From Gammaproteobacteria bacterium (GTDB lineage: Bacteria; Pseudomonadota; Gammaproteobacteria; JAABTG01): 64,000 nt of DNA. Below, one piece after another: positions 1 through 64,000 of this stretch. Below the pieces are notes generated by a model, which was not told the DNA's origin, made no database searches, and saw only the letters and a program-made list of their open reading frames with translations. The DNA lies in contig JAXHLS010000006.1 of NCBI GenBank assembly GCA_034522055.1, positions 893,643-957,642 on the forward strand. The letters run 5' to 3'. The position numbers and the translations under genes were made by a program. How positions within the stretch are numbered: the stretch's first letter is position 1; the number at the start of each line of letters is the position of its first letter.

Positions 1-2461
1 GGTCCAGGGCACGGTTGCTGGCCACGTCGGCCGGCACCCGGGCGTCGAAGAACTCGAACAGACGCTCCGGCGTGACCACGATATCCCGGCGCCTGGACTT
101 GTGCTCCAGCTCTTCCAGCTCCGTCACCAGCAGCCGGTTGTGGGCCGCGAAGGCGCCCCGTCCCCGGTAGCCCCCCGCCACCAGGGCCTCGCGGATATAG
201 ATGGCGCGGGCCTCGGGCGAATCGATGGACTGGTAGTCCACCCGCCGCCCGCTGGCCAGCGGCAGGCCGAAGAGGGTGACCCGTTCGAAGGCCATCACGC
301 GGCCGGCACGGGGCTCGAAGTGGGGGTCGTGGTAACGGCGGCGCACCTCGTGGGCCCCCGCCGCCTCGATCCAGGGGGGCTCCACCTGGGCCACCACCCG
401 GGCGTAGATGCGATTGGTCTCCACCAGCTCCCCCGCCACCACCCACTTGGGCCGGCGTTTGCCCAGCAGGGTGCCGGGATGGATCTGGAAAGTGGTGTTG
501 CGGGCACCCTGGTAGCGTTCGTCCCGCTCCTTGAAGCCGATGTTGCCCAGCAGGCCCGTGAGCACGGCCCGGTGGACGGTCTCATAGTCCGCCTCCGCCG
601 CCTCCACCTGCACCCCCTGATCGTGGAGCAGGCCCAGCACCTGTTGATGGACATCGTGCCACTCACGCATGCGCGAGGCGTTCAGATAACGTTCCCGGCA
701 CAGGGCCCGCAGCTTGTTGCGGGACAGGTGGCGGGCCTGTTCGTGGTAGAAGTCCCACAGGCCCACGTAGGACAGGAACTCGGAGCGCGGATCGGCCGAC
801 TCCCGGTGCAGGGCATCGGCGGCGGCACGCTTATCCCGGGGACGCTCCCGGGGATCCTGCACCGACAGGGCGCTGGTGATGATGAGCAGCTCCCGCAGGC
901 CGCCACCCTCCTGGGCCGCCAGGATCATGCGCCCCAGCTTGGGATCCAGGGGCAGGCGCGCCAGGCGCCGGCCGAGGGCGGTGAGACCCTTGGCGCGATC
1001 CATGGCCTGGAGCTGCTCCAGCAGCCGGTAGCCGTCGCGGATGTAACGGCCATCGGGCGGGTCCACGAAGGGAAAGTCCTCCACCCGCCCCAGGCCCAGG
1101 GCCGCCATCTGGAGGATCACGGCGGCCAGGTTCGTGCGCTGGATCTCGGGCTCGGTGTGCTCCCGACGCGCCTCGTAATCAGCCGCGTCGTAGAGCCGGA
1201 TGCAGATCCCCGGTCCGAGGCGCCCGCAGCGCCCCTTGCGCTGGTCGGCCGAGGCCCTGGACACCGCTTCCACCGGCAGCCGCTGCACTTTGCTGCGATG
1301 GCTGTAACGGCTGACGCGGGCGCGGCCCTCGTCCACCACGTAGCGGATCCCCGGTACCGTGAGGGAGGTCTCGGCCACGTTGGTGGCGAGCACGATGCGC
1401 CGCTTGCGGCCGATGGCGAAGACGCGGGCCTGCTCGGCGACGGACAGGCGGGCATACAGGGGCAGGATCTCCACCCCCGCGGGATGGTGCTTGCGCAGGG
1501 CTTCCTCGGCATCCCGGATCTGGCGCTCGCCGGGCAGGAATACCAGCACGTCCCCCGGGCCCTCCCGGGACAACTCGTCCACCGCCTCCACCACCCCCTG
1601 GGTGTAGTCCCGACCTTCATCCTCCCCGTCACTGCGTCCCAGGGGCCGGTAACGCACCTCCACGGGATGGCTGCGCCCCTCCACCTGGACTACGGGGGCG
1701 TCGTCGAAGTGCCGGGACAGGCGATCGGGATCGATGGTGGCAGAGGTGATGATCACCTTGAGGTCCCGGCGGCGCGCCAGCAGCCCCTTGAGGTAACCGA
1801 GGAGGAAATCGATGTTGAGGCTGCGCTCGTGGGCCTCGTCCAGGATGAGGGCCTCGTACTGCAGCAGGTCGGGGTCGCCCTGGGTCTCGGCCAGCAGGAT
1901 GCCGTCGGTCATAAGCTTGATATGGCCATCCGCCCCCACGCGGTCGTGGAAGCGCACCTTGAACCCCACCCCCTCCCCCACCCGGGTATCGAGTTCCTCG
2001 GCGATGCGCAACGCCAGGCTGCGGGCGGCGATGCGCCGGGGCTGGGTATGGCCCACCAGGCCCCGCACCCCGAGTCCGGCCTCCAGACACAGCTTGGGCA
2101 ACTGGGTGGACTTGCCGGACCCGGTGTCGCCACACACCACCACCACCGGGTGAGCGCGGATGGCCGCCACCAGTTCCGCGCGTGCGGCGGAGACCGGCAG
2201 ATCCTCGGGATAGCGCAGAGGCGGCAGGGCGGCGCGCCGGCGGGCCACCGCTGCGCTGGAACGCGCCATATCGGCCCGGAGGGCGGCCAGGCCGCGGTCC
2301 CAGGGCCGGCCCTGGCGTCGGCGGCGTCGCAGCCCCTGGATGCGCCTGTCGAAGGCGGGCACGTCCCGCAACAGGCACCCTGCGATGGCGTCATCCAGGC
2401 CGGCCCAGTCGGGGTCCTCCGGGTCCACCGCCCGCGCTTCTGCCCTGTCGTCGCCCGTCAC
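1..2461 (-). CDS. hrpA: ATP-dependent RNA helicase HrpA (3' end beyond window)
   Basis: DEAH-box RNA helicase, in E. coli linked to rescue of stalled ribosomes and mRNA processing. The reading frame is open from about 2461 down to base 1. It shows Walker A (CGDTGSGKSTQLPK), the DEAH box (LILDEAHERSLNIDFLLGY), SATIDPDRLSRHF, and the motif V/VI region (NVAETSLTVPGIRYV, QRKGRCGR). About 820 codons are present; the family is about 1300 aa, so the C-terminal third is missing at the window edge. I chose a GTG at 2461, 20 bp after the stop of the thioinosine phosphorylase gene. It gives a short N-terminus with an LLRDVPAFDRRIQGLRRR stretch like other HrpA proteins. The identity is secure; the start is less so. 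Confidence 0.93.
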   Translation of the reverse strand, partial: MTGDDRAEARAVDPEDPDWAGLDDAIAGCLLRDVPAFDRRIQGLRRRRRQGRPWDRGLAALRADMARSSAAVARRRAALPPLRYPEDLPVSAARAELVAAIRAHPVVVVCGDTGSGKSTQLPKLCLEAGLGVRGLVGHTQPRRIAARSLALRIAEELDTRVGEGVGFKVRFHDRVGADGHIKLMTDGILLAETQGDPDLLQYEALILDEAHERSLNIDFLLGYLKGLLARRRDLKVIITSATIDPDRLSRHFDDAPVVQVEGRSHPVEVRYRPLGRSDGEDEGRDYTQGVVEAVDELSREGPGDVLVFLPGERQIRDAEEALRKHHPAGVEILPLYARLSVAEQARVFAIGRKRRIVLATNVAETSLTVPGIRYVVDEGRARVSRYSHRSKVQRLPVEAVSRASADQRKGRCGRLGPGICIRLYDAADYEARREHTEPEIQRTNLAAVILQMAALGLGRVEDFPFVDPPDGRYIRDGYRLLEQLQAMDRAKGLTALGRRLARLPLDPKLGRMILAAQEGGGLRELLIITSALSVQDPRERPRDKRAAADALHRESADPRSEFLSYVGLWDFYHEQARHLSRNKLRALCRERYLNASRMREWHDVHQQVLGLLHDQGVQVEAAEADYETVHRAVLTGLLGNIGFKERDERYQGARNTTFQIHPGTLLGKRRPKWVVAGELVETNRIYARVVAQVEPPWIEAAGAHEVRRRYHDPHFEPRAGRVMAFERVTLFGLPLASGRRVDYQSIDSPEARAIYIREALVAGGYRGRGAFAAHNRLLVTELEELEHKSRRRDIVVTPERLFEFFDARVPADVASNRALD

Positions 2462-2480
2462 GTCGCGCCAGCGGAGACCC

Positions 2481-3236
2481 TCAGGTCTCGATGAGAGGGA
2501 TGGTGTATTCCAGCAGGGTGCGCACCCGTCCCATGCCCTGGTTCAGGTTCTCTTCGATCTCCGCCATGGTGATGGTATCACCGCCCCGCCCCGCGGCGGC
2601 ATTGGCCACCACGTTGCACGAGGCGTAACACAACCCCAGCTCCCGGGCCAGAGCGGCCTCGGGCATGCCGGTCATACCCACCACGTCGCAGCCGTCCCGC
2701 TCCAGGCGGTCCACCTCCGCCGCCGTCTCCAGCCGCGGTCCCTGGGTGGCGCCATAGGTGGCACCGTCTGCCGCCGGCACCCCGCCGGCGCGGCCGCCCG
2801 CCAGCAGGGCGCGGCGCAGGGCGGCGCAGTAGGGATGGGTGAAGTCCACGTGGACCACGTGGTTCAGGCCTTCCTCGAAAAACGTATGCTTGCGTGAGAA
2901 GGTGTAGTCGATGATCTGATCCGGGATTACCAGGCCGCCGGGAGCCAGGTCCGCGCGGATCCCTCCCACCGCATTCACCGCCACCACGTTGCCGACGCCG
3001 CAGTGGTGCAGGGCCCACAGGTTGGCACGGTAGTTGACCCGGTGGGGCGGGATGGTGCTGCCATAGCCGTGGCGGGCCAGGAACACCACCCGGCGATCGC
3101 TCATCAGGCCGTGGACGAGGGGCCCCGAGGGCTCGCCGAAGGGGGTGTTGACGGCCTCGCGGCGAGTCAGCTTCAGGCCCTTGAGGCTGGTGAGGCCGGT
3201 GCCGCCGATGATGGCCAGCAGGGGTGTGTCGTTCAT
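2481..3236 (-). CDS. S-methyl-5'-thioinosine phosphorylase (MTAP/PNP family)
   Basis: 251 aa cytosolic phosphorylase of the MTAP/PNP family. It shows the phosphate-binding start AIIGGTGLTSLKG, ARHGYGSTIPPHRVNYRANL, an AVNAVGGIRADLAPG segment and EGMTGMPEAALARELGL-like substrate residues (GMTGMPEAALARELG). The sequence closely follows the Pseudomonas type (PA3004), which cleaves methylthioinosine to hypoxanthine and methylthioribose-1-phosphate. Its start codon overlaps the stop of hpt (ATGA, 3233-3236). A hypoxanthine salvage enzyme directly upstream fits the thioinosine specificity, because hypoxanthine is the released base. Adenosine-type activity cannot be excluded from sequence alone. Confidence 0.88.
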   Translation of the reverse strand: MNDTPLLAIIGGTGLTSLKGLKLTRREAVNTPFGEPSGPLVHGLMSDRRVVFLARHGYGSTIPPHRVNYRANLWALHHCGVGNVVAVNAVGGIRADLAPGGLVIPDQIIDYTFSRKHTFFEEGLNHVVHVDFTHPYCAALRRALLAGGRAGGVPAADGATYGATQGPRLETAAEVDRLERDGCDVVGMTGMPEAALARELGLCYASCNVVANAAAGRGGDTITMAEIEENLNQGMGRVRTLLEYTIPLIET

Positions 3237-3802
3237 AGGCCCCTCACCGCGTAGATGCCCCGGGCGTTGCGCAGATAGCCGCGATAATCCATGCCGAAGC
3301 CGAAGACATAGCGATCGGGTGCCTCCAGGCCCGTGAAGTCCGCCCGCGGGATACCGTCCTTGCGGTCATGGCGCTTGTCCACCAGCACCGCCGAGCGCAC
3401 GCTGGCGGCCCCCTCGTCGCGGCAGTAGCGCAGGATCCCGGCCAGGGTCAGGCCTTCATCGAGAATATCGTCCACTACCACCACGTGGCGTCCCGCCAGG
3501 GACTTGGCGGGGCGGGCGCGCCAGTGGAGTTCGCCGCCCTTGACGTCGTCGCGGTAGCGGGTGGCGTGGATGTAATCCATCTCCAGGGGAAAGCCGAGGC
3601 GCAGGGTGAGTTCGGCGAAGGGCACCACGCCGCCGATCATCACCGCCAGCATGAGGGGGTTGTCCTCGGCCAACTCCGCCGTGACCTCCCGGGCCATGCG
3701 GTCCAGAGCCAGGGCCACGTCGTCCGCGGAATGGATGAGTTCGGCATCCACCTCCACCCGCATGATGTGCTCGGGGGTGGGACGGGCGGGGTCGTCAGTC
3801 AT
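3233..3802 (-). CDS. hpt: Hypoxanthine-guanine phosphoribosyltransferase
   Basis: 189 aa type I phosphoribosyltransferase that converts hypoxanthine or guanine plus PRPP to IMP or GMP. The PRPP loop VVVVDDILDEGLTLAGIL is clear, as are LAVMIGGVVPFAEL near the N-terminus and the late VDKRHDRK segment. The start ATG at 3802 (MTDDPARPTPEHIM) lies 8 bp inside the end of the upstream ATPase gene, so the two are probably translationally coupled. The 3' end overlaps the phosphorylase gene by 4 bp. A longer upstream reading in this frame runs through the ATPase gene and is not credible. Confidence 0.9.
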   Translation of the reverse strand: MTDDPARPTPEHIMRVEVDAELIHSADDVALALDRMAREVTAELAEDNPLMLAVMIGGVVPFAELTLRLGFPLEMDYIHATRYRDDVKGGELHWRARPAKSLAGRHVVVVDDILDEGLTLAGILRYCRDEGAASVRSAVLVDKRHDRKDGIPRADFTGLEAPDRYVFGFGMDYRGYLRNARGIYAVRGL

Positions 3803-4715
3803 GGGGCGATTCCTCCATAGGGGGTGCTCCGGGCCCCTCCAGGCCATGGTGGCCCACCCAGTCGCGGGCGAACTGCTGGGCGGCGCGGCCGCTGCGGGAT
3901 CCCCGCCCGAGGGCCCAGCGCAGGGCCTCCCGGCGGGTGAGTTCGGGATTCGGGTCCTCGAAACCCAGGGTCTCGAGCCAGCCCGCCACGATCCCGAGGT
4001 AGGTGTCCTGGTCGAAGGGATAGAAGGACAACCACAGGCCGAAGCGCTCCGCCAGGGAGATCTTCTCCTCCACCGCCTCACCATGGTGGATCTCGCCATC
4101 CACGTTGCGGGCCTGGTCGTTCTCCGCGAAATATTCCGGCACCAGGTGACGGCGGTTGGAGGTGGCATAGATGAGCACGTTCGACGGCACCGCCGCGACG
4201 GAACCATCCAGGATCCCCTTCAGGGCCTTGAAGCTGGCGTCGCCCTGCTCGAAGGAGAGGTCGTCGCTGAAGATGATGAAGCGCTCGGGCCGGCCCTGGA
4301 GCAGGTCGATGATCTCCGGCAGATCCGCCAGTTCCTCCCGGTCCACCTCCACCACCCGCAGGCCCGCATTGCCGTAGGCGTTGAGCAGCGCCTTCACCAG
4401 GGAGGACTTGCCGGTGCCGCGGGCACCCCACAGCAGGGCGTTGTTGGCCGGCAGGCCGGCCAGGAACTGGCGAGTGTTGCGCTCCAGCAGGATCTTCTGG
4501 CGTTCAACGCCATGGAGCTCGGCGAGGCCGATGTCATGGAGATGGCGCACGACCCTGAGACCGCCGATGCCGCCCTGGCGACGCCAGCGCCACGCCCACA
4601 CATCCTCCTCCAGGACGCCGTCAGGGGCGGCCGGCAACAGGACCTCGGCCCTGTCCAGCAGCCGCTCCAGCCTCTTCAGCACGGCGCGCCGGCGCTTGTG
4701 ACCATCGCCCATCAA
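3795..4715 (-). CDS. DUF815-family AAA+ ATP-binding protein
   Basis: 306 aa AAA+ ATPase of the DUF815/COG2607 family. Walker A is WGARGTGKSSLVKALL, Walker B RFIIFSDDLSFEQG, and a sensor-1 type YATSNRRHL follows. The C-terminal half holds the usual SLAERFGLWLSFYPF and YLGIVAGWL segments. The cellular role of the family is not established. It heads a tightly packed cluster (ATPase, hpt, thioinosine phosphorylase, hrpA); the DksA-like gene lies 7 bp downstream on the other side of its start at 4715-4723, actually upstream in coordinates of transcription only if read from 5061, so it is probably the first gene of this unit. Confidence 0.82.
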   Translation of the reverse strand: MMGDGHKRRRAVLKRLERLLDRAEVLLPAAPDGVLEEDVWAWRWRRQGGIGGLRVVRHLHDIGLAELHGVERQKILLERNTRQFLAGLPANNALLWGARGTGKSSLVKALLNAYGNAGLRVVEVDREELADLPEIIDLLQGRPERFIIFSDDLSFEQGDASFKALKGILDGSVAAVPSNVLIYATSNRRHLVPEYFAENDQARNVDGEIHHGEAVEEKISLAERFGLWLSFYPFDQDTYLGIVAGWLETLGFEDPNPELTRREALRWALGRGSRSGRAAQQFARDWVGHHGLEGPGAPPMEESPHD

Positions 4716-4722
4716 CGCGCCC

Positions 4723-5061
4723 TCATTCGGCGCACCGGATGCACCGGGTGGCCGTGGGATTCACCTCCAGGCGGCCCGCGGCAATGGGTTCGTCACACAC
4801 CACGCACACGCCATAGTCGCCGTCGTCGATGCGTTTCAGGGCCGCCGCAATGCGCTGCAGCTCCCCGCCCCGGCGCTGGTTGGTGGCCTTGGCCATGGCC
4901 TGCTGCTGCATGGCATCCATGCGTGACAGCCGCCCCTGGCGGGTCTGATCCAGCTCCACCGTATCGGCGGCGGCCGCGGCCCCTTCGCTATCCCGCAATA
5001 ATTCCTCCCGGCGCGCCTCCAACAGCGCCCGGAAGTGTCCGAGGTCCAGTTCGTTACCCAT
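4723..5061 (-). CDS. TraR/DksA-family C4 zinc-finger protein
   Basis: 112 aa protein starting at ATG 5061 (MGNELDLGHFRALLEARREELL) with AGGG nine bases upstream. An N-terminal helical coiled-coil region (about residues 5-70) is followed by a C4 zinc finger (CVVC ... CIRC) near residues 85-110, the DksA/TraR layout. Such proteins bind RNA polymerase at the secondary channel and tune transcription. A longer in-frame reading to 5274 adds proline/arginine-rich residues and lacks support. The stop at 4723 is 7 bp before the start of the DUF815 gene at 4715, so the two are likely cotranscribed. Whether it acts with ppGpp cannot be told from sequence. Confidence 0.82.
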   Translation of the reverse strand: MGNELDLGHFRALLEARREELLRDSEGAAAAADTVELDQTRQGRLSRMDAMQQQAMAKATNQRRGGELQRIAAALKRIDDGDYGVCVVCDEPIAAGRLEVNPTATRCIRCAE

Positions 5062-5104
5062 GACCACACCCTGCGGGCAACCCCACGCGGTGGGTTGAAA
5101 GGCG

Positions 5105-5140
5105 TTTTCTCTCACGCAGCCACGGAGGCACAGAGAATGC
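5105..5140. repeat. Likely dispersed intergenic repeat fragment
   Basis: Between ettA and the DksA-like gene lies a stretch containing CACGCAGCCACGGAGGCAC followed by AGAGAATGCG. This style of low-complexity intergenic sequence (cgcag / cggag / cacagag words) recurs in many proteobacterial genomes. Only one copy was noticed in this window, so its status as a repeat rests on general familiarity. Confidence 0.35.
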
Positions 5141-5168
5141 GTAGGGACTGTTCCTCTCCATGGCAGCG

Positions 5169-6836
5169 TCAGCGGTCGATGGCCTTGTAGCGGATGCGGT
5201 GGGGTTGCACGGACTCCTCGCCGAGGCGGCGTTTCTTGTCCTCTTCGTAGTCGGCGAAGTTGCCCTCGAACCATTCCACCCGGCTGTCGCCCTCGAAGGA
5301 CAGGATATGGGTGGCGATGCGGTCCAGGAACCAGCGATCATGGGAGATGACCACGGCACAGCCGGGGAAGGTCAACAGCGCCTCCTCGAGGGCGCGCAGA
5401 GTCTCCACATCCAGGTCGTTGGTGGGCTCGTCCAGCAGCAGCAGGTTGCCGCCCTCCCGCAGCACCTTGGCCAGGTGCACGCGATTGCGCTCGCCCCCCG
5501 ACAGATCCCCCACCCGCTTCTGCTGGTCCGGGCCCTTGAAATTGAAGCGGCCGAGGTAGGCCCGGGACTGCACCTCGTAGCTGCCCACGGTGATGATGTC
5601 CTGGCCCTCGGAGATCTCTTCCCACACCGTCTTGGCGCCATCCAGGGCGTCCCGGCTCTGATCCACGTAGGCGGGTTTCACCGTGTCGCCGATGCGCAGC
5701 TCACCGCTGTCCGGCTGCTCCTGGCCGGTGATGATGCGGAACAGGGTGGTCTTGCCCGCGCCATTGGGGCCGATGACCCCGACGATGCCGCCGGGGGGCA
5801 GGTCGAAGGAGAGGTCGTCGTAGAGCAGGCGCTCGCCATAACGCTTGGACAGGCCCTCGGCCTCGACCACGACATCGCCGAGGCGCGGGCCCGGCGGGAT
5901 GTAGATCTCGTTGGTCTCGTTGCGCTTCTGGAAATCCTGGGACTGGAGTTCGTCGAAGCGGGCCAGGCGCGCCTTGCTCTTGGCGTGGCGACCCTTGGGG
6001 TTGGAACGCACCCATTCCAGCTCGTGCTTCATGGTGCGCACCCGGGCGCTCTCCTGTTTCGCCTCCTGCTCCAGGCGCTTCTCCTTCTGTTCCAGCCACG
6101 AGGAATAGTTGCCCTGCCAGGGGATCCCATGGCCCCGATCCAGTTCCAGGATCCAGCCCGCCACGTTGTCCAGAAAATAGCGATCATGGGTCACCGCCAC
6201 CACGGTCCCCGGGTAGTCGTGGAGGAACTGCTCCAGCCACGCCACGGACTCGGCGTCCAGGTGGTTGGTAGGCTCGTCCAGCAGCAGCATGTCCGGCGCC
6301 GACAGCAGCAGCCGGCACAGCGCCACCCGCCGGCGTTCGCCGCCCGACAGCCTGGTGACGTCCGCCTCCCAGGGGGGCAGGCGCAGGGCGTCGGCGGCTA
6401 CTTCGAGCTTGCGGTCCAGATTATGGGCATCTGCCGCCTGAATCACATTCTCCAGGCGTGCCTGCTCCGCGGCCAGGGCATCGAAATCGGCATCGGGCTC
6501 GGCGTAGGCCGCGTAGACCTCGTCCAGCCGCGTCATGGCATCCTTGACCTCCCGCAGACCATCCTCCACGTTGCCCCGCACGTCCTTGGCCGGGTCGAGG
6601 TCGGGCTCCTGGGACAGATAGCCGATGTTGATCCCCGGCTGCGGCCGGGCCTCGCCCTCGATATCGGTGTCGATGCCGGCCATGATGCGCAGCAGGGTGG
6701 ACTTGCCGGAGCCGTTCAGGCCCAGCACCCCGATCTTGGCGCCGGGGAAAAAGGACAGGGAGATGTCTTTCAATATCTCACGTTTCGGGGGCACCACCTT
6801 GCCCACACGGTTCATGGTGTAAACGTATTGCGCCAT
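5169..6836 (-). CDS. ettA: Energy-dependent translational throttle protein EttA (ABC-F)
   Basis: 555 aa ABC-F protein with two ATP-binding cassettes and no membrane segments. It binds the ribosomal E site and gates the first elongation steps according to the ATP/ADP ratio. Cassette 1: Walker [13 protein letters not shown], signature [13 protein letters not shown], Walker [13 protein letters not shown]. Cassette 2: [37 protein letters not shown]. The linker between them (about residues 240-320) is charged and helical. The length and the start [20 protein letters not shown] are typical of EttA rather than Uup or YheS. A clear TATAAT lies 37 bp upstream of the start. Confidence 0.96.
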
Positions 6837-6872
6837 GGTTATCTTTCGGACCTGGTTTGAATCGAACCCGGC

Positions 6873-6878
6873 ATTATA
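6873..6878 (-). promoter_or_regulatory. Candidate -10 box for ettA
   Basis: A perfect TATAAT hexamer reads on the minus strand, 37 bp before the ettA ATG. No convincing -35 sequence lies at the right distance; TTCATT is the closest. Confidence 0.45.
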
Positions 6879-6919
6879 CTGGTTCGGCCATGAATGAATG
6901 CACCCGCGAGAAATAACAC

Positions 6920-7129
6920 ATGAACACCGTCCACGTCACCGCGGGCCCCGCCCTCGCCCGTTACGGCTTCGGCGAGTCGCATCCCTTCAGCAATGGCTTG
7001 AGCGGCGCCCCCGGGGATCACCGGGGGCGGGGGGCTCCACCGCGCCGCGCAAAATCACCCGCAGGGGCCAAGTACATACCATGGGGTGCATCTGATAATA
7101 TGCATGGTTTAAGTTTGCGCGCCAGATAA
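6920..7129 (+). pseudogene. Remnant of a histone-deacetylase/AcuC-like gene 5' end
   Basis: The first 22 codons read [18 protein letters not shown] then ESHPF, which matches the N-terminal signature of bacterial histone-deacetylase-like (AcuC/AphA) amidohydrolases (a Y-x-F/Y-G-x-x-H-P motif). After this the frame becomes proline/arginine/glycine-rich and ends at 7129; the catalytic histidines and metal-binding aspartates are absent. The fragment sits in the 368-bp space between ettA and glyA (6837-7204), which otherwise holds only candidate promoters. I read it as a decayed gene start. Confidence 0.5.
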
Positions 7130-7143
7130 AGGTCAAATAATTC
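7115..7143 (+). promoter_or_regulatory. Candidate sigma-70 promoter for glyA
   Basis: TTGCGC (7115-7120), a 17-bp spacer, then TAATTC (7138-7143) lie about 60 bp upstream of the glyA ATG. The match to consensus is moderate. Confidence 0.3.
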
Positions 7144-7204
7144 GGCCTTACCTGATGGCCCATGACTGGGCCAGCGCATCAATCGACCAGGACATTCATA
7201 TCCC

Positions 7205-8461
7205 ATGTTTGACAAGAATATGACCATCGCCGGCTACGACGACGAGTTGGCCCACGCCATTCGCGACGAAGAGCGTCGTCAGGAAGAACACATCGAACTC
7301 ATCGCCTCGGAGAACTACGCCAGCCCGCGGGTCATGGAGGCCCAGGGCACGGTGCTTACCAATAAATACGCCGAAGGCTACCCCCACAAGCGCTACTACG
7401 GTGGCTGCGAATACGTGGACGTGGCCGAGGACCTGGCGGTGCAGCGGGCCAAGGAGCTGTTCGGCGCCGACTACGCCAACGTGCAGCCCCACTCCGGCTC
7501 CCAGGCCAATGCCGCCGTGTTCATGGCCTTGTGCCAACCCGGCGACACCGTGCTCGGCATGAGCCTGGCGGACGGCGGCCATCTCACCCACGGCGCCAAG
7601 CCCAACTTCTCCGGCAAAATCTACAACGCCGTGCAGTACGGCCTGGTGGCCGCCACCGGCGAGATCGACTACGAGCAGGTCGAGCGACTGGCCCGCGAGC
7701 ACCGGCCCAAGATGATCATCGCCGGCTTCTCCGCCTATTCCCGGGTGGTCGACTGGCAGCGCTTCCGTGACATCGCCGACGAGGTGGGCGCCTGGCTGCT
7801 GGTGGACATGGCCCACGTGGCCGGCCTCGTGGCGGCCGGCGTCTACCCCAGCCCGGTGGCCATCGCGGATGTCACCACCTCCACCACCCACAAGACCCTG
7901 CGTGGTCCCCGCGGCGGCATCATCCTCGCCCGTGCCAACCCCGACCTGGAGAAGAAGCTGAACTCCCTGGTGTTTCCCGGTACCCAGGGCGGCCCGCTGA
8001 TGCATGTCATCGCCGCCAAGGCGGTGGCCTTCAAGGAGGCCATGGACCCGGAGTTCAAGGCCTATCAGCAGCAGGTGGTGGAGAATGCCCGCCAGATGGC
8101 TGCGGTGTTCATGGAACGCGGCCATGACGTGGTGTCGAAGGGCACCGACAACCACCTGTTCCTGGTGAGCTTCATCGACAGCGGTCTCACCGGCAAGGAC
8201 GTGGATGCCTGGCTCGACGCGGCTCACATCACGGTGAACAAGAACGCCGTGCCCAACGATCCCCAGTCCCCCTTCGTCACATCGGGGATCCGCGTGGGCA
8301 CTCCGGCCATCACCACTCGCGGCTTCGGTGCCGAGGAGAGTCGCACCCTGGCCGCCTGGATGTGCGACGTCATCGACGCGCGGGGCGACGAGGCCGCCAT
8401 CGCAACGGTGAGGGAGCAGGTGCAGGCCCTGTGCCGGCGCTTCCCTGTCTACGGCTCCTGA
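7205..8461 (+). CDS. glyA: Serine hydroxymethyltransferase
   Basis: 418 aa PLP enzyme, full length, interconverting serine and glycine and charging tetrahydrofolate with one-carbon units. Visible motifs are [38 protein letters not shown], and the PLP-lysine segment [15 protein letters not shown] (Lys near residue 229). It starts at ATG 7205 and ends 18 bp before nrdR, so glyA, nrdR and the following rib genes are probably one transcription unit, an arrangement common in gammaproteobacteria. Confidence 0.98.
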
Positions 8462-8479
8462 CGCGCCGGCCCACGCCCC

Positions 8480-8983
8480 ATGCGCTGCCCCTTTTGCGGC
8501 ACGGACGAGACCCGGGTAGTGGATTCGCGCCTGGTGGGTGAGGGCGACCAGGTGCGCCGGCGTCGCGAGTGCACCAGCTGCCGGGAACGCTTCACCACCT
8601 ACGAGACGGTGGAGTTCAGCCTCCCCAAGGTGATCAAGCAGAGCGGCGATCGCGAGGCCTTCAACGAGGACAAGCTGCGAGCGGGTATCGAGCGTGCCCT
8701 GGAGAAACGGCCGGTGGAGAGTGAAGACGTGGAACTGGCCCTGAGCCACATCAAGCGCCGCCTCATCGCCCATGGCGAGCGGGAGGTCCCGTCCCGCCGC
8801 CTCGGCGAATGGGTGATGCAGGAACTGCGCGCCCTCGACCAAGTGGCCTATGTACGCTTCGCCTCGGTCTACCGCAGCTTCCAGGATGTGCAGGAGTTCC
8901 GCGACGAGATCGAACGCCTGGAGGGCCAGGTGCCACCGGAATCCCGCCGCCACCAGATCCCCCTCATCCCCGACGACAACTGA
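8480..8983 (+). CDS. nrdR: Transcriptional repressor NrdR
   Basis: 167 aa repressor of ribonucleotide reductase genes. An N-terminal zinc ribbon ([13 protein letters not shown] ... [12 protein letters not shown]) is followed by an ATP-cone domain ([20 protein letters not shown] ... [15 protein letters not shown]). The ATP-cone senses ATP/dATP and the zinc ribbon binds NrdR boxes. Length is about the family norm with a short extra C-terminus. It sits between glyA and ribD, the classic gammaproteobacterial position. Confidence 0.97.
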
Positions 8984-9017
8984 CAGCGGCCCCACGGAGT
9001 TCGAAGCAGAAAGACCC

Positions 9018-10145
9018 ATGGCAGCCTCTCATGACTACCAGTACATGGCCCGCGCCTTGCAATTGGCGCGGCGCGGCCTCTATACCACCGACCCCAACCC
9101 CCGGGTGGGTTGCGTGCTGGTGAACGGCGGCGACGTGGTGGGCGAAGGCTGGCACGAGCGGGCCGGCGAGCCCCACGCCGAGATCCACGCCCTCGGCCAG
9201 GCGGGCGAGCGGGCCCGCGGAGCCACCGCCTACGTCACTCTCGAGCCCTGCGCGCACCATGGCCGCACGCCGCCCTGCGTCAACGCCCTGGTGGACGCCG
9301 GCGTGGCGCGGGTAGTGACCACCATGGAAGACCCCAACGCCCTGGTCGCGGGCAGCGGCAACAAGTACCTGCGGGAACAGGGGATCCAGGTGGACTGCGG
9401 CATCATGGCCCACGAGGCGGTGGCCCTTAATCCCGGTTTCATCAAACGCATGAAGACCGGCCTGCCCTACGTGCGGTGCAAGATGGGCGCCAGCCTGGAC
9501 GGCCGCAGCGCCATGGCCTCGGGGGAAAGCAAGTGGATCACCGGTCCCGACGCGCGCCAAGACGTGCAACGATTGCGAGCCCGCAGCTCGGCGGTCATGA
9601 CGGGCATCGGCACGGTGCTGGCGGATGACCCCTCCCTCAACGTGCGTGCCGGTGATATCGGTGAGCCGGAACCCGCGGGGGGCTGGCGCCAGCCCCTGCG
9701 GGTGATCGTGGATCCGCGTCTCAGCACGCCGGTGGACGCGCGCATCCTCGCCCAGCCGGGTGAGACCCTCATCGCCACCACCGCCGACGACGAGGACATC
9801 ATGGAGATCCTCACCAAGGCCGGTGCCCAGGTCATCCGCTTCCCCGGCAGTCCGGACCACGTGGACCTGCCCGCGGTGTTACGCCACCTCGCCAAGCTGG
9901 AGGTCAACGAGGTGCTGCTGGAGACGGGCGCCATCCTCAGCGGCGCCATGGTATGCGCCGGGCTGGTGGACGAACTGGTGGTCTATATGGCGCCGGTACT
10001 CATGGGCGACAAGGCCCGCGGCCTGTTCCGCACCCCGGAGATGGACCGCATGGAGGACAGCATCCGCCTGGATATCACCGACCTGCGGGCGGTGGGCGAC
10101 GACTGGCGCATCACGGCGATCCCGGTGAACCGGGACCCCCGATAG
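9018..10145 (+). CDS. ribD: Bifunctional riboflavin deaminase/reductase RibD
   Basis: 375 aa two-domain enzyme for the second and third steps of riboflavin synthesis. The N-terminal deaminase has the zinc motifs [12 protein letters not shown] and [15 protein letters not shown]; the C-terminal reductase begins near [19 protein letters not shown] (about residue 150) and includes [15 protein letters not shown]. The start at 9018 ([20 protein letters not shown]) gives a family-like N-terminus; the frame is open further upstream into nrdR but those residues are not conserved. ribE follows 11 bp downstream. Confidence 0.96.
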
Positions 10146-10156
10146 CAGGCCGCCGC

Positions 10157-10813
10157 GTGTTCACCGGCATCGTCCAGGACATCGGCCGCGTGGCGGCCCT
10201 CGAACGGCGGGGGGGCGACGCGCGCCTGCACATCCGCACCCACAAGCTGCCCCTGGGGCGCCTCGCCATCGGCGACAGCATCGCCACCGGTGGGGTGTGC
10301 CTCACGGCGGTGGCCCTGCCGGGGGACGGTTTCGTGGCCGATGTCTCCGGCGAGACCCTGGCGAAGACCACCATGGGCGGCCTGCGCCCCGGCGATGAGG
10401 TGAACCTGGAACTGGCCCTGACCCCGGACACGCCCCTGGGCGGGCACTTGGTGAGTGGTCACGTGGACGGCGTAGGCGAACTCAAGGAACGCCGGCAAGA
10501 TGGCCGCTCCGTGCGTATGACCGTCGGCGCCCCCGCCCCCCTCGCCCGCTACATCGCCACCAAGGGCTCCATTTGCGTCGATGGCGTCAGCCTCACGGTC
10601 AACGCCGTGGCGGGGGCCGCCTTCGAACTCAACATCGTGCCCCACACCCTGGCCCAGACCACCCTCGGCGGCCTGCGAACGGGGGACCCGGTGAACCTGG
10701 AGGTGGACGTCATCGCCCGCTATCTCGAGCGCCTGCTGCTGGGCGACGAGGCGGCCGATCCCGCCACCGCTTTGACCCGGGAGTTCCTTGCCCGCCACGG
10801 CTTCGGCCGCTAA
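10157..10813 (+). CDS. ribE: Riboflavin synthase, alpha chain
   Basis: 218 aa enzyme that dismutates two 6,7-dimethyl-8-ribityllumazines to riboflavin. Two homologous lumazine-binding halves are visible: [15 protein letters not shown] ... [16 protein letters not shown], and [15 protein letters not shown] ... [15 protein letters not shown]. The start is GTG at 10157, because MFTGIV is the invariant N-terminus of the family. It lies 11 bp after ribD and 13 bp before the next rib gene. Confidence 0.96.
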
Positions 10814-10826
10814 CCGAAAGAGTCCC

Positions 10827-11939
10827 ATGCCCCTCAATAGCGCAGAAGAGATCATCGAAGACATCCGCCGCGGCCGCATGGTCATCCTCATTGACGACGA
10901 GGACCGGGAAAACGAGGGAGATCTCATCATGGCTGCCTCGGCGGTGCGCCCCGAAGATATCAACTTCATGGCTACCCACGGCCGCGGGCTCATCTGCCTG
11001 ACCCTCACCCGCGAACGCTGCGAGCAATTGCAACTGCCCCTCATGGTACGGGACAACGCCGCCCCCCATGGCACCGCCTTCACCGTCTCCATCGAGGCGG
11101 CCACGGGGGTCACCACCGGCATCTCCGCCGCCGATCGCGCCACCACCATCCGCGCGGCGGTGGCCCCCAACGCGCGGCCCTCGGACCTGGTGCAGCCGGG
11201 TCACATCTTCCCCCTCATGGCGCAGCCCGGCGGCGTCCTCACCCGCGCCGGCCACACCGAGGCCGGCTGCGACCTGGCGCGCCTCGCCGGCGGCGAGCCG
11301 GCGGCGGTCATCGTCGAGGTGTTGAAGGAGGACGGCACCATGGCGAGGCGCCCGGACCTGGAGGTCTTCGCCGAGCAGCACGGCCTCAAGATCGGCACCA
11401 TCGCCGATCTGATCCATTATCGCACCCTGAACGAGAAGACCGTGGAGCGGGTGGGGTCCTGCGAGTTGCCCACCCGTCACGGGGATTTCACGCTCCACGC
11501 CTACCAGGATTCCATCGACGACGTCACCCATCTGGCCCTGGTGATGGGGGACATCGCCGCCGACGAGGCGGTGCTGGTACGAGTCCATGTCCAGGACACC
11601 CTGTGCGACCTCACCCTGAGCCGCCGCTCCGACTGCGGCTGGCCCCTGGACGACGTCATGGGCCGCATCGCCCGGGAGGGCAAGGGCGTGCTGGTGGTGC
11701 TGCGCCATCAGGAATCCCCGGCCGAGATCATCAACCGGGTGCGCCGTTACGAAGCGGATGACCGGGGCGAGGAACATCCTGTCCACGAGAAGAAGACCAC
11801 GGATCTGCGTACCTACGGCATCGGCGCCCAGATCCTCGCCGACGCAGGGGTACGCCGCATGCGGGTCCTGTCGGCGCCGCGCCACATGCGCGCCATCTCC
11901 GGCTTCGGCCTCGAGGTGGTGGAATACGTCACGGAATAG
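10827..11939 (+). CDS. ribB: 3,4-dihydroxy-2-butanone-4-phosphate synthase with degenerate RibA domain
   Basis: 370 aa. Residues 1 to about 200 form the RibB domain, with [28 protein letters not shown] and [15 protein letters not shown], producing the four-carbon unit for lumazine. The C-terminal half has the fold of GTP cyclohydrolase II, but the zinc site is eroded: where E. coli RibA has three cysteines (C-x10-C-x-C), this protein reads [18 protein letters not shown], keeping only the last cysteine in register. It therefore belongs to the RibBX-like class and probably cannot open GTP; a separate ribA is expected elsewhere. No ribH follows; the next gene is a transporter. Confidence 0.9.
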
Positions 11940-11966
11940 ACCCGCCGACAAAGAAGCAATTGATGG

Positions 11967-11983
11967 CAGAGGCTCCGCCTCTG
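11967..11983 (+). terminator. Hairpin after the rib cluster
   Basis: CAGAGGC / GCCTCTG form a 7-bp stem with a TCC loop, 28 bp after the ribB stop. No T-run follows, so any termination here would not be of the simple intrinsic kind. The rest of 11940-12145 shows nothing recognisable. Confidence 0.35.
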
Positions 11984-12145
11984 TCGGCATAGATCCGATC
12001 CATAGCGCATCTGGTATGCCTTCTATCATCTTCTTCGATTAGCCCCCCTGCGACCCCCCGCCTAAACTGGTTCTCCTTAGACCAGCCATACGCGAGGAAG
12101 ACCCTGCGTCGGCCGTACCGTGCCATCCCGGGGGAGCCTTACCCC

Positions 12146-14317
12146 ATGAATACTCTTCATAACCTGCTGCCATTCCTGCGCTGGTTTCCCGTAACGCGGG
12201 ATACCCTGCGGGCCGATCTGGTGGCCGGTATAACGGTGGCCCTGGTACTCGTGCCCCAAAGTATGGCCTATGCCCAATTGGCCGGCCTGCCGGTGGTGTA
12301 TGGGCTCTATGCGTCTTTCGTGCCCGTCATCATCGCCTCCCTGTGGGGGTCGTCCAGTCAACTGCATACCGGGCCGGTGGCCATGCTCTCCCTCATGTCG
12401 GCCGCCGCCCTGATCCCCTTTGCCAACCCGGGTAGCGAGGCCTTCATAGAGCTTGCCGTGATGCTGGCCCTGATGGTGGGGGTGCTGCGCCTGGCCCTGG
12501 GCCTTTTCAGGCTCGGCGCCATCGTCAACCTGTTGTCCAGCCCCGTGATCGTGGGCTTCACCAACGCCGCCGCCCTGATTATCGGTCTGTCCCAGCTGAG
12601 CAAAATCATCGGCGTCCCCTTCCCGCGCTCCGATTCCTACTTGGCGGACCTGTGGGGGGTCGTATCACAGCTGGGATCCGTTCATTGGCCGACGCTCCTG
12701 TTCGCCCTCGGCGCCTACGGACTCATGGTCGGCCTGAAGCGGATCTCACCCTCCGTTCCCGGTGTGCTCATCGCGGTACTCGCCACCACCGTCATCTCCG
12801 CCTTGATCGGCTACGAGCACAAGATCACCATCCCGATGGAACGGATACACTATGAGCGTGCCGTGGAGGCCATAGCCGCCCACGCCCGGACCACGAACCG
12901 CATCGACCAGCTAGCGACCGAGATCGCCGAAAGAAATCGCGAACTGTCCGCCACCGAAAGCGCAGCCGATCAGGCCGCCGTAGCCCAAGCCGCCGAGATC
13001 GAGGCCTCCTTGAGATTGCTGGAGTATGAACTCACCAACGCGAAGGCCCGCAACAACGCACTGCGTATCGATCTGCATGGCATGCGTCTGGAGGGCACTA
13101 CCGATGCCAAGGGCGAAACAGCCTTCTTCCCCAAGGGCAAGGTGCCGTCGGAATTGACTCCCGATGACCGGACATGGCGTTTCGAGTCCGTGAGCGATGA
13201 CGGCATCAGCCTGGCCTCGGGGGGCGCCGTAGTGGGCGACATCCCCCAGGGTCTGCCTCGGTTCGCCATGCCCAGTATCCAATGGGACCTCGTGCTCGCC
13301 CTGTTCCCCGCGGCCATCGTCATGGCCCTCATCGGTTTCATGGAAGCCACCTCGATTTCCAAGGCCATTGCCACCACCACCGGAGAGCGCATCGATGCCA
13401 GCAAGGAACTGGTGGGCCAGGGCCTGGCGAACATCGTCGGCAGTTTTTTCAGCTCCTATACCGTGAGCGGCTCCTTTTCCCGCTCGGCGGTGGCCGCCAA
13501 GACGGGGGCAAAAACCGGCCTGTTCGCCATCATCAGCGCCGTGGCGGTGATGATGGTGCTCCTGTTCTTCACCCCCTACCTCTACGGCCTGCCCCAGTCG
13601 GTGTTGGCGGTCATCGTGATGATGGCGGTTTTCGGCCTGGTGCGGGTGGCCCCCCTCGTCCGTGCCTGGAGGGTGGATCGCATCAGCGCCATCATAGGCA
13701 TCATCACCTTCGCCTCCACCCTGCTGATGGCACCCGCCATCGCCAACGGCATTCTCATCGGTATCACCCTTACCATCCTGGCCTACCTGGTCAAGAGCAT
13801 GCGCCCGCGGGCAGAGATCGTGGCGCGCAAGCCCGACGGCACCCTGGGAGGCATTCAGTCCCACCACCTCGCCCCCATCAGTAGGACCGTAGTACCGGTG
13901 CGTTTCGACGGCTCCCTGACCTTCTCCACCGTGGCCTATTTCGAGGACATCATCCTCGAGGCCATCGCCGACTTCCCCGATGCGCAGGTCATCCTCATCA
14001 TCGGCAGTGGCATCAACGAGATGGATGCCTCGGGGGAGGAGAAGGTCCGTGAGGTGGCGAAACAGCTGCGCGCCGCCGGCATCGACCTGACCTTCAGCGG
14101 GCTCAAGCACCAGGTGATGTCCATATTCCTGCGCACCGGGCTTGTGGATGAGTTCGGGCGCGACCGATTCTTTACCAGCAAAGAGAGCGCGCTGGCTTCA
14201 CTCCTGGAGCGTTACGACACTCCGCCTGGCTCCCAGCCGGCCTCCACCAACGATGACTCGTCCGGCCAGTCCGGCGCGCCTAAAGTAAAGTCCTTCCAAG
14301 CCGATCAGCCTTTCTGA
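12146..14317 (+). CDS. SulP-family anion transporter with coiled-coil insertion and STAS domain
   Basis: 723 aa inner-membrane protein. The N-terminus carries the SulP signature (ADLVAGITVALVLVPQSMAY, GLPVVYGLYASFVP) and about ten hydrophobic segments; the last about 130 residues are a cytoplasmic STAS domain (SLTFSTVAYFEDIILEAI). The family exports or imports sulfate, bicarbonate or related anions; the substrate here is unknown. Residues about 225-360 are unusual: between two membrane segments lies an extra stretch rich in Ala/Glu/Arg with heptad character (RIDQLATEIAERNRELSAT) followed by a short beta-rich part, whereas typical SulP proteins go directly into the VGEIPxGLP motif (here VGDIPQGLP). 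Confidence 0.9.
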   Translation: MNTLHNLLPFLRWFPVTRDTLRADLVAGITVALVLVPQSMAYAQLAGLPVVYGLYASFVPVIIASLWGSSSQLHTGPVAMLSLMSAAALIPFANPGSEAFIELAVMLALMVGVLRLALGLFRLGAIVNLLSSPVIVGFTNAAALIIGLSQLSKIIGVPFPRSDSYLADLWGVVSQLGSVHWPTLLFALGAYGLMVGLKRISPSVPGVLIAVLATTVISALIGYEHKITIPMERIHYERAVEAIAAHARTTNRIDQLATEIAERNRELSATESAADQAAVAQAAEIEASLRLLEYELTNAKARNNALRIDLHGMRLEGTTDAKGETAFFPKGKVPSELTPDDRTWRFESVSDDGISLASGGAVVGDIPQGLPRFAMPSIQWDLVLALFPAAIVMALIGFMEATSISKAIATTTGERIDASKELVGQGLANIVGSFFSSYTVSGSFSRSAVAAKTGAKTGLFAIISAVAVMMVLLFFTPYLYGLPQSVLAVIVMMAVFGLVRVAPLVRAWRVDRISAIIGIITFASTLLMAPAIANGILIGITLTILAYLVKSMRPRAEIVARKPDGTLGGIQSHHLAPISRTVVPVRFDGSLTFSTVAYFEDIILEAIADFPDAQVILIIGSGINEMDASGEEKVREVAKQLRAAGIDLTFSGLKHQVMSIFLRTGLVDEFGRDRFFTSKESALASLLERYDTPPGSQPASTNDDSSGQSGAPKVKSFQADQPF

Positions 14318-14334
14318 CCCGGCAATCCGCCGGG
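14318..14334 (+). terminator. Hairpin at the end of the SulP gene
   Basis: CCCGGC / GCCGGG form a 6-bp stem with an AATCC loop directly after the stop codon. There is no T-run. Confidence 0.35.
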
Positions 14335-14391
14335 ACCGTGCCCGTGCGGCACGAAACCATCCGGCGGAACGTATCCGGCGGTGCGCGGCAC

Positions 14392-14455
14392 CAGACCAAT
14401 CTGTTGGCCCTCAACGCCGCCGTGGAAGCGGCGCGGGCTGCAGAGGCCGGCAAGA
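14392..14455 (+). pseudogene. Remnant of a methyl-accepting chemotaxis protein gene
   Basis: The plus strand encodes QTNLLALNAAVEAAR followed by AAEAGK, the near-invariant hairpin tip of chemotaxis receptors that contacts CheA and CheW. No receptor sequence flanks it on either side: upstream is the SulP stop and hairpin, downstream is a minus-strand gene. About 64 bp survive, so this is a relic of a deleted receptor gene. Confidence 0.75.
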
Positions 14456-14488
14456 GTCCGAGAAGAGCCCCGGCCCCGCCTCGGACCG

Positions 14489-14755
14489 TCACCTCAACTG
14501 GCTGTCCTTGCTGCCCCGCCGGTTGAACAGGGCCAGGCCCGCGTCTCCTGATTCCCGCCCGGACTGACAGCCCACACACAGGCGCACCCCCGGGATGGCC
14601 CGGCGCCGGGCCTCGGGGATAGGCTCGTCGCAATCCTCGCAACGGTCGAGCCCTTCTCCTTCCGGCAACAGACGGCGCGCGTGGGTGATGGCATCCTCCA
14701 CGCTCGCGTCGATCTGTTCCTGCACGGCACCGTCACGGGTCCAGCCACCGGCCAT
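14489..14755 (-). CDS. YbiI-like DksA/TraR-type zinc-finger protein
   Basis: 88 aa, the same length as E. coli YbiI and very similar to it: MAGGWTRDGAVQEQID at the start, a C4 finger (CEDC ... CVGC) in the middle and the identical tail NRRGSKDSQLR. The ATG at 14755 is chosen on that match; an in-frame extension to 14878 is not conserved. The family is presumed to act on RNA polymerase but has no firm function. It is the second DksA/TraR relative in the window (the other is at 4723-5061). It follows glgP on the same strand with a 98-bp gap. Confidence 0.9.
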   Translation of the reverse strand: MAGGWTRDGAVQEQIDASVEDAITHARRLLPEGEGLDRCEDCDEPIPEARRRAIPGVRLCVGCQSGRESGDAGLALFNRRGSKDSQLR

Positions 14756-14853
14756 GTCGGGGTCCTCACGAATCGGGGAAGCCGTCTCGAACGCGGCTTC
14801 CGCCAGGATGCAACGAAGCGCCGGCCCTGAAGGCAGGTACGCGATGCCGGGGC

Positions 14854-17496
14854 CTACTCCCCCTCCTCCTCCATCCACTTCATCAAACCCATCTCGTGGG
14901 GATGGGCCAACAGTTCATGGTAGGGAAAGGCGCGGATGCGGTAGGTCATCTTGCCGCACCAGTCGGGCTGCAGGTCGATGCGGTAACGATGCACGCCGCC
15001 CTTGGCCTGCCCCTTCACCGGCACGAAGCGCAGGGCCACCGTGATGGTGTCTCCCTCGCTCTGCACCAGTTGCTTTTCCAGGGAACCCTCGCCGTCCATG
15101 ATGCCCGCCGCGATGAAGGTGCTCTCGAAGGCCCCCTCCCGGGTCAGCAGCAACTCCACCGCCACGTCCGTGGCCTCCAGGCCATCCAGCTTCATCTCCA
15201 CTTCCATCACTGCGCTGTCACCGAAAGCGACCCGCTGGGGGTAGTCGCTGATGGCGGTAAACCTCACCGTCGGCCATGCGGCCCGCACCCGTGCCTTCCA
15301 GTCCGCCAGCAGCCCTGCGGCCCGATGGTTGTCCGCCGTCAGGATACGGCCCTGCTCACTCGCCGGCAGATAGAACTTGCGTCCGTATTCCGCCAGCATG
15401 CGGCAGGTATTGAACCGCGGGATGATGGACATCATGGAGCGTTTGCAACGTTTCACCCAGTCCGGCGAATAGCCATGCTTGTTGCGGTCATAATAGGTGG
15501 GCACCACGTCGTCCTGCAGGATCTCGTAGAGGGTGCGCGCATCCTCGTAGTCCCGCCGATGCTCGTCATCGTCATGCGGGGAGGGCTTGATACCCCAGCC
15601 ATTGGCGCCGTCGAAACCCTCCGCCCACCAGCCGTCCAGCACCGACAGATTGAGGCTGCCGTTGATGGCGGCCTTCATGCCGGAAGTGCCACTGGCCTCC
15701 AACGGATAGACGGGATTGTTGAGCCACACGTCCACGCCGGAGACCAGACGCCGGGCCAGGGCCAGATCGTAACCCTCCACCATCAACACCCGCCCCACGA
15801 AATCGGGATCGGATGCCAGGTTGTTGATCTGGCGCAGCAGTTCCTGGCCGGGATGATCGGCGGGATGGGCCTTGCCGGCGAAGACGAAGATGACGGGACG
15901 CTCCTCGTTGGTGACGATCTCCCGCAGCACCTCGAGATTGTTCATGAACAGGGGTGCGCGCTTGTAGGTGGCGAAGCGCCGGGCGAAGCCGATGGTCAGG
16001 AAATTCGGCTCCCGGGGTTTGATATAGCGGGTGAGTCGCTCCAGATGGGCCTCGCTCACCTGGTTGCGCTGGGACTGGTAACTGAGAGCCCCCCGCAGGG
16101 CATAGAACATCTGCGACTTGATGGACTGGCTGGTGCTCCAGAACAGGTGATCGGGGATCTCGTCCAGGCGCTGCCAGTAATGGGTATCCGTCAGATGATT
16201 GCGCCATGCCGCCCCCAGGAAGCGGTCGAACATGTCGATCCAGGGCTGGGCCAGGAAACTGGGCAGATGGACGCCGTTGGTGACATAGGAAATGGGGTTC
16301 TCGTGGGGCGGGATGTCCGACCATGAATTGTGGCAGATCTCGGACGACACCTTGCCATGGATCTGGCTGACGCCATTCTGGCGCTTGGACAGGGTTGTGG
16401 CGAGAGTGGTCATGTTGAATACGTCACCCTGATCGCCGTTGCGTCCGAGTTCGAACAGTTGCTCCACGGAGATTCCCAGTTCACCGGCGTAACCCTCGAA
16501 ATAGTTGACCACCAGTTCATGGGGAAACACGTCGTGCCCCGCCGGCACCGGCGTATGGGTGGTGAACACCGTCTTGGCCGCCACCAGTTCGGTCCCCGTG
16601 GCATAGGGCACGCCGGAGGCCACCAGCTCCCGGATGCGCTCCAGGGGCATGAATGCTGCGTGTCCCTCGTTGCAGTGCCAAACGGAAGGCTTTATGCCCA
16701 GGGCCCGCAGGGCCCGCACGCCGCCGATACCGAGGACGATCTCCTGGCGCATGCGTGTACCCTTGCCACCACCATAGAGCTTATGAGTGATTTCCCGATC
16801 CTCGGGCGAGTTGGTGTCGAGGTTAGTGTCCAGCAGGTAGATGGTGACGTGCCCCACTTGGCACTGCCACACTTTGATATCCACCTCACGCCCGGGCATG
16901 TCCACCGCCACGAGGATTTCCCGCCCTTCGCCATCCAGGGCCGGGCGCACCGCCAGGTCCTCGAGGTCGTTGTCGCGGTAGATGGCGTGCTGGGTGCCCT
17001 CGGCGTCGATATGCTGGGAGAAATAGCCCTGGCGATAGAGCAGACCGACACCCACGAAGGGCATGCGCATATCGCTGGCGGTCTTGCAGTGATCGCCGGC
17101 CAGGATCCCGAGGCCCCCGGAGTAGATGGGCATGCTCTCGTGGATGCCGTATTCGGCACAGAAATAGGCCACCAGATCCTCGGGGCCGTACTCCGGTCCC
17201 GACTGGCAGCGCGCACCGGAGGACATGTAGCTGTCGTAGGCCGAAATGGCCTGATGGTACTTGGCGAGGAATACCGGATTATGAGCCGCCTCCAGTAGCG
17301 TACTCTCGTCCACGCTGCGCAGGAACAGCTTGGGATTGTGGCCCGTGCGACGCCACAGCTTGGGGTTCAGCAGGCGGAACAGGGAACGCGCGGGGCGATT
17401 CCAGCTGTACCATAGATCATCGGCGAGTTCGGGCAGGCGTGCCAGTTGTTCCGGGACTCGCGGGTTGACCTCTAGTTTGAATTCTTTACCGGGCAT
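14854..17496 (-). CDS. glgP: Alpha-glucan (glycogen/maltodextrin) phosphorylase
   Basis: 880 aa GT35 enzyme of the bacterial alpha-glucan phosphorylase type that begins with the DUF3417 region (ARLPELADDLWYSWNR). It removes glucose-1-phosphate from alpha-1,4-glucans. The PLP-site segment EASGTSGMKAAINGSLNLS is intact, as is VAYFCAEYGIHESMPIYSGG near residue 110 and CNEGHAAFMPLERIREL. AAGGGGAAGGGG lies upstream of the ATG at 17496. It diverges from pgl across a 269-bp gap, which ties glycogen breakdown to the pentose phosphate genes that follow. Confidence 0.95.
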   Translation of the reverse strand: MPGKEFKLEVNPRVPEQLARLPELADDLWYSWNRPARSLFRLLNPKLWRRTGHNPKLFLRSVDESTLLEAAHNPVFLAKYHQAISAYDSYMSSGARCQSGPEYGPEDLVAYFCAEYGIHESMPIYSGGLGILAGDHCKTASDMRMPFVGVGLLYRQGYFSQHIDAEGTQHAIYRDNDLEDLAVRPALDGEGREILVAVDMPGREVDIKVWQCQVGHVTIYLLDTNLDTNSPEDREITHKLYGGGKGTRMRQEIVLGIGGVRALRALGIKPSVWHCNEGHAAFMPLERIRELVASGVPYATGTELVAAKTVFTTHTPVPAGHDVFPHELVVNYFEGYAGELGISVEQLFELGRNGDQGDVFNMTTLATTLSKRQNGVSQIHGKVSSEICHNSWSDIPPHENPISYVTNGVHLPSFLAQPWIDMFDRFLGAAWRNHLTDTHYWQRLDEIPDHLFWSTSQSIKSQMFYALRGALSYQSQRNQVSEAHLERLTRYIKPREPNFLTIGFARRFATYKRAPLFMNNLEVLREIVTNEERPVIFVFAGKAHPADHPGQELLRQINNLASDPDFVGRVLMVEGYDLALARRLVSGVDVWLNNPVYPLEASGTSGMKAAINGSLNLSVLDGWWAEGFDGANGWGIKPSPHDDDEHRRDYEDARTLYEILQDDVVPTYYDRNKHGYSPDWVKRCKRSMMSIIPRFNTCRMLAEYGRKFYLPASEQGRILTADNHRAAGLLADWKARVRAAWPTVRFTAISDYPQRVAFGDSAVMEVEMKLDGLEATDVAVELLLTREGAFESTFIAAGIMDGEGSLEKQLVQSEGDTITVALRFVPVKGQAKGGVHRYRIDLQPDWCGKMTYRIRAFPYHELLAHPHEMGLMKWMEEEGE

Positions 17497-17765
17497 AGGA
17501 TCCCCTTCCCCTTATTATTTATCACCCCGGGACGGGCCGGAATGGTGTCATGGTAATTTCTTAAGAATTGCTTATTTTGCGCCCGATTCGGAATCCATGA
17601 AATACTTGCAAAGATGAAGTCGCGCCGGCCAGCCCGGGAGCTGCAAGCCTTGCGGCTTCGTCGCGACCCCTGTCCCCGCGTATGTCTCGGGACCACGCCG
17701 CCGACGGCTCACGGCCCCGCATCCGGCCCTTACCGGCCGTCCTTCAAGCTGATGGGAGAGCATCT

Positions 17766-18533
17766 ATGAGCACGGAACCCTCAAGCCCCATGATCCGGGT
17801 GGCGACCGATACCGAGGCCACGGTGGCCGCCACCGCAGCCCGCATCGCCGATATCCTGACTCTGGCCGCACGGCAACGAGGCCGCGCCACCATGGCCCTG
17901 GCCGGTGGCAATACGCCCCGCCGACTCTATGAAGTGCTTGCCGGGCCACCCTATGCCACCGCCATCCCCTGGCCGGCGGTGCATCTGTTCCTGGGGGACG
18001 AGCGCTGCGTGCCGCCGGACCATGCCGACAGCAACCAGCGTATGGTGCGGGAGTCCCTGTTGGCCGCCTTGCCCGAAGCGCCGGTGTTTCACCCCATGCC
18101 GGCGGAGTGGACGGACCTCGAAGCCGCGGCCGCAGAATATGCCCGGGTGCTGAGCCGAGAGGCCCCCGGACCCGACGCGGGGCTGCCACAACTCGACATC
18201 GCCCTGCTGGGCATGGGCCCCGACGGCCACACCGCCTCACTGTTTCCCGGCACGCCCATCCTGGATGAGACCCGCCCGGTGGCGGCCGTCCATGTGCCAC
18301 GCCTGGATGCCTGGCGCCTCAGCCTCACCCTGCCGGTCTTCAATGCCACCCGCCACGTGCTGTTCCTGGTCACCGGCGCGGGCAAGGCCGAGATGCTGGC
18401 CCGGATCCTCGACGAAGGACCGGACTCGAGGTGGCCGGCATCCCTGGTGGCCCCCGCTGCCGGCGAGGTGGAATGGCACGTCGACAGCGAGGCGGCCGCC
18501 CTGCTCGGCGATATCAGGTCTCGCAGCAGGTAA
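17766..18533 (+). CDS. pgl: 6-phosphogluconolactonase
   Basis: 255 aa enzyme of the DevB/SOL type that hydrolyses 6-phosphogluconolactone. Motifs: [35 protein letters not shown] and [16 protein letters not shown]. The start ATG at 17766 has GGGAGAG upstream; a longer reading to 17682 is unlikely. The gene is convergent with zwf and their 3' ends overlap by 20 bp (18514-18533), although both products act in the same pathway. Confidence 0.95.
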
Positions 18534-20013
18534 GTTCAGCCGTGGGGCGCCACTCGTCGATCTCTTTCTCGAACAGGTGGCGGCTCTCGGGAGGACCCCA
18601 GGTGCCGGCAGGATAGGTGTGGATGAAGTCCCGTTCCACCGACCACAGGTTGAGAACGGGCTCCACGATGCGCCACGCATATTCCACCTCGTCATAACGC
18701 AGGAACAGGGAACGATCACCACCCATGATATCCATCAAAAGCCCCTCATAGGCATCGGTGGGCGCGTCGTCCGGGCCGCGGAACCCGGCGTCCATACTCA
18801 CCTGGCGGGTCTTCATCGCCAGCCCCGGCTGCTTGGAGGTGAGCTGCAGGCGCAGCATCTCGCAGGGCTGGACGCCGATGACCAGCCAGTTGCGTTCCAC
18901 GTTGGCCACCTGGGTGCCCCGGAACAGCTGCTGGGGGGGCTGGCGGAAGCGGATCATGATATTGGAGACGCTCTCCGGCATGCGCTTCCCCGTACGCAGA
19001 TAGAAGGGCACACCGCGCCAGCGCCAGTTGTCCACGTATAGTTTGAGGGCCGCGAAGGTCTCGGTGGCACTGTCGGCGGGCACCCCTTCCTCCTCCAGAT
19101 AGCCCCTGACCTTCTCACCCTTGACCATTCCCGCCGCGTATTGGGCACGGAAGGCCTGGGAGTGCACCGCCCGCGGCGTAATGGGACGTACCGACTTCAG
19201 TACCTTGACCTTTTCGTCCCGCAGATCCTCGGCCGCCAGGGACACCGGCGGCTCCATGGCCACCAGGGTCAGGAGCTGCATCAGATGGCTCTGGATCATG
19301 TCACGCAATGCCCCGGCGCTATCGTAATAGGGCGCCCGGGTCCCCACCCCCAGGGTCTCCGCCTGGGTGATCTGCACGTGGTCGATAAAATTACGGTTCC
19401 ACAGGGGCTCCAACATCAGGTTGGCGAAGCGGAACACCAGCAGGTTGCGCACCATTTCCTTGCCGAGATAGTGGTCGATGCGATAGACCTGTTTCTCCTC
19501 GAGGAACTGGCGCAGGCGTTTCTGCAGGATCGTGGCGCTGTCGATGTCGTAGCCGAAGGGCTTCTCGATGATCACCCGGCGCCAGCCGTGCTCCTCGTTC
19601 AGCAGCCCGGCGTGGCCCAGATTCTCCGTCACCACGCCGAACTCCGAGGGACTGATGGCCAGGTAGATGGCCAGGTTGGCGGGCAGATCGCTGCGCCCGC
19701 TCACGAAGGCCGCCAACTCCTCGTACATGGCGGGGTCGCCGATGTCACCACGGAAGTATTCCTGGCGGGCCTCGAAGCGCTCGAGTACCACCGGGTCGAT
19801 CTCGCCGCGGACCTTGCCCTCCAGCATGGCGCGGCTCTCCTCGAGCCAGCGATCACGGTCCCAGGGCCGGCGCCCGGTGGCCACGATACGGCATTGCTCC
19901 GGCAGCTTGCCCGCCGCATCCAGGTGGTAGAGGGCCGGCATGAGCTTGACCCGGGACAGATCGCCGGTGGAACCGAAGATCACGAAGGTGCAGGGATTCA
20001 GGGGGGCATCCAT
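18514..20013 (-). CDS. zwf: Glucose-6-phosphate 1-dehydrogenase
   Basis: 499 aa NADP-dependent enzyme, first step of the oxidative pentose phosphate and Entner-Doudoroff routes. The coenzyme motif [19 protein letters not shown] opens the protein, and the substrate-site motif [15 protein letters not shown] lies near residue 180. Full length. The start ([18 protein letters not shown]) is 3 bp after the gnd stop, so gnd and zwf form an operon. Its 3' end overlaps that of pgl tail to tail. Confidence 0.97.
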
Positions 20014-20016
20014 GGC

Positions 20017-21465
20017 TCAGACCTCGTAGGTGGAGGAAGCGACTTTGCCGCCGCGCCCGGTCCAGTCGGTGTGGAAGAAGGTACCGCGCTCGCCGTCCAC
20101 TCGCTCGTAGGTATGAGCGCCGAAATAGTCGCGCTGGGCCTGCAGCAGATTGGCGGGCAGGCGTTCGCTGCGATAGCCATCGAAATAGGCCAGGGCCGCC
20201 GCGAAGGCGGGGGTGGGCACGGCATGCTCGACCGCCAGGGCCACGGCACGACGCCAACCGGCCTCGGCGCCCTTCAGGGCCTCGGCGAAGAAATCGTCCA
20301 GCACCAGGTTGTCCAGATCGTGGTTCTTCTCGTAGGCCGCCTTGATGTCCCCCAGGAACTTGCTGCGAATGATACAGCCACCGCGCCACATGAGGGCGAC
20401 GCCGCCGTAGTTGAGGTCCCATCCCTGCTCCCGGGCGGCCTCCCGCATGAGCATGAAGCCCTGGGCATAGGAGATGATCTTGGAGGCATAGAGGGCATCG
20501 CGCAGCGCATCCAGATAATCCTCCTTCGCCACCGCGGCCGGGCGCGCGGGCGCGCCCAGGATGGCCGCGGCACGCACCCGTTCGTCCTTCAATGACGACA
20601 GCACGCGGGCGAACACCGCCTCGCCGATGAGGGTCAGAGGCACCCCCAGGTCGAGGGCGCTGATGGCGGTCCACTTGCCTGTGCCCTTCTGGCCCGCGGT
20701 ATCGAGGATCCGAGTCACCAGCGGAGCACCGTCCTCCTCCCGTTTGGCGAGGATATCGGCGGTGATCTCGATGAGGTAGGAGTCCAGCACGCCCCGGTTC
20801 CATTCCTCAAACACCCCGGCCATGGTGTCATGGTCCAATCCCAGGGCATGCTCCATGAGAGAGTAGGCCTCGCTGATGAGCTGCATGTCGCCGTACTCGA
20901 TGCCGTTGTGCACCATCTTGACGAAATGGCCGGCGCCATCGGGCCCCACCCACTGGCAGCAGGGCTCGCCGTCCACATGGGCGGATATGGACTGGAAGAT
21001 CTCGCGCACCAGGGGCCAGGCCTCCGGGTCGCCGCCGGGCATGATGGACGGCCCGTGACGGGCCCCCTCCTCACCGCCGGAGATCCCCGTGCCGATGAAA
21101 CGCAGCCCCTTTTCACGTAACGCCGCGGTACGCCGGGTGGAATCCGGGTAGTGGGAGTTGCCGCCGTCGATGATCACGTCGCCGGGCTCCAGCAGGGGCG
21201 CCACCATGTCGATGAAACGGTCCACCACCTCACCGGCCTTCACCATGAGCATCACCTTGCGCGGTGGCGCCAGGGCCGCCACCAGTTCCTCCGGGCTGTG
21301 ACAGCCGATGATGGACTTGCCCTCCGCCGGCCCTTCCATGAACTCGTCCACCTTGCTGGTGGTGCGGTTGTACACCGCGACGGTGTAGCCGTGATCCGCC
21401 ATGTTGAGCACCAGATTCTGGCCCATGACGGCCAGCCCGATGAGTCCGATATCTGCCTGTGCCAT
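20017..21465 (-). CDS. gnd: 6-phosphogluconate dehydrogenase, decarboxylating
   Basis: 482 aa, the long tetramer/dimer form with the full C-terminal tail. It oxidises 6-phosphogluconate to ribulose-5-phosphate with NADP. Motifs: IGLIGLAVMGQNLVLNMADH, VIIDGGNSHYPDSTRR, ISGGEEGARHGPSIMPGG and the catalytic VKMVHNGIEYGDMQLI. It leads the gnd-zwf operon. A strong hairpin (21504-21538) lies in the leader upstream of its start. The presence of gnd shows that the oxidative pentose cycle is complete here. Confidence 0.97.
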   Translation of the reverse strand: MAQADIGLIGLAVMGQNLVLNMADHGYTVAVYNRTTSKVDEFMEGPAEGKSIIGCHSPEELVAALAPPRKVMLMVKAGEVVDRFIDMVAPLLEPGDVIIDGGNSHYPDSTRRTAALREKGLRFIGTGISGGEEGARHGPSIMPGGDPEAWPLVREIFQSISAHVDGEPCCQWVGPDGAGHFVKMVHNGIEYGDMQLISEAYSLMEHALGLDHDTMAGVFEEWNRGVLDSYLIEITADILAKREEDGAPLVTRILDTAGQKGTGKWTAISALDLGVPLTLIGEAVFARVLSSLKDERVRAAAILGAPARPAAVAKEDYLDALRDALYASKIISYAQGFMLMREAAREQGWDLNYGGVALMWRGGCIIRSKFLGDIKAAYEKNHDLDNLVLDDFFAEALKGAEAGWRRAVALAVEHAVPTPAFAAALAYFDGYRSERLPANLLQAQRDYFGAHTYERVDGERGTFFHTDWTGRGGKVASSTYEV

Positions 21466-21503
21466 ATTATTCTCCTCCCTCCTTTGGTCCCTGTTAGCGG
21501 AGC

Positions 21504-21538
21504 CGGACGGTCCGTGCGACTAAGCACCGAACCGTCCG
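21504..21538 (-). other. Strong hairpin between efpL and gnd
   Basis: CGGACGGT-CCGTGC pairs with GCACCG-AACCGTCCG across a GACTAA loop, about 39 bp before the gnd ATG and 150 bp after the efpL stop. There is no T-run on either strand. It could close the efpL transcript or act in the gnd leader. Confidence 0.45.
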
Positions 21539-21688
21539 ACTCCCGTTGATGAATTCCAAAACCACAATGATAGCTTGGTTGGCGCAGCCTGTCTCGGAGG
21601 TTGGCAGAGACGACTCACGCCCTGGAGTCACCAGCGAATCAGACAACGATGGCGTGGAGACGGAACTCGATACCCGAAGTGCGGGCCC

Positions 21689-22252
21689 TCAAGCCCGGCC
21701 CATGAACTCCCCGCTGCCCGTGTTCACCCTGATGCGCTCGCCTTCGGCGATATACTCCGGCACCTGCACCACCAGGCCGGTGGTCAGGGTGGCGGGTTTG
21801 GTGCGCGCGGAGCTGGACGCCGCCTTCATGGCGGGGGCGCATTCCGTCACTACCAGTTCCACCGCGGCCGGCAACTCCAGCCCCGCCGGAGCGCCTTCCA
21901 CCAACAGCAGTTGCAGGCCGCTCATGTCGTCGGTGATGAAGGGCAACTCGGCCTCGATGGCCTCGTGGTCCAGCGCATACTGATTGTAGTCCTCGGTATC
22001 CATCACCGTGATGGCCTCGCCCTCGGCATAGAGGAACTGCACCGCGCGGCGTACCAACTCCGCGGCAGGGATGATGTCATCCCCCTTGTAGCTCCCTTCC
22101 ACCTTCTGGCGCGACAGCACATCCCTGAACACCACCTTGTAAAGAGTGTTGCCGCCCCGCGAGGACGGCGACTTGGCCTGCACGTCCCGCACCATGCAGA
22201 TACGCCCGTCCACACTGACTACCTGGCCCCGCTTCAACTCGTTCGCCTTCAC
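21689..22252 (-). CDS. yeiP: Elongation factor P-like protein EfpL (YeiP)
   Basis: 187 aa EF-P paralogue that relieves ribosome stalling without post-translational lysine modification. The domain I loop carries an arginine at the tip (SPSSRGGNTLYKVVF), as in YeiP, where true EF-P has a modified lysine or a differently placed arginine. C-terminal motifs STG-type (TLTTGLVVQVPEYIAEGERI) and the final GSGEFMGRA match the family. The start is GTG at 22252, with GGAGG nine bases upstream; a longer reading to 22303 is not conserved. It diverges from the MoxR gene. Confidence 0.92.
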   Translation of the reverse strand: MKANELKRGQVVSVDGRICMVRDVQAKSPSSRGGNTLYKVVFRDVLSRQKVEGSYKGDDIIPAAELVRRAVQFLYAEGEAITVMDTEDYNQYALDHEAIEAELPFITDDMSGLQLLLVEGAPAGLELPAAVELVVTECAPAMKAASSSARTKPATLTTGLVVQVPEYIAEGERIRVNTGSGEFMGRA

Positions 22253-22345
22253 TATGCCTCCAACCTGTGCCGCCCATGTGTATCGGATCACCCGCCATGG
22301 CACACTACGGCGCCTCGCCCTGGCCGACCCTTAAGGATAACCGGT

Positions 22346-23290
22346 GTGAATGATATCGAAGAAGCCATGGCCGCGCTGGGCCGTATCACCGCGGCCATCG
22401 ATGGCGTCATGGAGGGCCAGCAACGAGCCATCCGCTGGCTGGTGGCGGCCTTCGCCAGCGGTGGCCATGTGTTGCTGGAGGACGTGCCGGGCACCGGCAA
22501 GACCACCCTGGCCAAGGCCCTGGCCAGGGTGGTGGGGGCAAAGTTCCAACGGGTTCAATTCACCCCCGACCTCCTGCCCACAGACATCCTCGGGGCCTCG
22601 GTATTCGAGCCCGACACCCGCCGCTTCCGCTTCCATCCCGGACCGGTGTTCACCAACATCCTGCTGGGGGACGAGATCAATCGCGCCTCGCCCCGCACCC
22701 AATCCGCCCTGCTGGAGGCCATGGCGGAGGGTCAGGTGAGCCTGGAGGGCAGGACCCGCCCTCTGCCGCCCCTGTTCTTCGTCATGGCTACCCAGAACCC
22801 CGTCGAGTTCCACGGCACCTATCCCCTGCCCGAGGCCCAGATGGACCGATTCGCCATGCGCTTCCGCCTCGGTTACGTGGATGAGGCCCAGGAGATCGGT
22901 ATCCTCAGCCACCAGCGTGCCGGCCATCCCCTGGATGCCCTATCGGCCTGCGTGACCCTGGATGAGGCGGAACGCCTGCTGGTCCAGGCCCGCCAGGTGC
23001 GGGTGGCCCCCGAGCTCGAGACCTACATCGTGCGCCTGGTGCGAGCCAGTCGGGGTATCAAAGGAGTGGCCCTGGGTGCCAGCCCGCGCGCCGCTTTGGC
23101 CCTCATGAAGACCGCCCAGGGCCTGGCCCTTTGCGACGGCCTCGATTACGTGACTCCGGACCAAATTCAGGAACTGGCCGATCCCGTGCTCTCCCACCGC
23201 CTGGCCCTCGACCCCCAGGCCCGTTACGCCGGGGCCACGGCCGCCGCCGTGGTGGATGAGGTGCTGGAGCGGGTGCCCGTGCCCATCTGA
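22346..23290 (+). CDS. MoxR-family AAA+ ATPase
   Basis: 314 aa AAA+ protein of the MoxR class, chaperone-like ATPases that help mature metal enzymes or surface complexes. Walker A is [20 protein letters not shown], Walker B NILLGDEINRASPRTQSALLEAM, sensor FFVMATQNPVEFHGTYPLPE, and the C-terminal lid AsPRAALALMKTAQ-like segment (GASPRAALALMKTAQ) is present. GTG 22346 is chosen because AAGGA lies eight bases upstream. The usual DUF58 and VWA partners are absent; the next gene is moaA after 182 bp. A role in molybdoenzyme maturation is possible but only inferred. Confidence 0.9.
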   Translation: MNDIEEAMAALGRITAAIDGVMEGQQRAIRWLVAAFASGGHVLLEDVPGTGKTTLAKALARVVGAKFQRVQFTPDLLPTDILGASVFEPDTRRFRFHPGPVFTNILLGDEINRASPRTQSALLEAMAEGQVSLEGRTRPLPPLFFVMATQNPVEFHGTYPLPEAQMDRFAMRFRLGYVDEAQEIGILSHQRAGHPLDALSACVTLDEAERLLVQARQVRVAPELETYIVRLVRASRGIKGVALGASPRAALALMKTAQGLALCDGLDYVTPDQIQELADPVLSHRLALDPQARYAGATAAAVVDEVLERVPVPI

Positions 23291-23372
23291 CGGAGTGGCC
23301 ACCATTGCCGCCCCCGGGCGACGACATTGATCGCGAATCGGGACAGCGGTTCTTTCTCATGGGCGGATCTGC

Positions 23373-23378
23373 TATAAA
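23373..23378 (+). promoter_or_regulatory. Candidate -10 box for moaA
   Basis: TATAAA in an AT-rich patch 95 bp before the moaA start; the -35 at 17 bp spacing (TTCTTT) is poor. No recognisable Moco riboswitch was seen in 23291-23472. Confidence 0.3.
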
Positions 23379-23472
23379 AAGAGAAATAAAAATCGACGGC
23401 CATGGAAACCCGGCCGCAGATATCGCCACCAACCGCGCCATACATCATCTATCCGGCGCAACGAGGAATGGA

Positions 23473-24489
23473 ATGAATCAGACCGAACCCCGTTCTCCGC
23501 CCCCCCGAGAGGACTTTATCGACCCATTCGGCCGCACCATCGAGTACGTGCGGCTGTCGGTGACGGACAAGTGCAACCTGCGGTGTTTCTACTGCCTGCC
23601 CGAAGGCCACAAGGACTTCGAAGAGGCGGGCAACCGGCTGTCCTTCGACGAGATCGAGACAGTGATGGCGGCCTTCGGCGAACTGGGGGTGCGGCGGGTA
23701 CGTATCACCGGCGGCGAGCCGCTGCTGCGCAAGGATCTGCCGGTGCTGGTGGGGCGGCTGGCGGCCCTGCCGGGCATCGAGGATCTGTCGGTGAGCACCA
23801 ACGCCTACCTGCTGGAGCGGGACGCGCGGGCCCTCAAAGAGGCCGGCGTGGGGCGCATCAACGTCAGCCTGGACAGCCTGCGGGCGGACCGCTTCCGGGA
23901 CATCACCCGCGGCGCCGAGCTGGACCGGGTGCTCGGGGGTCTGCGGGCAGCCCGCGAGGCGGGCCTCGACCCCGTCAAGATCAACATGGTGGCCATGAAG
24001 GGCATCAATGACGACGAAGTGGAGGACATGGTGGAGTTCTGCATCGAGCAGGGCTTTACCCTGCGCTTCATCGAGACCATGCCCCTGGGGACGTCGGGCA
24101 GCGAGGCGAGCAAACATTATCTGGACCTGCAGCAGGTGAAGGCGCGGCTGGCGGAACGTTACGAGCTGACGCCGAGCATGATGCCGGGGGGCGGACCGGC
24201 GCGCTACTATCGCATCGGGGGCTCGGAGCTTAAGATCGGCTTCATCACCCCCATCTCCCAGCATTTCTGCGAGACCTGCAACCGCGTGCGCATGTCGGTG
24301 GACGGCACCCTGTACATGTGCCTGGGCCAGGAACACAACTACCCGCTGCGCCCGCTATTGCGGGACGGGGTGCGGGGGGGGGAGCTAAAAGAACATCTGT
24401 TGCGGGCCATCGCCATGAAGCCGGAGCGTCATGAGTTCCGGGAGAAACCCCATCAGATCGTGCGTTTCATGTCCGCCACCGGCGGCTGA
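23473..24489 (+). CDS. moaA: GTP 3',8-cyclase MoaA
   Basis: 338 aa radical-SAM enzyme for the first step of molybdenum cofactor synthesis. The N-terminal cluster motif is DKCNLRCFYCLPEG, the C-terminal cluster motif FCETCNRVRMS ... MCLGQEH, and the protein ends in the flexible double glycine (ATGG) that reaches the active site. GAGG lies before the ATG at 23473; the longer frame from 23305 is not conserved. It is followed by moaB and moeA with short gaps, a compact Moco operon without moaC, moaD or moaE. Confidence 0.96.
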   Translation: MNQTEPRSPPPREDFIDPFGRTIEYVRLSVTDKCNLRCFYCLPEGHKDFEEAGNRLSFDEIETVMAAFGELGVRRVRITGGEPLLRKDLPVLVGRLAALPGIEDLSVSTNAYLLERDARALKEAGVGRINVSLDSLRADRFRDITRGAELDRVLGGLRAAREAGLDPVKINMVAMKGINDDEVEDMVEFCIEQGFTLRFIETMPLGTSGSEASKHYLDLQQVKARLAERYELTPSMMPGGGPARYYRIGGSELKIGFITPISQHFCETCNRVRMSVDGTLYMCLGQEHNYPLRPLLRDGVRGGELKEHLLRAIAMKPERHEFREKPHQIVRFMSATGG

Positions 24490-24542
24490 GCCGGCGCCCG
24501 ATTCTCTGACCCCGATCCTCTGACTGTAAGGAGCAATACACC

Positions 24543-25070
24543 ATGGGTCACGCCGCCCAACGGGAATTCATCGCCGTGGACATCGCGGTGGCGACCATCT
24601 CCGATTCCCGCACGGAGGAGACGGACACCGCGGGCCGGGGTCTGGTGGAGCAGTTGCAGGGCACGGGCCACCGGCTGGTGGAGAAACAGATCATCCCGGA
24701 CGACATCTACCGCATGCGGGCGCTGTTCAGCCGCTGGATAGCGGATGAGCAGGTTCAGGTGATCATCTCCACCGGCGGCACGGGCCTGACGGGCCGGGAC
24801 AGCACGCCGGAGGCGGTACGGCCGCTGTTCGACAAGGAGGTGGAGGGTTTCGGCGAAGCCTTCCGGTGGCTGTCGTTTCAGGAGATCCAGACCTCGACGG
24901 TGCAGTCCCGCGCCGTCGCGGGGCTGGCCAACGGCACCATTATCTTCTGTCTGCCGGGCTCGCCGGGGGCGTGCCGGCTGGCGTGGGAGGGCCTCATCGT
25001 GCATCAGCTGGACGTGCGCAACCGGCCGTGCAACATGGTGGAGTTGATGCCGCGTTTTCTCGAAAAGTAG
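24543..25070 (+). CDS. moaB: Molybdopterin adenylyltransferase-type protein MoaB
   Basis: 175 aa MogA/MoaB-fold protein that activates molybdopterin by adenylylation or a related step. Motifs: [39 protein letters not shown] and [16 protein letters not shown]. The length and the [12 protein letters not shown] tail fit the MoaB branch. TAAGGAG precedes the ATG. It lies between moaA (54 bp) and moeA (19 bp). Confidence 0.94.
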
Positions 25071-25088
25071 CCGTTCCGTTCATTACCC

Positions 25089-26339
25089 GTGACCTCCATG
25101 CCTGATTGCGATTGCGACCGCCCGCAGGCCGACATGCTGTCGGTGGAATCGGCGCGGGAGCGCCTGCTGGCGGGTGCGCGGGTGGTGGGGGACATCCAGG
25201 GGGTGCCCCTGGTGGAAGGCCATGGCCGGGTACTGGCCGAGGCCCTGGTCTCCGCCGTGGACGTACCCCCCCACGACAACAGCGCCATGGATGGCTACGC
25301 GGTGCACAGCGCGGACCTCGGGGCAGAGGCGGAGGTCCGCCAGCCCGTGGTGCAGACCATATCCGCCGGTGCGGTGGGGGCGGCCCTGGCGGCCGGGTGC
25401 GCGGCGCGGATCTTCACGGGGGCTCCCATCCCGCCGGGTGCGGATGCGGTGGTGATGCAGGAGCGCTGCCGAGTGGACGGCGACGGGGTGATCATCCGCG
25501 GTCCCGTGAGGGCGGGAGCGCACATCCGGCGGGCCGCCGAGGATATTGCGGTGGGCCAGACCATCCTGGCACCGGGGCGGCGGCTGCGTGCCCAGGAGCT
25601 GGGTCTCGCGGCCTCGGTGGGATGCGGGACCCTGCCCGTGTACCGGCGCCCGCGAGTGGCTATGTTCTTCACCGGCGACGAGTTGGTGGAGCCGGGCACG
25701 ACCCCGCGGCCGGGGCAGATCTACGATTCCAACCGCTACACACTGGCGGGCCTGCTGGACGGCCTGGGCTGCGAGGTGGTGGATCTGGGCGTGGTGGCGG
25801 ATACCCTGGAGGCGACCCGGGCGACCCTGCAGGCAGCGGCGCTGGAGGCTGACATGGTGGTGTCCACGGGGGGCGTGTCGGTAGGGGAGAAGGACTACGT
25901 GCGACTGGCCCTGACGGAACTGGGAAAGCTGGATTTATGGCGCATCCGGGTGAAGCCGGGCAAGCCCCTGGCCTTCGGGCGAGTGGGGGAAACGCCCTTC
26001 ATCGGGCTGCCGGGCAACCCGGTATCCATGTTTGCGACCTTCTGCCTGTTCGTGGCGCCGTTTCTGAAGCGTATGTCTGGAATCGAGCAGGTGCTGTCGC
26101 GGCCGCAACGGGTGGCGGCGGGCTTCGAGTGGCCGCAGGCCGGCGGGCGCCGGGAGTTTCTGCGGGCGCGCCTGGCGCATGGCGAAAACGGTGCCGTGGA
26201 GGCCGAGATCCATCCCCACCAGGGCTCCGGCGTCCTGACCTCCACGGTGTGGGCTGACGGTTTCGTGGAAGTACCCGAAGGGACCGTGGTCAAGCACGGC
26301 GATAGGGTGGATTACCACCCCTTCGAGGGCCTGTTATAG
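25089..26339 (+). CDS. moeA: Molybdopterin molybdenumtransferase MoeA
   Basis: 416 aa enzyme that inserts molybdate into adenylylated molybdopterin. Motifs: PPHDNSAMDGYAVHSADL, FTGAPIPPGADAVVMQE, VSTGGVSVGEKDYVR and FIGLPGNPVSMFATF. The start could be GTG 25089 or ATG 25098; neither has a strong ribosome-binding site. It closes the Moco operon and is convergent with serS, with a 35-bp gap. Confidence 0.95.
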   Translation: MTSMPDCDCDRPQADMLSVESARERLLAGARVVGDIQGVPLVEGHGRVLAEALVSAVDVPPHDNSAMDGYAVHSADLGAEAEVRQPVVQTISAGAVGAALAAGCAARIFTGAPIPPGADAVVMQERCRVDGDGVIIRGPVRAGAHIRRAAEDIAVGQTILAPGRRLRAQELGLAASVGCGTLPVYRRPRVAMFFTGDELVEPGTTPRPGQIYDSNRYTLAGLLDGLGCEVVDLGVVADTLEATRATLQAAALEADMVVSTGGVSVGEKDYVRLALTELGKLDLWRIRVKPGKPLAFGRVGETPFIGLPGNPVSMFATFCLFVAPFLKRMSGIEQVLSRPQRVAAGFEWPQAGGRREFLRARLAHGENGAVEAEIHPHQGSGVLTSTVWADGFVEVPEGTVVKHGDRVDYHPFEGLL

Positions 26340-26374
26340 GCCCCCCGGAAGCGCTGTCGGGTTCACCCTATGAG

Positions 26375-27977
<1,603 letters not shown>

Positions 27978-27999
27978 CGCCTCATTTCAACCATGGTCA

Positions 28000-28044
28000 T
28001 CAACTACGAAATGATTAACTACGAAGTGATTAACTACGAAATAC
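28000..28044. repeat. Three tandem 15-bp repeats
   Basis: Three head-to-tail copies of TTAACTACGAAATGA-like units: 28000-28014 (first T replaced by TC), 28015-28029 (A to G at one site) and 28030-28044 (diverging at the end). The third copy doubles as the left end of the first long repeat. Confidence 0.8.
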
Positions 28045-28177
28045 GCGAAAGGCGCGAAAGTAAAAACAGCAACATTTAAGCGCCCAGGTCAACTTCCGAC
28101 CCTCGGGATCCATCGCGCCTTCTCCCTTTCATCTCGTGATAATTATCTTTTCTCTTTTTTCGCGTCTTTCGTAGTTA
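28030..28177. repeat. Long intergenic repeat, copy 1
   Basis: About 148 bp starting TTAACTACGAAATACGCGAA and ending CGCGTCTTTCGTAGTTA. The ends are inverted relative to each other, the middle holds GCGCCCAG ... TCGGG ... TCCATCG, and an ATCTCGTGATAATTATCTTT segment precedes the right end. Copy 2 follows 20 bp later in the same orientation. No reading frame of note lies inside. Confidence 0.85.
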
Positions 28178-28197
28178 TCGCTTCCGTTTTTTCTTTA

Positions 28198-28358
28198 TTA
28201 ACTACGAAAAACGCGAAAGGCGCGAAAGAAAAAACAGCTACATCTAAAGCGCCCAGATCCACCTCCAACCTTCGGGCTCCATCGTACCTTCCCTCTTCCA
28301 GCATCTCGTGATAATTATCTTTTCGCTTTTTTCGCGTCTTTCGCGCCTTTCGTAGTTA
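28198..28358. repeat. Long intergenic repeat, copy 2
   Basis: About 161 bp, strongly similar to copy 1 along its whole length, including ATCTCGTGATAATTATCTTT. Left arm TTAACTACGAAAAACGCGAA and right arm CTTTCGCGCCTTTCGTAGTT are near-perfect inverted repeats. A further partial right arm (TTTCGCATTTTTCGTGTCTT) lies at 28371-28400. These fill the 478-bp spacer 27978-28455 between DUF190 and crcB, which holds no gene. Confidence 0.85.
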
Positions 28359-28455
28359 CCTCTTTTGTTTTTTCGCATTTTTCGTGTCTTTCGTGGTTAC
28401 CGCTTTTGATTTTCGATGTTGTCATCCAGTCTAAGCCGCAATCCGGACCCGGCCG

Positions 28456-28833
28456 TCACCACTGGCGGCCCAGCACCAAGCCGACCCAGGCGGCGGTTAG
28501 GCAAAGCACCACGCTCGCAATGACGTTGACCAGGGCCTCCGCGCCCTTGCCCTGCTCAATCAGGGCCAGGGTCTCCATGGAAAACGTAGAAAAGGTGGTG
28601 AAGGAGCCCAGCAGCCCCACCAGCAGGGCGGCCCGCCACACCGCGTCCACGTCCATGCGCTCCACCAGCAGCACAAACAGCAGCCCCATGACCGCGGAGC
28701 CCCCCACGTTCACCACCAGAGTGCCATAGGGGAAGCCCCGCCCGGCGAGGGCGTAGACCGCCGTGGACACGCCGTAGCGCATCACCGCCCCCAGGGCGCC
28801 GCCTGCGGCGATGGCCACCAGTTGTTTCATCAT
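28456..28833 (-). CDS. crcB: Fluoride channel CrcB/FluC
   Basis: 125 aa membrane protein with four hydrophobic helices, the half-channel that forms a dual-topology dimer and exports fluoride. Family motifs: GGALGAVMRYGVS in helix 1, FPYGTLVVNVGGSAVMG in helix 2 and the phenylalanine-box segment GSFTTFSTFSMET in helix 3. Two adjacent ATGs (28833 and 28830) are possible starts; a GTG-initiated extension would overlap rarA. It lies 10 bp after the rarA stop. No fluoride riboswitch can precede it here, because rarA directly abuts. Confidence 0.93.
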   Translation of the reverse strand: MMKQLVAIAAGGALGAVMRYGVSTAVYALAGRGFPYGTLVVNVGGSAVMGLLFVLLVERMDVDAVWRAALLVGLLGSFTTFSTFSMETLALIEQGKGAEALVNVIASVVLCLTAAWVGLVLGRQW

Positions 28834-28843
28834 GGCGGCCGTC

Positions 28844-30223
28844 TCAATCGTCTTCACCAGAGGCCCGGGCCTCGCGGTTCAGGCGGCGCAGGTGTTCCAG
28901 CTTCTCGCCGATGCGCATCTCAAGGCCCCGGGGCACGGGCCGATAATAGCGCCGTGCTTCGACGCCCTCGGGGAAATAGGTCTCGCCGGCGGCGAAGGCC
29001 TCCGGCTCGTCGTGGGCGTAGCGGTACTCGCGGCCGTAGCCCAGCTCCTTCATCAGCCGCGTGGGAGCATTGCGCAGGTGCACGGGCACCTCGGCGGAGG
29101 CTCCTTCGCGCACGTCGGCCATGGCGGCGTTGAAGGCCTTGTAGACGGCGTTGCTCTTGGGGGCGCAGGCGAGATACACCAGGGCCTGGGCCACCGCCAG
29201 CTCGCCCTCGGGGCTGCCCAGACGTTCCTGTACGTCCCAGGCGTTGAGGGCCAGCTCGAGGCCCCGGGGATCGGCGTTGCCGATGTCCTCCGAGGCCATG
29301 CGCACCACCCGTCGGGCGATATACAGGGGGTCACAGCCGCCGTCCAGCATGCGGGCGAACCAGTACAGGGTGGCATCGGGGTCCGAGCCCCGCACCGACT
29401 TGTGCAGCGCCGATATCTGGTCGTAGAAGGCATCCCCCTGCTTGTCGAAGCGTCGCAGCACGCCGCCAGCCACCACCTCGCGGATACGCTCGGGGGTGAT
29501 GGCAGCCCCCTCCCCTTCCATGGCCCCGGCCACCCCCGCCGCCAGCTCCAGCAGGTTGAGGGCCCGCCGCGCATCGCCGTCCGCCAGCTCCGCCAGCAGG
29601 TCCCGGGCGGCATCCTCCATCACCACGCCCTGGCCCCCCAGGCCGCGTTCGCCGTCGGCCAGGGCGGCATCGATGACTTGCCGGATGTCGGCCTCGTCGA
29701 GGCCGCGCAGCACGTACACCCGGGCCCGCGACAACAGGGCGCTGTTGAGTTCGAAGGAGGGGTTCTCGGTGGTGGCCCCCACGAACACCAGGGTGCCGTC
29801 TTCCACGTAGGGCAGGAAGGCATCCTGCTGAGCCTTGTTGAAGCGGTGCACCTCGTCCACGAACAGCACCGTGCCGAGGTTGGTGCGACGACGGTGCTCC
29901 TGGGCCTTGGCCACCGCCTCGCGGATGTCTTTGACCCCCGCGAGCACCGCCGACACGGTGAGGAACCGGGCCTCGGAACGGTGGGCCACCATGCGCGCCA
30001 GAGTGGTCTTGCCGGTGCCCGGCGGGCCCCACAGCACCATGGAATGGGGGGTGCCCGATTCCAGGGCCCGACGCAGGGGTTTGCCCTCTCCCAGCAGGTG
30101 TTCCTGGCCCACGAAGTCGTTCAGGGTGGCCGGGCGCATGCGGTCGGCCAGGGGCGCGAACTCGTTGCCGGCGGGGGCGCCGGTGGGCGGGGTGTCGGGG
30201 AAGAGGGGCTCAGTCCCGTTCAC
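28844..30223 (-). CDS. rarA: Replication-associated recombination protein A (RarA/MgsA)
   Basis: 459 aa AAA+ clamp-loader-like ATPase acting at stalled replication forks. Walker [16 protein letters not shown], Walker [20 protein letters not shown], sensor 1 [18 protein letters not shown], and the C-terminal tetramerisation region [17 protein letters not shown]. The start is probably GTG 30223, which sits 14 bp inside lolA and gives the expected N-terminus [20 protein letters not shown] after a short leader. A frame open to 30361 is an artefact of the overlap. Confidence 0.94.
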
Positions 30224-30842
30224 GGATGACGTCCACGCCGGCGGGCGGCGTGAAGCGGAAGGTCTCGGGCGCCAGGGCGGGGTTCTCTTCCACCGCCTCG
30301 AAGGTGAGCTGGGTGTTCTGGCCGAAGTTGTCCTGGAGTTCCATGCGGCGCAGGGTGGCACCGTCGAAGCCGATGCGCAGGGCGGAGAAGGTGGATTCGG
30401 CGTCCCGCGGCCGCAGTTCCACCCAGTGGAGGCCGTCCTGGTCGCCCAGCTCGCGGATCTCGAAGGCCTCGCCGACGGGCGCCTCGGAACTCAGCAGGCG
30501 CGCCGGGCTGCTGCCCAGGGCGTCGTCCAGGCCCCGCACCGTGACCTGCTCCAACTCGCCGTCGTACATCCATACCCGGCTGCCGTCGGCCACGATCTCC
30601 TGGGCGTAGGGTTCGTGGTAGCTCCAGCGGAACCGATCGGGGCGGGCCAGGTAGAAGCGTCCCGCCGAGGATTCGATGGGCCGCCCCTGCTCGTCGAAGA
30701 GGCGCTGGCTGAATTCCGCCTGGAGGGTCTCCACACGCCCCAGGAAGGCCTCGAGGCGGGCCTGGGTACCGGCGGCACCGGCGCCGGCGGATACCCAGAG
30801 CAGCAGGGCCAGCCACGCGACGCGTTGGAAGAAGCAGGTCAT
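30210..30842 (-). CDS. lolA: Outer-membrane lipoprotein carrier protein LolA
   Basis: 210 aa periplasmic chaperone that ferries lipoproteins from LolCDE to LolB. A signal peptide is visible ([20 protein letters not shown], cleavage near residue 23). The mature part has the family features [33 protein letters not shown] and [15 protein letters not shown]. It lies 5 bp after ftsK and overlaps rarA by 14 bp, as in many gammaproteobacteria. Confidence 0.94.
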
Positions 30843-30847
30843 GAGTC

Positions 30848-33136
30848 TCAGTCCTCGGGTGGGGGCGGGGCCAGCACATCGCGGCTGCCGTTGGATTCCA
30901 GGGGCCCCACGATACCCGCCTGCTCCATCTGCTCGATCATGCGGGCGGCCCGGTTATAGCCAATCTTGAGGCGCCGCTGCACCCCGGAGATGGAGGCCCG
31001 CCGGGTCTCGGTGACGATACGCACGGCGTCGTCGTAGAGGGGATCGTCCTCGGCATCGCCAGCGGGCTCCAGGCCCGGTATGCCGCCATTGTCGTCGCCG
31101 CCGCCCGCCAACACCTCTTCAACGTAGTCGGGCATACCCATCTTGCGCAGGCGCTCCACCACACGGTGCACCTCCTGGTCCGAGACGAAGGCGCCGTGGA
31201 CGCGGATGGGATCGCCACTGCCGGGTGGCAGGTAGAGCATGTCGCCATGCCCCAGCAGCTGCTCCGCCCCACCCTGATCGAGGATGGTACGGGAATCGAT
31301 CTTGGACGACACCTGGAAGGCGATGCGGGTGGGGATATTGGCCTTGATGAGGCCCGTGAGCACATCCACCGAGGGCCGCTGGGTGGCCAGGATGAGATGG
31401 ATTCCGGCGGCCCGGGCCTTCTGGGCGAGGCGGGCGATGAGTTCCTCCACCTTCTTGCCCACCACCATCATCATGTCGGCCAGCTCGTCGATGACCACCA
31501 CGATGAAGGGCAGATGCTCCAGCCGCGGCACCTCCTGGCCCTCCCCCACCGGCTCCACCAGCGGATCTGCCAGGGGCTGGCCGGCGGCCGCGGCATCGGC
31601 CACCTTGCGGTTGTAACCGCTGATGTTGCGCACCCCGAGGGCCGACATCAGACGATAGCGACGCTCCATCTCCGCCACGCACCAGCGCAGGGCATTGGCA
31701 GCCTCCTTCATGTCCGTGACCACCGGCGCCAGCAGGTGGCCGATGCCCTGGTACACCGACAGTTCCAGCATCTTGGGGTCCACCATGATGAGGCGCACAT
31801 CGTGGGGGGTGGCCTTGAAGATGATGCTGAGGATCATGGCGTTCACCGCCACCGACTTGCCCGAGCCCGTGGTGCCCGCCACCAGCAGATGGGGCATGCG
31901 GGCCAGGTCCACCACCGACGGGTTACCGCCGATGTCCTTGCCGAGCGCCAGGGCCAGGGGCGACTTGAGTTCGTCGTAGGCCTGGGACTTCAGGATCTCC
32001 GACAGCACCACCAACTCCCGGTGCTCGTTGGGTAGTTCCAGTCCCACCACCGACTTGCCGGGGATCACCTCGACGATGCGCACGCTGGTGACGGACAGGG
32101 AGCGGGCCAGGTCCTTGGCCAGGTTGGTGATGCGGTTCACCTTGAAGCCCGGCGCGGGGTCGAGTTCGAAACGTGTCACCACCGGGCCCGGGTGGACTGC
32201 CACCACCTCCACCTCGATGCCGAACTCCCGCAGCTTGAGTTCCACCTGCCGTGACATGGCTTCGAGGCTCTCCCGGGACACCTTGTGGTTGGTGGTGGGC
32301 TTGCCGTCGAGCAGGGACAACGCCGGCAGGGTCTCCTGGGGCGGCGGCTCGAACAGGGAGGCCTGTTTTTCCTTCTCCACCCGCACACTGGGGCCGATGG
32401 CGATGGTGGGCTCGATGCGGGGCGGCTTGCGCTTGACCTCCCTGGCCTTGGCGCTGGCCACCTGCTCCTGGCGCTGTTTCTTCTGCTCTCGGCCCGCGCG
32501 GGCCTCGCGGATCTGGTTGACATAACCCTGCATCCGGGCCAGCCCCAGCAGGGTCAGGCGGCCGGTCTCGTCCATGAGGGTGAGCCAGGAGAAACCGAGG
32601 AGCAGGCTCACGCCGGTGAGAAAAAACGCCAGCAGGATGAGGGTGCTGCCCATGGGGCTCACCAGGGAGGCCAGGCCGAGGCCCACCACGTTGCCGAGGA
32701 TGCCGCCGGCATCCAGCGGCAGGCCGGGGCCATGGAAATGCAGCGAACCGAGGCCGCAACCTGCCGCCAGGGTGAGCAGGAAACCGGCGCCATGGCTAGC
32801 CACCGGATACCAGGCCGACTGGTCCAGGCGATCGCCCTTGTAGGCCACCCAGCCGGCGAAGGCCACCGCCAGGGGAAAGAGGTAGGCCAGATAGCCGAAC
32901 AGGTAGAGGGTGATATCCGCCACCCATGCCCCCACCACGCCGCCGCGGTTGGCGATGGGGCCCATCTCGCCGCTGTAAGACCAGCCGGGATCCGCCGGGT
33001 CGTAGGTGACCAGGGATAACAACAGGTAGACGGCGAGTGCCAGGGCCAGGAACAGCATGCCCTCGCGGAGACCGCGCCCGAGGTGGAGGGGCCAGTTGGA
33101 CACGGTCCGGGCCTTCTTGGTGGTTGCCTGCGCCAA
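30848..33136 (-). CDS. ftsK: DNA translocase FtsK
   Basis: 762 aa. About 180 N-terminal residues hold four or five membrane helices, followed by a short linker rather than the long Pro/Gln linker of E. coli, then the RecA-like motor (Walker [17 protein letters not shown], Walker [16 protein letters not shown]) and a winged-helix gamma domain ([20 protein letters not shown]) that reads KOPS sites. It drives chromosome dimer resolution at the septum. First gene of the ftsK-lolA-rarA-crcB run. The start [14 protein letters not shown] is plausible. Confidence 0.96.
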
Positions 33137-33192
33137 GACTTTAATAAACCATCACAGAAATGCAGCGTAAGCTATTGATTGGGTGCATTTTA

Positions 33193-34263
33193 TCATCGCC
33201 ATACCACGTCCCGCAATGCGGGCAGCACGATCTCGCCACCGCGCACGTTAACGGCGTCGGCGAGGGCCGGACGGCGGCCCTCCCAGCCGGGTGCAGCCAG
33301 TTCCCCCACGTAACGTGCCAAGGCCGCAGAGAGGGCCTCGGAGGCCGTGCGTGGCACCGCCCCCGGCATGTTGGTAACACCGAAGTGCACCACGCCCTCC
33401 TCCACGTAGGTGGGGGCGCCGTAATCCGTGGGCCGGATGGTCTCCACGCAGCCCCCCTGATCCACCGACACGTCGACGATGACACTGCCCCGCCCCATGG
33501 ATGCCACGGCGGCGCGGTCGATGAGATGGGGAGTGCGGGCGCCGGGGATCAGCACCGCCCCCACCAGCAGATCGGCCCGCGCCACCTCCTCAGCCACCTC
33601 GTCGGGGAAGGGATACAGGGCCGTGACGTTGGCCCCCACGCCGCGGGCCGCACCGAGGCGCAACGGCAGCTTGTCGAACACCGTCACCTCGGCCCCCAGG
33701 GCCGCCGCCGAGCGCGCCGCCGCCTCGCCTACCACCCCGAAGCCCAGCACCACGACGCGACCGCGGCGGGCCGCCGGCATGCCCCCCAGCAACAGTCCCT
33801 TGCCGCCGGCGGGTCCGTGGAGCAGATGGGCCCCAACCTGGGCGGCGATGTGGCCGGCCACCTCGCTCATGGGCTGGAGGATGGGCAGATGGCCGTTCTC
33901 CGCCACGGTCTCGAAGGCCACCGCGGTGAGTCCCTTGTCCCGCAATACCGCCATCAACTCCGGCTGGGCCGCCAGATGCAGGAAGCAGAACAGCAGGTGG
34001 TCCGAGCGCAGGCGCGGAAACTCCGCGGCCACCGGCTCCTTCACCTTCACTACCATTTCGGCCTCGCCATAGAGGGTGTCCGCGTCGGCCACGATGGTGA
34101 CCCCGCGGCTCTCGTAGTCGGCATCGCTGAAGCCGCTGTTGTCACCGGCACCGCTCTCCACCAGCACCTCGTGGCCGTCACGCACCAGCTCCGTACAGGC
34201 CGCCGGAATGAGGGCGACGCGCCCCTCGAAGGGCTTGATCTCCTGTGGAATTCCGATTTTCAT
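33193..34263 (-). CDS. ald: Alanine dehydrogenase
   Basis: 356 aa NAD-dependent enzyme interconverting alanine and pyruvate plus ammonia. N-terminal MKIGIPQEIKPFEGRVALIP, catalytic MVVKVKEP and LLFCFLHLAAQPEL, and the Rossmann motif VVVLGFGVVGEAAAR with the VDVSVDQGGCVETIRPT segment are present. It diverges from trxB across 153 bp and is 56 bp upstream of ftsK on the same strand. It is about 15 residues shorter than many family members but no motif is missing. Confidence 0.94.
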   Translation of the reverse strand: MKIGIPQEIKPFEGRVALIPAACTELVRDGHEVLVESGAGDNSGFSDADYESRGVTIVADADTLYGEAEMVVKVKEPVAAEFPRLRSDHLLFCFLHLAAQPELMAVLRDKGLTAVAFETVAENGHLPILQPMSEVAGHIAAQVGAHLLHGPAGGKGLLLGGMPAARRGRVVVLGFGVVGEAAARSAAALGAEVTVFDKLPLRLGAARGVGANVTALYPFPDEVAEEVARADLLVGAVLIPGARTPHLIDRAAVASMGRGSVIVDVSVDQGGCVETIRPTDYGAPTYVEEGVVHFGVTNMPGAVPRTASEALSAALARYVGELAAPGWEGRRPALADAVNVRGGEIVLPALRDVVWR

Positions 34264-34398
34264 GTCAGCCTCTCATCTCCCCGCCGCACTGCCGCAGGAA
34301 CCGCACCCGCGGCGCCGTTCGGCTTTAGCCCGCCGCTTTAAATGACGTACCATGCGCACCATGTTAACCATCTCTTATGCACCGTCATACCCCGTTGA

Positions 34399-35385
<987 letters not shown>

Positions 35386-35413
35386 CGCAACCCGGGCCCG
35401 GAGCCCAGCCCCC

Positions 35414-36556
35414 ATGGTCATGCGCTGCACCACCGTCCATACCATCGACGACATTCCCCGCCGGGACTGGAACGTCCTGGCGGGAAGCGCCAATCCGTTT
35501 ACCCGCCACGAGTTCCTCGCCGCCCTCGAGGGCAACGGCTGTCTGGGGGAGCGCTGGGGCTGGTTGCCCCACCACATCACGGTCCACGAGAACGACCGTC
35601 TGGTGGGCGCCTGTCCCGTCTACCTCAAGACCAACTCCTACGGCGAGTTCGTATTCGACATGGCGTGGGCCGACGCCTACCAGCGCTACGGCCACCGCTA
35701 TTTCCCCAAGTTCGTCTCCGCCGTCCCCTATACCCCGGTGACCGGCCCCCGCATCATGGTGGCCCCGGAGGCCTCACGGGCCGCGGTGGTGGAGGCCATC
35801 ACCCGTAAAGCCCTGGAGCTGGTGGAGGAATACGACGGCTCGGGCATGCACTGGCTCTTTACCGACGCCGCGGCCACCGATGAGCTGGAGGCCGCGGGTT
35901 TCATGCGCCGGGTCGGCGTACAGTACCACTGGGCCAACCGCGGCTACCGGGATTTCGAGGATTTCCTCTCCACCCTCACCTCGCGGCGCCGCAAGGACAT
36001 ACGCCGCGAACGCCGGCTGGCGCGGGACAGCGGCGCCGAGTTCGAGGTGCTGAACGGCCACGACGCGACGGACGAGCACTGGGCCGTCTACCATGCCTGC
36101 TACACCGCCACCTTCGACCGCAAATGGGGCTATGCCACCCTGAGCGAGGCTTTCTTCCGGGAACTGGCGGCCACCATGCCGGACAACGTGGTGCTGGTGA
36201 TGGTGCGCCATAGGGGCGAATACGTGGCCGGCGCCTTCAATCTGGCAGGGGACGACGGCCTGTTCGGCCGCCACTGGGGCACTCTGAAGCCGTTGGACTA
36301 TGTCCACTTCGAGGCCTGTTATTACCAGGCCATCGACTACGCCATCGCCCGCGGCCTGTCGCGCTTCGAGGCCGGGGCCCAGGGAGAGCACAAGATCCAG
36401 CGCGGCTTCCTGCCCCGGGCGACCTATTCCGCTCATTACATCCGCGAGTCCGCCTTTCGTACCCCCATCGCCGACTTTCTGCAGCGGGAACGCCGGGAGA
36501 TGGCCGCCGTGATCGCCCAGCTCGAAGGCGGCTCGCCCTACCGGCAGACGGATTGA
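35414..36556 (+). CDS. GNAT-like acyltransferase of the COG3146 family
   Basis: 380 aa cytosolic protein of the COG3146 (DUF482) group, with a duplicated GNAT-like fold related to FemAB aminoacyltransferases. Recognisable segments: NPFTRHEFLAALEGNGC, WADAYQRYGHRYFPK, SRRRKDIRRERR and RFEAGAQGEHKIQRGFLP. The substrate is not known. The start ATG 35414 begins 28 bp after trxB; an open frame upstream overlaps trxB. The gene neighbourhood (aat, bpt) suggests an aminoacyl-tRNA link, which is only an inference. Confidence 0.85.
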   Translation: MVMRCTTVHTIDDIPRRDWNVLAGSANPFTRHEFLAALEGNGCLGERWGWLPHHITVHENDRLVGACPVYLKTNSYGEFVFDMAWADAYQRYGHRYFPKFVSAVPYTPVTGPRIMVAPEASRAAVVEAITRKALELVEEYDGSGMHWLFTDAAATDELEAAGFMRRVGVQYHWANRGYRDFEDFLSTLTSRRRKDIRRERRLARDSGAEFEVLNGHDATDEHWAVYHACYTATFDRKWGYATLSEAFFRELAATMPDNVVLVMVRHRGEYVAGAFNLAGDDGLFGRHWGTLKPLDYVHFEACYYQAIDYAIARGLSRFEAGAQGEHKIQRGFLPRATYSAHYIRESAFRTPIADFLQRERREMAAVIAQLEGGSPYRQTD

Positions 36557-36617
36557 CCAGCCCTGCTTCCATGGCCGCCGCCAACCTTAGTCTGCCCGCC
36601 GAGGGGCCCTTCGCCCC

Positions 36618-37313
36618 ATGCTGACCCTGCCCTACTGGATCCCCCGGGGCGCGCCGCCGGAGACCTTTCCCGACGCCGAACTGGCCCTGCGGGAGCCCAA
36701 TGGCCTGCTGGCGGCGGGGGGCGACCTGTCGCCCCAACGGCTGGTGGCGGCCTACCGGCGGGGCATCTTCCCCTGGTACGGCGATGACCAGCCCATCCTG
36801 TGGTGGACCCCCGATCCACGCACCGTGCTGCTGCCGGGGACCTTGCGCATCTCCCGCAGCCTGCGCAAGACCCTCAACAGGGGCATCTTCGAGGTCACCT
36901 TGGACACCGCCTTCGAACAGGTCATCGCCGCCTGCGCCGCCCCCCGGGGGGACGACGACGGCACCTGGATAACCCGGGAAATGTTCTATGCATACAACCG
37001 CTTGCATCGCCTCGGCTGGGCCCATTCGGTGGAATGCCGGCAGTATGGGCAACTGGTGGGCGGACTCTACGGAGTAGGCATCGGGCGGGTATTCTTCGGC
37101 GAGTCCATGTTCAGCCGGGTGAGCGATGCCTCCAAGGTGGCACTGGTACATTTGTGCCGTATGAACTATGAGTTAATCGACTGCCAGATAGAAAGCGACC
37201 ACCTGTTCCGCCTCGGTGCCCAGACCATGCCCAGAGCCCAGTTTCTCCGCCAGTTGAACATGTTCGCCGGGGACGAGGCCGCAGCGCCACCCACCGGGGG
37301 GCAGTACCCGTGA
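36618..37313 (+). CDS. aat: Leucyl/phenylalanyl-tRNA--protein transferase
   Basis: 231 aa N-end-rule enzyme that adds Leu or Phe to proteins with N-terminal Arg or Lys, marking them for ClpAP. Family motifs: [55 protein letters not shown] and [11 protein letters not shown]. The 3' end overlaps the next gene by 4 bp (37310-37313). Confidence 0.96.
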
Positions 37314-38035
37314 CCGCGCCGGAAGACTCCCGTCTCTTGAGCTTTTTCTCCACGCCGGTCCACCCCTGCAGCTATCTGGAGCAACGGGACGCGGTGACCG
37401 TGTTTGCCGATCCCCGCTTTCCCAAGTCCACGGAACTCTACTCGGTGCTCTCCCGCCACGGCTTCCGGCGCAGCGGCACCCATATCTACCGGCCCCAATG
37501 CCCCGGCTGCTCCGCCTGCATCCCGGTGCGCATCCCGGTCCGCGAGTTCGTGCCCCGCCGCCGCCAGCGCCGGGTCTGGAGCCGCAACGCGGACATGGTG
37601 GTCACCGGAAGGCCGGCGGAGTTTCGCGAGGACCATTTCGACCTCTACCGCGCCTATCTGGCGACGCGCCACCGCGGAGGTGGCATGGACAATCCCACTC
37701 CGGCGCAGTATGCGGATTTCCTCATCGGCAACTGGTGCGATACGGCATTCTACGAATTCCGCCACCGTGGCCGACTGCTGGCGGTGGCGGTGGCGGACCG
37801 CCTGGACGACGGCCTGTCGGCGGTCTACACCTTCTTCGACCCAACGGCGTCCAGACGCTCCCTCGGCACCCACGCGATCCTGTGGGAAATCGAGGAATGC
37901 CGGCGACTGGGTTTGGAATGGCTTTATCTGGGCTATTGGATACCCGGCTGCGCCAAGATGAGCTACAAGCAGGAATTCCAGCCTTCCGAGTTTTTCGTGG
38001 ACGGGGCCTGGACCCGCCATGGCCCGGCCCCTTGA
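37310..38035 (+). CDS. bpt: Aspartate/glutamate leucyltransferase (Bpt)
   Basis: 241 aa aminoacyl-tRNA transferase that adds Leu to N-terminal Asp or Glu. Conserved cysteines lie in [11 protein letters not shown] and [17 protein letters not shown], and the C-terminal half carries [17 protein letters not shown] and [15 protein letters not shown]. The start is a GTG at 37310 inside the end of aat, so the pair is coupled. It is followed by infA after 95 bp. Confidence 0.95.
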
Positions 38036-38130
38036 ATGGTGTGTCAGACCACTCGCCGCAGACACGAGTCACTTCCACCAAGCCTCGCCTTCTGGCAGAA
38101 TAATGCAGTTTTTTCAAGCAGAAGGTTAAT

Positions 38131-38349
38131 ATGGCAAAAGAAGATTCCATCGAGATGGAAGGCAAGGTGGTCGAGACCCTGCCCAATACCACGTTCCGCG
38201 TGGAACTCGAAAACGGACACGTGGTGACCGCCCACATCTCTGGCAAGATGCGCAAGCATTACATCCGCATCCTCACCGGGGATTCGGTGACGGTACAGCT
38301 CACCCCCTACGACCTCAGTAAGGGGCGTATCACCTACCGCGCCCGCTAG
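38131..38349 (+). CDS. infA: Translation initiation factor IF-1
   Basis: 72 aa OB-fold factor, full length, with [20 protein letters not shown] and [17 protein letters not shown]. It binds the ribosomal A site during initiation. AGAAGG lies before the ATG. A perfect 20-bp palindrome follows the stop. Confidence 0.98.
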
Positions 38350-38352
38350 TCC

Positions 38353-38372
38353 GTCGCCGGCATGCCGGCGAC
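38353..38372 (+). terminator. Hairpin after infA
   Basis: GTCGCCGG-CATG-CCGGCGAC is a perfect palindrome 3 bp after the infA stop and 9 bp before the convergent phosphatase gene ends. There is no T-run; it could serve both genes. Confidence 0.5.
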
Positions 38373-38380
38373 GCACCGTC

Positions 38381-39172
38381 TCACACCACGCGATCCGTCC
38401 GGATATAATATTCCTGGTGGGCCCGCGGATGGATCTCCACCAGGGTGAGGCGTGCCCCCGCATAGTTCTCATGCACGTACACCGCCGCGGTGTCGATGAA
38501 ATGCACGTTGCCCACGGTGACGGGCTCGCGCACCGGCGTATGGCCGCAATAGACACGGTCCACCTTGCCGGCCACCGGCTCCGCCAGGACCTGGCCGTGT
38601 ACCCTGCCCCGGGAGTAGAGGGCATACACCGAGGCCTCGGCGACACCGCCTTCCAACAATTCGGCGAACTCGTCCCAACTGACATCCGCGGGCACGTCCG
38701 CGTGGACGATGCCCACCAATCCACTATGGGTTTCCACCTCCAGGGCCAGGGGCAGGTTGTCGAAGGTGCGGCGGAAGCGGGCCTGTTCCGTCTCGTCCAG
38801 TTCCAACCACCACTCGCCACCGTTGTAGCGCACCCAGAAATCCAGGTCCTTGCCGTTCTCGGAGTCGATGGCAAACTGTTCGTGGTTACCGCGACAGGCG
38901 TAAAACCAGGGTTGTGCGAGCCAGTCCAGGGCAGCGTTGGACTCCGGCCCCCGATCCACGAGATCGCCCACGGAGAACACGCGATCCCTGCCGGAGTCGA
39001 ACTCCACTTCTTCCAGCAGGACGGACAGGTGAGCGAACATGCCATGGATATCGCCCACGACGAAATCCCGTCCCTCGGAGTTGAGGGGAAAGCGATGGAC
39101 AGCGGCATATTCCTCCGGCCCGTCGCCGTTGCCCCATAGTTGAGACACCATGGCGTTGATGTGTCTTAGCAT
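38381..39172 (-). CDS. PPP-family metallophosphoesterase (protein phosphatase-like)
   Basis: 263 aa cytosolic enzyme with all metal-binding motifs of the PPP superfamily: VGDIHGMFAHL, SVGDLVDRGPES, CRGNHEQF, GIVHADVP and YCGHTPV. It resembles bacterial PrpA/PrpB serine-threonine phosphatases and the ApaH group; the substrate cannot be decided. It lies 83 bp downstream of the tyrosine phosphatase gene on the same strand and may be cotranscribed with it. Confidence 0.88.
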   Translation of the reverse strand: MLRHINAMVSQLWGNGDGPEEYAAVHRFPLNSEGRDFVVGDIHGMFAHLSVLLEEVEFDSGRDRVFSVGDLVDRGPESNAALDWLAQPWFYACRGNHEQFAIDSENGKDLDFWVRYNGGEWWLELDETEQARFRRTFDNLPLALEVETHSGLVGIVHADVPADVSWDEFAELLEGGVAEASVYALYSRGRVHGQVLAEPVAGKVDRVYCGHTPVREPVTVGNVHFIDTAAVYVHENYAGARLTLVEIHPRAHQEYYIRTDRVV

Positions 39173-39255
39173 GTGATGGATCGCCCTTGCGCGGCAGTGC
39201 GCATCACCGCACGGTAATCCTCGCCGGCTGAGGGTGCAAGGAACGTCGAACGCCC

Positions 39256-39744
39256 TCAGAGGTGGGTCTTGCGGACATGTTCCAGCAATCCTCGTGCCCC
39301 CGCCTCCACCAGATCCAGCACCTTCTCGAAGCCCTTGTCGCCGCCGAAGTACGGGTCAGGCACCTCGCCGGCGCGGCGTGAGTTGGCATACTCCAGGAAC
39401 AGCCCCACCTTGGCGCGCTGGCTCTCGGGACACATGTAGCGCAGATGGGAAAGGTTGTCCCTGTCCATGGCCAGGACGTAGTCGAATCTCTCGAAGTCCT
39501 CTGCGCTCACCTGACGGGCCCGCAGATCCGAGAACTCTACGCCGCGGCGGGCCGCCGCCGCCTGAGAACGGGCATCCGGGGGTTCCCCCACATGGTAGGC
39601 ATGGGTGCCCGCAGAATCGATACGGATGCGGTCGGTGAGCCCCGCCTCCTCCACGAGCCGGCGGAACACGCCGTGGGCGGTGGGCGAGCGGCAGATATTG
39701 CCCATGCACACGAAGAGTATTTTAACCGACTGATCTTCTTCCAT
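39256..39744 (-). CDS. Low-molecular-weight protein tyrosine phosphatase (5' end rebuilt by mobile element)
   Basis: 162 aa. The P-loop ILFVCMGNICRSPTA and the catalytic aspartate segment EVPDPYFGG are intact, so the enzyme should be active. Its first codons, MEEDQSVK, come from the inserted element: the attachment core at 39699-39720 covers codons for ILFVCMG, and the former chromosomal start (encoding MTDDSKVH) now lies 16.8 kb away at 56543. Before insertion the gene lay just downstream of frdCAB. Expression should now come from element DNA in the 113-bp space shared with the integrase gene. Confidence 0.93.
   Translation of the reverse strand: MEEDQSVKILFVCMGNICRSPTAHGVFRRLVEEAGLTDRIRIDSAGTHAYHVGEPPDARSQAAAARRGVEFSDLRARQVSAEDFERFDYVLAMDRDNLSHLRYMCPESQRAKVGLFLEYANSRRAGEVPDPYFGGDKGFEKVLDLVEAGARGLLEHVRKTHL
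39699..39720. other. Attachment site, left (attL core)
   Basis: 22 bp beginning TGCCCATGCACACGAAGAGT and ending in AT, identical to 56498-56519. On the minus strand it encodes ILFVCMG of the phosphatase P-loop. Confidence 0.92.
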
Positions 39745-39787
39745 AACTCTCTGTTTCCACTAGTTTTGTGTGCGTGCTAGACTCTAG

Positions 39788-39805
39788 TTGAATTCTGTTG
39801 AATTC
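39788..39805. promoter_or_regulatory. Two TTGAATTC copies 10 bp apart
   Basis: TTGAATTC occurs at 39788-39795 and 39798-39805, one helical turn apart, midway between the divergent phosphatase and integrase starts. It may be an operator for the integrase promoter. Confidence 0.35.
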
Positions 39806-39823
39806 CGTTACGTCTGGTGAAAG

Positions 39824-39844
39824 GTGCACACAGGAGTGCACACA
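39824..39844. other. Candidate integrase arm-binding sites, left
   Basis: GTGCACACA at 39824-39832 and 39836-39844, 12 bp apart, near the left core. Matching copies occur near the right core. Confidence 0.5.
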
Positions 39845-40456
39845 AAAGGTGGCAGATATGGGACTGACAGATGCAGCATGCAGGGCGAAGTGGGACGGGA
39901 AAGATCGCATGATGGGTGATGGTGGGGGCCTTTACCTGAATGTCCGCAGGAAGTCGAAAACATGGATTGTACGGAGGACGCGAGCAGGCGCCAAGCGAGT
40001 AATGACCCTTGGCCACCACCCCGACATGAGTCTGGCTGAGGCCCGCCGAGAAGCCGCCAAGCTGGACCCACGCAAGCATGGCAGCACACGCACGGTTTCA
40101 GACCTGGTGAAGGACTACCGGGGCATCATCGAGCGGGACAACAAACGGCCTCACCTGACAACCGGATATCTTGATCGGGGGATCCCCCTCCACCTGCGCG
40201 ACATGCGGATCGCCGATGTGGCCCGGGCCGACCTGGTGGCCGCAATCCGCGAGTATAAGATCCGAATCAATGGCCGTAGCGGAGAGCGGGCCCGGGACGC
40301 CTTCCGGGGGATCCTCCGCCAGATGTTCGGCCTGGCCGTTGAACAGGGTGACATCGATATAAACCCGGCGGCAGGCATCACGGCCCGGATCACCGGGTAC
40401 ACGCCGAAAGACCGGGCACGGGTGCTGAATGACGATGAGATCCGATTACTGTGGCG

Positions 40457-40461
40457 CCAGG
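40457..40461. repeat. Target-site duplication of the IS21 element, left
   Basis: CCAGG, repeated at 43823-43827. Confidence 0.88.
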
Positions 40462-40735
40462 TGTAGATGGCTGTAAAAACCCGCGCATATCTGGCGAAGG
40501 ATTGATTGGTAGGCCAATCAGTCGCTGAGCCGGCTGGCGGGCGGCCGCGAGCAACCGGTGACAAGAGTGCCGGAATCGGGTAGATGAAGAGGGGCCGTTG
40601 AGACAGGTGCGATACCGGGTCTAATTGACTTGGCGGTCGATCCCGGTATCGCACCCCGGGCCGTGCAGAGCACGAGCCCAAACACTATTTCTCGTTTTCC
40701 CCTGACAATCAAGTCCTCATCGGCCTGGATCGCCG

Positions 40736-41053
40736 ATGGAGAACTCTGCACGCCTGTACAACTGCGCCCGTTGTCATCGTCAGGTGATGATCTGCAGCGG
40801 CTGTGACCGCGGCAACATCTATTGCCCTGAGGGGTGTGCGCAGGCGGCACGAAGCGCGTCTCTGCGGGCCGCCGGCTGGCGCTACCAGCAGAGCCGCCAG
40901 GGCCGGCACAAGCATGCCGAGCGGCAACGCCGCTACCGGGCGAGAAGGCAGAAAGTGACGCATCAGGGTTCCCCGGCCCCGCCCCTCATGATCCACTACC
41001 CCCCGTTCCGGCGAGGCCGGCTGGCCGCCGCGGTGCGGATGGCGCGCCGATGA
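40736..41053 (+). CDS. Cysteine-rich accessory protein of the IS21 element
   Basis: 105 aa. The N-terminal half has a cysteine pattern C-x2-C, C-x2-C, C-x3-C (YNCARCHRQVMICSGCDRG) that suggests a zinc ribbon; the C-terminal half is basic (QRRYRARRQKVTHQG). Similar small frames precede istA in some IS21 relatives, to my knowledge, but their role is unknown. The stop overlaps the next small frame (ATGA at 41050-41053). Confidence 0.6.
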   Translation: MENSARLYNCARCHRQVMICSGCDRGNIYCPEGCAQAARSASLRAAGWRYQQSRQGRHKHAERQRRYRARRQKVTHQGSPAPPLMIHYPPFRRGRLAAAVRMARR

Positions 41054-41196
41054 TGGCGCCCATTCGCTGCCACTTCTGCGGCCGTGAGTGCGGACCTTTC
41101 CTGCGTACCGGCCCGCTTCATCGCGCCACCGCCGCTGCTGCGCTTGGAACAGTCACCCGACAGGGGCCACCAGGCGCCCGGGCTCAGCCCCCTTGA
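41050..41196 (+). CDS. Very small zinc-finger-like frame upstream of istA
   Basis: 48 aa, [20 protein letters not shown], with one C-x2-C and a further Cys. It is coupled to the preceding gene through ATGA. It may be genuine or a coincidence in GC-rich DNA. Confidence 0.4.
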
Positions 41197-41227
41197 GCCG
41201 GCCGGCCACGAGATGAGGAGAAACGCA

Positions 41228-42741
41228 TTGGCCATCAGCAAAGAACAAGAGGCGCAGATCCTGCGCTATCACTACGTCGAGAAGTGGCGGGTGGGCACCA
41301 TTGCCAGCCAGTTGGGCGTACACCACAACGTCGTCAATCGGGTGCTCTCCCAGGCCGGCATGCCGAAGGTCGAGCGGGCTGCGCAGCCGTCGATGATCGA
41401 TCCTTATCTGCCGTTCATCACCGACACCCTGGCCCAGTTCCCCACGCTCACCGCCAGCCGCCTCTACGGCATGGTGCGTGAACGGGGCTACCCCGGCGGC
41501 CCCGACCACTTCCGCCATCAGCTCGCCTGTTACCGGCCACGCCCCCGGCCCGAGGCCTTTCTGCGCCTGAAGACCCTGCCCGGCGACCAGGGACAGATCG
41601 ACTGGGGCCATTTCGGCAAGCTCACCATCGGCCGCGCAACCCATGCCCTGATGGCCTTTGTCATGGTGCTCAGCTACTCCCGGCGCATTTTTTTGCGCTT
41701 CTTCCTCGATGCCAAGATGGCCAACTTCCTGCGGGGCCATGAGGCGGCCTTCACCGCCTCGAACGGCCTGCCCAAGGTCCTGCTCTACGACAACCTGAAA
41801 AGCGCCGTGCTGGAGCGCCAGGGTGAGGCCATCCGCTTCCATCCCACCTTGCTCGAGTTCGCCGCCCACTACCGCTTTGAGCCCCGTCCGGTGGCGGTGG
41901 CCCGGGGCAACGAGAAGGGCGGGTGGAGCGCGCCATCCGCACGATACGCGATAATTTCTGGCCGGCCCGCCAATGGACCGACATCGATGATCTCAACGCC
42001 CAGGCCGAGGCCTGGTGCAACGGCTGGGCCATGGACCGGCCCTGCCCGGAGGACCGTGCCCTCTCGGTGCGCCAGGCCTTCGAGCAGGAGCCCCTGCTGG
42101 CGCTGCCCGATAACCCCTATCCCACCGACGAGCGGGTCGAGGTCCACATCGGCAAGACCCCTTACGCGCGCTTCGAGGGCAACGACTACAGCGTGCCCCA
42201 CACCCATGTGCGCCGCACCCTCACCGTCTCGGCCTCACCCACCGAGGTGCGGATCCTCGACGGCGGAGACGTCATCGCCCGCCACCCGCGCAGCTACGAC
42301 AAGGGCCGGCAGATCGAACAGCCGGAACACATCGAGGCACTGGTCCAGATCAAACGCCAGGCCCGGCATCATCGCGGCCAGGACCACCTGGCCCAGGCCG
42401 CACCGGCCAGCCGGCAGTTACTCATACAGGCCGCTGAGCGTGGCGACAACCTCGGCGCCATCACCGCCGCCCTGCTGCGCCTCCTCGATGCCTACGGCGC
42501 CCCCGAGCTGGAAGCGGCCATCCAGGAGAGCCTGGCCCACGGGGTCGCTCACCCCAACGGCGTGCGCATCGCCCTGCAGCGGAGGCGCGAGGCGAGAAAC
42601 CAGCCGCCCCGGGTGGGAGTGCGCATCGACCACGCGCGCGCCAGGGGGCTGGTGGTACGCACCCATGATCTGGGCGGCTACGACGCCTTGCAGTCCACCC
42701 CGCCCGAAGCCGAAGACGACGCCCAGGAGGAGCCCCAATGA
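41228..42741 (+). pseudogene. istA: IS21 transposase IstA, frameshifted
   Basis: DDE transposase in two frames. The first (from TTG 41228 with GAGGAG upstream, or an earlier ATG at 41214) encodes an HTH ([18 protein letters not shown]), first catalytic Asp ([10 protein letters not shown]), second Asp ([10 protein letters not shown]) and Glu (ARGNEKGG). At 41920 one base is missing, and the rest continues in the -1 frame ([19 protein letters not shown] to the stop at 42741). Restoring a C between 41919 and 41920 gives the normal [11 protein letters not shown]. There is no classical slippery sequence, so this is a mutation or a sequencing error. Confidence 0.9.
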
Positions 42742-43511
42742 TCCCTAACCCATCCCTGAAAGAACGGGCCACGGCCCTCAAGCTCCATGGCCTGCTGAGC
42801 CATTGGGAGGAGCACGCCGACGCTGGCTGGGTCGAGTCCCTGATCCAGTGGGAAGAGGAAGAACGTGCCGACCGCAGCCTCGAGCGGCGCATGAAAGGGG
42901 CGCGGCTGGGCCGCTTCAAACCCCTGGCCGACTTCGACTGGGGCTGGCCCAGCCGTTGCGACCGGGAACTGGTCAGTGAGCTGATGCGCCTCGACTTCCT
43001 TACCGAGGCGGTCAATATCATCCTGGTGGGACCCAACGGGGTCGGCAAATCCACCCTGGCCCGCAACATCGCCCATCAAGCGGTGCTGGCCGGCCACAGC
43101 GTCCTCTTTACCAGCGCCGGCCAGATGCTCAATGACTTGGCCGCCCAGGATGGCGACAGCGCCCTCAAGCGGCGCCTCGCCCGCTACGCCCGCCCTCAAC
43201 TGCTAGCGGTCGACGAGGTGGGGTATCTCGCCTACTCCAATCGCCATGCCGATCTGCTGTTCGAGATCGTCTCCCGCCGCTACGAGGAGAAATCCACCCT
43301 GGTCACCACCAACCGACCCTTCGCCGAATGGGGTGAAGTCTTTCCCAACGCCTCCTGCGTGGTCTCCCTCGTGGACCGGCTGGTACACCGCTCCGAGATC
43401 CTCACTATCGAAGGTGAATCCTACCGGCTCAAGGAGGCCAAGGAGCGACAGCAGCAACAGGCGCAGCGGCGCCAATCCGCAGCCAAATCCAACAAAGGAG
43501 CCCAACCATGA
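42738..43511 (+). CDS. istB: IS21 helper ATPase IstB
   Basis: 257 aa AAA+ protein that helps IstA choose target DNA. Walker [20 protein letters not shown], Walker [21 protein letters not shown], then [18 protein letters not shown]. The start overlaps the istA stop (ATGA). Full length. Confidence 0.95.
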
Positions 43512-43684
43512 CCCATCCCCCGATACCGGACGACTGGACACCAGAGCAGGCATTGGCGATCTATGACTTTATCGACGAACTCCGCGATGCCATCTGGAGC
43601 CGATACGATCGGCAGCTGGTCGAACTCATGCAACAAGACCGCATAACGACCTTTGAAGTCGACGACGATGACTTGATCTTCTGA
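43508..43684 (+). CDS. Small accessory frame after istB
   Basis: 58 aa acidic protein, [20 protein letters not shown], with its ATG overlapping the istB stop (ATGA). Similar short proteins are found next to transposase genes. The function is unknown. The coupling to istB makes translation likely. Confidence 0.6.
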   Translation: MTHPPIPDDWTPEQALAIYDFIDELRDAIWSRYDRQLVELMQQDRITTFEVDDDDLIF

Positions 43685-43822
43685 GCCGACTCTTAAGCCC
43701 ACCCCGGCGGCGTGACCTGGCTTGAGTCGAGGCGACCTATCCGCGCTGAGGCCGAGTCACGCCGCCTGAACCTGCGACTGCGACCTTCGCCATTTATGCG
43801 CGGATTTACTCAGCCGCTAACA

Positions 43823-43827
43823 CCAGG
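43823..43827. repeat. Target-site duplication of the IS21 element, right
   Basis: CCAGG, matching 40457-40461. Confidence 0.88.
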
Positions 43828-44277
43828 AGGGCGACAACGCGCGCCTGCTGCGATTCCTGCTGCTAACGGGTGCCCGTATCGGGGAGGCACAGAAGGCGGC
43901 GCCATGGGAAGCCAAGGGACGTGAATGGACCATTCCCGGCGATCTCTCGAAGAACGGCGATGCCCATTGGGTATATCTGACGGACACCGCTGCCGCGCAG
44001 GCCGCGCACCCTTTCCGTATGTCCCCCACGGCAACACAAGCCTGGTTACGCCGCTGGTGCGCCAAGCACGGCATTGATCCCGCCTTCACGCCGCACGACG
44101 CCAGAAGAACATTCAGCACCCGCCTGAACGATGCAGGCGTGGAGCCCTACGTGGTGGAGAAATGCCTTAACCACCGGATGAACGGGGTGATGGCCGTCTA
44201 CAACCGGGCCGCATACCGCGAGCAACGGATCGAGGCCTACCGCACCATGGAACGCCTGGTGATGGAGGTGGTGGGCA

Positions 44278-44655
44278 ATGGCTGATCTCATCTTCCTACT
44301 GGTGATGCGGGCCAAGGATGGCGATAAAAGCGCCGCCCGAGACTTGGCCACCATAGCCGCCGAGCGCCTACGCGATGGACGTCCCATGCCGGAACCCGTC
44401 CGGGACTGGCTGGCGTCTGCTCTGGAGTCTGCCGCCAGTGGCGAGGATGCGGGGCGGGCCCTGCTGCTGGCCGGACGGCGTGGGAGACGTCAACACGACT
44501 TCCGCTCGAAGTGGATAGACGTGGCCATGACCGTGGAGCATTTGGAGGGCGACATGGATCTCAATGACGCCATACAGGCCGCCGCCGACCACCATCACGT
44601 CGATGCCGGAACGGCGGCCAAGTACCACAAGCGATACCTGAAGCACAAGGACTGA
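44278..44655 (+). CDS. Hypothetical element protein
   Basis: 125 aa, overlapping the integrase stop by 8 bp. It is predicted soluble and mostly helical, with Ala-rich and Arg/His-rich segments (DAIQAAADHHHVDAGTAAKYH near the end, of which DAIQAAADHHHVD is the clearest). The late segment resembles a short HTH. No family recognised. Overlap with int suggests cotranscription. Confidence 0.6.
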   Translation: MADLIFLLVMRAKDGDKSAARDLATIAAERLRDGRPMPEPVRDWLASALESAASGEDAGRALLLAGRRGRRQHDFRSKWIDVAMTVEHLEGDMDLNDAIQAAADHHHVDAGTAAKYHKRYLKHKD

Positions 44656-44758
44656 AACCCGCCGATATGCGTCTTTGAAGGCCGTCCATGCGGCTGAGTA
44701 ATCTCGTTCTCGTCCAGCTGATTCTAACTGGCAACGGATTCTCACCGAGGGCGACACC

Positions 44759-44950
44759 ATGAACGACACCACCCCCGCCGGCTTGACGCCGATCTCATAC
44801 AGCGTCGATCAGGCCTCCGCCGCTACCGGCATTCCGAAGTCCACCATGTGGAAACTGATATAGGATGGAGCCCTCCGCACGTCAAAGGTGGGCCGCCGCC
44901 GCTTGATCCCTCGTGGCGAGTTGGAGCGCCTGGTGGGGGTGGGCAGATGA
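44759..44950 (+). pseudogene. AlpA/excisionase-like HTH gene with in-frame TAG
   Basis: The frame encodes TPISYSVDQASAATGIPKST then MWKLI, a TAG stop at 44861-44863, and continues DGALRTSKVGRRRLIPRGEL to a TGA at 44948. Both halves match the MerR-like winged helix of excisionases (x-I-x-x-G-x-L-x-x-x-K-V-G-R-R-x-L-I). A single base change explains the stop. The product would normally control excision or replication of the element. Confidence 0.82.
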
Positions 44951-45057
44951 CACCGCCAAAATGGAAGCGCCCCGCCGGACGAGGACCGAGCGGGGCGCGG
45001 GAGGACAGCCGCCAGGACAGCGACCAGATCAAGTCTAGCGCGGTGCTGTATGGATAT

Positions 45058-46110
45058 ATGGGGTATCCCTTTAGCTCCACAGGATTCAATTCTCGGCTTT
45101 CTGGGACGTTTCTACGATTTTCCCGTAGGGCACCGGCTTCGTAATCACCGCCTGCTGGAGCAGGCGATAGAAGAGCAGCCCCCGAGATCGCGAAGTTCGG
45201 CGATTGAATCGAAATACGAATTCGTCCAGATAGTAGTCCAGCTGGCTCGGTTGGACAGCTCCATGGTGGGTGCCCATCATCCAGCGTTGCAGCAATGCGG
45301 CGACCCGGTGAACGCCCGGCATCGATTCATGAGCGGCCGTTTCGGACCCTATATGGACTGTGCGGCGGTGTTTATATCCGGCATCGTCCAGTTTCCGATA
45401 GGCGGCAGATCCATCACTGTGAATGGTCGCGCCCGAACGAACAGACTCCTGGATAAAGGGTAGCAGGTGCTCGTAGTCGCCTTGCGCGATTTGCTGAATC
45501 CGAATTCTTCCGAACCCTTTGGGTTGAAGCATCTCGACGGCGATGGCAACAAGTGCCTTTGTGGTGCGGCTCTTGCGGCCGAGCGCAGAAACTGGCGTTT
45601 TCCGGTCGGTCAGGGCAAGGTAGGTCTCATCGACTTCCACTTCTCCGTCAAGCAATTCCCTGCCGGGGCGCACCATGGCGCGTCGCAGTCTGTGCAGCAT
45701 CGTCCAGGCTGTTTCGTAGCTCCCCAGCCCAAGCACACGCTGCAATCCCAACGCGCTTACGCCGTGCTTCTGATTGGTGATATACCAAATAGCAGCGAAC
45801 CAGACCCGAAGCTCAGTGCGTGTCTTGTCGAAAATAGTGCCCGCCGTTACGCTGGTCTGGTGCCGGCATGCCGGACAAATCACTCTGCCACGACTGATTC
45901 GCTTGGCTTCGCTTGATGCGCCGCACCTCGGGCAGATCAGGCCATCGGGCCACCGCAGCTTTTCCAAGTAATCGCGACAAGCTTGCTCAGAATGGAACCA
46001 GTCAAGGAATTGAACCCAGGTTGTTGGATAGTCCGTACCCGCGATCGGTGGTAGCTTTGGCGCGTCCATGAGCCAATTCTGCCATCTGTGGAGCTAAAGG
46101 GATACCCCAT
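45058..46110 (-). mobile_element. IS1595-family insertion sequence
   Basis: 1053 bp with 25-bp perfect terminal inverted repeats (45058-45082 beginning ATGGGGTATCCCTTTAGCTC; complement at 46086-46110) and an 8-bp target duplication ATGGATAT at 45050-45057 and 46111-46118. It contains one intact transposase gene. It sits upstream of the primase-helicase gene and displaces whatever promoter that gene had. Confidence 0.93.
45086..46069 (-). CDS. IS1595-family transposase
   Basis: 327 aa, intact. N-terminal zinc ribbon (CPRCGASSEAKRISRGRVIC then PACRHQTSV), and the DDE-type core with VEVDETYLAL, IHSDGSAAYRKL and GTHHGAVQPSQLDYYLDEF. The H-H-G-x-V and FxFRFNRR segments are typical of the ISXO2/IS1595 group. 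Less GC-rich than its surroundings. Confidence 0.95.
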   Translation of the reverse strand: MDAPKLPPIAGTDYPTTWVQFLDWFHSEQACRDYLEKLRWPDGLICPRCGASSEAKRISRGRVICPACRHQTSVTAGTIFDKTRTELRVWFAAIWYITNQKHGVSALGLQRVLGLGSYETAWTMLHRLRRAMVRPGRELLDGEVEVDETYLALTDRKTPVSALGRKSRTTKALVAIAVEMLQPKGFGRIRIQQIAQGDYEHLLPFIQESVRSGATIHSDGSAAYRKLDDAGYKHRRTVHIGSETAAHESMPGVHRVAALLQRWMMGTHHGAVQPSQLDYYLDEFVFRFNRRTSRSRGLLFYRLLQQAVITKPVPYGKIVETSQKAEN

Positions 46111-46141
46111 ATGGATATCCAGTATCCCGAGCGGCGGCGTC

Positions 46142-48145
46142 ATGATGGCCGGGAATATCGAGGCCGCCCTGGGCCACCCCTTCGACGCCCGGGCCTACGC
46201 CGATCCGCCCGCCCTGGCCGCGGCCCTGGAACTGGCCGAGGCGGGTAAACCCGTGTTCCCGGCGAATCCTGCCGATAAGAGCCCCAGGATTCTCCGCGGC
46301 CTGCTGGCTGCCAGCACCGACCCCGATACCCTGCGGGCCTGGGGTGCGCGGTGGCAGGGTGCCGCCGTGGGCATGCGGACGGGTGCGGCCTCCGGGGTGT
46401 GGGTATTGGACGTGGACAAGAAGCGCGGCCTGGACGGCGACGAGGCTTTGTTCGCACTCCAAGCGGAGCACGGCCCATTGCCCGAGCCCTTTGAGGTGCT
46501 GACCCCGAGCGGTGGCCGCCACCTCTACTTCCAGCACCCAGGGCACACCGTGCGGACATGCTCAGGACTGCGCCCCGGGCTCGACGTGCGCGGTGACAAG
46601 GGTTATGTCCTCGTGCCGCCATCCCCTGGCTATGAGTATGAGGGAAGCAACCCGCCAGTCCCGCCGGTAGCGCCCGAGTGGCTGCTGGAGTTGGTACGAG
46701 AGGACGAGGCCCGGCCGACGGCGCCCGCCCTGGCCCCCAGCGACCCCATACCCGATGGCCGCCGCAATGACGCTCTGACGCGCCTGGCGGGCCGCTACCG
46801 AGCCGATGGCATGAGCCCGGCGGTGTTGGAGGCCCTGTTGCTCACCATCAACACCGAGCGATGCAGGCCGCCGCTACCGGATGCCGAGGTGAGGCAGATC
46901 GCCGCCAGCGTCGGACGGTACACGCTCGAGAGGGATGTGGTGGGAGAATCATCGGTGGATTTCTCGGGGCTGCTGATGAGCGCCATGGGGGTGCCCGTCA
47001 CCACCTGGCCCGCGCCGCTCGACATGCGCGAGCTGGCCCTCGTGGAGCCGACGCCGCCGGAGTTCTTCGTCGCCGACTGGATGCCGAAGGGTTACGCGAC
47101 CCTGCTGGCCGGGCATGGTGGCGTGGGAAAGTCGGGAATCGCGTTGCACCTGGCCTGCTGCCTGGCACTCGGGCGCGACTGGTGGGGCCTGCCCACTGAG
47201 CCGGCCCGGGTGCTGTATTTGTCATGCGAGGACCGGGAGGCGGTTCTTCATTGGCGCCTGGCCCGCATCGCCTACCACCTCGGCGTAACCTTGGACGCCC
47301 TACACGGGCGCCTCCTGGCCCTGGATTTGGTAGGCCACGACGTGACCCTCTGGCGCGAGCGAGGTGGCCCTACGCCCGCCCTCGGATCGTTACGCGACAA
47401 CATGCGCGAGGCGGACGTGCTGATCGTGGATGGCATATCGGACACGTACTCCGGCAACGAGAACGATCGCGCCAGCGTCAAGAGCTACGTGAACGCCCTG
47501 CTCTCTACTGTGCGCGACGATGGCGCCGTCTTGCTGCTGGGGCACGTCAACCGGACCACGGCCGCGGGCGGGGGCACGTCCGAGGGCTACAGCGGCTCCA
47601 CCGGCTGGAACAACGCAGTCCGGGCCCGCTGGTACCTCTACCCCGAGACACAAGCCGTGGACGGCGAGCACGAAGCCTCCGGCGACCTTCTACTCGATCA
47701 CCAGAAGTCAAACCTCGGCACCACGGGCGCGCAGGTGAGATTCAGGTGGGACGACGACGCCCACCTCTTCCTCGGCCAGGCCGTGACGCCCGCCGGGGCC
47801 GCGGACAAGGCCGCCCGGGACCGGCGCGAACTCGACGGAATCGAAGAGGCGATCCGGGCAGTTATCGAGCGTGGCGACTACGTGCCGGCGACGCGTCAGG
47901 GGCCGGATACCGGCTTCAAAAAACTGCTGGACGAGCCCGCCATGCCCTCCTCTTTACGGGCCGATAATCGGGCGACGCGGGCCCGTTTTTGGCGCCACGT
48001 CGAACTCAGCGAGGTGCGATTGCACGGCACCACTGTCAGCCTGCCCGAGCATGGCGTGGTAGTGCCCCTGGTGGAGGGGGTCTATCGGGTGGTGTCCACC
48101 ACGAACTCGGACGGGGTGATGCTGGTGGGATTCCTGCGGGAGTGA
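46142..48145 (+). CDS. Primase-polymerase / RecA-like helicase fusion (replication protein)
   Basis: 667 aa. Residues about 20-190 form a primase-polymerase domain (VWVLDVDKKRGLDG, TPSGGRHLYFQHP, GLDVRGDKGYVLVPPS); a PriCT-1-type segment follows (RRNDALTRLAGRYRADGMS); residues about 300-530 are a RepA/AAA_25 ATPase with Walker A LLAGHGGVGKSGIALHLA at about 323 and Walker B VLIVDGISDTYSGNEND. It probably replicates the element after excision. Two adjacent ATGs (46142, 46145) are likely starts; an upstream ATG at 46088 lies inside the IS1595 end and is an artefact. Confidence 0.87.
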   Translation: MMAGNIEAALGHPFDARAYADPPALAAALELAEAGKPVFPANPADKSPRILRGLLAASTDPDTLRAWGARWQGAAVGMRTGAASGVWVLDVDKKRGLDGDEALFALQAEHGPLPEPFEVLTPSGGRHLYFQHPGHTVRTCSGLRPGLDVRGDKGYVLVPPSPGYEYEGSNPPVPPVAPEWLLELVREDEARPTAPALAPSDPIPDGRRNDALTRLAGRYRADGMSPAVLEALLLTINTERCRPPLPDAEVRQIAASVGRYTLERDVVGESSVDFSGLLMSAMGVPVTTWPAPLDMRELALVEPTPPEFFVADWMPKGYATLLAGHGGVGKSGIALHLACCLALGRDWWGLPTEPARVLYLSCEDREAVLHWRLARIAYHLGVTLDALHGRLLALDLVGHDVTLWRERGGPTPALGSLRDNMREADVLIVDGISDTYSGNENDRASVKSYVNALLSTVRDDGAVLLLGHVNRTTAAGGGTSEGYSGSTGWNNAVRARWYLYPETQAVDGEHEASGDLLLDHQKSNLGTTGAQVRFRWDDDAHLFLGQAVTPAGAADKAARDRRELDGIEEAIRAVIERGDYVPATRQGPDTGFKKLLDEPAMPSSLRADNRATRARFWRHVELSEVRLHGTTVSLPEHGVVVPLVEGVYRVVSTTNSDGVMLVGFLRE

Positions 48146-48345
48146 GATTCACAGCTATGGGTATACGCTTCGGCAGTGCATGTTAGTGAACACTCACGCC
48201 AGAGGTCTCACGCTTATGCGCTTTAGGTACTTCCAGGGGCGCGTGAAACATGGGTAATTGGAACCCTGGTTGTCGATTATTTTTCCGATCTGCATGTTGA
48301 TTGTTTCCATTTCTTCTTCTGTTAATCCCGCCTGGAGGGCACGAC

Positions 48346-48555
48346 ATGAACACCGAGTTTGAAGGCACTGAAATGACTGCACGCGAGTTAGCAAGCGTCT
48401 TGGGCGTGACTCAACGCATGGTGGACCAGTTCGTCCAGGCGGGTATGCCATACATCCCGCCACCACCGGAAAAGAAACGCGGGCGTACATTCGACAGCGC
48501 GATGGCGATCCGGTGGCTCATTAACCGCCGGGTGTACCAAGCCACGCGCTGGTAA
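48346..48555 (+). CDS. Small HTH protein, Nu1/excisionase-like
   Basis: 69 aa with GGAGG upstream of ATG 48346. TARELASVLGVTQRMVDQFV is a clear HTH, followed by a basic PPPEKKRGRTFDS wing. It resembles the DNA-binding end of phage Nu1 (small terminase) and of excisionases. In a satellite this could redirect packaging. The 200 bp before it (48146-48345) show no gene. Confidence 0.65.
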   Translation: MNTEFEGTEMTARELASVLGVTQRMVDQFVQAGMPYIPPPPEKKRGRTFDSAMAIRWLINRRVYQATRW

Positions 48556-48566
48556 CGGACTCGACA

Positions 48567-48773
48567 GTGACAGCACCCGCCCCCCGTCTCAGTCGGCAGG
48601 CCATCGACGCCGCTGCCACCGCCGCATCACTGCCGGCACGGGATAGCGCCCTATATGCACTCGTGGCCCTGCTGGACCCCCACGGCATATCAAGCACATG
48701 GGCCAGGGCGGGCCTGGTAGCCGTGGCCAATGAGCGCGAAGAAGCCGAGCACCGGGAAAGGGCACAAACCTGA
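48567..48773 (+). CDS. Hypothetical element protein
   Basis: 68 aa from GTG 48567, Ala-rich, MTAPAPRLSRQAIDAAATAA, predicted helical. Lies 11 bp after the HTH gene and 3 bp before the next gene, which suggests it is translated. No family recognised. Confidence 0.5.
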   Translation: MTAPAPRLSRQAIDAAATAASLPARDSALYALVALLDPHGISSTWARAGLVAVANEREEAEHRERAQT

Positions 48774-48776
48774 GCC

Positions 48777-49226
48777 ATGGATCGCATCGCCGAGACCGCC
48801 CTGCTGCGCGAGGCCCTTGAGGGTCTGGAGGACCGGCCCGAGGCGTGGGCCGGATTCTTGCGCGAGCGCGTGGTGGGCTCACTGGTGAGCGGTGCTCCCG
48901 TGGTGGCCCGGCCCCGCAGGGAGATGCAGCGGCTCGCCCTGCGTGATGCATTCATTGCGGATGCCCTGGCCCTCTTGCCCGCGGATATGACCAGTCGCGC
49001 CCGTGCCCTGGAGCTTGAGCGGCTATCCCGTGCGCTGCCCCGAGTACGGCATCCGGCGCCCATCCACCGCGCCCTCCGGCGGGCGGCCGCACTCGCCCCA
49101 CTGCCTGGGTTCTGGCAACTCTACCGTGTGGCACGAGCGACCGCCCCAATGCCACACGAGACCGGCGAAACTATCTCCATCGACATCGAACACCCGAAAG
49201 GAGATCAAACCGATGGGAACATTTAG
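48777..49226 (+). CDS. Hypothetical element protein
   Basis: 149 aa, Arg/Ala-rich and helical (RDAFIADALALLPADMTSRA). It starts 3 bp after the preceding stop and overlaps the next gene by 14 bp, consistent with one operon. No recognised domain. Confidence 0.55.
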   Translation: MDRIAETALLREALEGLEDRPEAWAGFLRERVVGSLVSGAPVVARPRREMQRLALRDAFIADALALLPADMTSRARALELERLSRALPRVRHPAPIHRALRRAAALAPLPGFWQLYRVARATAPMPHETGETISIDIEHPKGDQTDGNI

Positions 49227-50217
49227 CGCATTACGCCGGGTCCTTGCCGGCACCCCTGCCGAGCTTACGGCCCAGCGGTTGACGGCCGCCAACTCCGAAC
49301 TGCTGACTGCCCGCAAGATCCGCGACCGGGCGCAGTCGGTCCACCACCAGGCGGTGAAGGATGCCCGGGACGCCCGTGCTGCGGCTACTGCTGCAGCCGA
49401 CCGGCTGGGGGCCACGCCAGAAGATAACGCCAACCACCGCATGCTCGCCGAACAGGCCGACCGCCTGGAGACGGCCGCACAGGAAGCCGAGGCAGCGCGT
49501 GATCGTGCCGTGGCGAAGCTGACCGATGCCGCCCGGACTTTCGAGCATTGGCAAGGTGAGGCCGAGACGGCGGAGTCGACGGTGCCGACTTTGGCCGACG
49601 TCAAAGCGCTGCAAGAGAAAGTCGCGAAGACCGAAGCCGAAGCCGCCGCAGTCTTGGAGCACATCGAGGCGGTGGAGGAGCGCGCGGCCGCCTTGGCGGA
49701 GCAGGCGCCCGACCTCGAGGAACTGCGCAGTGACGTGGCGGAGCTGGCAGCCGCGGAGATCATGGGCGCCAAGGCCGAGGGGTTGGCCGCCGCCCGCAAG
49801 AAGTTGGCGACGGCCGAAAAGGATGCGGGAGAGACCACGGCGGCAGTTGCCGATCTTGAACTCACGCTCAGCGGCTTGCGGACCCGGCATGCTCAGGCCG
49901 CCGAGGCCGCGGCGCAGTCCAGGGAGCTACTGCCAGGTGTTGTTGAGCGCGCCCTGCTGGCCCTGGCGGATCAGTACCACGCCAAATATCTGAAGGCGGA
50001 GGCCGCGGCCCGGGAGGCCTATGCGCCCCTGCTGGGTCTCGATGTTGCCTTGCACCAGCTGGGTCGCGTGCAGAGCATCACCCGGCACGGCGATCACAAG
50101 CCGGTCGCGAGCGTCGATCCGAATCGCCCGGATCCCGATCTGCTATCGAAGGGCGTCAAATTGGTGGATGCCGAAACGGCAAAGGCCGGCGTCACCCTTG
50201 ACGGTATTACCCAGTAG
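49213..50217 (+). CDS. Long coiled-coil protein of the element
   Basis: 334 aa with AAGGAG eight to ten bases upstream. Residues about 20-250 are almost continuous coiled coil (EKVAKTEAEAAAVLEHIEAV), ending in a globular-looking tail (HQLGRVQSITRHGDHKPVAS). No membrane or signal segment. Alanine, glutamate and arginine dominate. Such proteins occur as phage scaffold-like or cargo proteins; no family was recognised. Confidence 0.65.
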   Translation: MGTFSALRRVLAGTPAELTAQRLTAANSELLTARKIRDRAQSVHHQAVKDARDARAAATAAADRLGATPEDNANHRMLAEQADRLETAAQEAEAARDRAVAKLTDAARTFEHWQGEAETAESTVPTLADVKALQEKVAKTEAEAAAVLEHIEAVEERAAALAEQAPDLEELRSDVAELAAAEIMGAKAEGLAAARKKLATAEKDAGETTAAVADLELTLSGLRTRHAQAAEAAAQSRELLPGVVERALLALADQYHAKYLKAEAAAREAYAPLLGLDVALHQLGRVQSITRHGDHKPVASVDPNRPDPDLLSKGVKLVDAETAKAGVTLDGITQ

Positions 50218-50228
50218 GAGGCCACAGC

Positions 50229-50349
50229 ATGAGCGAAGCGACTTCTATCCAGAATGCCTATTTCGTGTCCTTGGTGCGCCACGGCATTGCGCAGGGCATG
50301 AGCCGCCGCGAGGCTGAGCAGGCCGCCGGCCAGGAGGCCCCGGAGGCCC
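50229..50349 (+). other. 5' part of a possible frameshifted small gene
   Basis: GGAGG precedes ATG 50229, and the first 40 codons look genuine (MSEATSIQNAYFVSLVRHGI, MSRREAEQAAGQEA). From about 50350 the frame turns into Arg/Pro-rich sequence, while another frame becomes protein-like (see 50350-50559). It may be one gene with a frameshift or two overlapping ones. Confidence 0.35.
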
Positions 50350-50559
50350 ATGCCGCGCACCTGCTGCACCAGGCGCCGCAACTTCGTCAGCGGAGAGCAC
50401 TACGAGCCGGGCACGGGCGTGGGCTTCTTCATCCAGGAGATCAGCCGCCCCTATATCGAGCGCGGTCTGGATCGTCACGCCGCAGCCGTGCAAGCGCTCG
50501 CCGATCATTCGAACGTGCGGGCCGCGGTGGCCCGGGCGGTAGCGGCGGGCCGTGCTTGA
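50350..50559 (+). CDS. Small hypothetical protein
   Basis: 69 aa, MPRTCCTRRRNFVSGEHYEP, then GTGVGFFIQEISRPYIERGL and a helical tail. This frame is protein-like whereas the overlapping one is not. It overlaps the next gene by 8 bp. A GGAGG three bases before the ATG is close but could serve. No family recognised. Confidence 0.45.
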   Translation: MPRTCCTRRRNFVSGEHYEPGTGVGFFIQEISRPYIERGLDRHAAAVQALADHSNVRAAVARAVAAGRA

Positions 50560-50824
50560 ACGCCTACGCGTGATTGTGTGCGATGAGCTGCGCCGCTCCC
50601 AAGATCCAGAGCAGGCGGCCGATCGCATCTGTGATCGGGTGCGGCATGAGTTTGGCGGCACTCGTACCTGGGTCCCGGCTCGAGTGTCGCAGGAGCGCAT
50701 CGTGGATGCCTTGGGGGAGGGCGTTAAGCCGGCCGAAGTTGCCAAGCGTTTGGGCGTCAACGTGTCCACAGTCTACCGCGCCTATACCCGCCAGCGGCGG
50801 GTGCGAAGTTCCGGCATCGAGTGA
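50552..50824 (+). CDS. HTH protein, possible late-gene activator
   Basis: 90 aa from GTG 50552. The N-terminal part is helical (LERLRVIVCDELRRSQDPEQ); the C-terminus is a clear HTH (VKPAEVAKRLGVNVSTVYRA) like resolvase or Mor-type activators. The N-half with a middle GGTRTWVPAR recalls the Mor/C family of phage Mu, at low confidence. Confidence 0.6.
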   Translation: MLERLRVIVCDELRRSQDPEQAADRICDRVRHEFGGTRTWVPARVSQERIVDALGEGVKPAEVAKRLGVNVSTVYRAYTRQRRVRSSGIE

Positions 50825-51033
50825 GTGCCATGGCAAGGCCCAGCGGGCGGTGGCCTTAAACACCCGCAGGCGGCGGCGCCCCTCCTCTGGCTATCCAACA
50901 GGGCGCAGAGCTGCCCCGGTTCCCCTCACCGGTATGGGGCCGTCCCCGAGGGGTGGGTGGGGCGGCAGATTGTCATGATGAATAACTGAAGGAGGCCCCA
51001 TGGCTGACAGCACAGCAAAAATCTGTCGCCTTC

Positions 51034-51279
51034 ATGTCGACACCGGAAAACATCGAAGCTGTTCGAGTAGTCTCTCGGGAGTTACTGCAGCGGGGACGGT
51101 TAGAGGCGGATCACATTGACGTGTTGATCGAGCTTGCCGACGGCCGTGTCTCTTACAACGAATATGCTCGGTGGATGAGCATGGCCGGAATAAAGCCCGT
51201 GCAAGTTATCGCTGTCGATGAGCCCCGACCGGAGCCCACAGTCATGCAAGTGACCGCGATCGATGTACAGCGCGAGTAG
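51034..51279 (+). CDS. Small hypothetical protein
   Basis: 81 aa, MSTPENIEAVRVVSRELLQR, acidic C-terminus. No good ribosome-binding site lies before ATG 51034; a strong GGAGG lies upstream of an out-of-frame ATG at 51000, so a frameshift near 51000-51034 is possible. It is followed by a strong terminator. No family recognised. Confidence 0.5.
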   Translation: MSTPENIEAVRVVSRELLQRGRLEADHIDVLIELADGRVSYNEYARWMSMAGIKPVQVIAVDEPRPEPTVMQVTAIDVQRE

Positions 51280-51299
51280 CGCCCCCCTGCCCCTATTGA

Positions 51300-51326
51300 G
51301 CCCGGCCCCGTGCCGGGCTTTTTTTT
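51300..51326 (+). terminator. Intrinsic terminator of the element's backbone operon
   Basis: GCCCGGC / GCCGGGC with a CCCGT loop, followed by eight T. It lies 21 bp after the last backbone gene and is the clearest Rho-independent terminator in the window. Confidence 0.88.
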
Positions 51327-51348
51327 GCCCCTTCCCGGGTGACCACGA

Positions 51349-51364
51349 GTCAATAATTATTGAC
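51349..51364. promoter_or_regulatory. Perfect 16-bp palindrome GTCAATAATTATTGAC
   Basis: A perfect, AT-rich inverted repeat in GC-rich DNA, 23 bp after the terminator and directly before a small open frame. It looks like a repressor operator. Confidence 0.45.
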
Positions 51365-51562
51365 GTGCCCGACCTGCCCGCGGGTAAGCGCGCCGCGAAG
51401 CTGGCCGAGCTGGATACGGCCATCGCCGCGAAGGAATCCGAATTGGTGCAACTCCATGAACTGGCTGACGCCTCCGGGATCGTCCTGAAGTCTGACCCCG
51501 CCCTGCCGAAGTCCGCCGCCACCCGCCGCCGCGACGGCAATCTGGTAGATCCTGACGCATAA
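51365..51562 (+). CDS. Small hypothetical protein
   Basis: 65 aa from GTG 51365 (MPDLPAGKRAAKLAELDTAI), helical, charged. A longer reading to 51263 passes through the terminator and is unlikely. No family recognised. Confidence 0.35.
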   Translation: MPDLPAGKRAAKLAELDTAIAAKESELVQLHELADASGIVLKSDPALPKSAATRRRDGNLVDPDA

Positions 51563-51956
51563 CTGCGAGTGACGGAACTGGCCGACTGGCCATCTGGAGG
51601 CCGTGGGCCTGGAGTCTGAAGCCAAGCTTGCAGCCCTCTTTCAGGCCCTGGTAGCCGCCGAGGGCAGTGGCAATGCTTTCCTGCGGTGGCCGGCTGCCCG
51701 CATGCTGGCACATTTCGAAGCGGGTCGCTGCTCTGGTGCCGGGCTAGCGGCGCAGCGCCTACAGGAAGCGCCTCCATCTTCGACAAGCCGCGGCGGCCCT
51801 GGCCCCCGACGCTGGCCGCTGGCCGCTGGCAATAGGCGCGCGGGCGGCTGAGCTGCAGCATCAAGATTTGCCGGTGCCGGACATTCTTCCCATGCTCGGA
51901 GTCAAGCGACACCTGCTTCAGCGAAAACGCGCGTTAAATCAGTCAGAGAAAATCGA
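51563..51956. other. Spacer between backbone and cargo
   Basis: No convincing gene. A GTG frame at 51603-51851 encodes 82 residues that begin well (GLESEAKLAALFQALVAAEG) and end in Pro/Arg/Gly-rich sequence; it may be a decayed gene end. Confidence 0.4.
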
Positions 51957-52955
51957 TCATGATAGGTCCTTTAGGCCTACATTCTTGGCGATCTTGACGG
52001 CAACACGCTTGAAATCCTTGTACGCATCGCTCACTGCGTAAGTATGTGCGCCGAGGGCGCCATCAGCGGGCTTCAGGAAGAACATTGGTTTGCGAGCCTC
52101 CTGAGCGAGAGGCATAAGGCTGCGATAGTCCTTGAGCTTGGCGATACAGTTGGGGTCGGTATCGATTTTGATCTGTTGGTCAGGTTCCTGGTTAAGTACA
52201 GCCCTCATGTAGGTGGATGGGATGCGAGCAATCCAGCGCTCGAAAGCCTTAACGGGTCGGTCAAGCCGAGTGGAGTGTCGCAGCACCATGTAGCCAATGG
52301 GCTCGATATTGCCCCCTGGTAGGCTAAGGTCTGCTGGCGGATTTTCACCCAGTCGCTTAGTCCACCCTTCACGCCACCTACGTACGGCGGGACCTAGATT
52401 TTGCAGACCTTGAAGTGAAAACAGATCCGGCCCCAATGGGATAGCCACAAAGTCCGATGCAATCAGCGAAGCACGGTTGATCGCACCAAGGTTTGGGCCC
52501 AAATCAATCATGATGGCATCAGCGCCGTGTTTTTCCCCAGCTTTCTGTGTCACGCGCCAAAACGCTGACATTATACGGAATGCACGAGCGTCTCCCCCAA
52601 GACACTTCGGCCACACCTCGGACAAATCATCTTCAAAGGTAGATAGCGCCATGTCTCCAAGAATTAGCCCCAATCGATCAGAAATAATTTCAACGTGGGG
52701 ATCAAGGATATCTCCCGTGCCATCTTTGAGTGGCTTGACAGCACCAAAGATCGTTTGCGGATCTCCGTGATTCAACATGACGGCTTCGAGCCGGTCCTCA
52801 TCAAGAAAAGCTGCCGTAAGATTACTTTGGGGATCGAGGTCGGCTGCGATCACGCGTAGGCCATTGTCGGCCAACATCCACGACAAGTGATAGACCATGG
52901 ATGTCTTTCCAACGCCGCCCTTGTTGTTGAAAAACGCGATGACAGGGATGCTCAT
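51957..52955 (-). CDS. ParA-family ATPase
   Basis: 332 aa deviant-Walker ATPase. The signature KGGVGKTS lies at residues 12-19 (FFNNKGGVGKTSMVYHLSWM), Walker A' DLDPQSNLTAAFL at about 40, and DAIMIDLGPNLGAINRASL near 140. There is no ParB gene nearby; instead it overlaps the upstream ATPase gene by 4 bp (ATGA, 52952-52955). That coupling points to a two-protein module rather than plain partition. GC content is below that of the chromosome. Confidence 0.9.
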   Translation of the reverse strand: MSIPVIAFFNNKGGVGKTSMVYHLSWMLADNGLRVIAADLDPQSNLTAAFLDEDRLEAVMLNHGDPQTIFGAVKPLKDGTGDILDPHVEIISDRLGLILGDMALSTFEDDLSEVWPKCLGGDARAFRIMSAFWRVTQKAGEKHGADAIMIDLGPNLGAINRASLIASDFVAIPLGPDLFSLQGLQNLGPAVRRWREGWTKRLGENPPADLSLPGGNIEPIGYMVLRHSTRLDRPVKAFERWIARIPSTYMRAVLNQEPDQQIKIDTDPNCIAKLKDYRSLMPLAQEARKPMFFLKPADGALGAHTYAVSDAYKDFKRVAVKIAKNVGLKDLS

Positions 52956-54145
52956 GGACGCCTCCTTAAAATGACGGCGATGTGGTTATCTTCGACTTGG
53001 AACTCGGGCAACGGACTGCCATTCTTCTCCATCTCTCTCCGAGCCAACGCAATGCCATAGCCGAAGCGTTGCACATAACCCAGTTCTTTCATCACGCCGG
53101 CCAAGTTCGGGTTGCGGTAGTCATTTGCACCGGGCTGACCAAAGTCCTCTTTAGTGACTTGCCCGAAGGGGCCGCCTGGGTTCTGAATCTCAACGCGATC
53201 ATTGAACCAGTAAACGCGGACTGGCGCATTGGTGTTTTCGTAGGTCCTGTGGAGTACCGCATTGCGGACAAGCTGCTGAAGCGCCACTACAGGATAATCA
53301 GGTGTTCGTACTTCCGTGACGCCACTTGTGAAGTCAGCAGATGACTGGATGTTGTTTTTAATCAGGTCCTCGACTTCCTCGAGAAGATCGGGGAGCGGCC
53401 CACGGACCTCACGTTGATTCCTCACGGGGTCGCCGAGATGTTCTCCGTCGATGCGAACGAACTGTATGTAGGCGCATGCAATCCAGTCCGCCGGAGACTT
53501 GCCCACAGTCAGCAATCCGAGCATCGTCGAACAGAGGGGCGGACCGGGATGAGCAAATTTTGCCGCGGCGAGTTGATCTTCTAGGGACCGCTGGTTCTGC
53601 TCAATGACCTCAGTCGAAACGGAGTTCGGAAGATAGGTACGCCTGAAAAGAAAATCGTCAAGTTGATCCAGTCCAGCATCTTGAAAGGGCCGAATATCTG
53701 CTGGGAGATCACGATACCTCCTCTTTTCGTTGAGTCGGCGTTCATCATCCGCGTTTGCAATTCCCTTACGGGGGCCCGAACGAATCCACACCGATCCCTT
53801 GAATCGTACTGGAGGAGACGACGAGGGGTGCACGATTACAACCGCCATGTCATAACCTTTGAGATTTAGTTTCTGGACGTCCAGAGACGGAAACGGAACG
53901 ATGTTTCCGTCGCCCCGCATCGCAGCAAGGTTCAGTAGCAATTGGTCAGTGATCTCTAGCCCTGTCGGTTGTCCATTGTCGCCAACGCCAACGAATAACA
54001 CCCCAGGTTGTTGATGATCAGGAAGATCATTGGCAAAGGCGCATACCGCTTGGCGAAACTTGTCGCCATTGTTTGAGGATTGCGTTCGCTCCGCGCGGTC
54101 AGACTCGATCTCGTCCAGCAGAGCTTCAAGCTGTTCTTTTGTCAT
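52952..54145 (-). CDS. AlbA_2 (Schlafen-like) DNA-binding / HATPase-type protein
   Basis: 397 aa. The N-terminal half is an AlbA_2 domain (FRQAVCAFANDLPDHQQPGV, LFVGVGDNGQPTGLEI); the C-terminal half resembles HATPase_c_4 of the RecG-related putative transcriptional regulators (ALQQLVRNAVLHRTYENTNA, VEIQNPGGPFGQV, RNPNLAGVMKELGYVQRFG). It is the first gene of the pair with ParA. Similar proteins act as regulators or in defence contexts, but the function of this pair is unknown to me. Codon use and lower GC suggest separate acquisition. Confidence 0.85.
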   Translation of the reverse strand: MTKEQLEALLDEIESDRAERTQSSNNGDKFRQAVCAFANDLPDHQQPGVLFVGVGDNGQPTGLEITDQLLLNLAAMRGDGNIVPFPSLDVQKLNLKGYDMAVVIVHPSSSPPVRFKGSVWIRSGPRKGIANADDERRLNEKRRYRDLPADIRPFQDAGLDQLDDFLFRRTYLPNSVSTEVIEQNQRSLEDQLAAAKFAHPGPPLCSTMLGLLTVGKSPADWIACAYIQFVRIDGEHLGDPVRNQREVRGPLPDLLEEVEDLIKNNIQSSADFTSGVTEVRTPDYPVVALQQLVRNAVLHRTYENTNAPVRVYWFNDRVEIQNPGGPFGQVTKEDFGQPGANDYRNPNLAGVMKELGYVQRFGYGIALARREMEKNGSPLPEFQVEDNHIAVILRRRP

Positions 54146-54323
54146 GGCGTGCGTTCAGTTCTCGTTGACGCTGCAAGCATGTGCTGCGGGCTAATCAGCA
54201 CACTGCCCTTGGCTTTGGTTAGAAGGTTGACGCATGGATCCTGAATGCACAGAAGGCCCGGACTGCCGGCCGCTGGCGAAGCGGCACAAGCTGAAGCGGC
54301 CAGAGTAGGCGAGGCGTAAGCGA

Positions 54324-55103
54324 CTAGGCCGCCTCCCGTAACACATCGGCGAACTCGTCCGGCCTAGACCAGCGCGACACAGTGGACAGGCTCTCCACTA
54401 GGCTGAAGTCTTCGTCAGACCAGATGTCGGCAGTGTCGTCAAAGAGTGAGACGAAGTGTAAGGCCTCCGGGCCAGCCGCCAGGTGATTCAAATCGAACCA
54501 TGCTGCTGTGACGTGCTCGACCACAGCCCGGGCCCTTGAGCGATTTGCGGTGCTCAGCACGTAGACCAGGGAGCTGCGGGCCGGCACTCGCACGTGGAAG
54601 TCAACCGTCCAGCCTCTACCGGAGTTACCGGCCAGCTTTTCCCGCGGCTGGAAGTGGAACTGGTGCTCTGATAGGTAATCTGCGACCTCATCGACAATGG
54701 ACTCCACTGCCCGGGTTCTGAAGGTAAACCAGATGTCCGAAACCCGCAGCGACGCTTGGGCAACACGGATGACCACCGCCGCCAAGGAGTCCCCGGGGCG
54801 GCAGCGGGCGAGTAGCATGCCACGGTAGAATTCCACGCCATGGGTCAAACAGGCGTCTTCGATAAGCTTAAGCTGCTTAGGCGAACGGCGCAGGCTGACA
54901 GATTGCATGCGCAGCCATCGTGTGGTTTCTCCCAGATCAGTGACCGTTATGAGGTCATCCTCGATCTTGCAGAAGAGGTCGATGTTGTCGCCATCTGGGA
55001 ATAGGTAAGGCGTACGAATGCGCTGATAGCCCCCCTGCTCCGAACAAGTGAATAGCTCACTGAGATTGGCCTTAAATTCCTGGCATATCATGTGCACGCT
55101 CAT
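54324..55103 (-). CDS. DUF1828 domain protein
   Basis: 259 aa soluble protein. The N-terminal about 100 residues fit DUF1828 (RIRTPYLFPDGDNIDLFCKI, ITVTDLGETTRWL); the C-terminal part resembles DUF1829 (VDEVADYLSEHQFHFQPREK). It overlaps the upstream gene by 4 bp (55100-55103). The 178 bp to the next gene (54146-54323) hold nothing clear. Function unknown; such proteins often sit in mobile elements in two-gene units. Confidence 0.82.
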   Translation of the reverse strand: MSVHMICQEFKANLSELFTCSEQGGYQRIRTPYLFPDGDNIDLFCKIEDDLITVTDLGETTRWLRMQSVSLRRSPKQLKLIEDACLTHGVEFYRGMLLARCRPGDSLAAVVIRVAQASLRVSDIWFTFRTRAVESIVDEVADYLSEHQFHFQPREKLAGNSGRGWTVDFHVRVPARSSLVYVLSTANRSRARAVVEHVTAAWFDLNHLAAGPEALHFVSLFDDTADIWSDEDFSLVESLSTVSRWSRPDEFADVLREAA

Positions 55104-55561
55104 AAGAGCAGTTCCTCTTGAACCGCTGGCGGTTGGGCAAGCCGGCCGCCGACATGTTTAATTTTAGCCTCTGCGCAGAACTGCTCCCAGACAGCTACCG
55201 GCTCGGTCGCGAGCGTCGTGATGTCCTCGGGCACATATGCTTCCTTATCCCGGAATTGCTCCGTCCAGCTGTGCTTGTGTTTTTCCCCTACCTGCGTGCA
55301 CTCGGGATTATGATGGTCCTTCCCCATATCCAGCCCGTAAATGCGTCCATCTGTCTTTAGAATCAGCATATAAGAGAGCGTGCCCGCATAACGATTGTAG
55401 CTGCCCCGCACAAATAGCGGCCATCCGACGTCCGAATGTATCTCCACCCGGAACTCAACCGCGGGGGAGTGATCCTCGTCCTCCGTCCACTCGATACCGC
55501 CGTTTATCTCCTTGGAATTATCCTCCAGGATTGAGGCGAATTCTGCATTCGTCAGTGCCAT
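55100..55561 (-). CDS. DUF6978-like protein
   Basis: 153 aa from ATG 55561 with AGGAGAG upstream. The segment DGRIYGLDMGKDHHNPECTQ followed by HKHSWTEQF recalls the DUF6978 family. A frame open to 56122 lacks a supported start. It forms a coupled pair with the DUF1828 gene (ATGA overlap). I consider the family call likely but not certain, and no activity can be assigned. Confidence 0.7.
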   Translation of the reverse strand: MALTNAEFASILEDNSKEINGGIEWTEDEDHSPAVEFRVEIHSDVGWPLFVRGSYNRYAGTLSYMLILKTDGRIYGLDMGKDHHNPECTQVGEKHKHSWTEQFRDKEAYVPEDITTLATEPVAVWEQFCAEAKIKHVGGRLAQPPAVQEELLL

Positions 55562-55880
55562 TATCTCTCCTGCTATCGTTTTGGGCACCTTGGCGCGTAC
55601 CCACACCTCTTCAGCTAGCTCCGCGGTGATATCGGTTCGATAAGACCGACAGATTCCCCCTGTAGTGAAGGACGAACCGCTTCTGAGGACGAAACACCGA
55701 CAGTCTCTACGACCGCTGGAGCGTTCCGCCGGACCTTGAGCCCGCTCCCGGAAGGGGGTCAACGGACACCGGCAACGCCGAGCAGCTATGGAGCTACGGC
55801 GCTCCCTGGGCCGCCAGGGCGACGACCCACGGGATAGCGGCGATGGTGCCGCGGGAGGGCATGCTGGCGTCCGTGCTGAC
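55562..55880. other. 319-bp spacer
   Basis: No gene recognised between the DUF6978-like gene and the DUF4124 gene. The spacer should contain the promoter of the DUF6978/DUF1828 pair; no strong hexamers were seen. Confidence 0.5.
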
Positions 55881-56288
55881 TCAAGGGCAGCCCATAACGC
55901 GCTGCTGACGGATTGCGTTGTTGGCGCGCCTGCCGTGGCCGTAGATGGTCTCAATGCGGGCAAACTCTTGGCACTGGCGGCGCTTGTCCTGCTCCTCACG
56001 GAGGGCGCGATAGTCGTCTCGCACCTGTTCGCGCTCTTGGGCGCGGCGCTCGTAGGCCTCGCGCTGCTCGATCTGGCGGTGACGTTCCTCCTCCTTCGAC
56101 CGCAGGTTAGTTCGGCGATCACCCTCGATAGCGTTGTCGAATATCTGGACCTCCTCGGTACGAGCGTGATCCGGCGGGGCGTCGCCGTAGTGGACTTGCC
56201 CCTCCTCGTCCACCCACTTCTTGATGCTGCCAGCCGTCGCGGGCAAGGCGATGGTCAGGGCGATGATGGCAATAACCGTGCTGCGCAT
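55881..56288 (-). CDS. DUF4124-domain secreted protein
   Basis: 135 aa exported protein. Signal peptide MRSTVIAIIALTIALPATA, then the DUF4124 core SIKKWVDEEGQVHYGDAPP, then a strongly charged coiled-coil (EEERHRQIEQREAYERRAQE) and two C-terminal cysteines. DUF4124 proteins are periplasmic or envelope proteins of unknown function, common in gammaproteobacteria. It is the last gene before the right attachment site. Confidence 0.88.
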   Translation of the reverse strand: MRSTVIAIIALTIALPATAGSIKKWVDEEGQVHYGDAPPDHARTEEVQIFDNAIEGDRRTNLRSKEEERHRQIEQREAYERRAQEREQVRDDYRALREEQDKRRQCQEFARIETIYGHGRRANNAIRQQRVMGCP

Positions 56289-56385
56289 GGGGTCCCTCCG
56301 TCTGGTTCGCTATCCCGGGCAGAGAGCATACCACTGACGGCCGGAGTAGGCGCCAGGGTGGCCCCGCTACTACGTAGGTGCACCT

Positions 56386-56455
56386 TGTGTGCACTTTAGG
56401 ACGTGCTGAAAAACTGAAAAACAGACCCAAAATCGGTGCACACACGGCGCACACA
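56386..56455. other. Candidate integrase arm-binding sites, right
   Basis: GTGCACACA at 56436-56444, the near-copy GCGCACACA at 56447-56455, and an inverted copy TGTGTGCAC at 56386-56394. They mirror the pair next to the left core. Confidence 0.5.
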
Positions 56456-56543
56456 GTATGGGGTTATCTATTTGTTTTCATTGGAGTTTACAAATGATGC
56501 CCATGCACACGAAGAGTATGTGCACCTTGGAATCGTCAGTCAT
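56434..56543 (-). pseudogene. Stranded original 5' end of the tyrosine phosphatase gene
   Basis: From ATG 56543 the minus strand reads MTDDSKVH then ILFVCMG inside the attachment core, after which element DNA follows and a stop comes six codons later (IICKLQ then TGA). The residues match the phosphatase P-loop in frame, so this is the pre-insertion gene start. It lies 130 bp downstream of frdB. Confidence 0.88.
56498..56519. other. Attachment site, right (attR core)
   Basis: 22-bp perfect copy of 39699-39720. Confidence 0.92.
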
Positions 56544-56647
56544 AAGTCGCTGTCATGGGATGGGTCAAGCCGTTGGCATTGTAGGGCGCTGCCGTCACCG
56601 GCACCAGGGTTGTCCCGGCAATCTATGCCCGGGGCCCGGATGTGGAT

Positions 56648-56661
56648 CGGGATGTATCCCG
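56648..56661 (-). terminator. Hairpin after frdB
   Basis: CGGGAT-GT-ATCCCG, 12 bp after the frdB stop on the minus strand; flanking bases extend the pairing imperfectly. No T-run. Confidence 0.35.
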
Positions 56662-56673
56662 ACATCCGGCCTA

Positions 56674-57417
56674 TCAACCGAAGCCCTGGCGGGCCATGGA
56701 GCGGCGCAGGAAGGCGATCTGGGCCTGTAGGGGCAGGTCCTTGGGGCAGACGTCCTGGCAGCCGAGGAGCGCCATGCAGCCGAACACCCCCTGGTCGTCG
56801 CCGATGAGTTCGTAGAAATCCCCGTCGCCACGCCCATCCCGTGGGTCCAGGCGGAAGCGGGCGATACGGTTCAGCCCCACCGCCCCGACGAAGTCCGCGC
56901 GCATGCGCGCGGTGCCGCAGGCCGCCACGCAGCAGCCGCACTCGATGCAACGGTCGAGTTCGTAGATCTCATCGGCCAGGTCCGGATCCATGGCCGCCTC
57001 CACGCGATCCACATCAGCCGCGGACCCATCATGGAGCCAGGACTGCAGGCGCTCCCCCATGGCCCGCATCCACTTGCCGGTGTTCACCGACAGGTCGCCG
57101 ATGAGTTCGAACACCGGCAACGGCGCGAGACGGATGTGGGCGTCCAGATCCTGGGTGAGAGTGCGGCAGGCCAGCCCCGGCCGGCCGTTGATGAGCATGC
57201 CACAACTGCCGCAGATCCCGGCCCGGCACACGAAGTCGAACTGCAGGGAGGGATCCTGGGTCTCACGGATCTCGTTGAGGGCGATGAACAGGGTCATGCC
57301 CGGGGCCTCGGCCAGATCATAGCCCTGGAGCCGCGGCCGGCTCGCGGAATCGGCCGGATTGTGGCGCAACACCTCGATGCGCAGCCCTCGCGGTCGGTCG
57401 GGATCCCGGGTACTCAA
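56674..57417 (-). CDS. frdB: Fumarate reductase/succinate dehydrogenase iron-sulfur subunit
   Basis: 247 aa. Cluster motifs: [2Fe-2S] [20 protein letters not shown], [4Fe-4S] [11 protein letters not shown] and [3Fe-4S] region [16 protein letters not shown]. It passes electrons between FrdA and the membrane anchor. The start is probably TTG 57417, overlapping the frdA stop (TTGA), because no ATG or GTG is available before the conserved LRIEVLR; a start further downstream is not plausible. Closer to the Wolinella-type than to E. coli SdhB. Confidence 0.93.
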
Positions 57418-59396
57418 GACATGCCCTCGGCGAGGCGTTCGTTGGGGCCGCGGTAGCGTTCCGGCAACAGGTGACGGAAGGGCATCAGGGCCTCCTGGAG
57501 GGCGAAGCGGTCGGCGCCCGCCTGCTCGACCTTCACATGATCGATGTCGGCCTGGCGCAGTTGTGCATCGGGATGCGCGATATGGTCCCTGGCACCATAA
57601 CCGCGCCAACCCGGAGGCAGCTCCATAGAGCTGATGTCGAGGGCCTCGTAATCCAGGGTCGGCAGGGTATCGGCGGGATCCGGCCACAAGGCCAGGGTGC
57701 GTTGCAGCCACGCCTCGTCGTTGCGGCGCGGGTAGTCGTCTCGATAATGGGCGCCGCGGCTCTCGGTACGGGCGAGGGCGCCGGCGGCGGTGCACAGGGC
57801 GAGCCGGAGCATGAGCTGTAGCCGGTAGGCCACCACCAGTTCCGGGTTGGCCCCCGCGGCCTTGTAGCCCACCCCCAGGTGGCGGCTGCGTTCCACCAGC
57901 TGCTGGAGTTCCTCCACCGCCGCCGCCAGGGCCTCGCCATGGCGGAATATGCCCACCTTGTCGGTCATGACTTTCTGCATGGCGGCCTTGAGGGCGTTGG
58001 CATTCTCCCCGCCGCCCCCTTTCAGCAAGCCGTCCAGCCGCACCTGCTCGCGCCCCAGGAAGTCTCGCGCCAACCCCGTGGAGACCACCGCATCGTTGGC
58101 GCTGCGGTCGCAGAAGTCGGCGATGGATTCCCCCACGATCATGCCCGCCACCACCGTCTCCGCCACCGAATTGCCCCCGAGCCGATTGAAGCCATGCATG
58201 TCCCAGCAGGCCACTTCCCCCGCGGCGAACAGGCCCTTCAGGGTGGGGCTCTCGCCCGTATGATCGGTGCGGATTCCGCCCATCGTGTAGTGCTGGGCCG
58301 GGCGCACCGGGATGGGCTCCGTCACCGGATCGATGCCGAGGAAGTTGCGGCAGATCTCCTGCACCTCCCTGAGATTGCGCTCGATGTGCTCGCGCCCCAG
58401 CAGGGTGATGTCGAGCCACAGGTGCTCGCCGAAGCGTGAGCGCGCGCCCTTGCCTGCCGCGATGTGCTGCTCCATGCGCCGGGACACCACGTCCCGGGAG
58501 GCCAGCTCCCGCTTCTCCGGCTCGTAGTCGGGCATGAAACGGTGGCCGTCGCCGTCCAGCAACAGGCCGCCGTCGCCCCGGCAGCCCTCGGTCACCAGGA
58601 TGCCGGCGGGGAAGATGCCGGTGGGATGGAACTGCACCGCTTCCATGTTGCCCAGGGCCGCCACCCCGGTATCCAGGGCGATGGCCTGCCCCATGCCTTC
58701 GCAGATAACGGCGTTGGTGGTGACGCGGTACAAGCGCCCCGCCCCACCGGTGGCCAGGGCGGAGGCCTTGGCCACGTAGGCCGTTAGTTCGCCCGTCATC
58801 AGGTTGCGTACCACGGCGCCGTGACAGCGCCCGGCGTCGTGGATGAGGGCGATGGCTTCCATGCGCTCGTGCACCGGGATGGCGGCGGCTATGGCCAGAT
58901 CGGACACCGTGTAGAGCATGGCATGGCCGGTGCCGTCGGAAGCATAACAGGTGCGCCACTTCCTGGTGCCGCCGAACTGGCGCTGGGCCACCAGGCCGTG
59001 GGCGGCATCCCGCTCCGTGACGCCGACCCGCTCGCCGTTGATGACCACCTCGCGCTCGCCCTTGCGCACCCGGCTCCAGGGCACGCCCCAGGCCGCCAGC
59101 TCGCGCACCGCCTTGGGGGCGGTATGCACGAACATGCGCACCACCTCCTGGTCGGCGCCCCAGTCGCTGCCCCGCACCGTGTCCTCGAAATGCACGTCCT
59201 CGTTATCGCCCTGGCCCTGGATGACGTTGGCCAGGCTGGCCTGCATGCCCCCCTGGGCCGCCGCGGAATGAGAGCGCTTGGGCGGCACCAGCGACAGGAT
59301 CACCGCCTCGTGACCGCGGCGGCGGACGGCGATGGCCATGCGCAGACCCGCCAGCCCGCCCCCCACCACCAGCACATCGGTATAGCGGATCTTCAC
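57414..59396 (-). CDS. frdA: Fumarate reductase flavoprotein subunit
   Basis: 660 aa FAD enzyme. FAD motif [23 protein letters not shown]-linking histidine region [15 protein letters not shown], active-site stretches [20 protein letters not shown] and [20 protein letters not shown], and [16 protein letters not shown]. Length and sequence match the long FrdA of epsilonproteobacterial diheme enzymes. The GTG at 59396 overlaps the frdC stop by 4 bp (59393-59396). The direction of the reaction in vivo cannot be told. Confidence 0.95.
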
Positions 59397-60139
59397 CGCC
59401 CCGCCTCCAGGCCCGGCACGTAGGGTTCGCCGTAGCGGTCCGCGTGCGCCATGCCGATCTGCGCGTAGGCGGCGAGGGTGACGAGGCCGAGGGTCACGAA
59501 GAAGCCGGTCAGTCCCCACTTGAGGGCCTTCAGGCGCTGCCTCGCCTCCTTCCCGCCGCCGCCCGGCCAGCCCCATTTCACGGCCAGACGATAGAGCCCG
59601 ATGCCGCCGTGGAGTTCCACCGCCAGCAGCAACAGCAGGTACAGGCCCCACATGCCGTCGCTCCACACCCGGTCCGCCGAGCCGTAGGGACCGATGGAGC
59701 TGGGCTGGGTGAGCATGATGTAGAGATGGGGCGAGGCGAGAAAGAAGAGGGCGAAGCCCGTGACCACCTGCCACCACCACAGAGTGGTGTCACCATGGTG
59801 CATGGCCTTCATATGGTCCCGCAGGACCCGGTACTGGCGGTAGTCCGCCGGAAACTTGCGCAGGGCCAGGGCGGCATGGACCACGAACAGGGCGATGACG
59901 CCGGCCACCGCCAGAGACACCAGCCAGTGATGGGGCTCGCCGAAGATATAGTAGCCCTCGAAGAAACGCGTGACCGTCCACATGGCATCCTCGCCGAGGA
60001 GGATGGAGGCCACGAAGAACATGTGGCCCCACATGAACAGCGCGAGAACGAGGCCGCTGATGCTCTGGGTCACATCCAGGCGGGCGGGCCAGGGGCTTTT
60101 GGGGATCCCCATGGTCGGGGCCACGCGGGCCTCAGTCAT
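59393..60139 (-). CDS. frdC: Fumarate reductase diheme cytochrome b subunit
   Basis: 248 aa membrane anchor with five hydrophobic helices. Histidines suited as heme ligands lie in [23 protein letters not shown], and [18 protein letters not shown], as in Wolinella FrdC; an [14 protein letters not shown] segment lies between. Gene order frdC-frdA-frdB is that of Wolinella. A diheme anchor allows quinone chemistry coupled across the membrane. It heads the operon. Confidence 0.92.
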
Positions 60140-60505
60140 GGCGCCACTGCCAAAGGATCCCGTCCGCGCTGGCGGCGGCAGCTGGCGGCGTCCCGCTTAT
60201 GGACCCTCATGCCTGCATGTGTCCTGCCCCCCTCCGGAAAGCGATCCAACGTGCGAAGTTCCGGAGTGTACGCACCTTTGCCGCGGGTTCAATGATCCAG
60301 GCCACGGCCGCGCCACGCTCGAATCGACATCCCCTCTTTCACCATGCGGGCTCGTCCCGCGATCTCCCTTTGGTCATGCCGGGCTTCGACCCGGCATCCA
60401 GGGACTGTGGCAGAGGCGCCGGGGATCCCAAGACCACGTGGCCCTTCGTTTCTCTGCTCGAGGGCGGTACAGTGGCACACTGAATTTCACCCCATCCCCA
60501 AGGCC
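60140..60505. other. 366-bp divergent spacer
   Basis: It separates frdC from the plus-strand cassette and must hold promoters for both. One REP-like palindrome lies inside (60376-60397); no other element was recognised. Confidence 0.5.
60376..60397. repeat. REP-like palindrome
   Basis: ATGCCGGG-CTTCGA-CCCGGCAT. The same kind of GC-rich intergenic palindrome is dispersed in many proteobacteria. Single copy in this window. Confidence 0.6.
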
Positions 60506-61222
60506 ATGGACAGCGACACGAACACCGATTGCGAGGAGCGGATCCTCAAGCGGCTGGCGGCAGCGGGCGCCGACGGCCTGACCACTACGGATCTCAAGCT
60601 CCCGGGCGCCGGCACCATCAAGGGCAAGGCCTGCCGCGCCGTGCTGAGGCGGCTGCTGAAGGACAGCGCGGTGGGCAACCTGGGTTCACCCCAGCGGCCC
60701 CGCTACGTGGTGCCGGAGCACTTCAAGCCCCTGGAACTGACCTACGATCACCTCGAGTCCCGCAGCCGCGAGTCGGGGGTGCGCCTGCTTTCCAAGAGCG
60801 CCCTGGCCAAAGGGTTGAAGGGGGCAGGCCTGAAGAAGGTGGACGAGGCCCTGAAGCTGCTGGTGGCGGAGGGCGTCCTGCTGCGCCTCAAGTGGGCCAA
60901 CAGCACCTTATATCTCCACGCGTCCACCCTGCCCGCCGCCCCATCGGCGCCGCGGGCCGCGGACAAGCCGGATCCGGCCGCCATCCACCGCGCCTACCGC
61001 GAGGCGGTGAACGCCTTCGGCTACCCGGATGTGTTGATCCACGAGGTGTATCTACGCCTCGGCGGCGAGCTGGAGGCCCTCAAGGGGGCCCTGCTGGAGG
61101 CCTGCCGCAGCGGCCGCGCCGTGGCCAGCATGGGCGACTGGTCCCTGTCCTCACCCGAGGAACGAGCCGCCGCCCTCTACATCGACGGCCATCCCCATCT
61201 GCGGATCCGGCTCATGGATTGA
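60506..61222 (+). CDS. Unrecognised protein with tandem winged-helix-like segments
   Basis: 238 aa soluble protein from ATG 60506. Residues about 5-75 (ERILKRLAAAGADGLTTTDL, KACRAVLRRLLKDSAVGNLG) and about 85-150 (LSKSALAKGLKGAGLKKVDE, ALKLLVAEGVLLRLK) each look like a winged helix; the C-terminal third (RAYREAVNAFGYPDVLIHEV) is helical. No family recognised. It is 6 bp before the ATPase gene, so it is part of that operon, perhaps its DNA-binding component. Confidence 0.75.
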   Translation: MDSDTNTDCEERILKRLAAAGADGLTTTDLKLPGAGTIKGKACRAVLRRLLKDSAVGNLGSPQRPRYVVPEHFKPLELTYDHLESRSRESGVRLLSKSALAKGLKGAGLKKVDEALKLLVAEGVLLRLKWANSTLYLHASTLPAAPSAPRAADKPDPAAIHRAYREAVNAFGYPDVLIHEVYLRLGGELEALKGALLEACRSGRAVASMGDWSLSSPEERAAALYIDGHPHLRIRLMD

Positions 61223-61228
61223 TCGCGG

Positions 61229-63289
61229 GTGACGGACCTCCAGGAGCCCTTCATCGACCCCTTCGCGGACGATATCGTCAACGATCCGCGGGGGGTGGAC
61301 TATTCGGTGCCCGGCCTCAATGAGGCCGCGGCCAATAGCGTCATTGCTGCCATCGATGCCCTGCGCCATGACCCGCGCCCGCGCATTCATACCCGCTCGC
61401 CCAAGGCCCTGCTGGTGCTCTCCCCGCGCGCCGGCTTCGGCAAGTCCCACCTCATCGGCACCCTGTTCAAGCGCCTGAGCGGCCGCGCCACCCTGGTGAA
61501 CATCCGGCCCTTCGAGGACACCGACACGCGCTGGAAGTCCATCCTCATGCGCCTGGTGCAGGAGCTGACCTTTCCCGACCGCCATACCGCCGCCGGCGAC
61601 GCCACCGGGGCCGATCAACTGGAACTCTTCGCCCACGGCGCCCTGAGCCAGGTGGTGGCCGATATGCTCGAGGCCATCGGCGGCAACGCCCGGACCATCG
61701 CCGTCCTGCGCCGCCCGGCCTCGGAGCTCGTCGCCCTCCGGGACCATGGGCCCTGGCTCGGCTATCTGCGCCGGAACATGGACAACCGCGGCTGGCTCGG
61801 CCAGGTGGCGCAACGCCTCGCCCGCAGCGGAATGCGCCTCAACGCCGCCCCGGTGACCTGGCTCAGGGTGTTGTACCGCTATGCCTACGGCGACGACTGG
61901 GAGCTCCGGCAGGCCTGCCTGGACTGGCTCCAGTGCGAGCCCATCGACGAGGAACTGGCCGACGCTATCGGCATCAAGGCCGCGGACCGGGGACGCGTGG
62001 ATGCAAGCGCCGGCCACTTGAACGATAGGGCCAAGGCGCGGGTCCTGGACCTGTGCCGGCTGGCGGGTTTCTATCGCCCCTTCCTCATCTGCTTCGACCA
62101 GACCGAGACCTACGGCAAGTCGCCGGAGCTGGCGCGGGCCCTGGGCACGGTGATAACGGACCTCACCGACGAGGCCGTCAACCAGCTCACCCTGCTCACC
62201 GCCAACGTGGACCCCTGGGAGAAGCGCCTCCGCTTGCACTGGGAGGAAGCGAGCCGCGACCGCCTCGCCATGCCTTACCTGTTCCTGGAGGGCGTCACCA
62301 TCCCCCAGGCGCGGGAGCTGGCGGCCCACCGCCTCGCCGTCTTCGACCTGCCCGAGGCGAGGCGCCGGGCCTTCTGGGGCGACGGCCGATGGCTCGAAGG
62401 CCTGTCCCGCGACAACCCCCAGATGAGCGTGCGCATGTTCCTCAACGCCTGCTCCCGGCGCTGGCACCACGGGGCCGATGCCGCCGCGCCGGACCCGGAT
62501 GCCGGCCGGGTGCCGCTGCAGACCCTATTCGAACGCTACGTGGACGAGGTGTCCGCCAAGCCCAGACGCCTGGTGTACGACCGCGACGCCTTCTATTGGC
62601 TGGTGAACGAGCTGGCCCGTGGAGTGGCGGGGATAAGCGTGGACAGGGTGAGGGCAAAATCCGGCGAGCAGCTGCCACGCTGGCGCCATGACGAGACCCG
62701 GTTCGTGTTCGGCTTCGAGTCCGGCAACCACTGGAAACGCTGGCACACCATCGCCCGCACGGCCATGGCGGGCGCCGGCCGACACCGCGTGCTGGTGTAC
62801 CCGCGCACGCCGGAACTGCCACGGATCCCCAAGCCTACCTGGAAGGTGGCGCAGGCCGACATCGAGCAGGCCAGGCGCTCGTCACTCCTGATACTGGAGC
62901 TGGATCGCCGCGTGCTGGTGCGTCTCTATGCCGCCCACGAGTTCCACGCCGATGCCCTGCAGGGTGACATCGAATGGTCTCCCGAAGAGGTGGCCGACTT
63001 CCTGCGCCACGCCCTGGATGATTTCTGGCAGTCCATCCTCGGCTGGCCACGGCAGGCGCCTGGGGAGGCGCCGCAACCGGAGTCCCCGCCACCGCCCACC
63101 GGCGAGCTGCAGCGCGCGCTGGTGAACATCATGCGGGCGAAGAAGTTCCTCAGTCTCGAAGAGGTCATCGAACGCCTGCCCGGTGCCCCGGACCGCGAGG
63201 CGGTGCTGGGGATCTGCGGCGAGACCGCCCGCATCAAGGTCCACACCCATCCCAACATGACGGTGCTGCAATGGCAGAGCGCAGGCTGA
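61229..63289 (+). CDS. Large P-loop ATPase of unknown family
   Basis: 686 aa, GTG start at 61229. A Walker A-like loop (LVLSPRAGFGKSHLIGTLFK, about residue 60) has proline where A/G is usual; Walker B-like PFLICFDQTETYGKSPELAR lies near 285. The rest is helical with SVRMFLNACSRRWH and a C-terminal winged-helix-like end (RAKKFLSLEEVIERLPGAPD). It overlaps the nuclease gene by 19 bp. The layout recalls STAND or ORC-like ATPases, but no named family was recognised. It may load or control the nuclease. Confidence 0.75.
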   Translation: MTDLQEPFIDPFADDIVNDPRGVDYSVPGLNEAAANSVIAAIDALRHDPRPRIHTRSPKALLVLSPRAGFGKSHLIGTLFKRLSGRATLVNIRPFEDTDTRWKSILMRLVQELTFPDRHTAAGDATGADQLELFAHGALSQVVADMLEAIGGNARTIAVLRRPASELVALRDHGPWLGYLRRNMDNRGWLGQVAQRLARSGMRLNAAPVTWLRVLYRYAYGDDWELRQACLDWLQCEPIDEELADAIGIKAADRGRVDASAGHLNDRAKARVLDLCRLAGFYRPFLICFDQTETYGKSPELARALGTVITDLTDEAVNQLTLLTANVDPWEKRLRLHWEEASRDRLAMPYLFLEGVTIPQARELAAHRLAVFDLPEARRRAFWGDGRWLEGLSRDNPQMSVRMFLNACSRRWHHGADAAAPDPDAGRVPLQTLFERYVDEVSAKPRRLVYDRDAFYWLVNELARGVAGISVDRVRAKSGEQLPRWRHDETRFVFGFESGNHWKRWHTIARTAMAGAGRHRVLVYPRTPELPRIPKPTWKVAQADIEQARRSSLLILELDRRVLVRLYAAHEFHADALQGDIEWSPEEVADFLRHALDDFWQSILGWPRQAPGEAPQPESPPPPTGELQRALVNIMRAKKFLSLEEVIERLPGAPDREAVLGICGETARIKVHTHPNMTVLQWQSAG

Positions 63290-64000
63290 CTGTCACCCAG
63301 CTCAAGCACGCCGTACTGGACCCCCAATGGCGGGCCCGCTGGCTGGCCGGCGGCCAACCACCCACCCTGACCTTCCCGCCCCCCGGCAGCGGCCCGCCGG
63401 TGAAGGGCGCCCTGTTCCACCGCTTGGCGGAGGACTTCACCCACTGGCTGTGCCACGGGCGCGCCCGCAAGACGGCCCAGGGACTCGCCACCGCCGAGGC
63501 CCTGTGGCACGAGTTCTACCGCCGTTTCGCCGAGGCGCGCCTCGGCGAGCTGGCGGAGGCGGGCCAGGTGGAATCCGCCCATCACCTGAGCGCCTGCCTG
63601 CGGGTCTTCTGCACCCGCCTGGCCGAACTGCGCGCCACCATCGAGGGCTTCTCCCACTGGCAGGACCTGTTCCTCGGCGAGGAGCTGGCAGTGGACTGCA
63701 CGGACATCGCCGGCACCGGCCTGTGCGTCTCCGGCCGGGTGGATGCCGTGCGCCGCGACCCCAGCCACGGCGTGGTGGTGGTGGACTACAAGCTCTCCAG
63801 AGGTGCCGAGACCAAGCACGACCTGGTGCAACTGGCCATCTATGGCCACCTGCTGGAGGCCAGCCGGCCGGGGCTCGATTTCACCGGCCTGCTGGAATAC
63901 TACGAGCCCGAGCTTACGGTGCTGGAGGTGAGCCCCGCCGATCTGCGGGACCTGTTCGGCCAGATGGTGCTGCCGGTGGCCGCCGAGCTGGGACGCCCGC
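63271..64000 (+). CDS. PD-(D/E)XK nuclease, RecB/Cas4-like (3' end beyond window)
   Basis: At least 243 aa, cut by the window edge. The N-terminal LFHRLAEDFTHWLCHG, then SGRVDAVRRDP, VVVVDYKLSRGAE and LVQLAIYGHLLEASR reproduce the H, D, D-x-K and Q-x-x-x-Y pattern of RecB-family exonucleases. It overlaps the ATPase gene by 19 bp. It may continue into further domains outside the window. Cas4 or AddB/RecB-like roles in DNA end processing are possible; no cas genes are visible. Confidence 0.85.
   Translation, partial: MAERRLTVTQLKHAVLDPQWRARWLAGGQPPTLTFPPPGSGPPVKGALFHRLAEDFTHWLCHGRARKTAQGLATAEALWHEFYRRFAEARLGELAEAGQVESAHHLSACLRVFCTRLAELRATIEGFSHWQDLFLGEELAVDCTDIAGTGLCVSGRVDAVRRDPSHGVVVVDYKLSRGAETKHDLVQLAIYGHLLEASRPGLDFTGLLEYYEPELTVLEVSPADLRDLFGQMVLPVAAELGRP

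Follow-up and report, generated by a model that had tools for sequence, protein, structure and literature searches.

Two overlapping genes on an integrative element of a gammaproteobacterium, one encoding a Schlafen-type protein with a GHKL ATP-binding domain and the other a ParA-type ATPase, constitute a real and widespread two-gene module, a new form of the predicted ParA-effector kind. The overlapping pair is conserved, its two proteins diverge jointly, the signature residues of both ATPase and effector are intact, and there is no ParB. Sister ParAs overlap genes for other enzymes, whose catalytic residues are conserved, and in some genomes the Schlafen-ParA pair is interleaved with Hma or BREX-related genes. 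We favor, with a probability of roughly 0.6, the reading that the pair is a functional module in which a ParA-type switch gates a toxic RNase in abortive infection; the interaction, activity, trigger, and protection that this reading entails are inferred. All positions given without a contig or locus label refer to the window, by which we mean the whole 64,000-nucleotide stretch of contig JAXHLS010000006.1 that was analyzed.

The Schlafen gene (52952..54145, minus strand) codes for a 397-aa protein with an SLFN_AlbA_2 domain at residues 14-127 (PF04326; E = 1.3e-14, 55.2 bits against a gathering cut-off of 25.3) and a HATPase_c_4 domain of GHKL type at residues 307-393 (PF13749; E = 5.3e-20, 71.7 bits against 26), assignments that are supported by an AlphaFold model, fold matches, and conserved residues. 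We infer that the product is an RNase effector with an ATP-binding module, its RNase activity being a prediction. The ParA gene (51957..52955, minus strand) codes for a 332-aa ATPase of the effector-linked family, with an AAA_31 match above the Pfam cut-off (E = 1.4e-25) and similar support from an AlphaFold model, a fold match to 3pg5, and conserved residues. An ATGA read directly from the sequence (52955-52952, minus strand) is common to the Schlafen stop and the ParA start, a stop/start overlap of the type associated with translational coupling. The two genes have a GC content of 0.53-0.54, whereas the surrounding window is mostly 0.62-0.70. Neither protein has a strong match to a known-defense model in PADLOC-DB 2.0.0: the Schlafen protein gives only weak partial matches, the best being to the Aga_SIR2 model (6.2e-15) and to pAgo (2.8e-14), and the window ParA a match of merely 2.4e-7.

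The pair is cargo of a 16.8-kb integrative element bounded by an exact 22-bp direct repeat, the two copies of which (39699..39720 and 56498..56519) are putative att sites. A tyrosine integrase gene lies just inside the left end (39798-44285, plus strand) and is interrupted by an istA/istB insertion of IS21 type, with its N-terminal, arm-binding half at 39798..40466 (plus strand; Arm-DNA-bind_3, 4.8e-15), its C-terminal half beyond the insertion at 44019..44285 (plus strand; Phage_integrase, 1.7e-11), and a Pfam IstB_IS21 match at 42738-43508 between them; because the integrase is split, the element may have lost the ability to move on its own. Pfam matches also identify an IS1595 transposase (45086-46069) and a prim-pol gene (46088-48145) within the element. 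The left repeat is near the start of a gene at 39256-39744 (minus strand), which we take from its sequence to be low-molecular-weight phosphatase-like, and which would be an unusual integration site. The preliminary description, made from the sequence alone, had proposed an AlbA_2/HATPase gene overlapping a ParA gene by ATGA in the cargo position of a lower-GC integrative element, and both proposals held, the latter supported by the repeats, the integrase halves inside them, and the GC content; the ParA gene lies just outside the interval 52952-54145 that had been quoted for the pair.

Upstream of the Schlafen gene, on the same strand and separated by a 178-bp gap, is a gene for a DUF1828 protein (54324..55103, minus strand; Pfam 2e-12), which is PADLOC candidate PDC-M24B (5.4e-106). 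It adjoins a gene for a DUF6978 protein (55103..55690, minus strand; Pfam 7.3e-12), PADLOC candidate PDC-M24A (2.1e-69), and together they (54324-55690, minus strand) represent a second candidate defense module in the same element. We considered these genes as part of the Schlafen-ParA module and rejected this, since no recurrent immediate neighbor of that kind is present in the listed clusters beside relatives of the pair, not all of which are annotated; they are therefore treated as separate cargo.

Predicted structures and conserved residues are in accord with the domain assignments. The Schlafen protein model (pLDDT 88.2, pTM 0.65) has its best PDB match in 3lmm (Z 23.2 over 357 aligned residues), and because the rmsd is 14.3 we regard this as a match of the separate domains and not of a single body. 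For the N-terminal part, matches include 2kyy, a RecG-related domain (Z 10.2), the SAMD9 tRNase 9o0d (Z 9.4), and SLFN11 (7fex, Z 8.5), and the C-terminal part matches SpoIIAB (Z 9.7) and histidine kinases, with Z scores of about 8.4-9.7. N-terminal carboxylates are well conserved (E14 in 45/45, E19 in 47/47, and D56 in 42/47 sequences), and their spacing resembles that of the SLFN13 active-site triad, E205/E210/D248 (PMC5862951); this likeness is argued from position and fold, without a residue-level superposition. The GHKL residues N295, G324, G362, and G364 are also conserved. The AlbA_2 domain, initially described as Schlafen-type DNA-binding, is thus better read as a Schlafen RNase fold. 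The ParA model (pLDDT 92.3, pTM 0.91) best matches 3pg5 (Z 28.6), with Soj at a Z of about 28, and residues K12, K17, D39, D41, and D151 are conserved in 33/33 sequences. With the signature and P-loop lysines in place and a Soj-like fold, the window ParA meets the criteria for the ParA/MinD (deviant Walker A) superfamily. The two best structural matches, 3lmm (DIP2311) and 3pg5 (DIP2308), are both structural-genomics orphans from Corynebacterium diphtheriae with locus tags three apart, from which alone we infer that they derive from one neighborhood.

The pairing is widespread. When 369 genomes of the class were searched with the Schlafen protein (E up to 1e-30), matches were found in 11, and ParA overlaps the Schlafen gene in all eight full-length relatives besides the window's own; the remaining matches are fragments or carry stops. 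The reverse test in the same 369 genomes showed that nine of ten ParAs with at least 52% identity sit in a Schlafen pair, the tenth (L116) being alone. A scan of 84,980 species genomes recovered at least 564 relatives among 590 candidate stretches, and in 75 of the best 80, which were kept, a ParA homologue is directly downstream; a stricter script counted 73 intact pairs, with those at L100 and L101 broken. The 75 paired loci span 14 named phyla, together with two loci that have no phylum call, and include 73 bacterial and 2 archaeal examples, with the caveat that many are on contigs of metagenome-assembled genomes. Among 98 unique (non-redundant) Schlafen-linked ParAs, 84 show the same spacing of exactly -4 as the window pair.

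The two proteins diverge jointly, their distance matrices correlating with a Mantel r of 0.744 (32 pairs); none of 5,000 permutations was as high, the maximum being 0.356. ParA is missing from five of the 80 Schlafen loci (L031, L037, L062, L073, and L081), and in a quick tree of 51 rows these five, and a sixth from a viral contig, nest in a few places inside the paired tree. This nesting suggests that the pair is ancestral and that ParA has now and then been lost, and the effector can evidently persist without it. We rejected a third obligatory gene, as clustering of neighboring genes showed no frequent third family other than uvrA in cyanobacteria, Hma genes, and a mixed cluster whose position varies. 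More distant Schlafen-GHKL relatives (<30% identical) are present on plasmids in 116 records, two of which were opened. In one, a Pseudomonas plasmid (L294, 2353-6158), the Schlafen-GHKL gene overlaps that of a TrlF AAA-like ATPase, and possibly the Schlafen side swaps its ATPase partner too; in the second, no ParA is annotated next to the Schlafen-GHKL gene.

The window ParA has no ParB of its own, because the only ParB_N match over cut-off in the genome (C2:2333684) directly follows a different, canonical ParA (C2:2332597) on another contig. No ParB gene is next to the window ParA in a genome search with ParB_N, with parS sites outside of that search. The window ParA resembles canonical ParA/Soj partition ATPases in fold and in its deviant Walker A motif, but is longer (332 aa, compared with about 250-300 aa), has an effector partner in place of ParB, and falls below the curated partition models NF041546 and TIGR03453 (55.8 bits against 180, and 59.7 against 348.45, respectively). 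On the Vibrio ponticus plasmid pVPon1, a ParA-SIR2 pair of the same family lies 2.6 kb from an ordinary and separate ParA-ParB. The preliminary description's statements that this is a ParA without ParB and not a normal partition cassette were upheld by these observations. It had also recognized that it would fail were the pairing unique to this locus or were a ParB partner to be found elsewhere; the co-occurrence search refutes uniqueness, and no such partner was found elsewhere in the genome with ParB_N.

The ParA itself belongs to a family whose members are coupled to several kinds of enzyme. The ParA search of the class found 21 places in 19 of the 369 genomes; besides the ten at or above 52% identity, eleven are 29-41% identical or are fragments, and most of these are in tight operons with other genes, including those for RelA_SpoT (1.4e-14), HEPN_RiboL-PSP (best 2e-14), and SIR2_2 (best 1e-27) proteins by Pfam, which gave no name to other partners. 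A profile (A2) built from 15 members gives the window ParA, itself one of its rows, 441 bits, against 25.6-97.9 for 18 comparison ParA-type proteins. The ParA profile (E up to 1e-40) found 40 places in 35 of 398 phylum genomes; among the 30 examined, the partner is Schlafen at 18 (the window's own included), SIR2 at 4, HEPN at 3, RelA/SpoT at 2, and cyclase-like at 1, and two have no intact partner, one of these (L159) keeping a Schlafen fragment. The best 80 of 481 loci on virus-like contigs include 18 RelA/SpoT, 17 SIR2, 10 HEPN, 3 cyclase-like, and 2 Schlafen partners, and the ParA at the other 30 of these prophage-like loci has no recognized partner. Ten plasmid matches picked from 134 (at least 80% coverage) comprise 5 with SIR2, 1 with HEPN, and 4 alone. 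The window's genome has a second family ParA (C4:23487) with a cyclase-like partner, again with a -4 overlap; the cyclase-like label rests only on two invariant aspartates and the motif shape, and this partner has no Pfam, NCBIfam, or PADLOC match.

Partner types follow the ParA tree. A quick-method tree was built from 137 ParAs, including 19 comparison ParA-type proteins and 37 Schlafen-linked ParAs, other Schlafen-linked ones being left out. On it the partner labels require 10 changes, whereas shuffled labels need 85.0 on average and none of 200 shuffles was as low; the HEPN and cyclase-like branches each account for only one change. Separation from canonical ParAs is only weakly supported (68). 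Catalytic residues of the alternative partners are retained, including R and H in 16/16 HEPN proteins, G22, G24, S26, N126, D128, and H173 in 25/25 SIR2 proteins, and R61 and K63 in 19/19 RelA/SpoT proteins (numbered as alignment columns).

Several family members depart from these arrangements. The partner at L129 is a 304-aa protein to which no family could be assigned, and at L122 (887-1489) and L123 (2493-3074) an extra conserved protein of about 200 aa, with no family match, is encoded upstream of, and overlapping, a RelA/SpoT-linked ParA. Solo family ParAs are present in the filamentous phage Pf1, the P22-like phage ST160, and an E. coli chromosomal region with phage-like repressor genes, and the filamentous phage WX-TY carries a ParA-HEPN pair (L291, L292, L293, and L296 together); the E. 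coli and ST160 solo proteins are family members by profile (236-253 bits). A ParA-SIR2 pair from a Salmonella plasmid has no DNA match in 5,426 E. coli genomes.

The neighborhoods of some relatives bear on function. The gene order is HmaA-Schlafen-ParA-HmaB at two loci (L039 and L082), the pair lies between HmaB and HmaC at a third (L043), and HmaA directly precedes it at a fourth (L089); a ParA-less Schlafen copy (L062) is between BrxC and a gene for a 1148-aa protein. Phage resistance conferred by genes nested within Hma loci has been demonstrated (PMC12111858). Hma genes are within the flanks of 9 of the 80 loci (1.09 Mb) and absent from all 15 randomly drawn 20-kb stretches (0.3 Mb), and we dropped a claim of enrichment since 15 control stretches are too few. 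Eight cyanobacterial pairs follow a UvrA gene on the same strand at 28-146 bp (L034, L035, L036, L040, L044, L048, L049, and L052). No Hma, BrxC, or UvrA match is present within the window.

These observations make an accessory defense module, as originally suggested, the best-supported reading, with both the Hma/BREX-related interleaving and the SIR2, HEPN, and RelA/SpoT partners of sister ParAs in its favor, although defense activity itself is inferred. In the mechanism we propose, the Schlafen-fold RNase with its GHKL ATP-binding domain would be the effector and the ParA-type ATPase its regulatory switch. ATP-bound ParA would dimerize, probably while bound to nucleoid DNA in the manner of Soj, and would hold or license the effector. 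A phage or other invading element may then reset the ParA cycle, through loss of nucleoid DNA, an altered nucleotide state, or the action of a phage protein, and the freed effector would cut tRNA or rRNA, such that growth stops before the invader multiplies. The physical interaction, the direction of control (whether ParA restrains or activates), the RNase activity, the trigger, and the anti-phage effect are all inferences. Against this reading, there is no experimental support, ParA is absent from five of the 80 loci, solo ParAs exist, and the uvrA-adjacent cyanobacterial pairs hint at repair rather than defense.

Other explanations are possible, but we consider them less likely. The pair could be a toxin-antitoxin or addiction system, with ParA as antitoxin and the Schlafen RNase as toxin, serving island retention rather than phage defense. 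The overlapping two-gene order and the mobile location are consistent with this, and Anantharaman et al. (2013; PMC3710099) postulated the same for HEPN and ParA/Soj. However, the Schlafen gene is kept after ParA loss at those five loci, ParAs occur alone, and the pair is inside Hma defense operons in several genomes, so that we regard this explanation as unlikely. We give considerably less weight to a DNA-repair or stress accessory, in which the pair would work with UvrA or SOS functions and sense DNA damage. The position of uvrA directly upstream on the same strand at the eight cyanobacterial loci argues for it, as does the requirement of the Gifsy-1 ParA-like region for SOS RNA repair (PMC9879122; family membership unestablished), but the uvrA link is seen in cyanobacteria only, where it perhaps reflects one inherited insertion site, and the window has no UvrA.

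A role as transcriptional or excision regulator of the island is also very unlikely. Members of COG2865 often carry the annotation of transcriptional regulator, and that annotation habit and the location in an integrative element favor such a role; however, the pair is conserved in many contexts without a shared element, and the fold and residues are of RNase type. The element might instead be partitioned or positioned by a non-canonical system in which the AlbA_2 protein stands in for ParB, a possibility supported by the Soj-like fold and Walker residues of ParA. We reject this as the main reading and think it very improbable, with NCBI partition models matched far under cut-off, a separate ParA-ParB on pVPon1 near its ParA-SIR2 pair, and sister ParAs coupled to SIR2, HEPN, and RelA enzymes.

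A switch-gated RNase in abortive infection thus remains our preferred reading, and a bolder form of it can be entertained, in which one ParA family, spread over many phyla, plasmids, and prophages, serves a large, modular immune family as a switch that does not depend on the effector, with each branch coupled to its own enzyme: Schlafen RNase, SIR2 NADase, HEPN RNase, RelA/SpoT alarmone synthetase, or cyclase-like. This could as readily prove wrong as right. The usual interpretation of ParB-less ParA genes on islands is that they are left over from plasmids. Under the bolder reading, many 'orphan ParA' genes on mobile elements would be defense switches and not partition relics. If the ParA family is a common switch for different toxic enzymes, there is a unifying and testable function for ParB-less island ParAs, a ParA/MinD-type P-loop switch joins the sensor NTPases already known in bacterial immunity, and nucleoid-binding dynamics may link to the sensing of infection.

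Neither the Schlafen-ParA pair nor a single ParA family serving several effectors turned up in the open-access literature searched (bioRxiv was outside of the search), and the systems most closely related to the pair each capture a part of it. ParA-like ATPases without ParB, in prophages and with measured phage effects, are known as GiPD474 and RemAIN of Gifsy-1 prophages (PMC12724215 and PMC9879122). GiPD474, reported as a single gene, lowers T4 plating by about 5 logs (PMC12724215), and a Gifsy-1 region that includes a ParA-like gene is required for RNA repair to be turned on in the SOS response (PMC9879122); membership of any of these in the family is unestablished. We do not count GiPD474 as a proven member, as the E. 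coli and ST160 ParAs read GGVSKT and GiPD474 is reported as GGVGKT. The dyad of HEPN and ParA/Soj (MAE_18760), predicted to be a toxin-antitoxin system (Anantharaman et al. 2013; PMC3710099), is likewise a two-gene operon of ParA-like ATPase and RNase-type effector, and the ParA-HEPN pairs recovered here are one branch of the same ParA family. Unlike that dyad, the window partner is a Schlafen-GHKL protein encoded upstream of ParA, and its ParA is in a separate clade; the sections of that paper bearing on the ParA dyad describe the HEPN partner only. Schlafen RNases with a minimal histidine kinase and wHTH have been described as accessories of BREX and BREX-related (DUF499/Hma) systems, the fusions to a minimal histidine kinase in these systems being reported from at least 1017 taxa (NAR 2026, PMC12839542), in a paper whose main text does not have the whole word 'ParA'. 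These accessories have the same pairing of Schlafen and GHKL domains, and the relatives found here include copies in Hma/BREX operons; what differs is that nearly all copies here have a coupled ParA and that the window copy is outside of any Hma/BREX operon. A shared ParA family also ties the published ParA-HEPN prediction to the Schlafen accessories known from BREX-related systems.

What the first reader, a model, noticed from the sequence alone, without database searches (positions are those of the whole stretch)
60506..64000. Unrecognised operon: winged-helix protein, P-loop ATPase and RecB-like nuclease
Three overlapping or abutting plus-strand genes combine DNA-binding segments, a 686-aa ATPase that I cannot assign and a PD-(D/E)XK nuclease. 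An ATPase coupled to a nuclease is the pattern of many defence and DNA-repair systems. I could not match it to BREX, Dnd, Wadjet, Zorya, Gabija or Druantia by its visible motifs.
Basis: partly seen in the sequence, partly recalled or inferred. Interest (0 to 1): 0.8.

Follow-up and report, generated by a model that had tools for sequence, protein, structure and literature searches.

The report
FtsK-motor nuclease operon with ORC-like ATPase
Three adjacent bacterial genes encode a DNA-binding protein, an ATPase resembling replication-origin loaders, and a DNA-pumping motor fused to a DNA-cutting enzyme; the set recurs as a unit in distant bacteria and best fits a predicted but still untested class of systems that seize and cut invading DNA.

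Summary
The operon is real but the window cuts it. Extended into the genome, gene 3 is 625 aa (63271-65148): a RecB/Cas4-type PD-(D/E)XK nuclease fused to FtsK-alpha and a soluble FtsK/SpoIIIE dsDNA motor. Gene 1 (238 aa) models as three winged helices. The "unassignable" 686-aa ATPase models as an ORC/Cdc6-clade AAA+ protein with an extra alpha/beta domain and a C-terminal wHTH-like end. Nine complete A-B-C operons, including this one, occur in three phyla with the same order and B/C overlap; A, B and C diverge in parallel. Their motors form one lineage apart from chromosomal FtsKs, and eight of the eleven genomes checked showed a separate FtsK. Flanking genes are not shared, so SbcCD/SNF2 next door are incidental. 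The architecture matches the ORC/CDC6-coupled "HerA/FtsK capture systems" predicted by Rakesh, Aravind and Krishnan (NAR 2024), a class for which I found no experimental test. Best reading: ORC/wHTH subunits place the FtsK-nuclease ring on foreign DNA, which is pumped and cut. The domains are established; the target and the defence role are inferred. New member of a known, predicted kind; PADLOC and NCBIfam have no model for genes 1 and 2.

The parts
60506..61222 (+). Gene A: 238-aa protein of three winged-helix domains (residues about 1-71, 74-143, 153-238)
   Evidence: AF2 model mean pLDDT 91; each third matches winged-helix structures at Z about 8 with 2-3.5 A rmsd; conserved in 10 loci
61229..63289 (+). 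Gene B: 686-aa ORC/Cdc6-clade AAA+ ATPase
   Evidence: AF2 model pLDDT 85, pTM 0.81; VIA Z 13.9 to Drosophila ORC chain 7jgr_G, 13.7 to TnsC, 13.1 to Cdc6 1fnn; invariant GKSH and FDQTE
61244..62506 (+). B, AAA+ core (residues 6-426)
   Evidence: VIA-aligned range 3-426; coordinates
62507..63052 (+). B, middle alpha/beta domain (residues 427-608), proposed inactive REase-like insert
   Evidence: AF2 order H-H-E-E-E-H-E-H-E-H; no (D/E)xK motif conserved; no sequence match
63092..63280 (+). B, C-terminal winged-helix-like domain (residues 622-684)
   Evidence: AF2 order H624-638 E640-642 H643-649 H656-665 E669-674 E677-682
63271..64000 (+). Gene C, first 243 of 625 aa (gene continues to 65148 beyond the window): N-terminal PD-(D/E)XK nuclease; FtsK-alpha and FtsK/SpoIIIE motor lie outside the window
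   Evidence: L003:4914-6791 = window 63271-65148; Pfam PDDEXK_1 32-213, FtsK_alpha 277-352, FtsK_SpoIIIE 367-550
63364..63909 (+). C, nuclease domain with RecB-type motifs GRVDAV (D158), DYK (D172/K174), QLAIY (Q187, Y191)
   Evidence: D158, K174, Q187 and Y191 invariant in 8 homologues, position 172 D or E; profile aligns to RecB-type nuclease of mycobacterial UvrD/Rep-family helicase 6ppu at E 0.007

Best explanation
A three-subunit DNA-capturing nuclease. A (triple winged helix) and B (ORC/Cdc6-type AAA+ ATPase) bind and mark or encircle a DNA site and load C. C forms an FtsK-type ring that pumps double-stranded DNA while its N-terminal RecB-type nuclease domains, which take the place of FtsK's membrane domain, cut it. 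The likeliest role is restriction of invading DNA (plasmid, conjugating element or phage). Shown here: domain make-up, operon conservation, parallel divergence, separateness from the chromosomal FtsK. Inferred: ring assembly, loading, cutting, the target and the defence role.
For: C is nuclease plus FtsK-alpha plus FtsK motor, with Walker A GxxGxGKSE, Walker B DE and the nuclease motifs conserved and no membrane segment, unlike the host's own FtsK in the same window. B models as ORC/Cdc6/TnsC clade, A as three winged helices. Complete A-B-C operons in 9 loci from Pseudomonadota, Thermodesulfobacteriota and Verrucomicrobiota. A/B/C pairwise identities correlate at r 0.84-0.94, 0 of 5000 Mantel permutations as high. 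In G206, B is fused directly to the FtsK motor, linking B and motor physically. The trio motors form one group against chromosomal FtsKs (99/98). Distribution is patchy: 2 of 144 relatives and 7 of 398 phylum members with any match, most weak, own included. Same domain set as the predicted ORC/CDC6 HerA/FtsK capture systems (PMC10853773). HerA-DUF4297 shows that a HerA ring plus a nuclease can act as an anti-phage dsDNA nuclease (PMC11291478).
Against: No experiment. Neighbours are mostly housekeeping genes, not defence islands. No modification enzyme or other self/non-self mark accompanies the trio. The middle domain of B could not be shown to be a REase fold by sequence and was not folded alone. 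G206 lacks a nuclease in this gene set, so not every version can cut by itself.
Confidence: 0.62

Rival explanations
1. A DNA-repair or end-resection machine, the bacterial analogue of archaeal HerA-NurA with Mre11-Rad50: B and A bring C to broken ends and C resects them, perhaps with the SbcC/SbcD-like pair encoded just downstream.
For: SbcC-like 877 aa and SbcD-like 381 aa genes lie convergently downstream. HerA-NurA is a motor-nuclease used in end resection (PMC12977600, abstract). The nuclease is of RecB/Cas4 type.
Against: No SbcCD or SNF2 gene next to any other copy of the trio. Distribution is sporadic, unlike a repair housekeeping function.
Confidence: 0.17
2. Machinery belonging to a mobile element: ORC-like initiator, wHTH and FtsK-like pump used for its own replication, transfer or exclusion of rivals.
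For: ORC/Cdc6 and FtsK/HerA proteins are common in mobile elements; PMC10853773 calls these neighbourhoods mobile. Patchy distribution; transposase genes sit near some copies.
Against: No integrase, relaxase or replication gene recurs next to the trio. No match to B in 50,697 phage records, and only a truncated fragment flanked by IS6 transposase genes in 72,556 plasmids. No viral contig matched the patterns.
Confidence: 0.1
3. A second chromosome-segregation or dimer-resolution FtsK variant with a housekeeping role.
For: FtsK-alpha and motor are of cellular FtsK type.
Against: A separate chromosomal FtsK was found in eight of the eleven genomes searched; C lacks membrane segments and no FtsK gamma domain was reported; it carries a nuclease.
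Confidence: 0.05

Closest known systems
ORC/CDC6-coupled HerA/FtsK capture systems (Rakesh, Aravind, Krishnan, NAR 2024, PMC10853773)
   Same: ORC/CDC6 AAA+ with an extra domain before a C-terminal wHTH, a nuclease, FtsK with FtsK-alpha captured from cellular FtsK, and a separate multi-wHTH protein
   Different: The paper names two REase families without my being able to check that this Cas4/RecB-like one is among them (figures and supplements not held). The iREase nature of B's middle domain is unproven here.
DUF4297-HerA anti-phage complex (PMC11291478)
   Same: Ring translocase of the HerA/FtsK superfamily coupled to a dsDNA nuclease
   Different: Two separate proteins, HerA not FtsK type, no ORC-like ATPase and no triple wHTH subunit
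DndFGH / SspFGH restriction modules
   Same: wHTH triad protein (DndG) plus nuclease and FtsK-type motor (DndH/SspH)
   Different: PADLOC SspH models match only C's motor part and match the chromosomal FtsK equally well; no DndF or DndG model matches A or B
Archaeal HerA-NurA
   Same: Hexameric pump plus nuclease
   Different: Separate genes, different nuclease, no ORC-like partner in the operon (own knowledge of the family)

Membership tests
ORC/CDC6-coupled HerA/FtsK capture system | ORC/CDC6-family AAA+ ATPase | tested here: met
   VIA Z 13.9 (239 residues, 3.6 A) to ORC 7jgr_G, 13.1 to Cdc6 1fnn, 13.7 to TnsC; Foldseek alone was weak (best E 2.6e-3, also ORC1)
ORC/CDC6-coupled HerA/FtsK capture system | Inactive REase inserted between AAA+ core and C-terminal wHTH | tested here: inconclusive
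   An alpha/beta domain without a conserved (D/E)xK sits exactly there, but no sequence search confirms the fold
ORC/CDC6-coupled HerA/FtsK capture system | C-terminal wHTH in the ATPase | tested here: inconclusive
   Secondary-structure order of residues 624-682 is that of a wHTH; not folded or searched alone
ORC/CDC6-coupled HerA/FtsK capture system | Active REase-fold nuclease | tested here: met
   PDDEXK_1 E 1e-11 with RecB-type catalytic motifs conserved in 8 homologues; activity itself not tested
ORC/CDC6-coupled HerA/FtsK capture system | Nuclease belongs to one of the two REase families named in the paper | not testable with these tools
   Figures and supplementary data not held
ORC/CDC6-coupled HerA/FtsK capture system | HerA/FtsK motor, one set with FtsK-alpha | tested here: met
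   FtsK_SpoIIIE E 1e-38 and FtsK_alpha E 1e-9
[quoted passage not shown]
   Three winged helices in A
ORC/CDC6-coupled HerA/FtsK capture system | Anti-invader function | not testable with these tools
   Predicted in the paper, no experiment found
DndFGH | DndH multidomain core and DndF kinase-like subunit | tested here: not met
   C is 625 aa with nuclease and FtsK only; no Dnd model hits A or B
BREX | BrxC/PglY, PglZ and other BREX proteins | tested here: not met
   No BREX model matches A, B or C; no PglZ-like gene among the genes read next door
Wadjet | SMC-type JetC with JetA, JetB and TOPRIM JetD | tested here: not met
   No Jet model matches A, B or C
DUF4297-HerA | DUF4297 nuclease with HerA | tested here: not met
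   C is FtsK type with a PDDEXK_1/Cas4-like nuclease

The most novel reading that the evidence does not exclude
An ORC/Cdc6-like ATPase with a triple-winged-helix partner acts as a dedicated loader that places an extra, soluble FtsK ring armed with RecB-type nucleases on foreign DNA: a bacterial origin-loader logic reused to destroy invading replicons, in a distinct family with its own conserved three-gene form.
Probability: 0.4. Interest if true: 0.65.

Novelty: new member of a known kind. Interest (0 to 1): 0.42.

Why it matters
It gives a compact, complete three-gene example (about 4.6 kb) of a predicted class for which I found no experimental test. It could test whether ORC-like ATPases load FtsK-type pumps as restriction machines. 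Genes A and B have no model in Pfam (above cut-off), NCBIfam or PADLOC, so such loci are currently invisible to defence annotation.

Tried and rejected
Named systems: no PADLOC, NCBIfam or Pfam assignment for A or B. SspH and mad8 hits of C come from the motor alone and appear equally for chromosomal FtsK. Cooperation with the downstream SbcCD/SNF2 genes was considered and dropped because no other locus has them. The idea that B's middle domain is homologous to C's nuclease found no profile support (probability 0.2%). Phage and viral-contig searches were empty. The plasmid search gave only a fragment flanked by IS6 transposase genes in Methylosinus. A pooled PADLOC scan of 56 flanking proteins showed no recurrent defence partner; the two-member hits are SNF2-helicase models, most likely the two halves of this genome's own broken SNF2 gene; no background rate was measured, so enrichment remains untested. 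Foldseek alone gave weak hits for B, none at E <= 0.001.

Full report
What is there. The window lies at G000:C6:893643-957642 of a 5.14-Mb, 7-contig genome. I took the DNA beyond position 64000 (L003; L003 position = window position minus 58357). Three plus-strand genes follow each other: A 60506-61222 (238 aa), B 61229-63289 (686 aa), C 63271-65148 (625 aa); B and C overlap by 19 nt.

Gene C. Pfam finds PDDEXK_1 (32-213, E 1e-11), FtsK_alpha (277-352, E 1e-9) and FtsK_SpoIIIE (367-550, E 1e-38). phmmer against the PDB matches the FtsK motor at E 3e-59. In eight homologues the nuclease motifs D158, (D/E)172-Y-K174, Q187 and Y191, and the motor's Walker motifs, are conserved. The nuclease profile aligns weakly to the RecB-type nuclease of mycobacterial UvrD/Rep-family helicases (E 0.007). 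Hydropathy shows no membrane segment, whereas the host's own FtsK, encoded in the same window at 30848-33136 (minus strand), has a strongly hydrophobic N-terminus. C is thus a soluble FtsK in which a nuclease stands where the membrane domain would be.

Gene B. Sequence libraries are almost silent (AAA_16 at E 0.009, below cut-off). The AF2 model (pLDDT 85, pTM 0.81) matches ORC/Cdc6-clade proteins over residues 3-426: Z 13.9 to ORC 7jgr_G, 13.7 to TnsC 7mcs, 13.1 to Cdc6 1fnn. Foldseek by itself was weak, with ORC1, Cdc6 and ORC at ranks 1-3 but none at E <= 0.001. After the AAA+ core come an alpha/beta domain (427-608) and a wHTH-like C-terminus (622-684). The middle domain has no conserved (D/E)xK motif and could not be linked to any family by sequence.

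Gene A. The model (pLDDT 91) is three winged helices; each third matches winged-helix structures at Z about 8.

Conservation. One scan of 84,980 species genomes with the nuclease/FtsK-alpha alignment gave 10 loci; the patterns make this a lower bound. Complete A-B-C operons: the window, L023 (Gammaproteobacteria), L024 (Thiotrichales), L026, L027, L028 and L030 (Thermodesulfobacteriota), L029 (Mariprofundaceae) and L032 (Verrucomicrobiota). Pairwise identities of A, B and C correlate at 0.84-0.94 with no Mantel permutation of 5000 as high, so the three travel together. In G206 the nuclease part is missing and B is fused to the FtsK motor, with A upstream. Among 144 relatives two genomes match B, own included; among 398 of the phylum seven, most of them weak; four of 297 genomes of the L026 host's phylum have a match at 1e-20, three of them distant.

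Origin of the motor. In an ML tree of 21 motors the 12 operon motors are one side of a branch (99/98) against 9 non-operon FtsKs from the same genomes. The tree warns of long branches (L045_C2, L072, L015), so the outer placements are unsure. A non-operon FtsK was found in eight of the eleven genomes searched, so C is an extra copy rather than a replacement; for three draft genomes none was found by this search.

A wider family. Divergent relatives of B align over nearly the whole length, middle domain included (hhalign 100%, E 3.5e-49), and their wHTH neighbours align to A (93%, E 3e-7). One of them (L045, in the same genome as L027) is a second full trio with a Cas4-like FtsK protein. In other loci the ORC-like/wHTH pair stands without an adjacent FtsK.

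Surroundings. The genes downstream here, SbcC-like, SbcD-like and an SNF2 helicase interrupted by a transposase, are not next to any other copy. Flanks elsewhere are mostly housekeeping genes; a pooled PADLOC scan of 56 flanking proteins found no recurrent partner. This is a qualitative look, not an enrichment test.

What it is. PMC10853773 predicts HerA/FtsK capture systems in which an ORC/CDC6 ATPase with an inactive REase before its C-terminal wHTH, an active REase, an FtsK (one set with FtsK-alpha, captured from cellular FtsK) and often a multi-wHTH protein act together against invading DNA. The trio meets the features that I could test; the iREase is unproven and the identity of the nuclease family within that paper could not be checked. 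PMC12839542 restates the class. I found no experimental test of it in the held literature.

Mechanism. Shown: domains, intact motifs, operon unity, separate motor lineage. Inferred: A and B bind a DNA site and load C; C pumps dsDNA and cuts it; the substrate is invading DNA. The B-FtsK fusion in G206 supports direct contact between B and the motor. DUF4297-HerA shows that a HerA-family ring with a nuclease can defend against phage (PMC11291478). The strongest rival is end resection/repair; sporadic distribution and lack of a constant repair partner speak against it.

Noticed in passing
L003:11632-16404 (window 69989-74761, beyond the end): An SNF2-family helicase gene appears split into two ORFs by a DDE transposase gene (L003:13272-14774, plus strand).
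   Followed up: no
L003:7116-10897 (window 65473-69254, beyond the end): SbcC-like (877 aa) and SbcD-like (381 aa) genes converge on the operon; not conserved at other copies.
   Followed up: partly
L045:3513-8359: A second, divergent A-B-C trio (252/708/661 aa, Cas4-like nuclease plus FtsK) in the same genome as L027.
   Followed up: partly
L048:772-4400: An ORC-like/wHTH pair without an adjacent FtsK is followed by a caspase-domain protein with a peptidoglycan-binding domain.
   Followed up: no
G172-G325 (family f179, genus g242): The divergent ORC-like ATPase occurs in about ten genomes of one genus, far above its rate elsewhere in the phylum sample.
   Followed up: no
L017:860-6812: A decayed variant: RecD-like helicase, 315-aa protein, ORC-like ATPase, and a truncated FtsK-alpha protein.
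   Followed up: partly
L050:996-3878: A B homologue runs on into a STAS/HATPase-like region in one frame; fusion or assembly artefact.
   Followed up: no
window 51100-55103: Minus-strand cluster with a Schlafen AlbA_2/RecG-C protein, a ParA-like ATPase and a DUF1828 protein.
   Followed up: no
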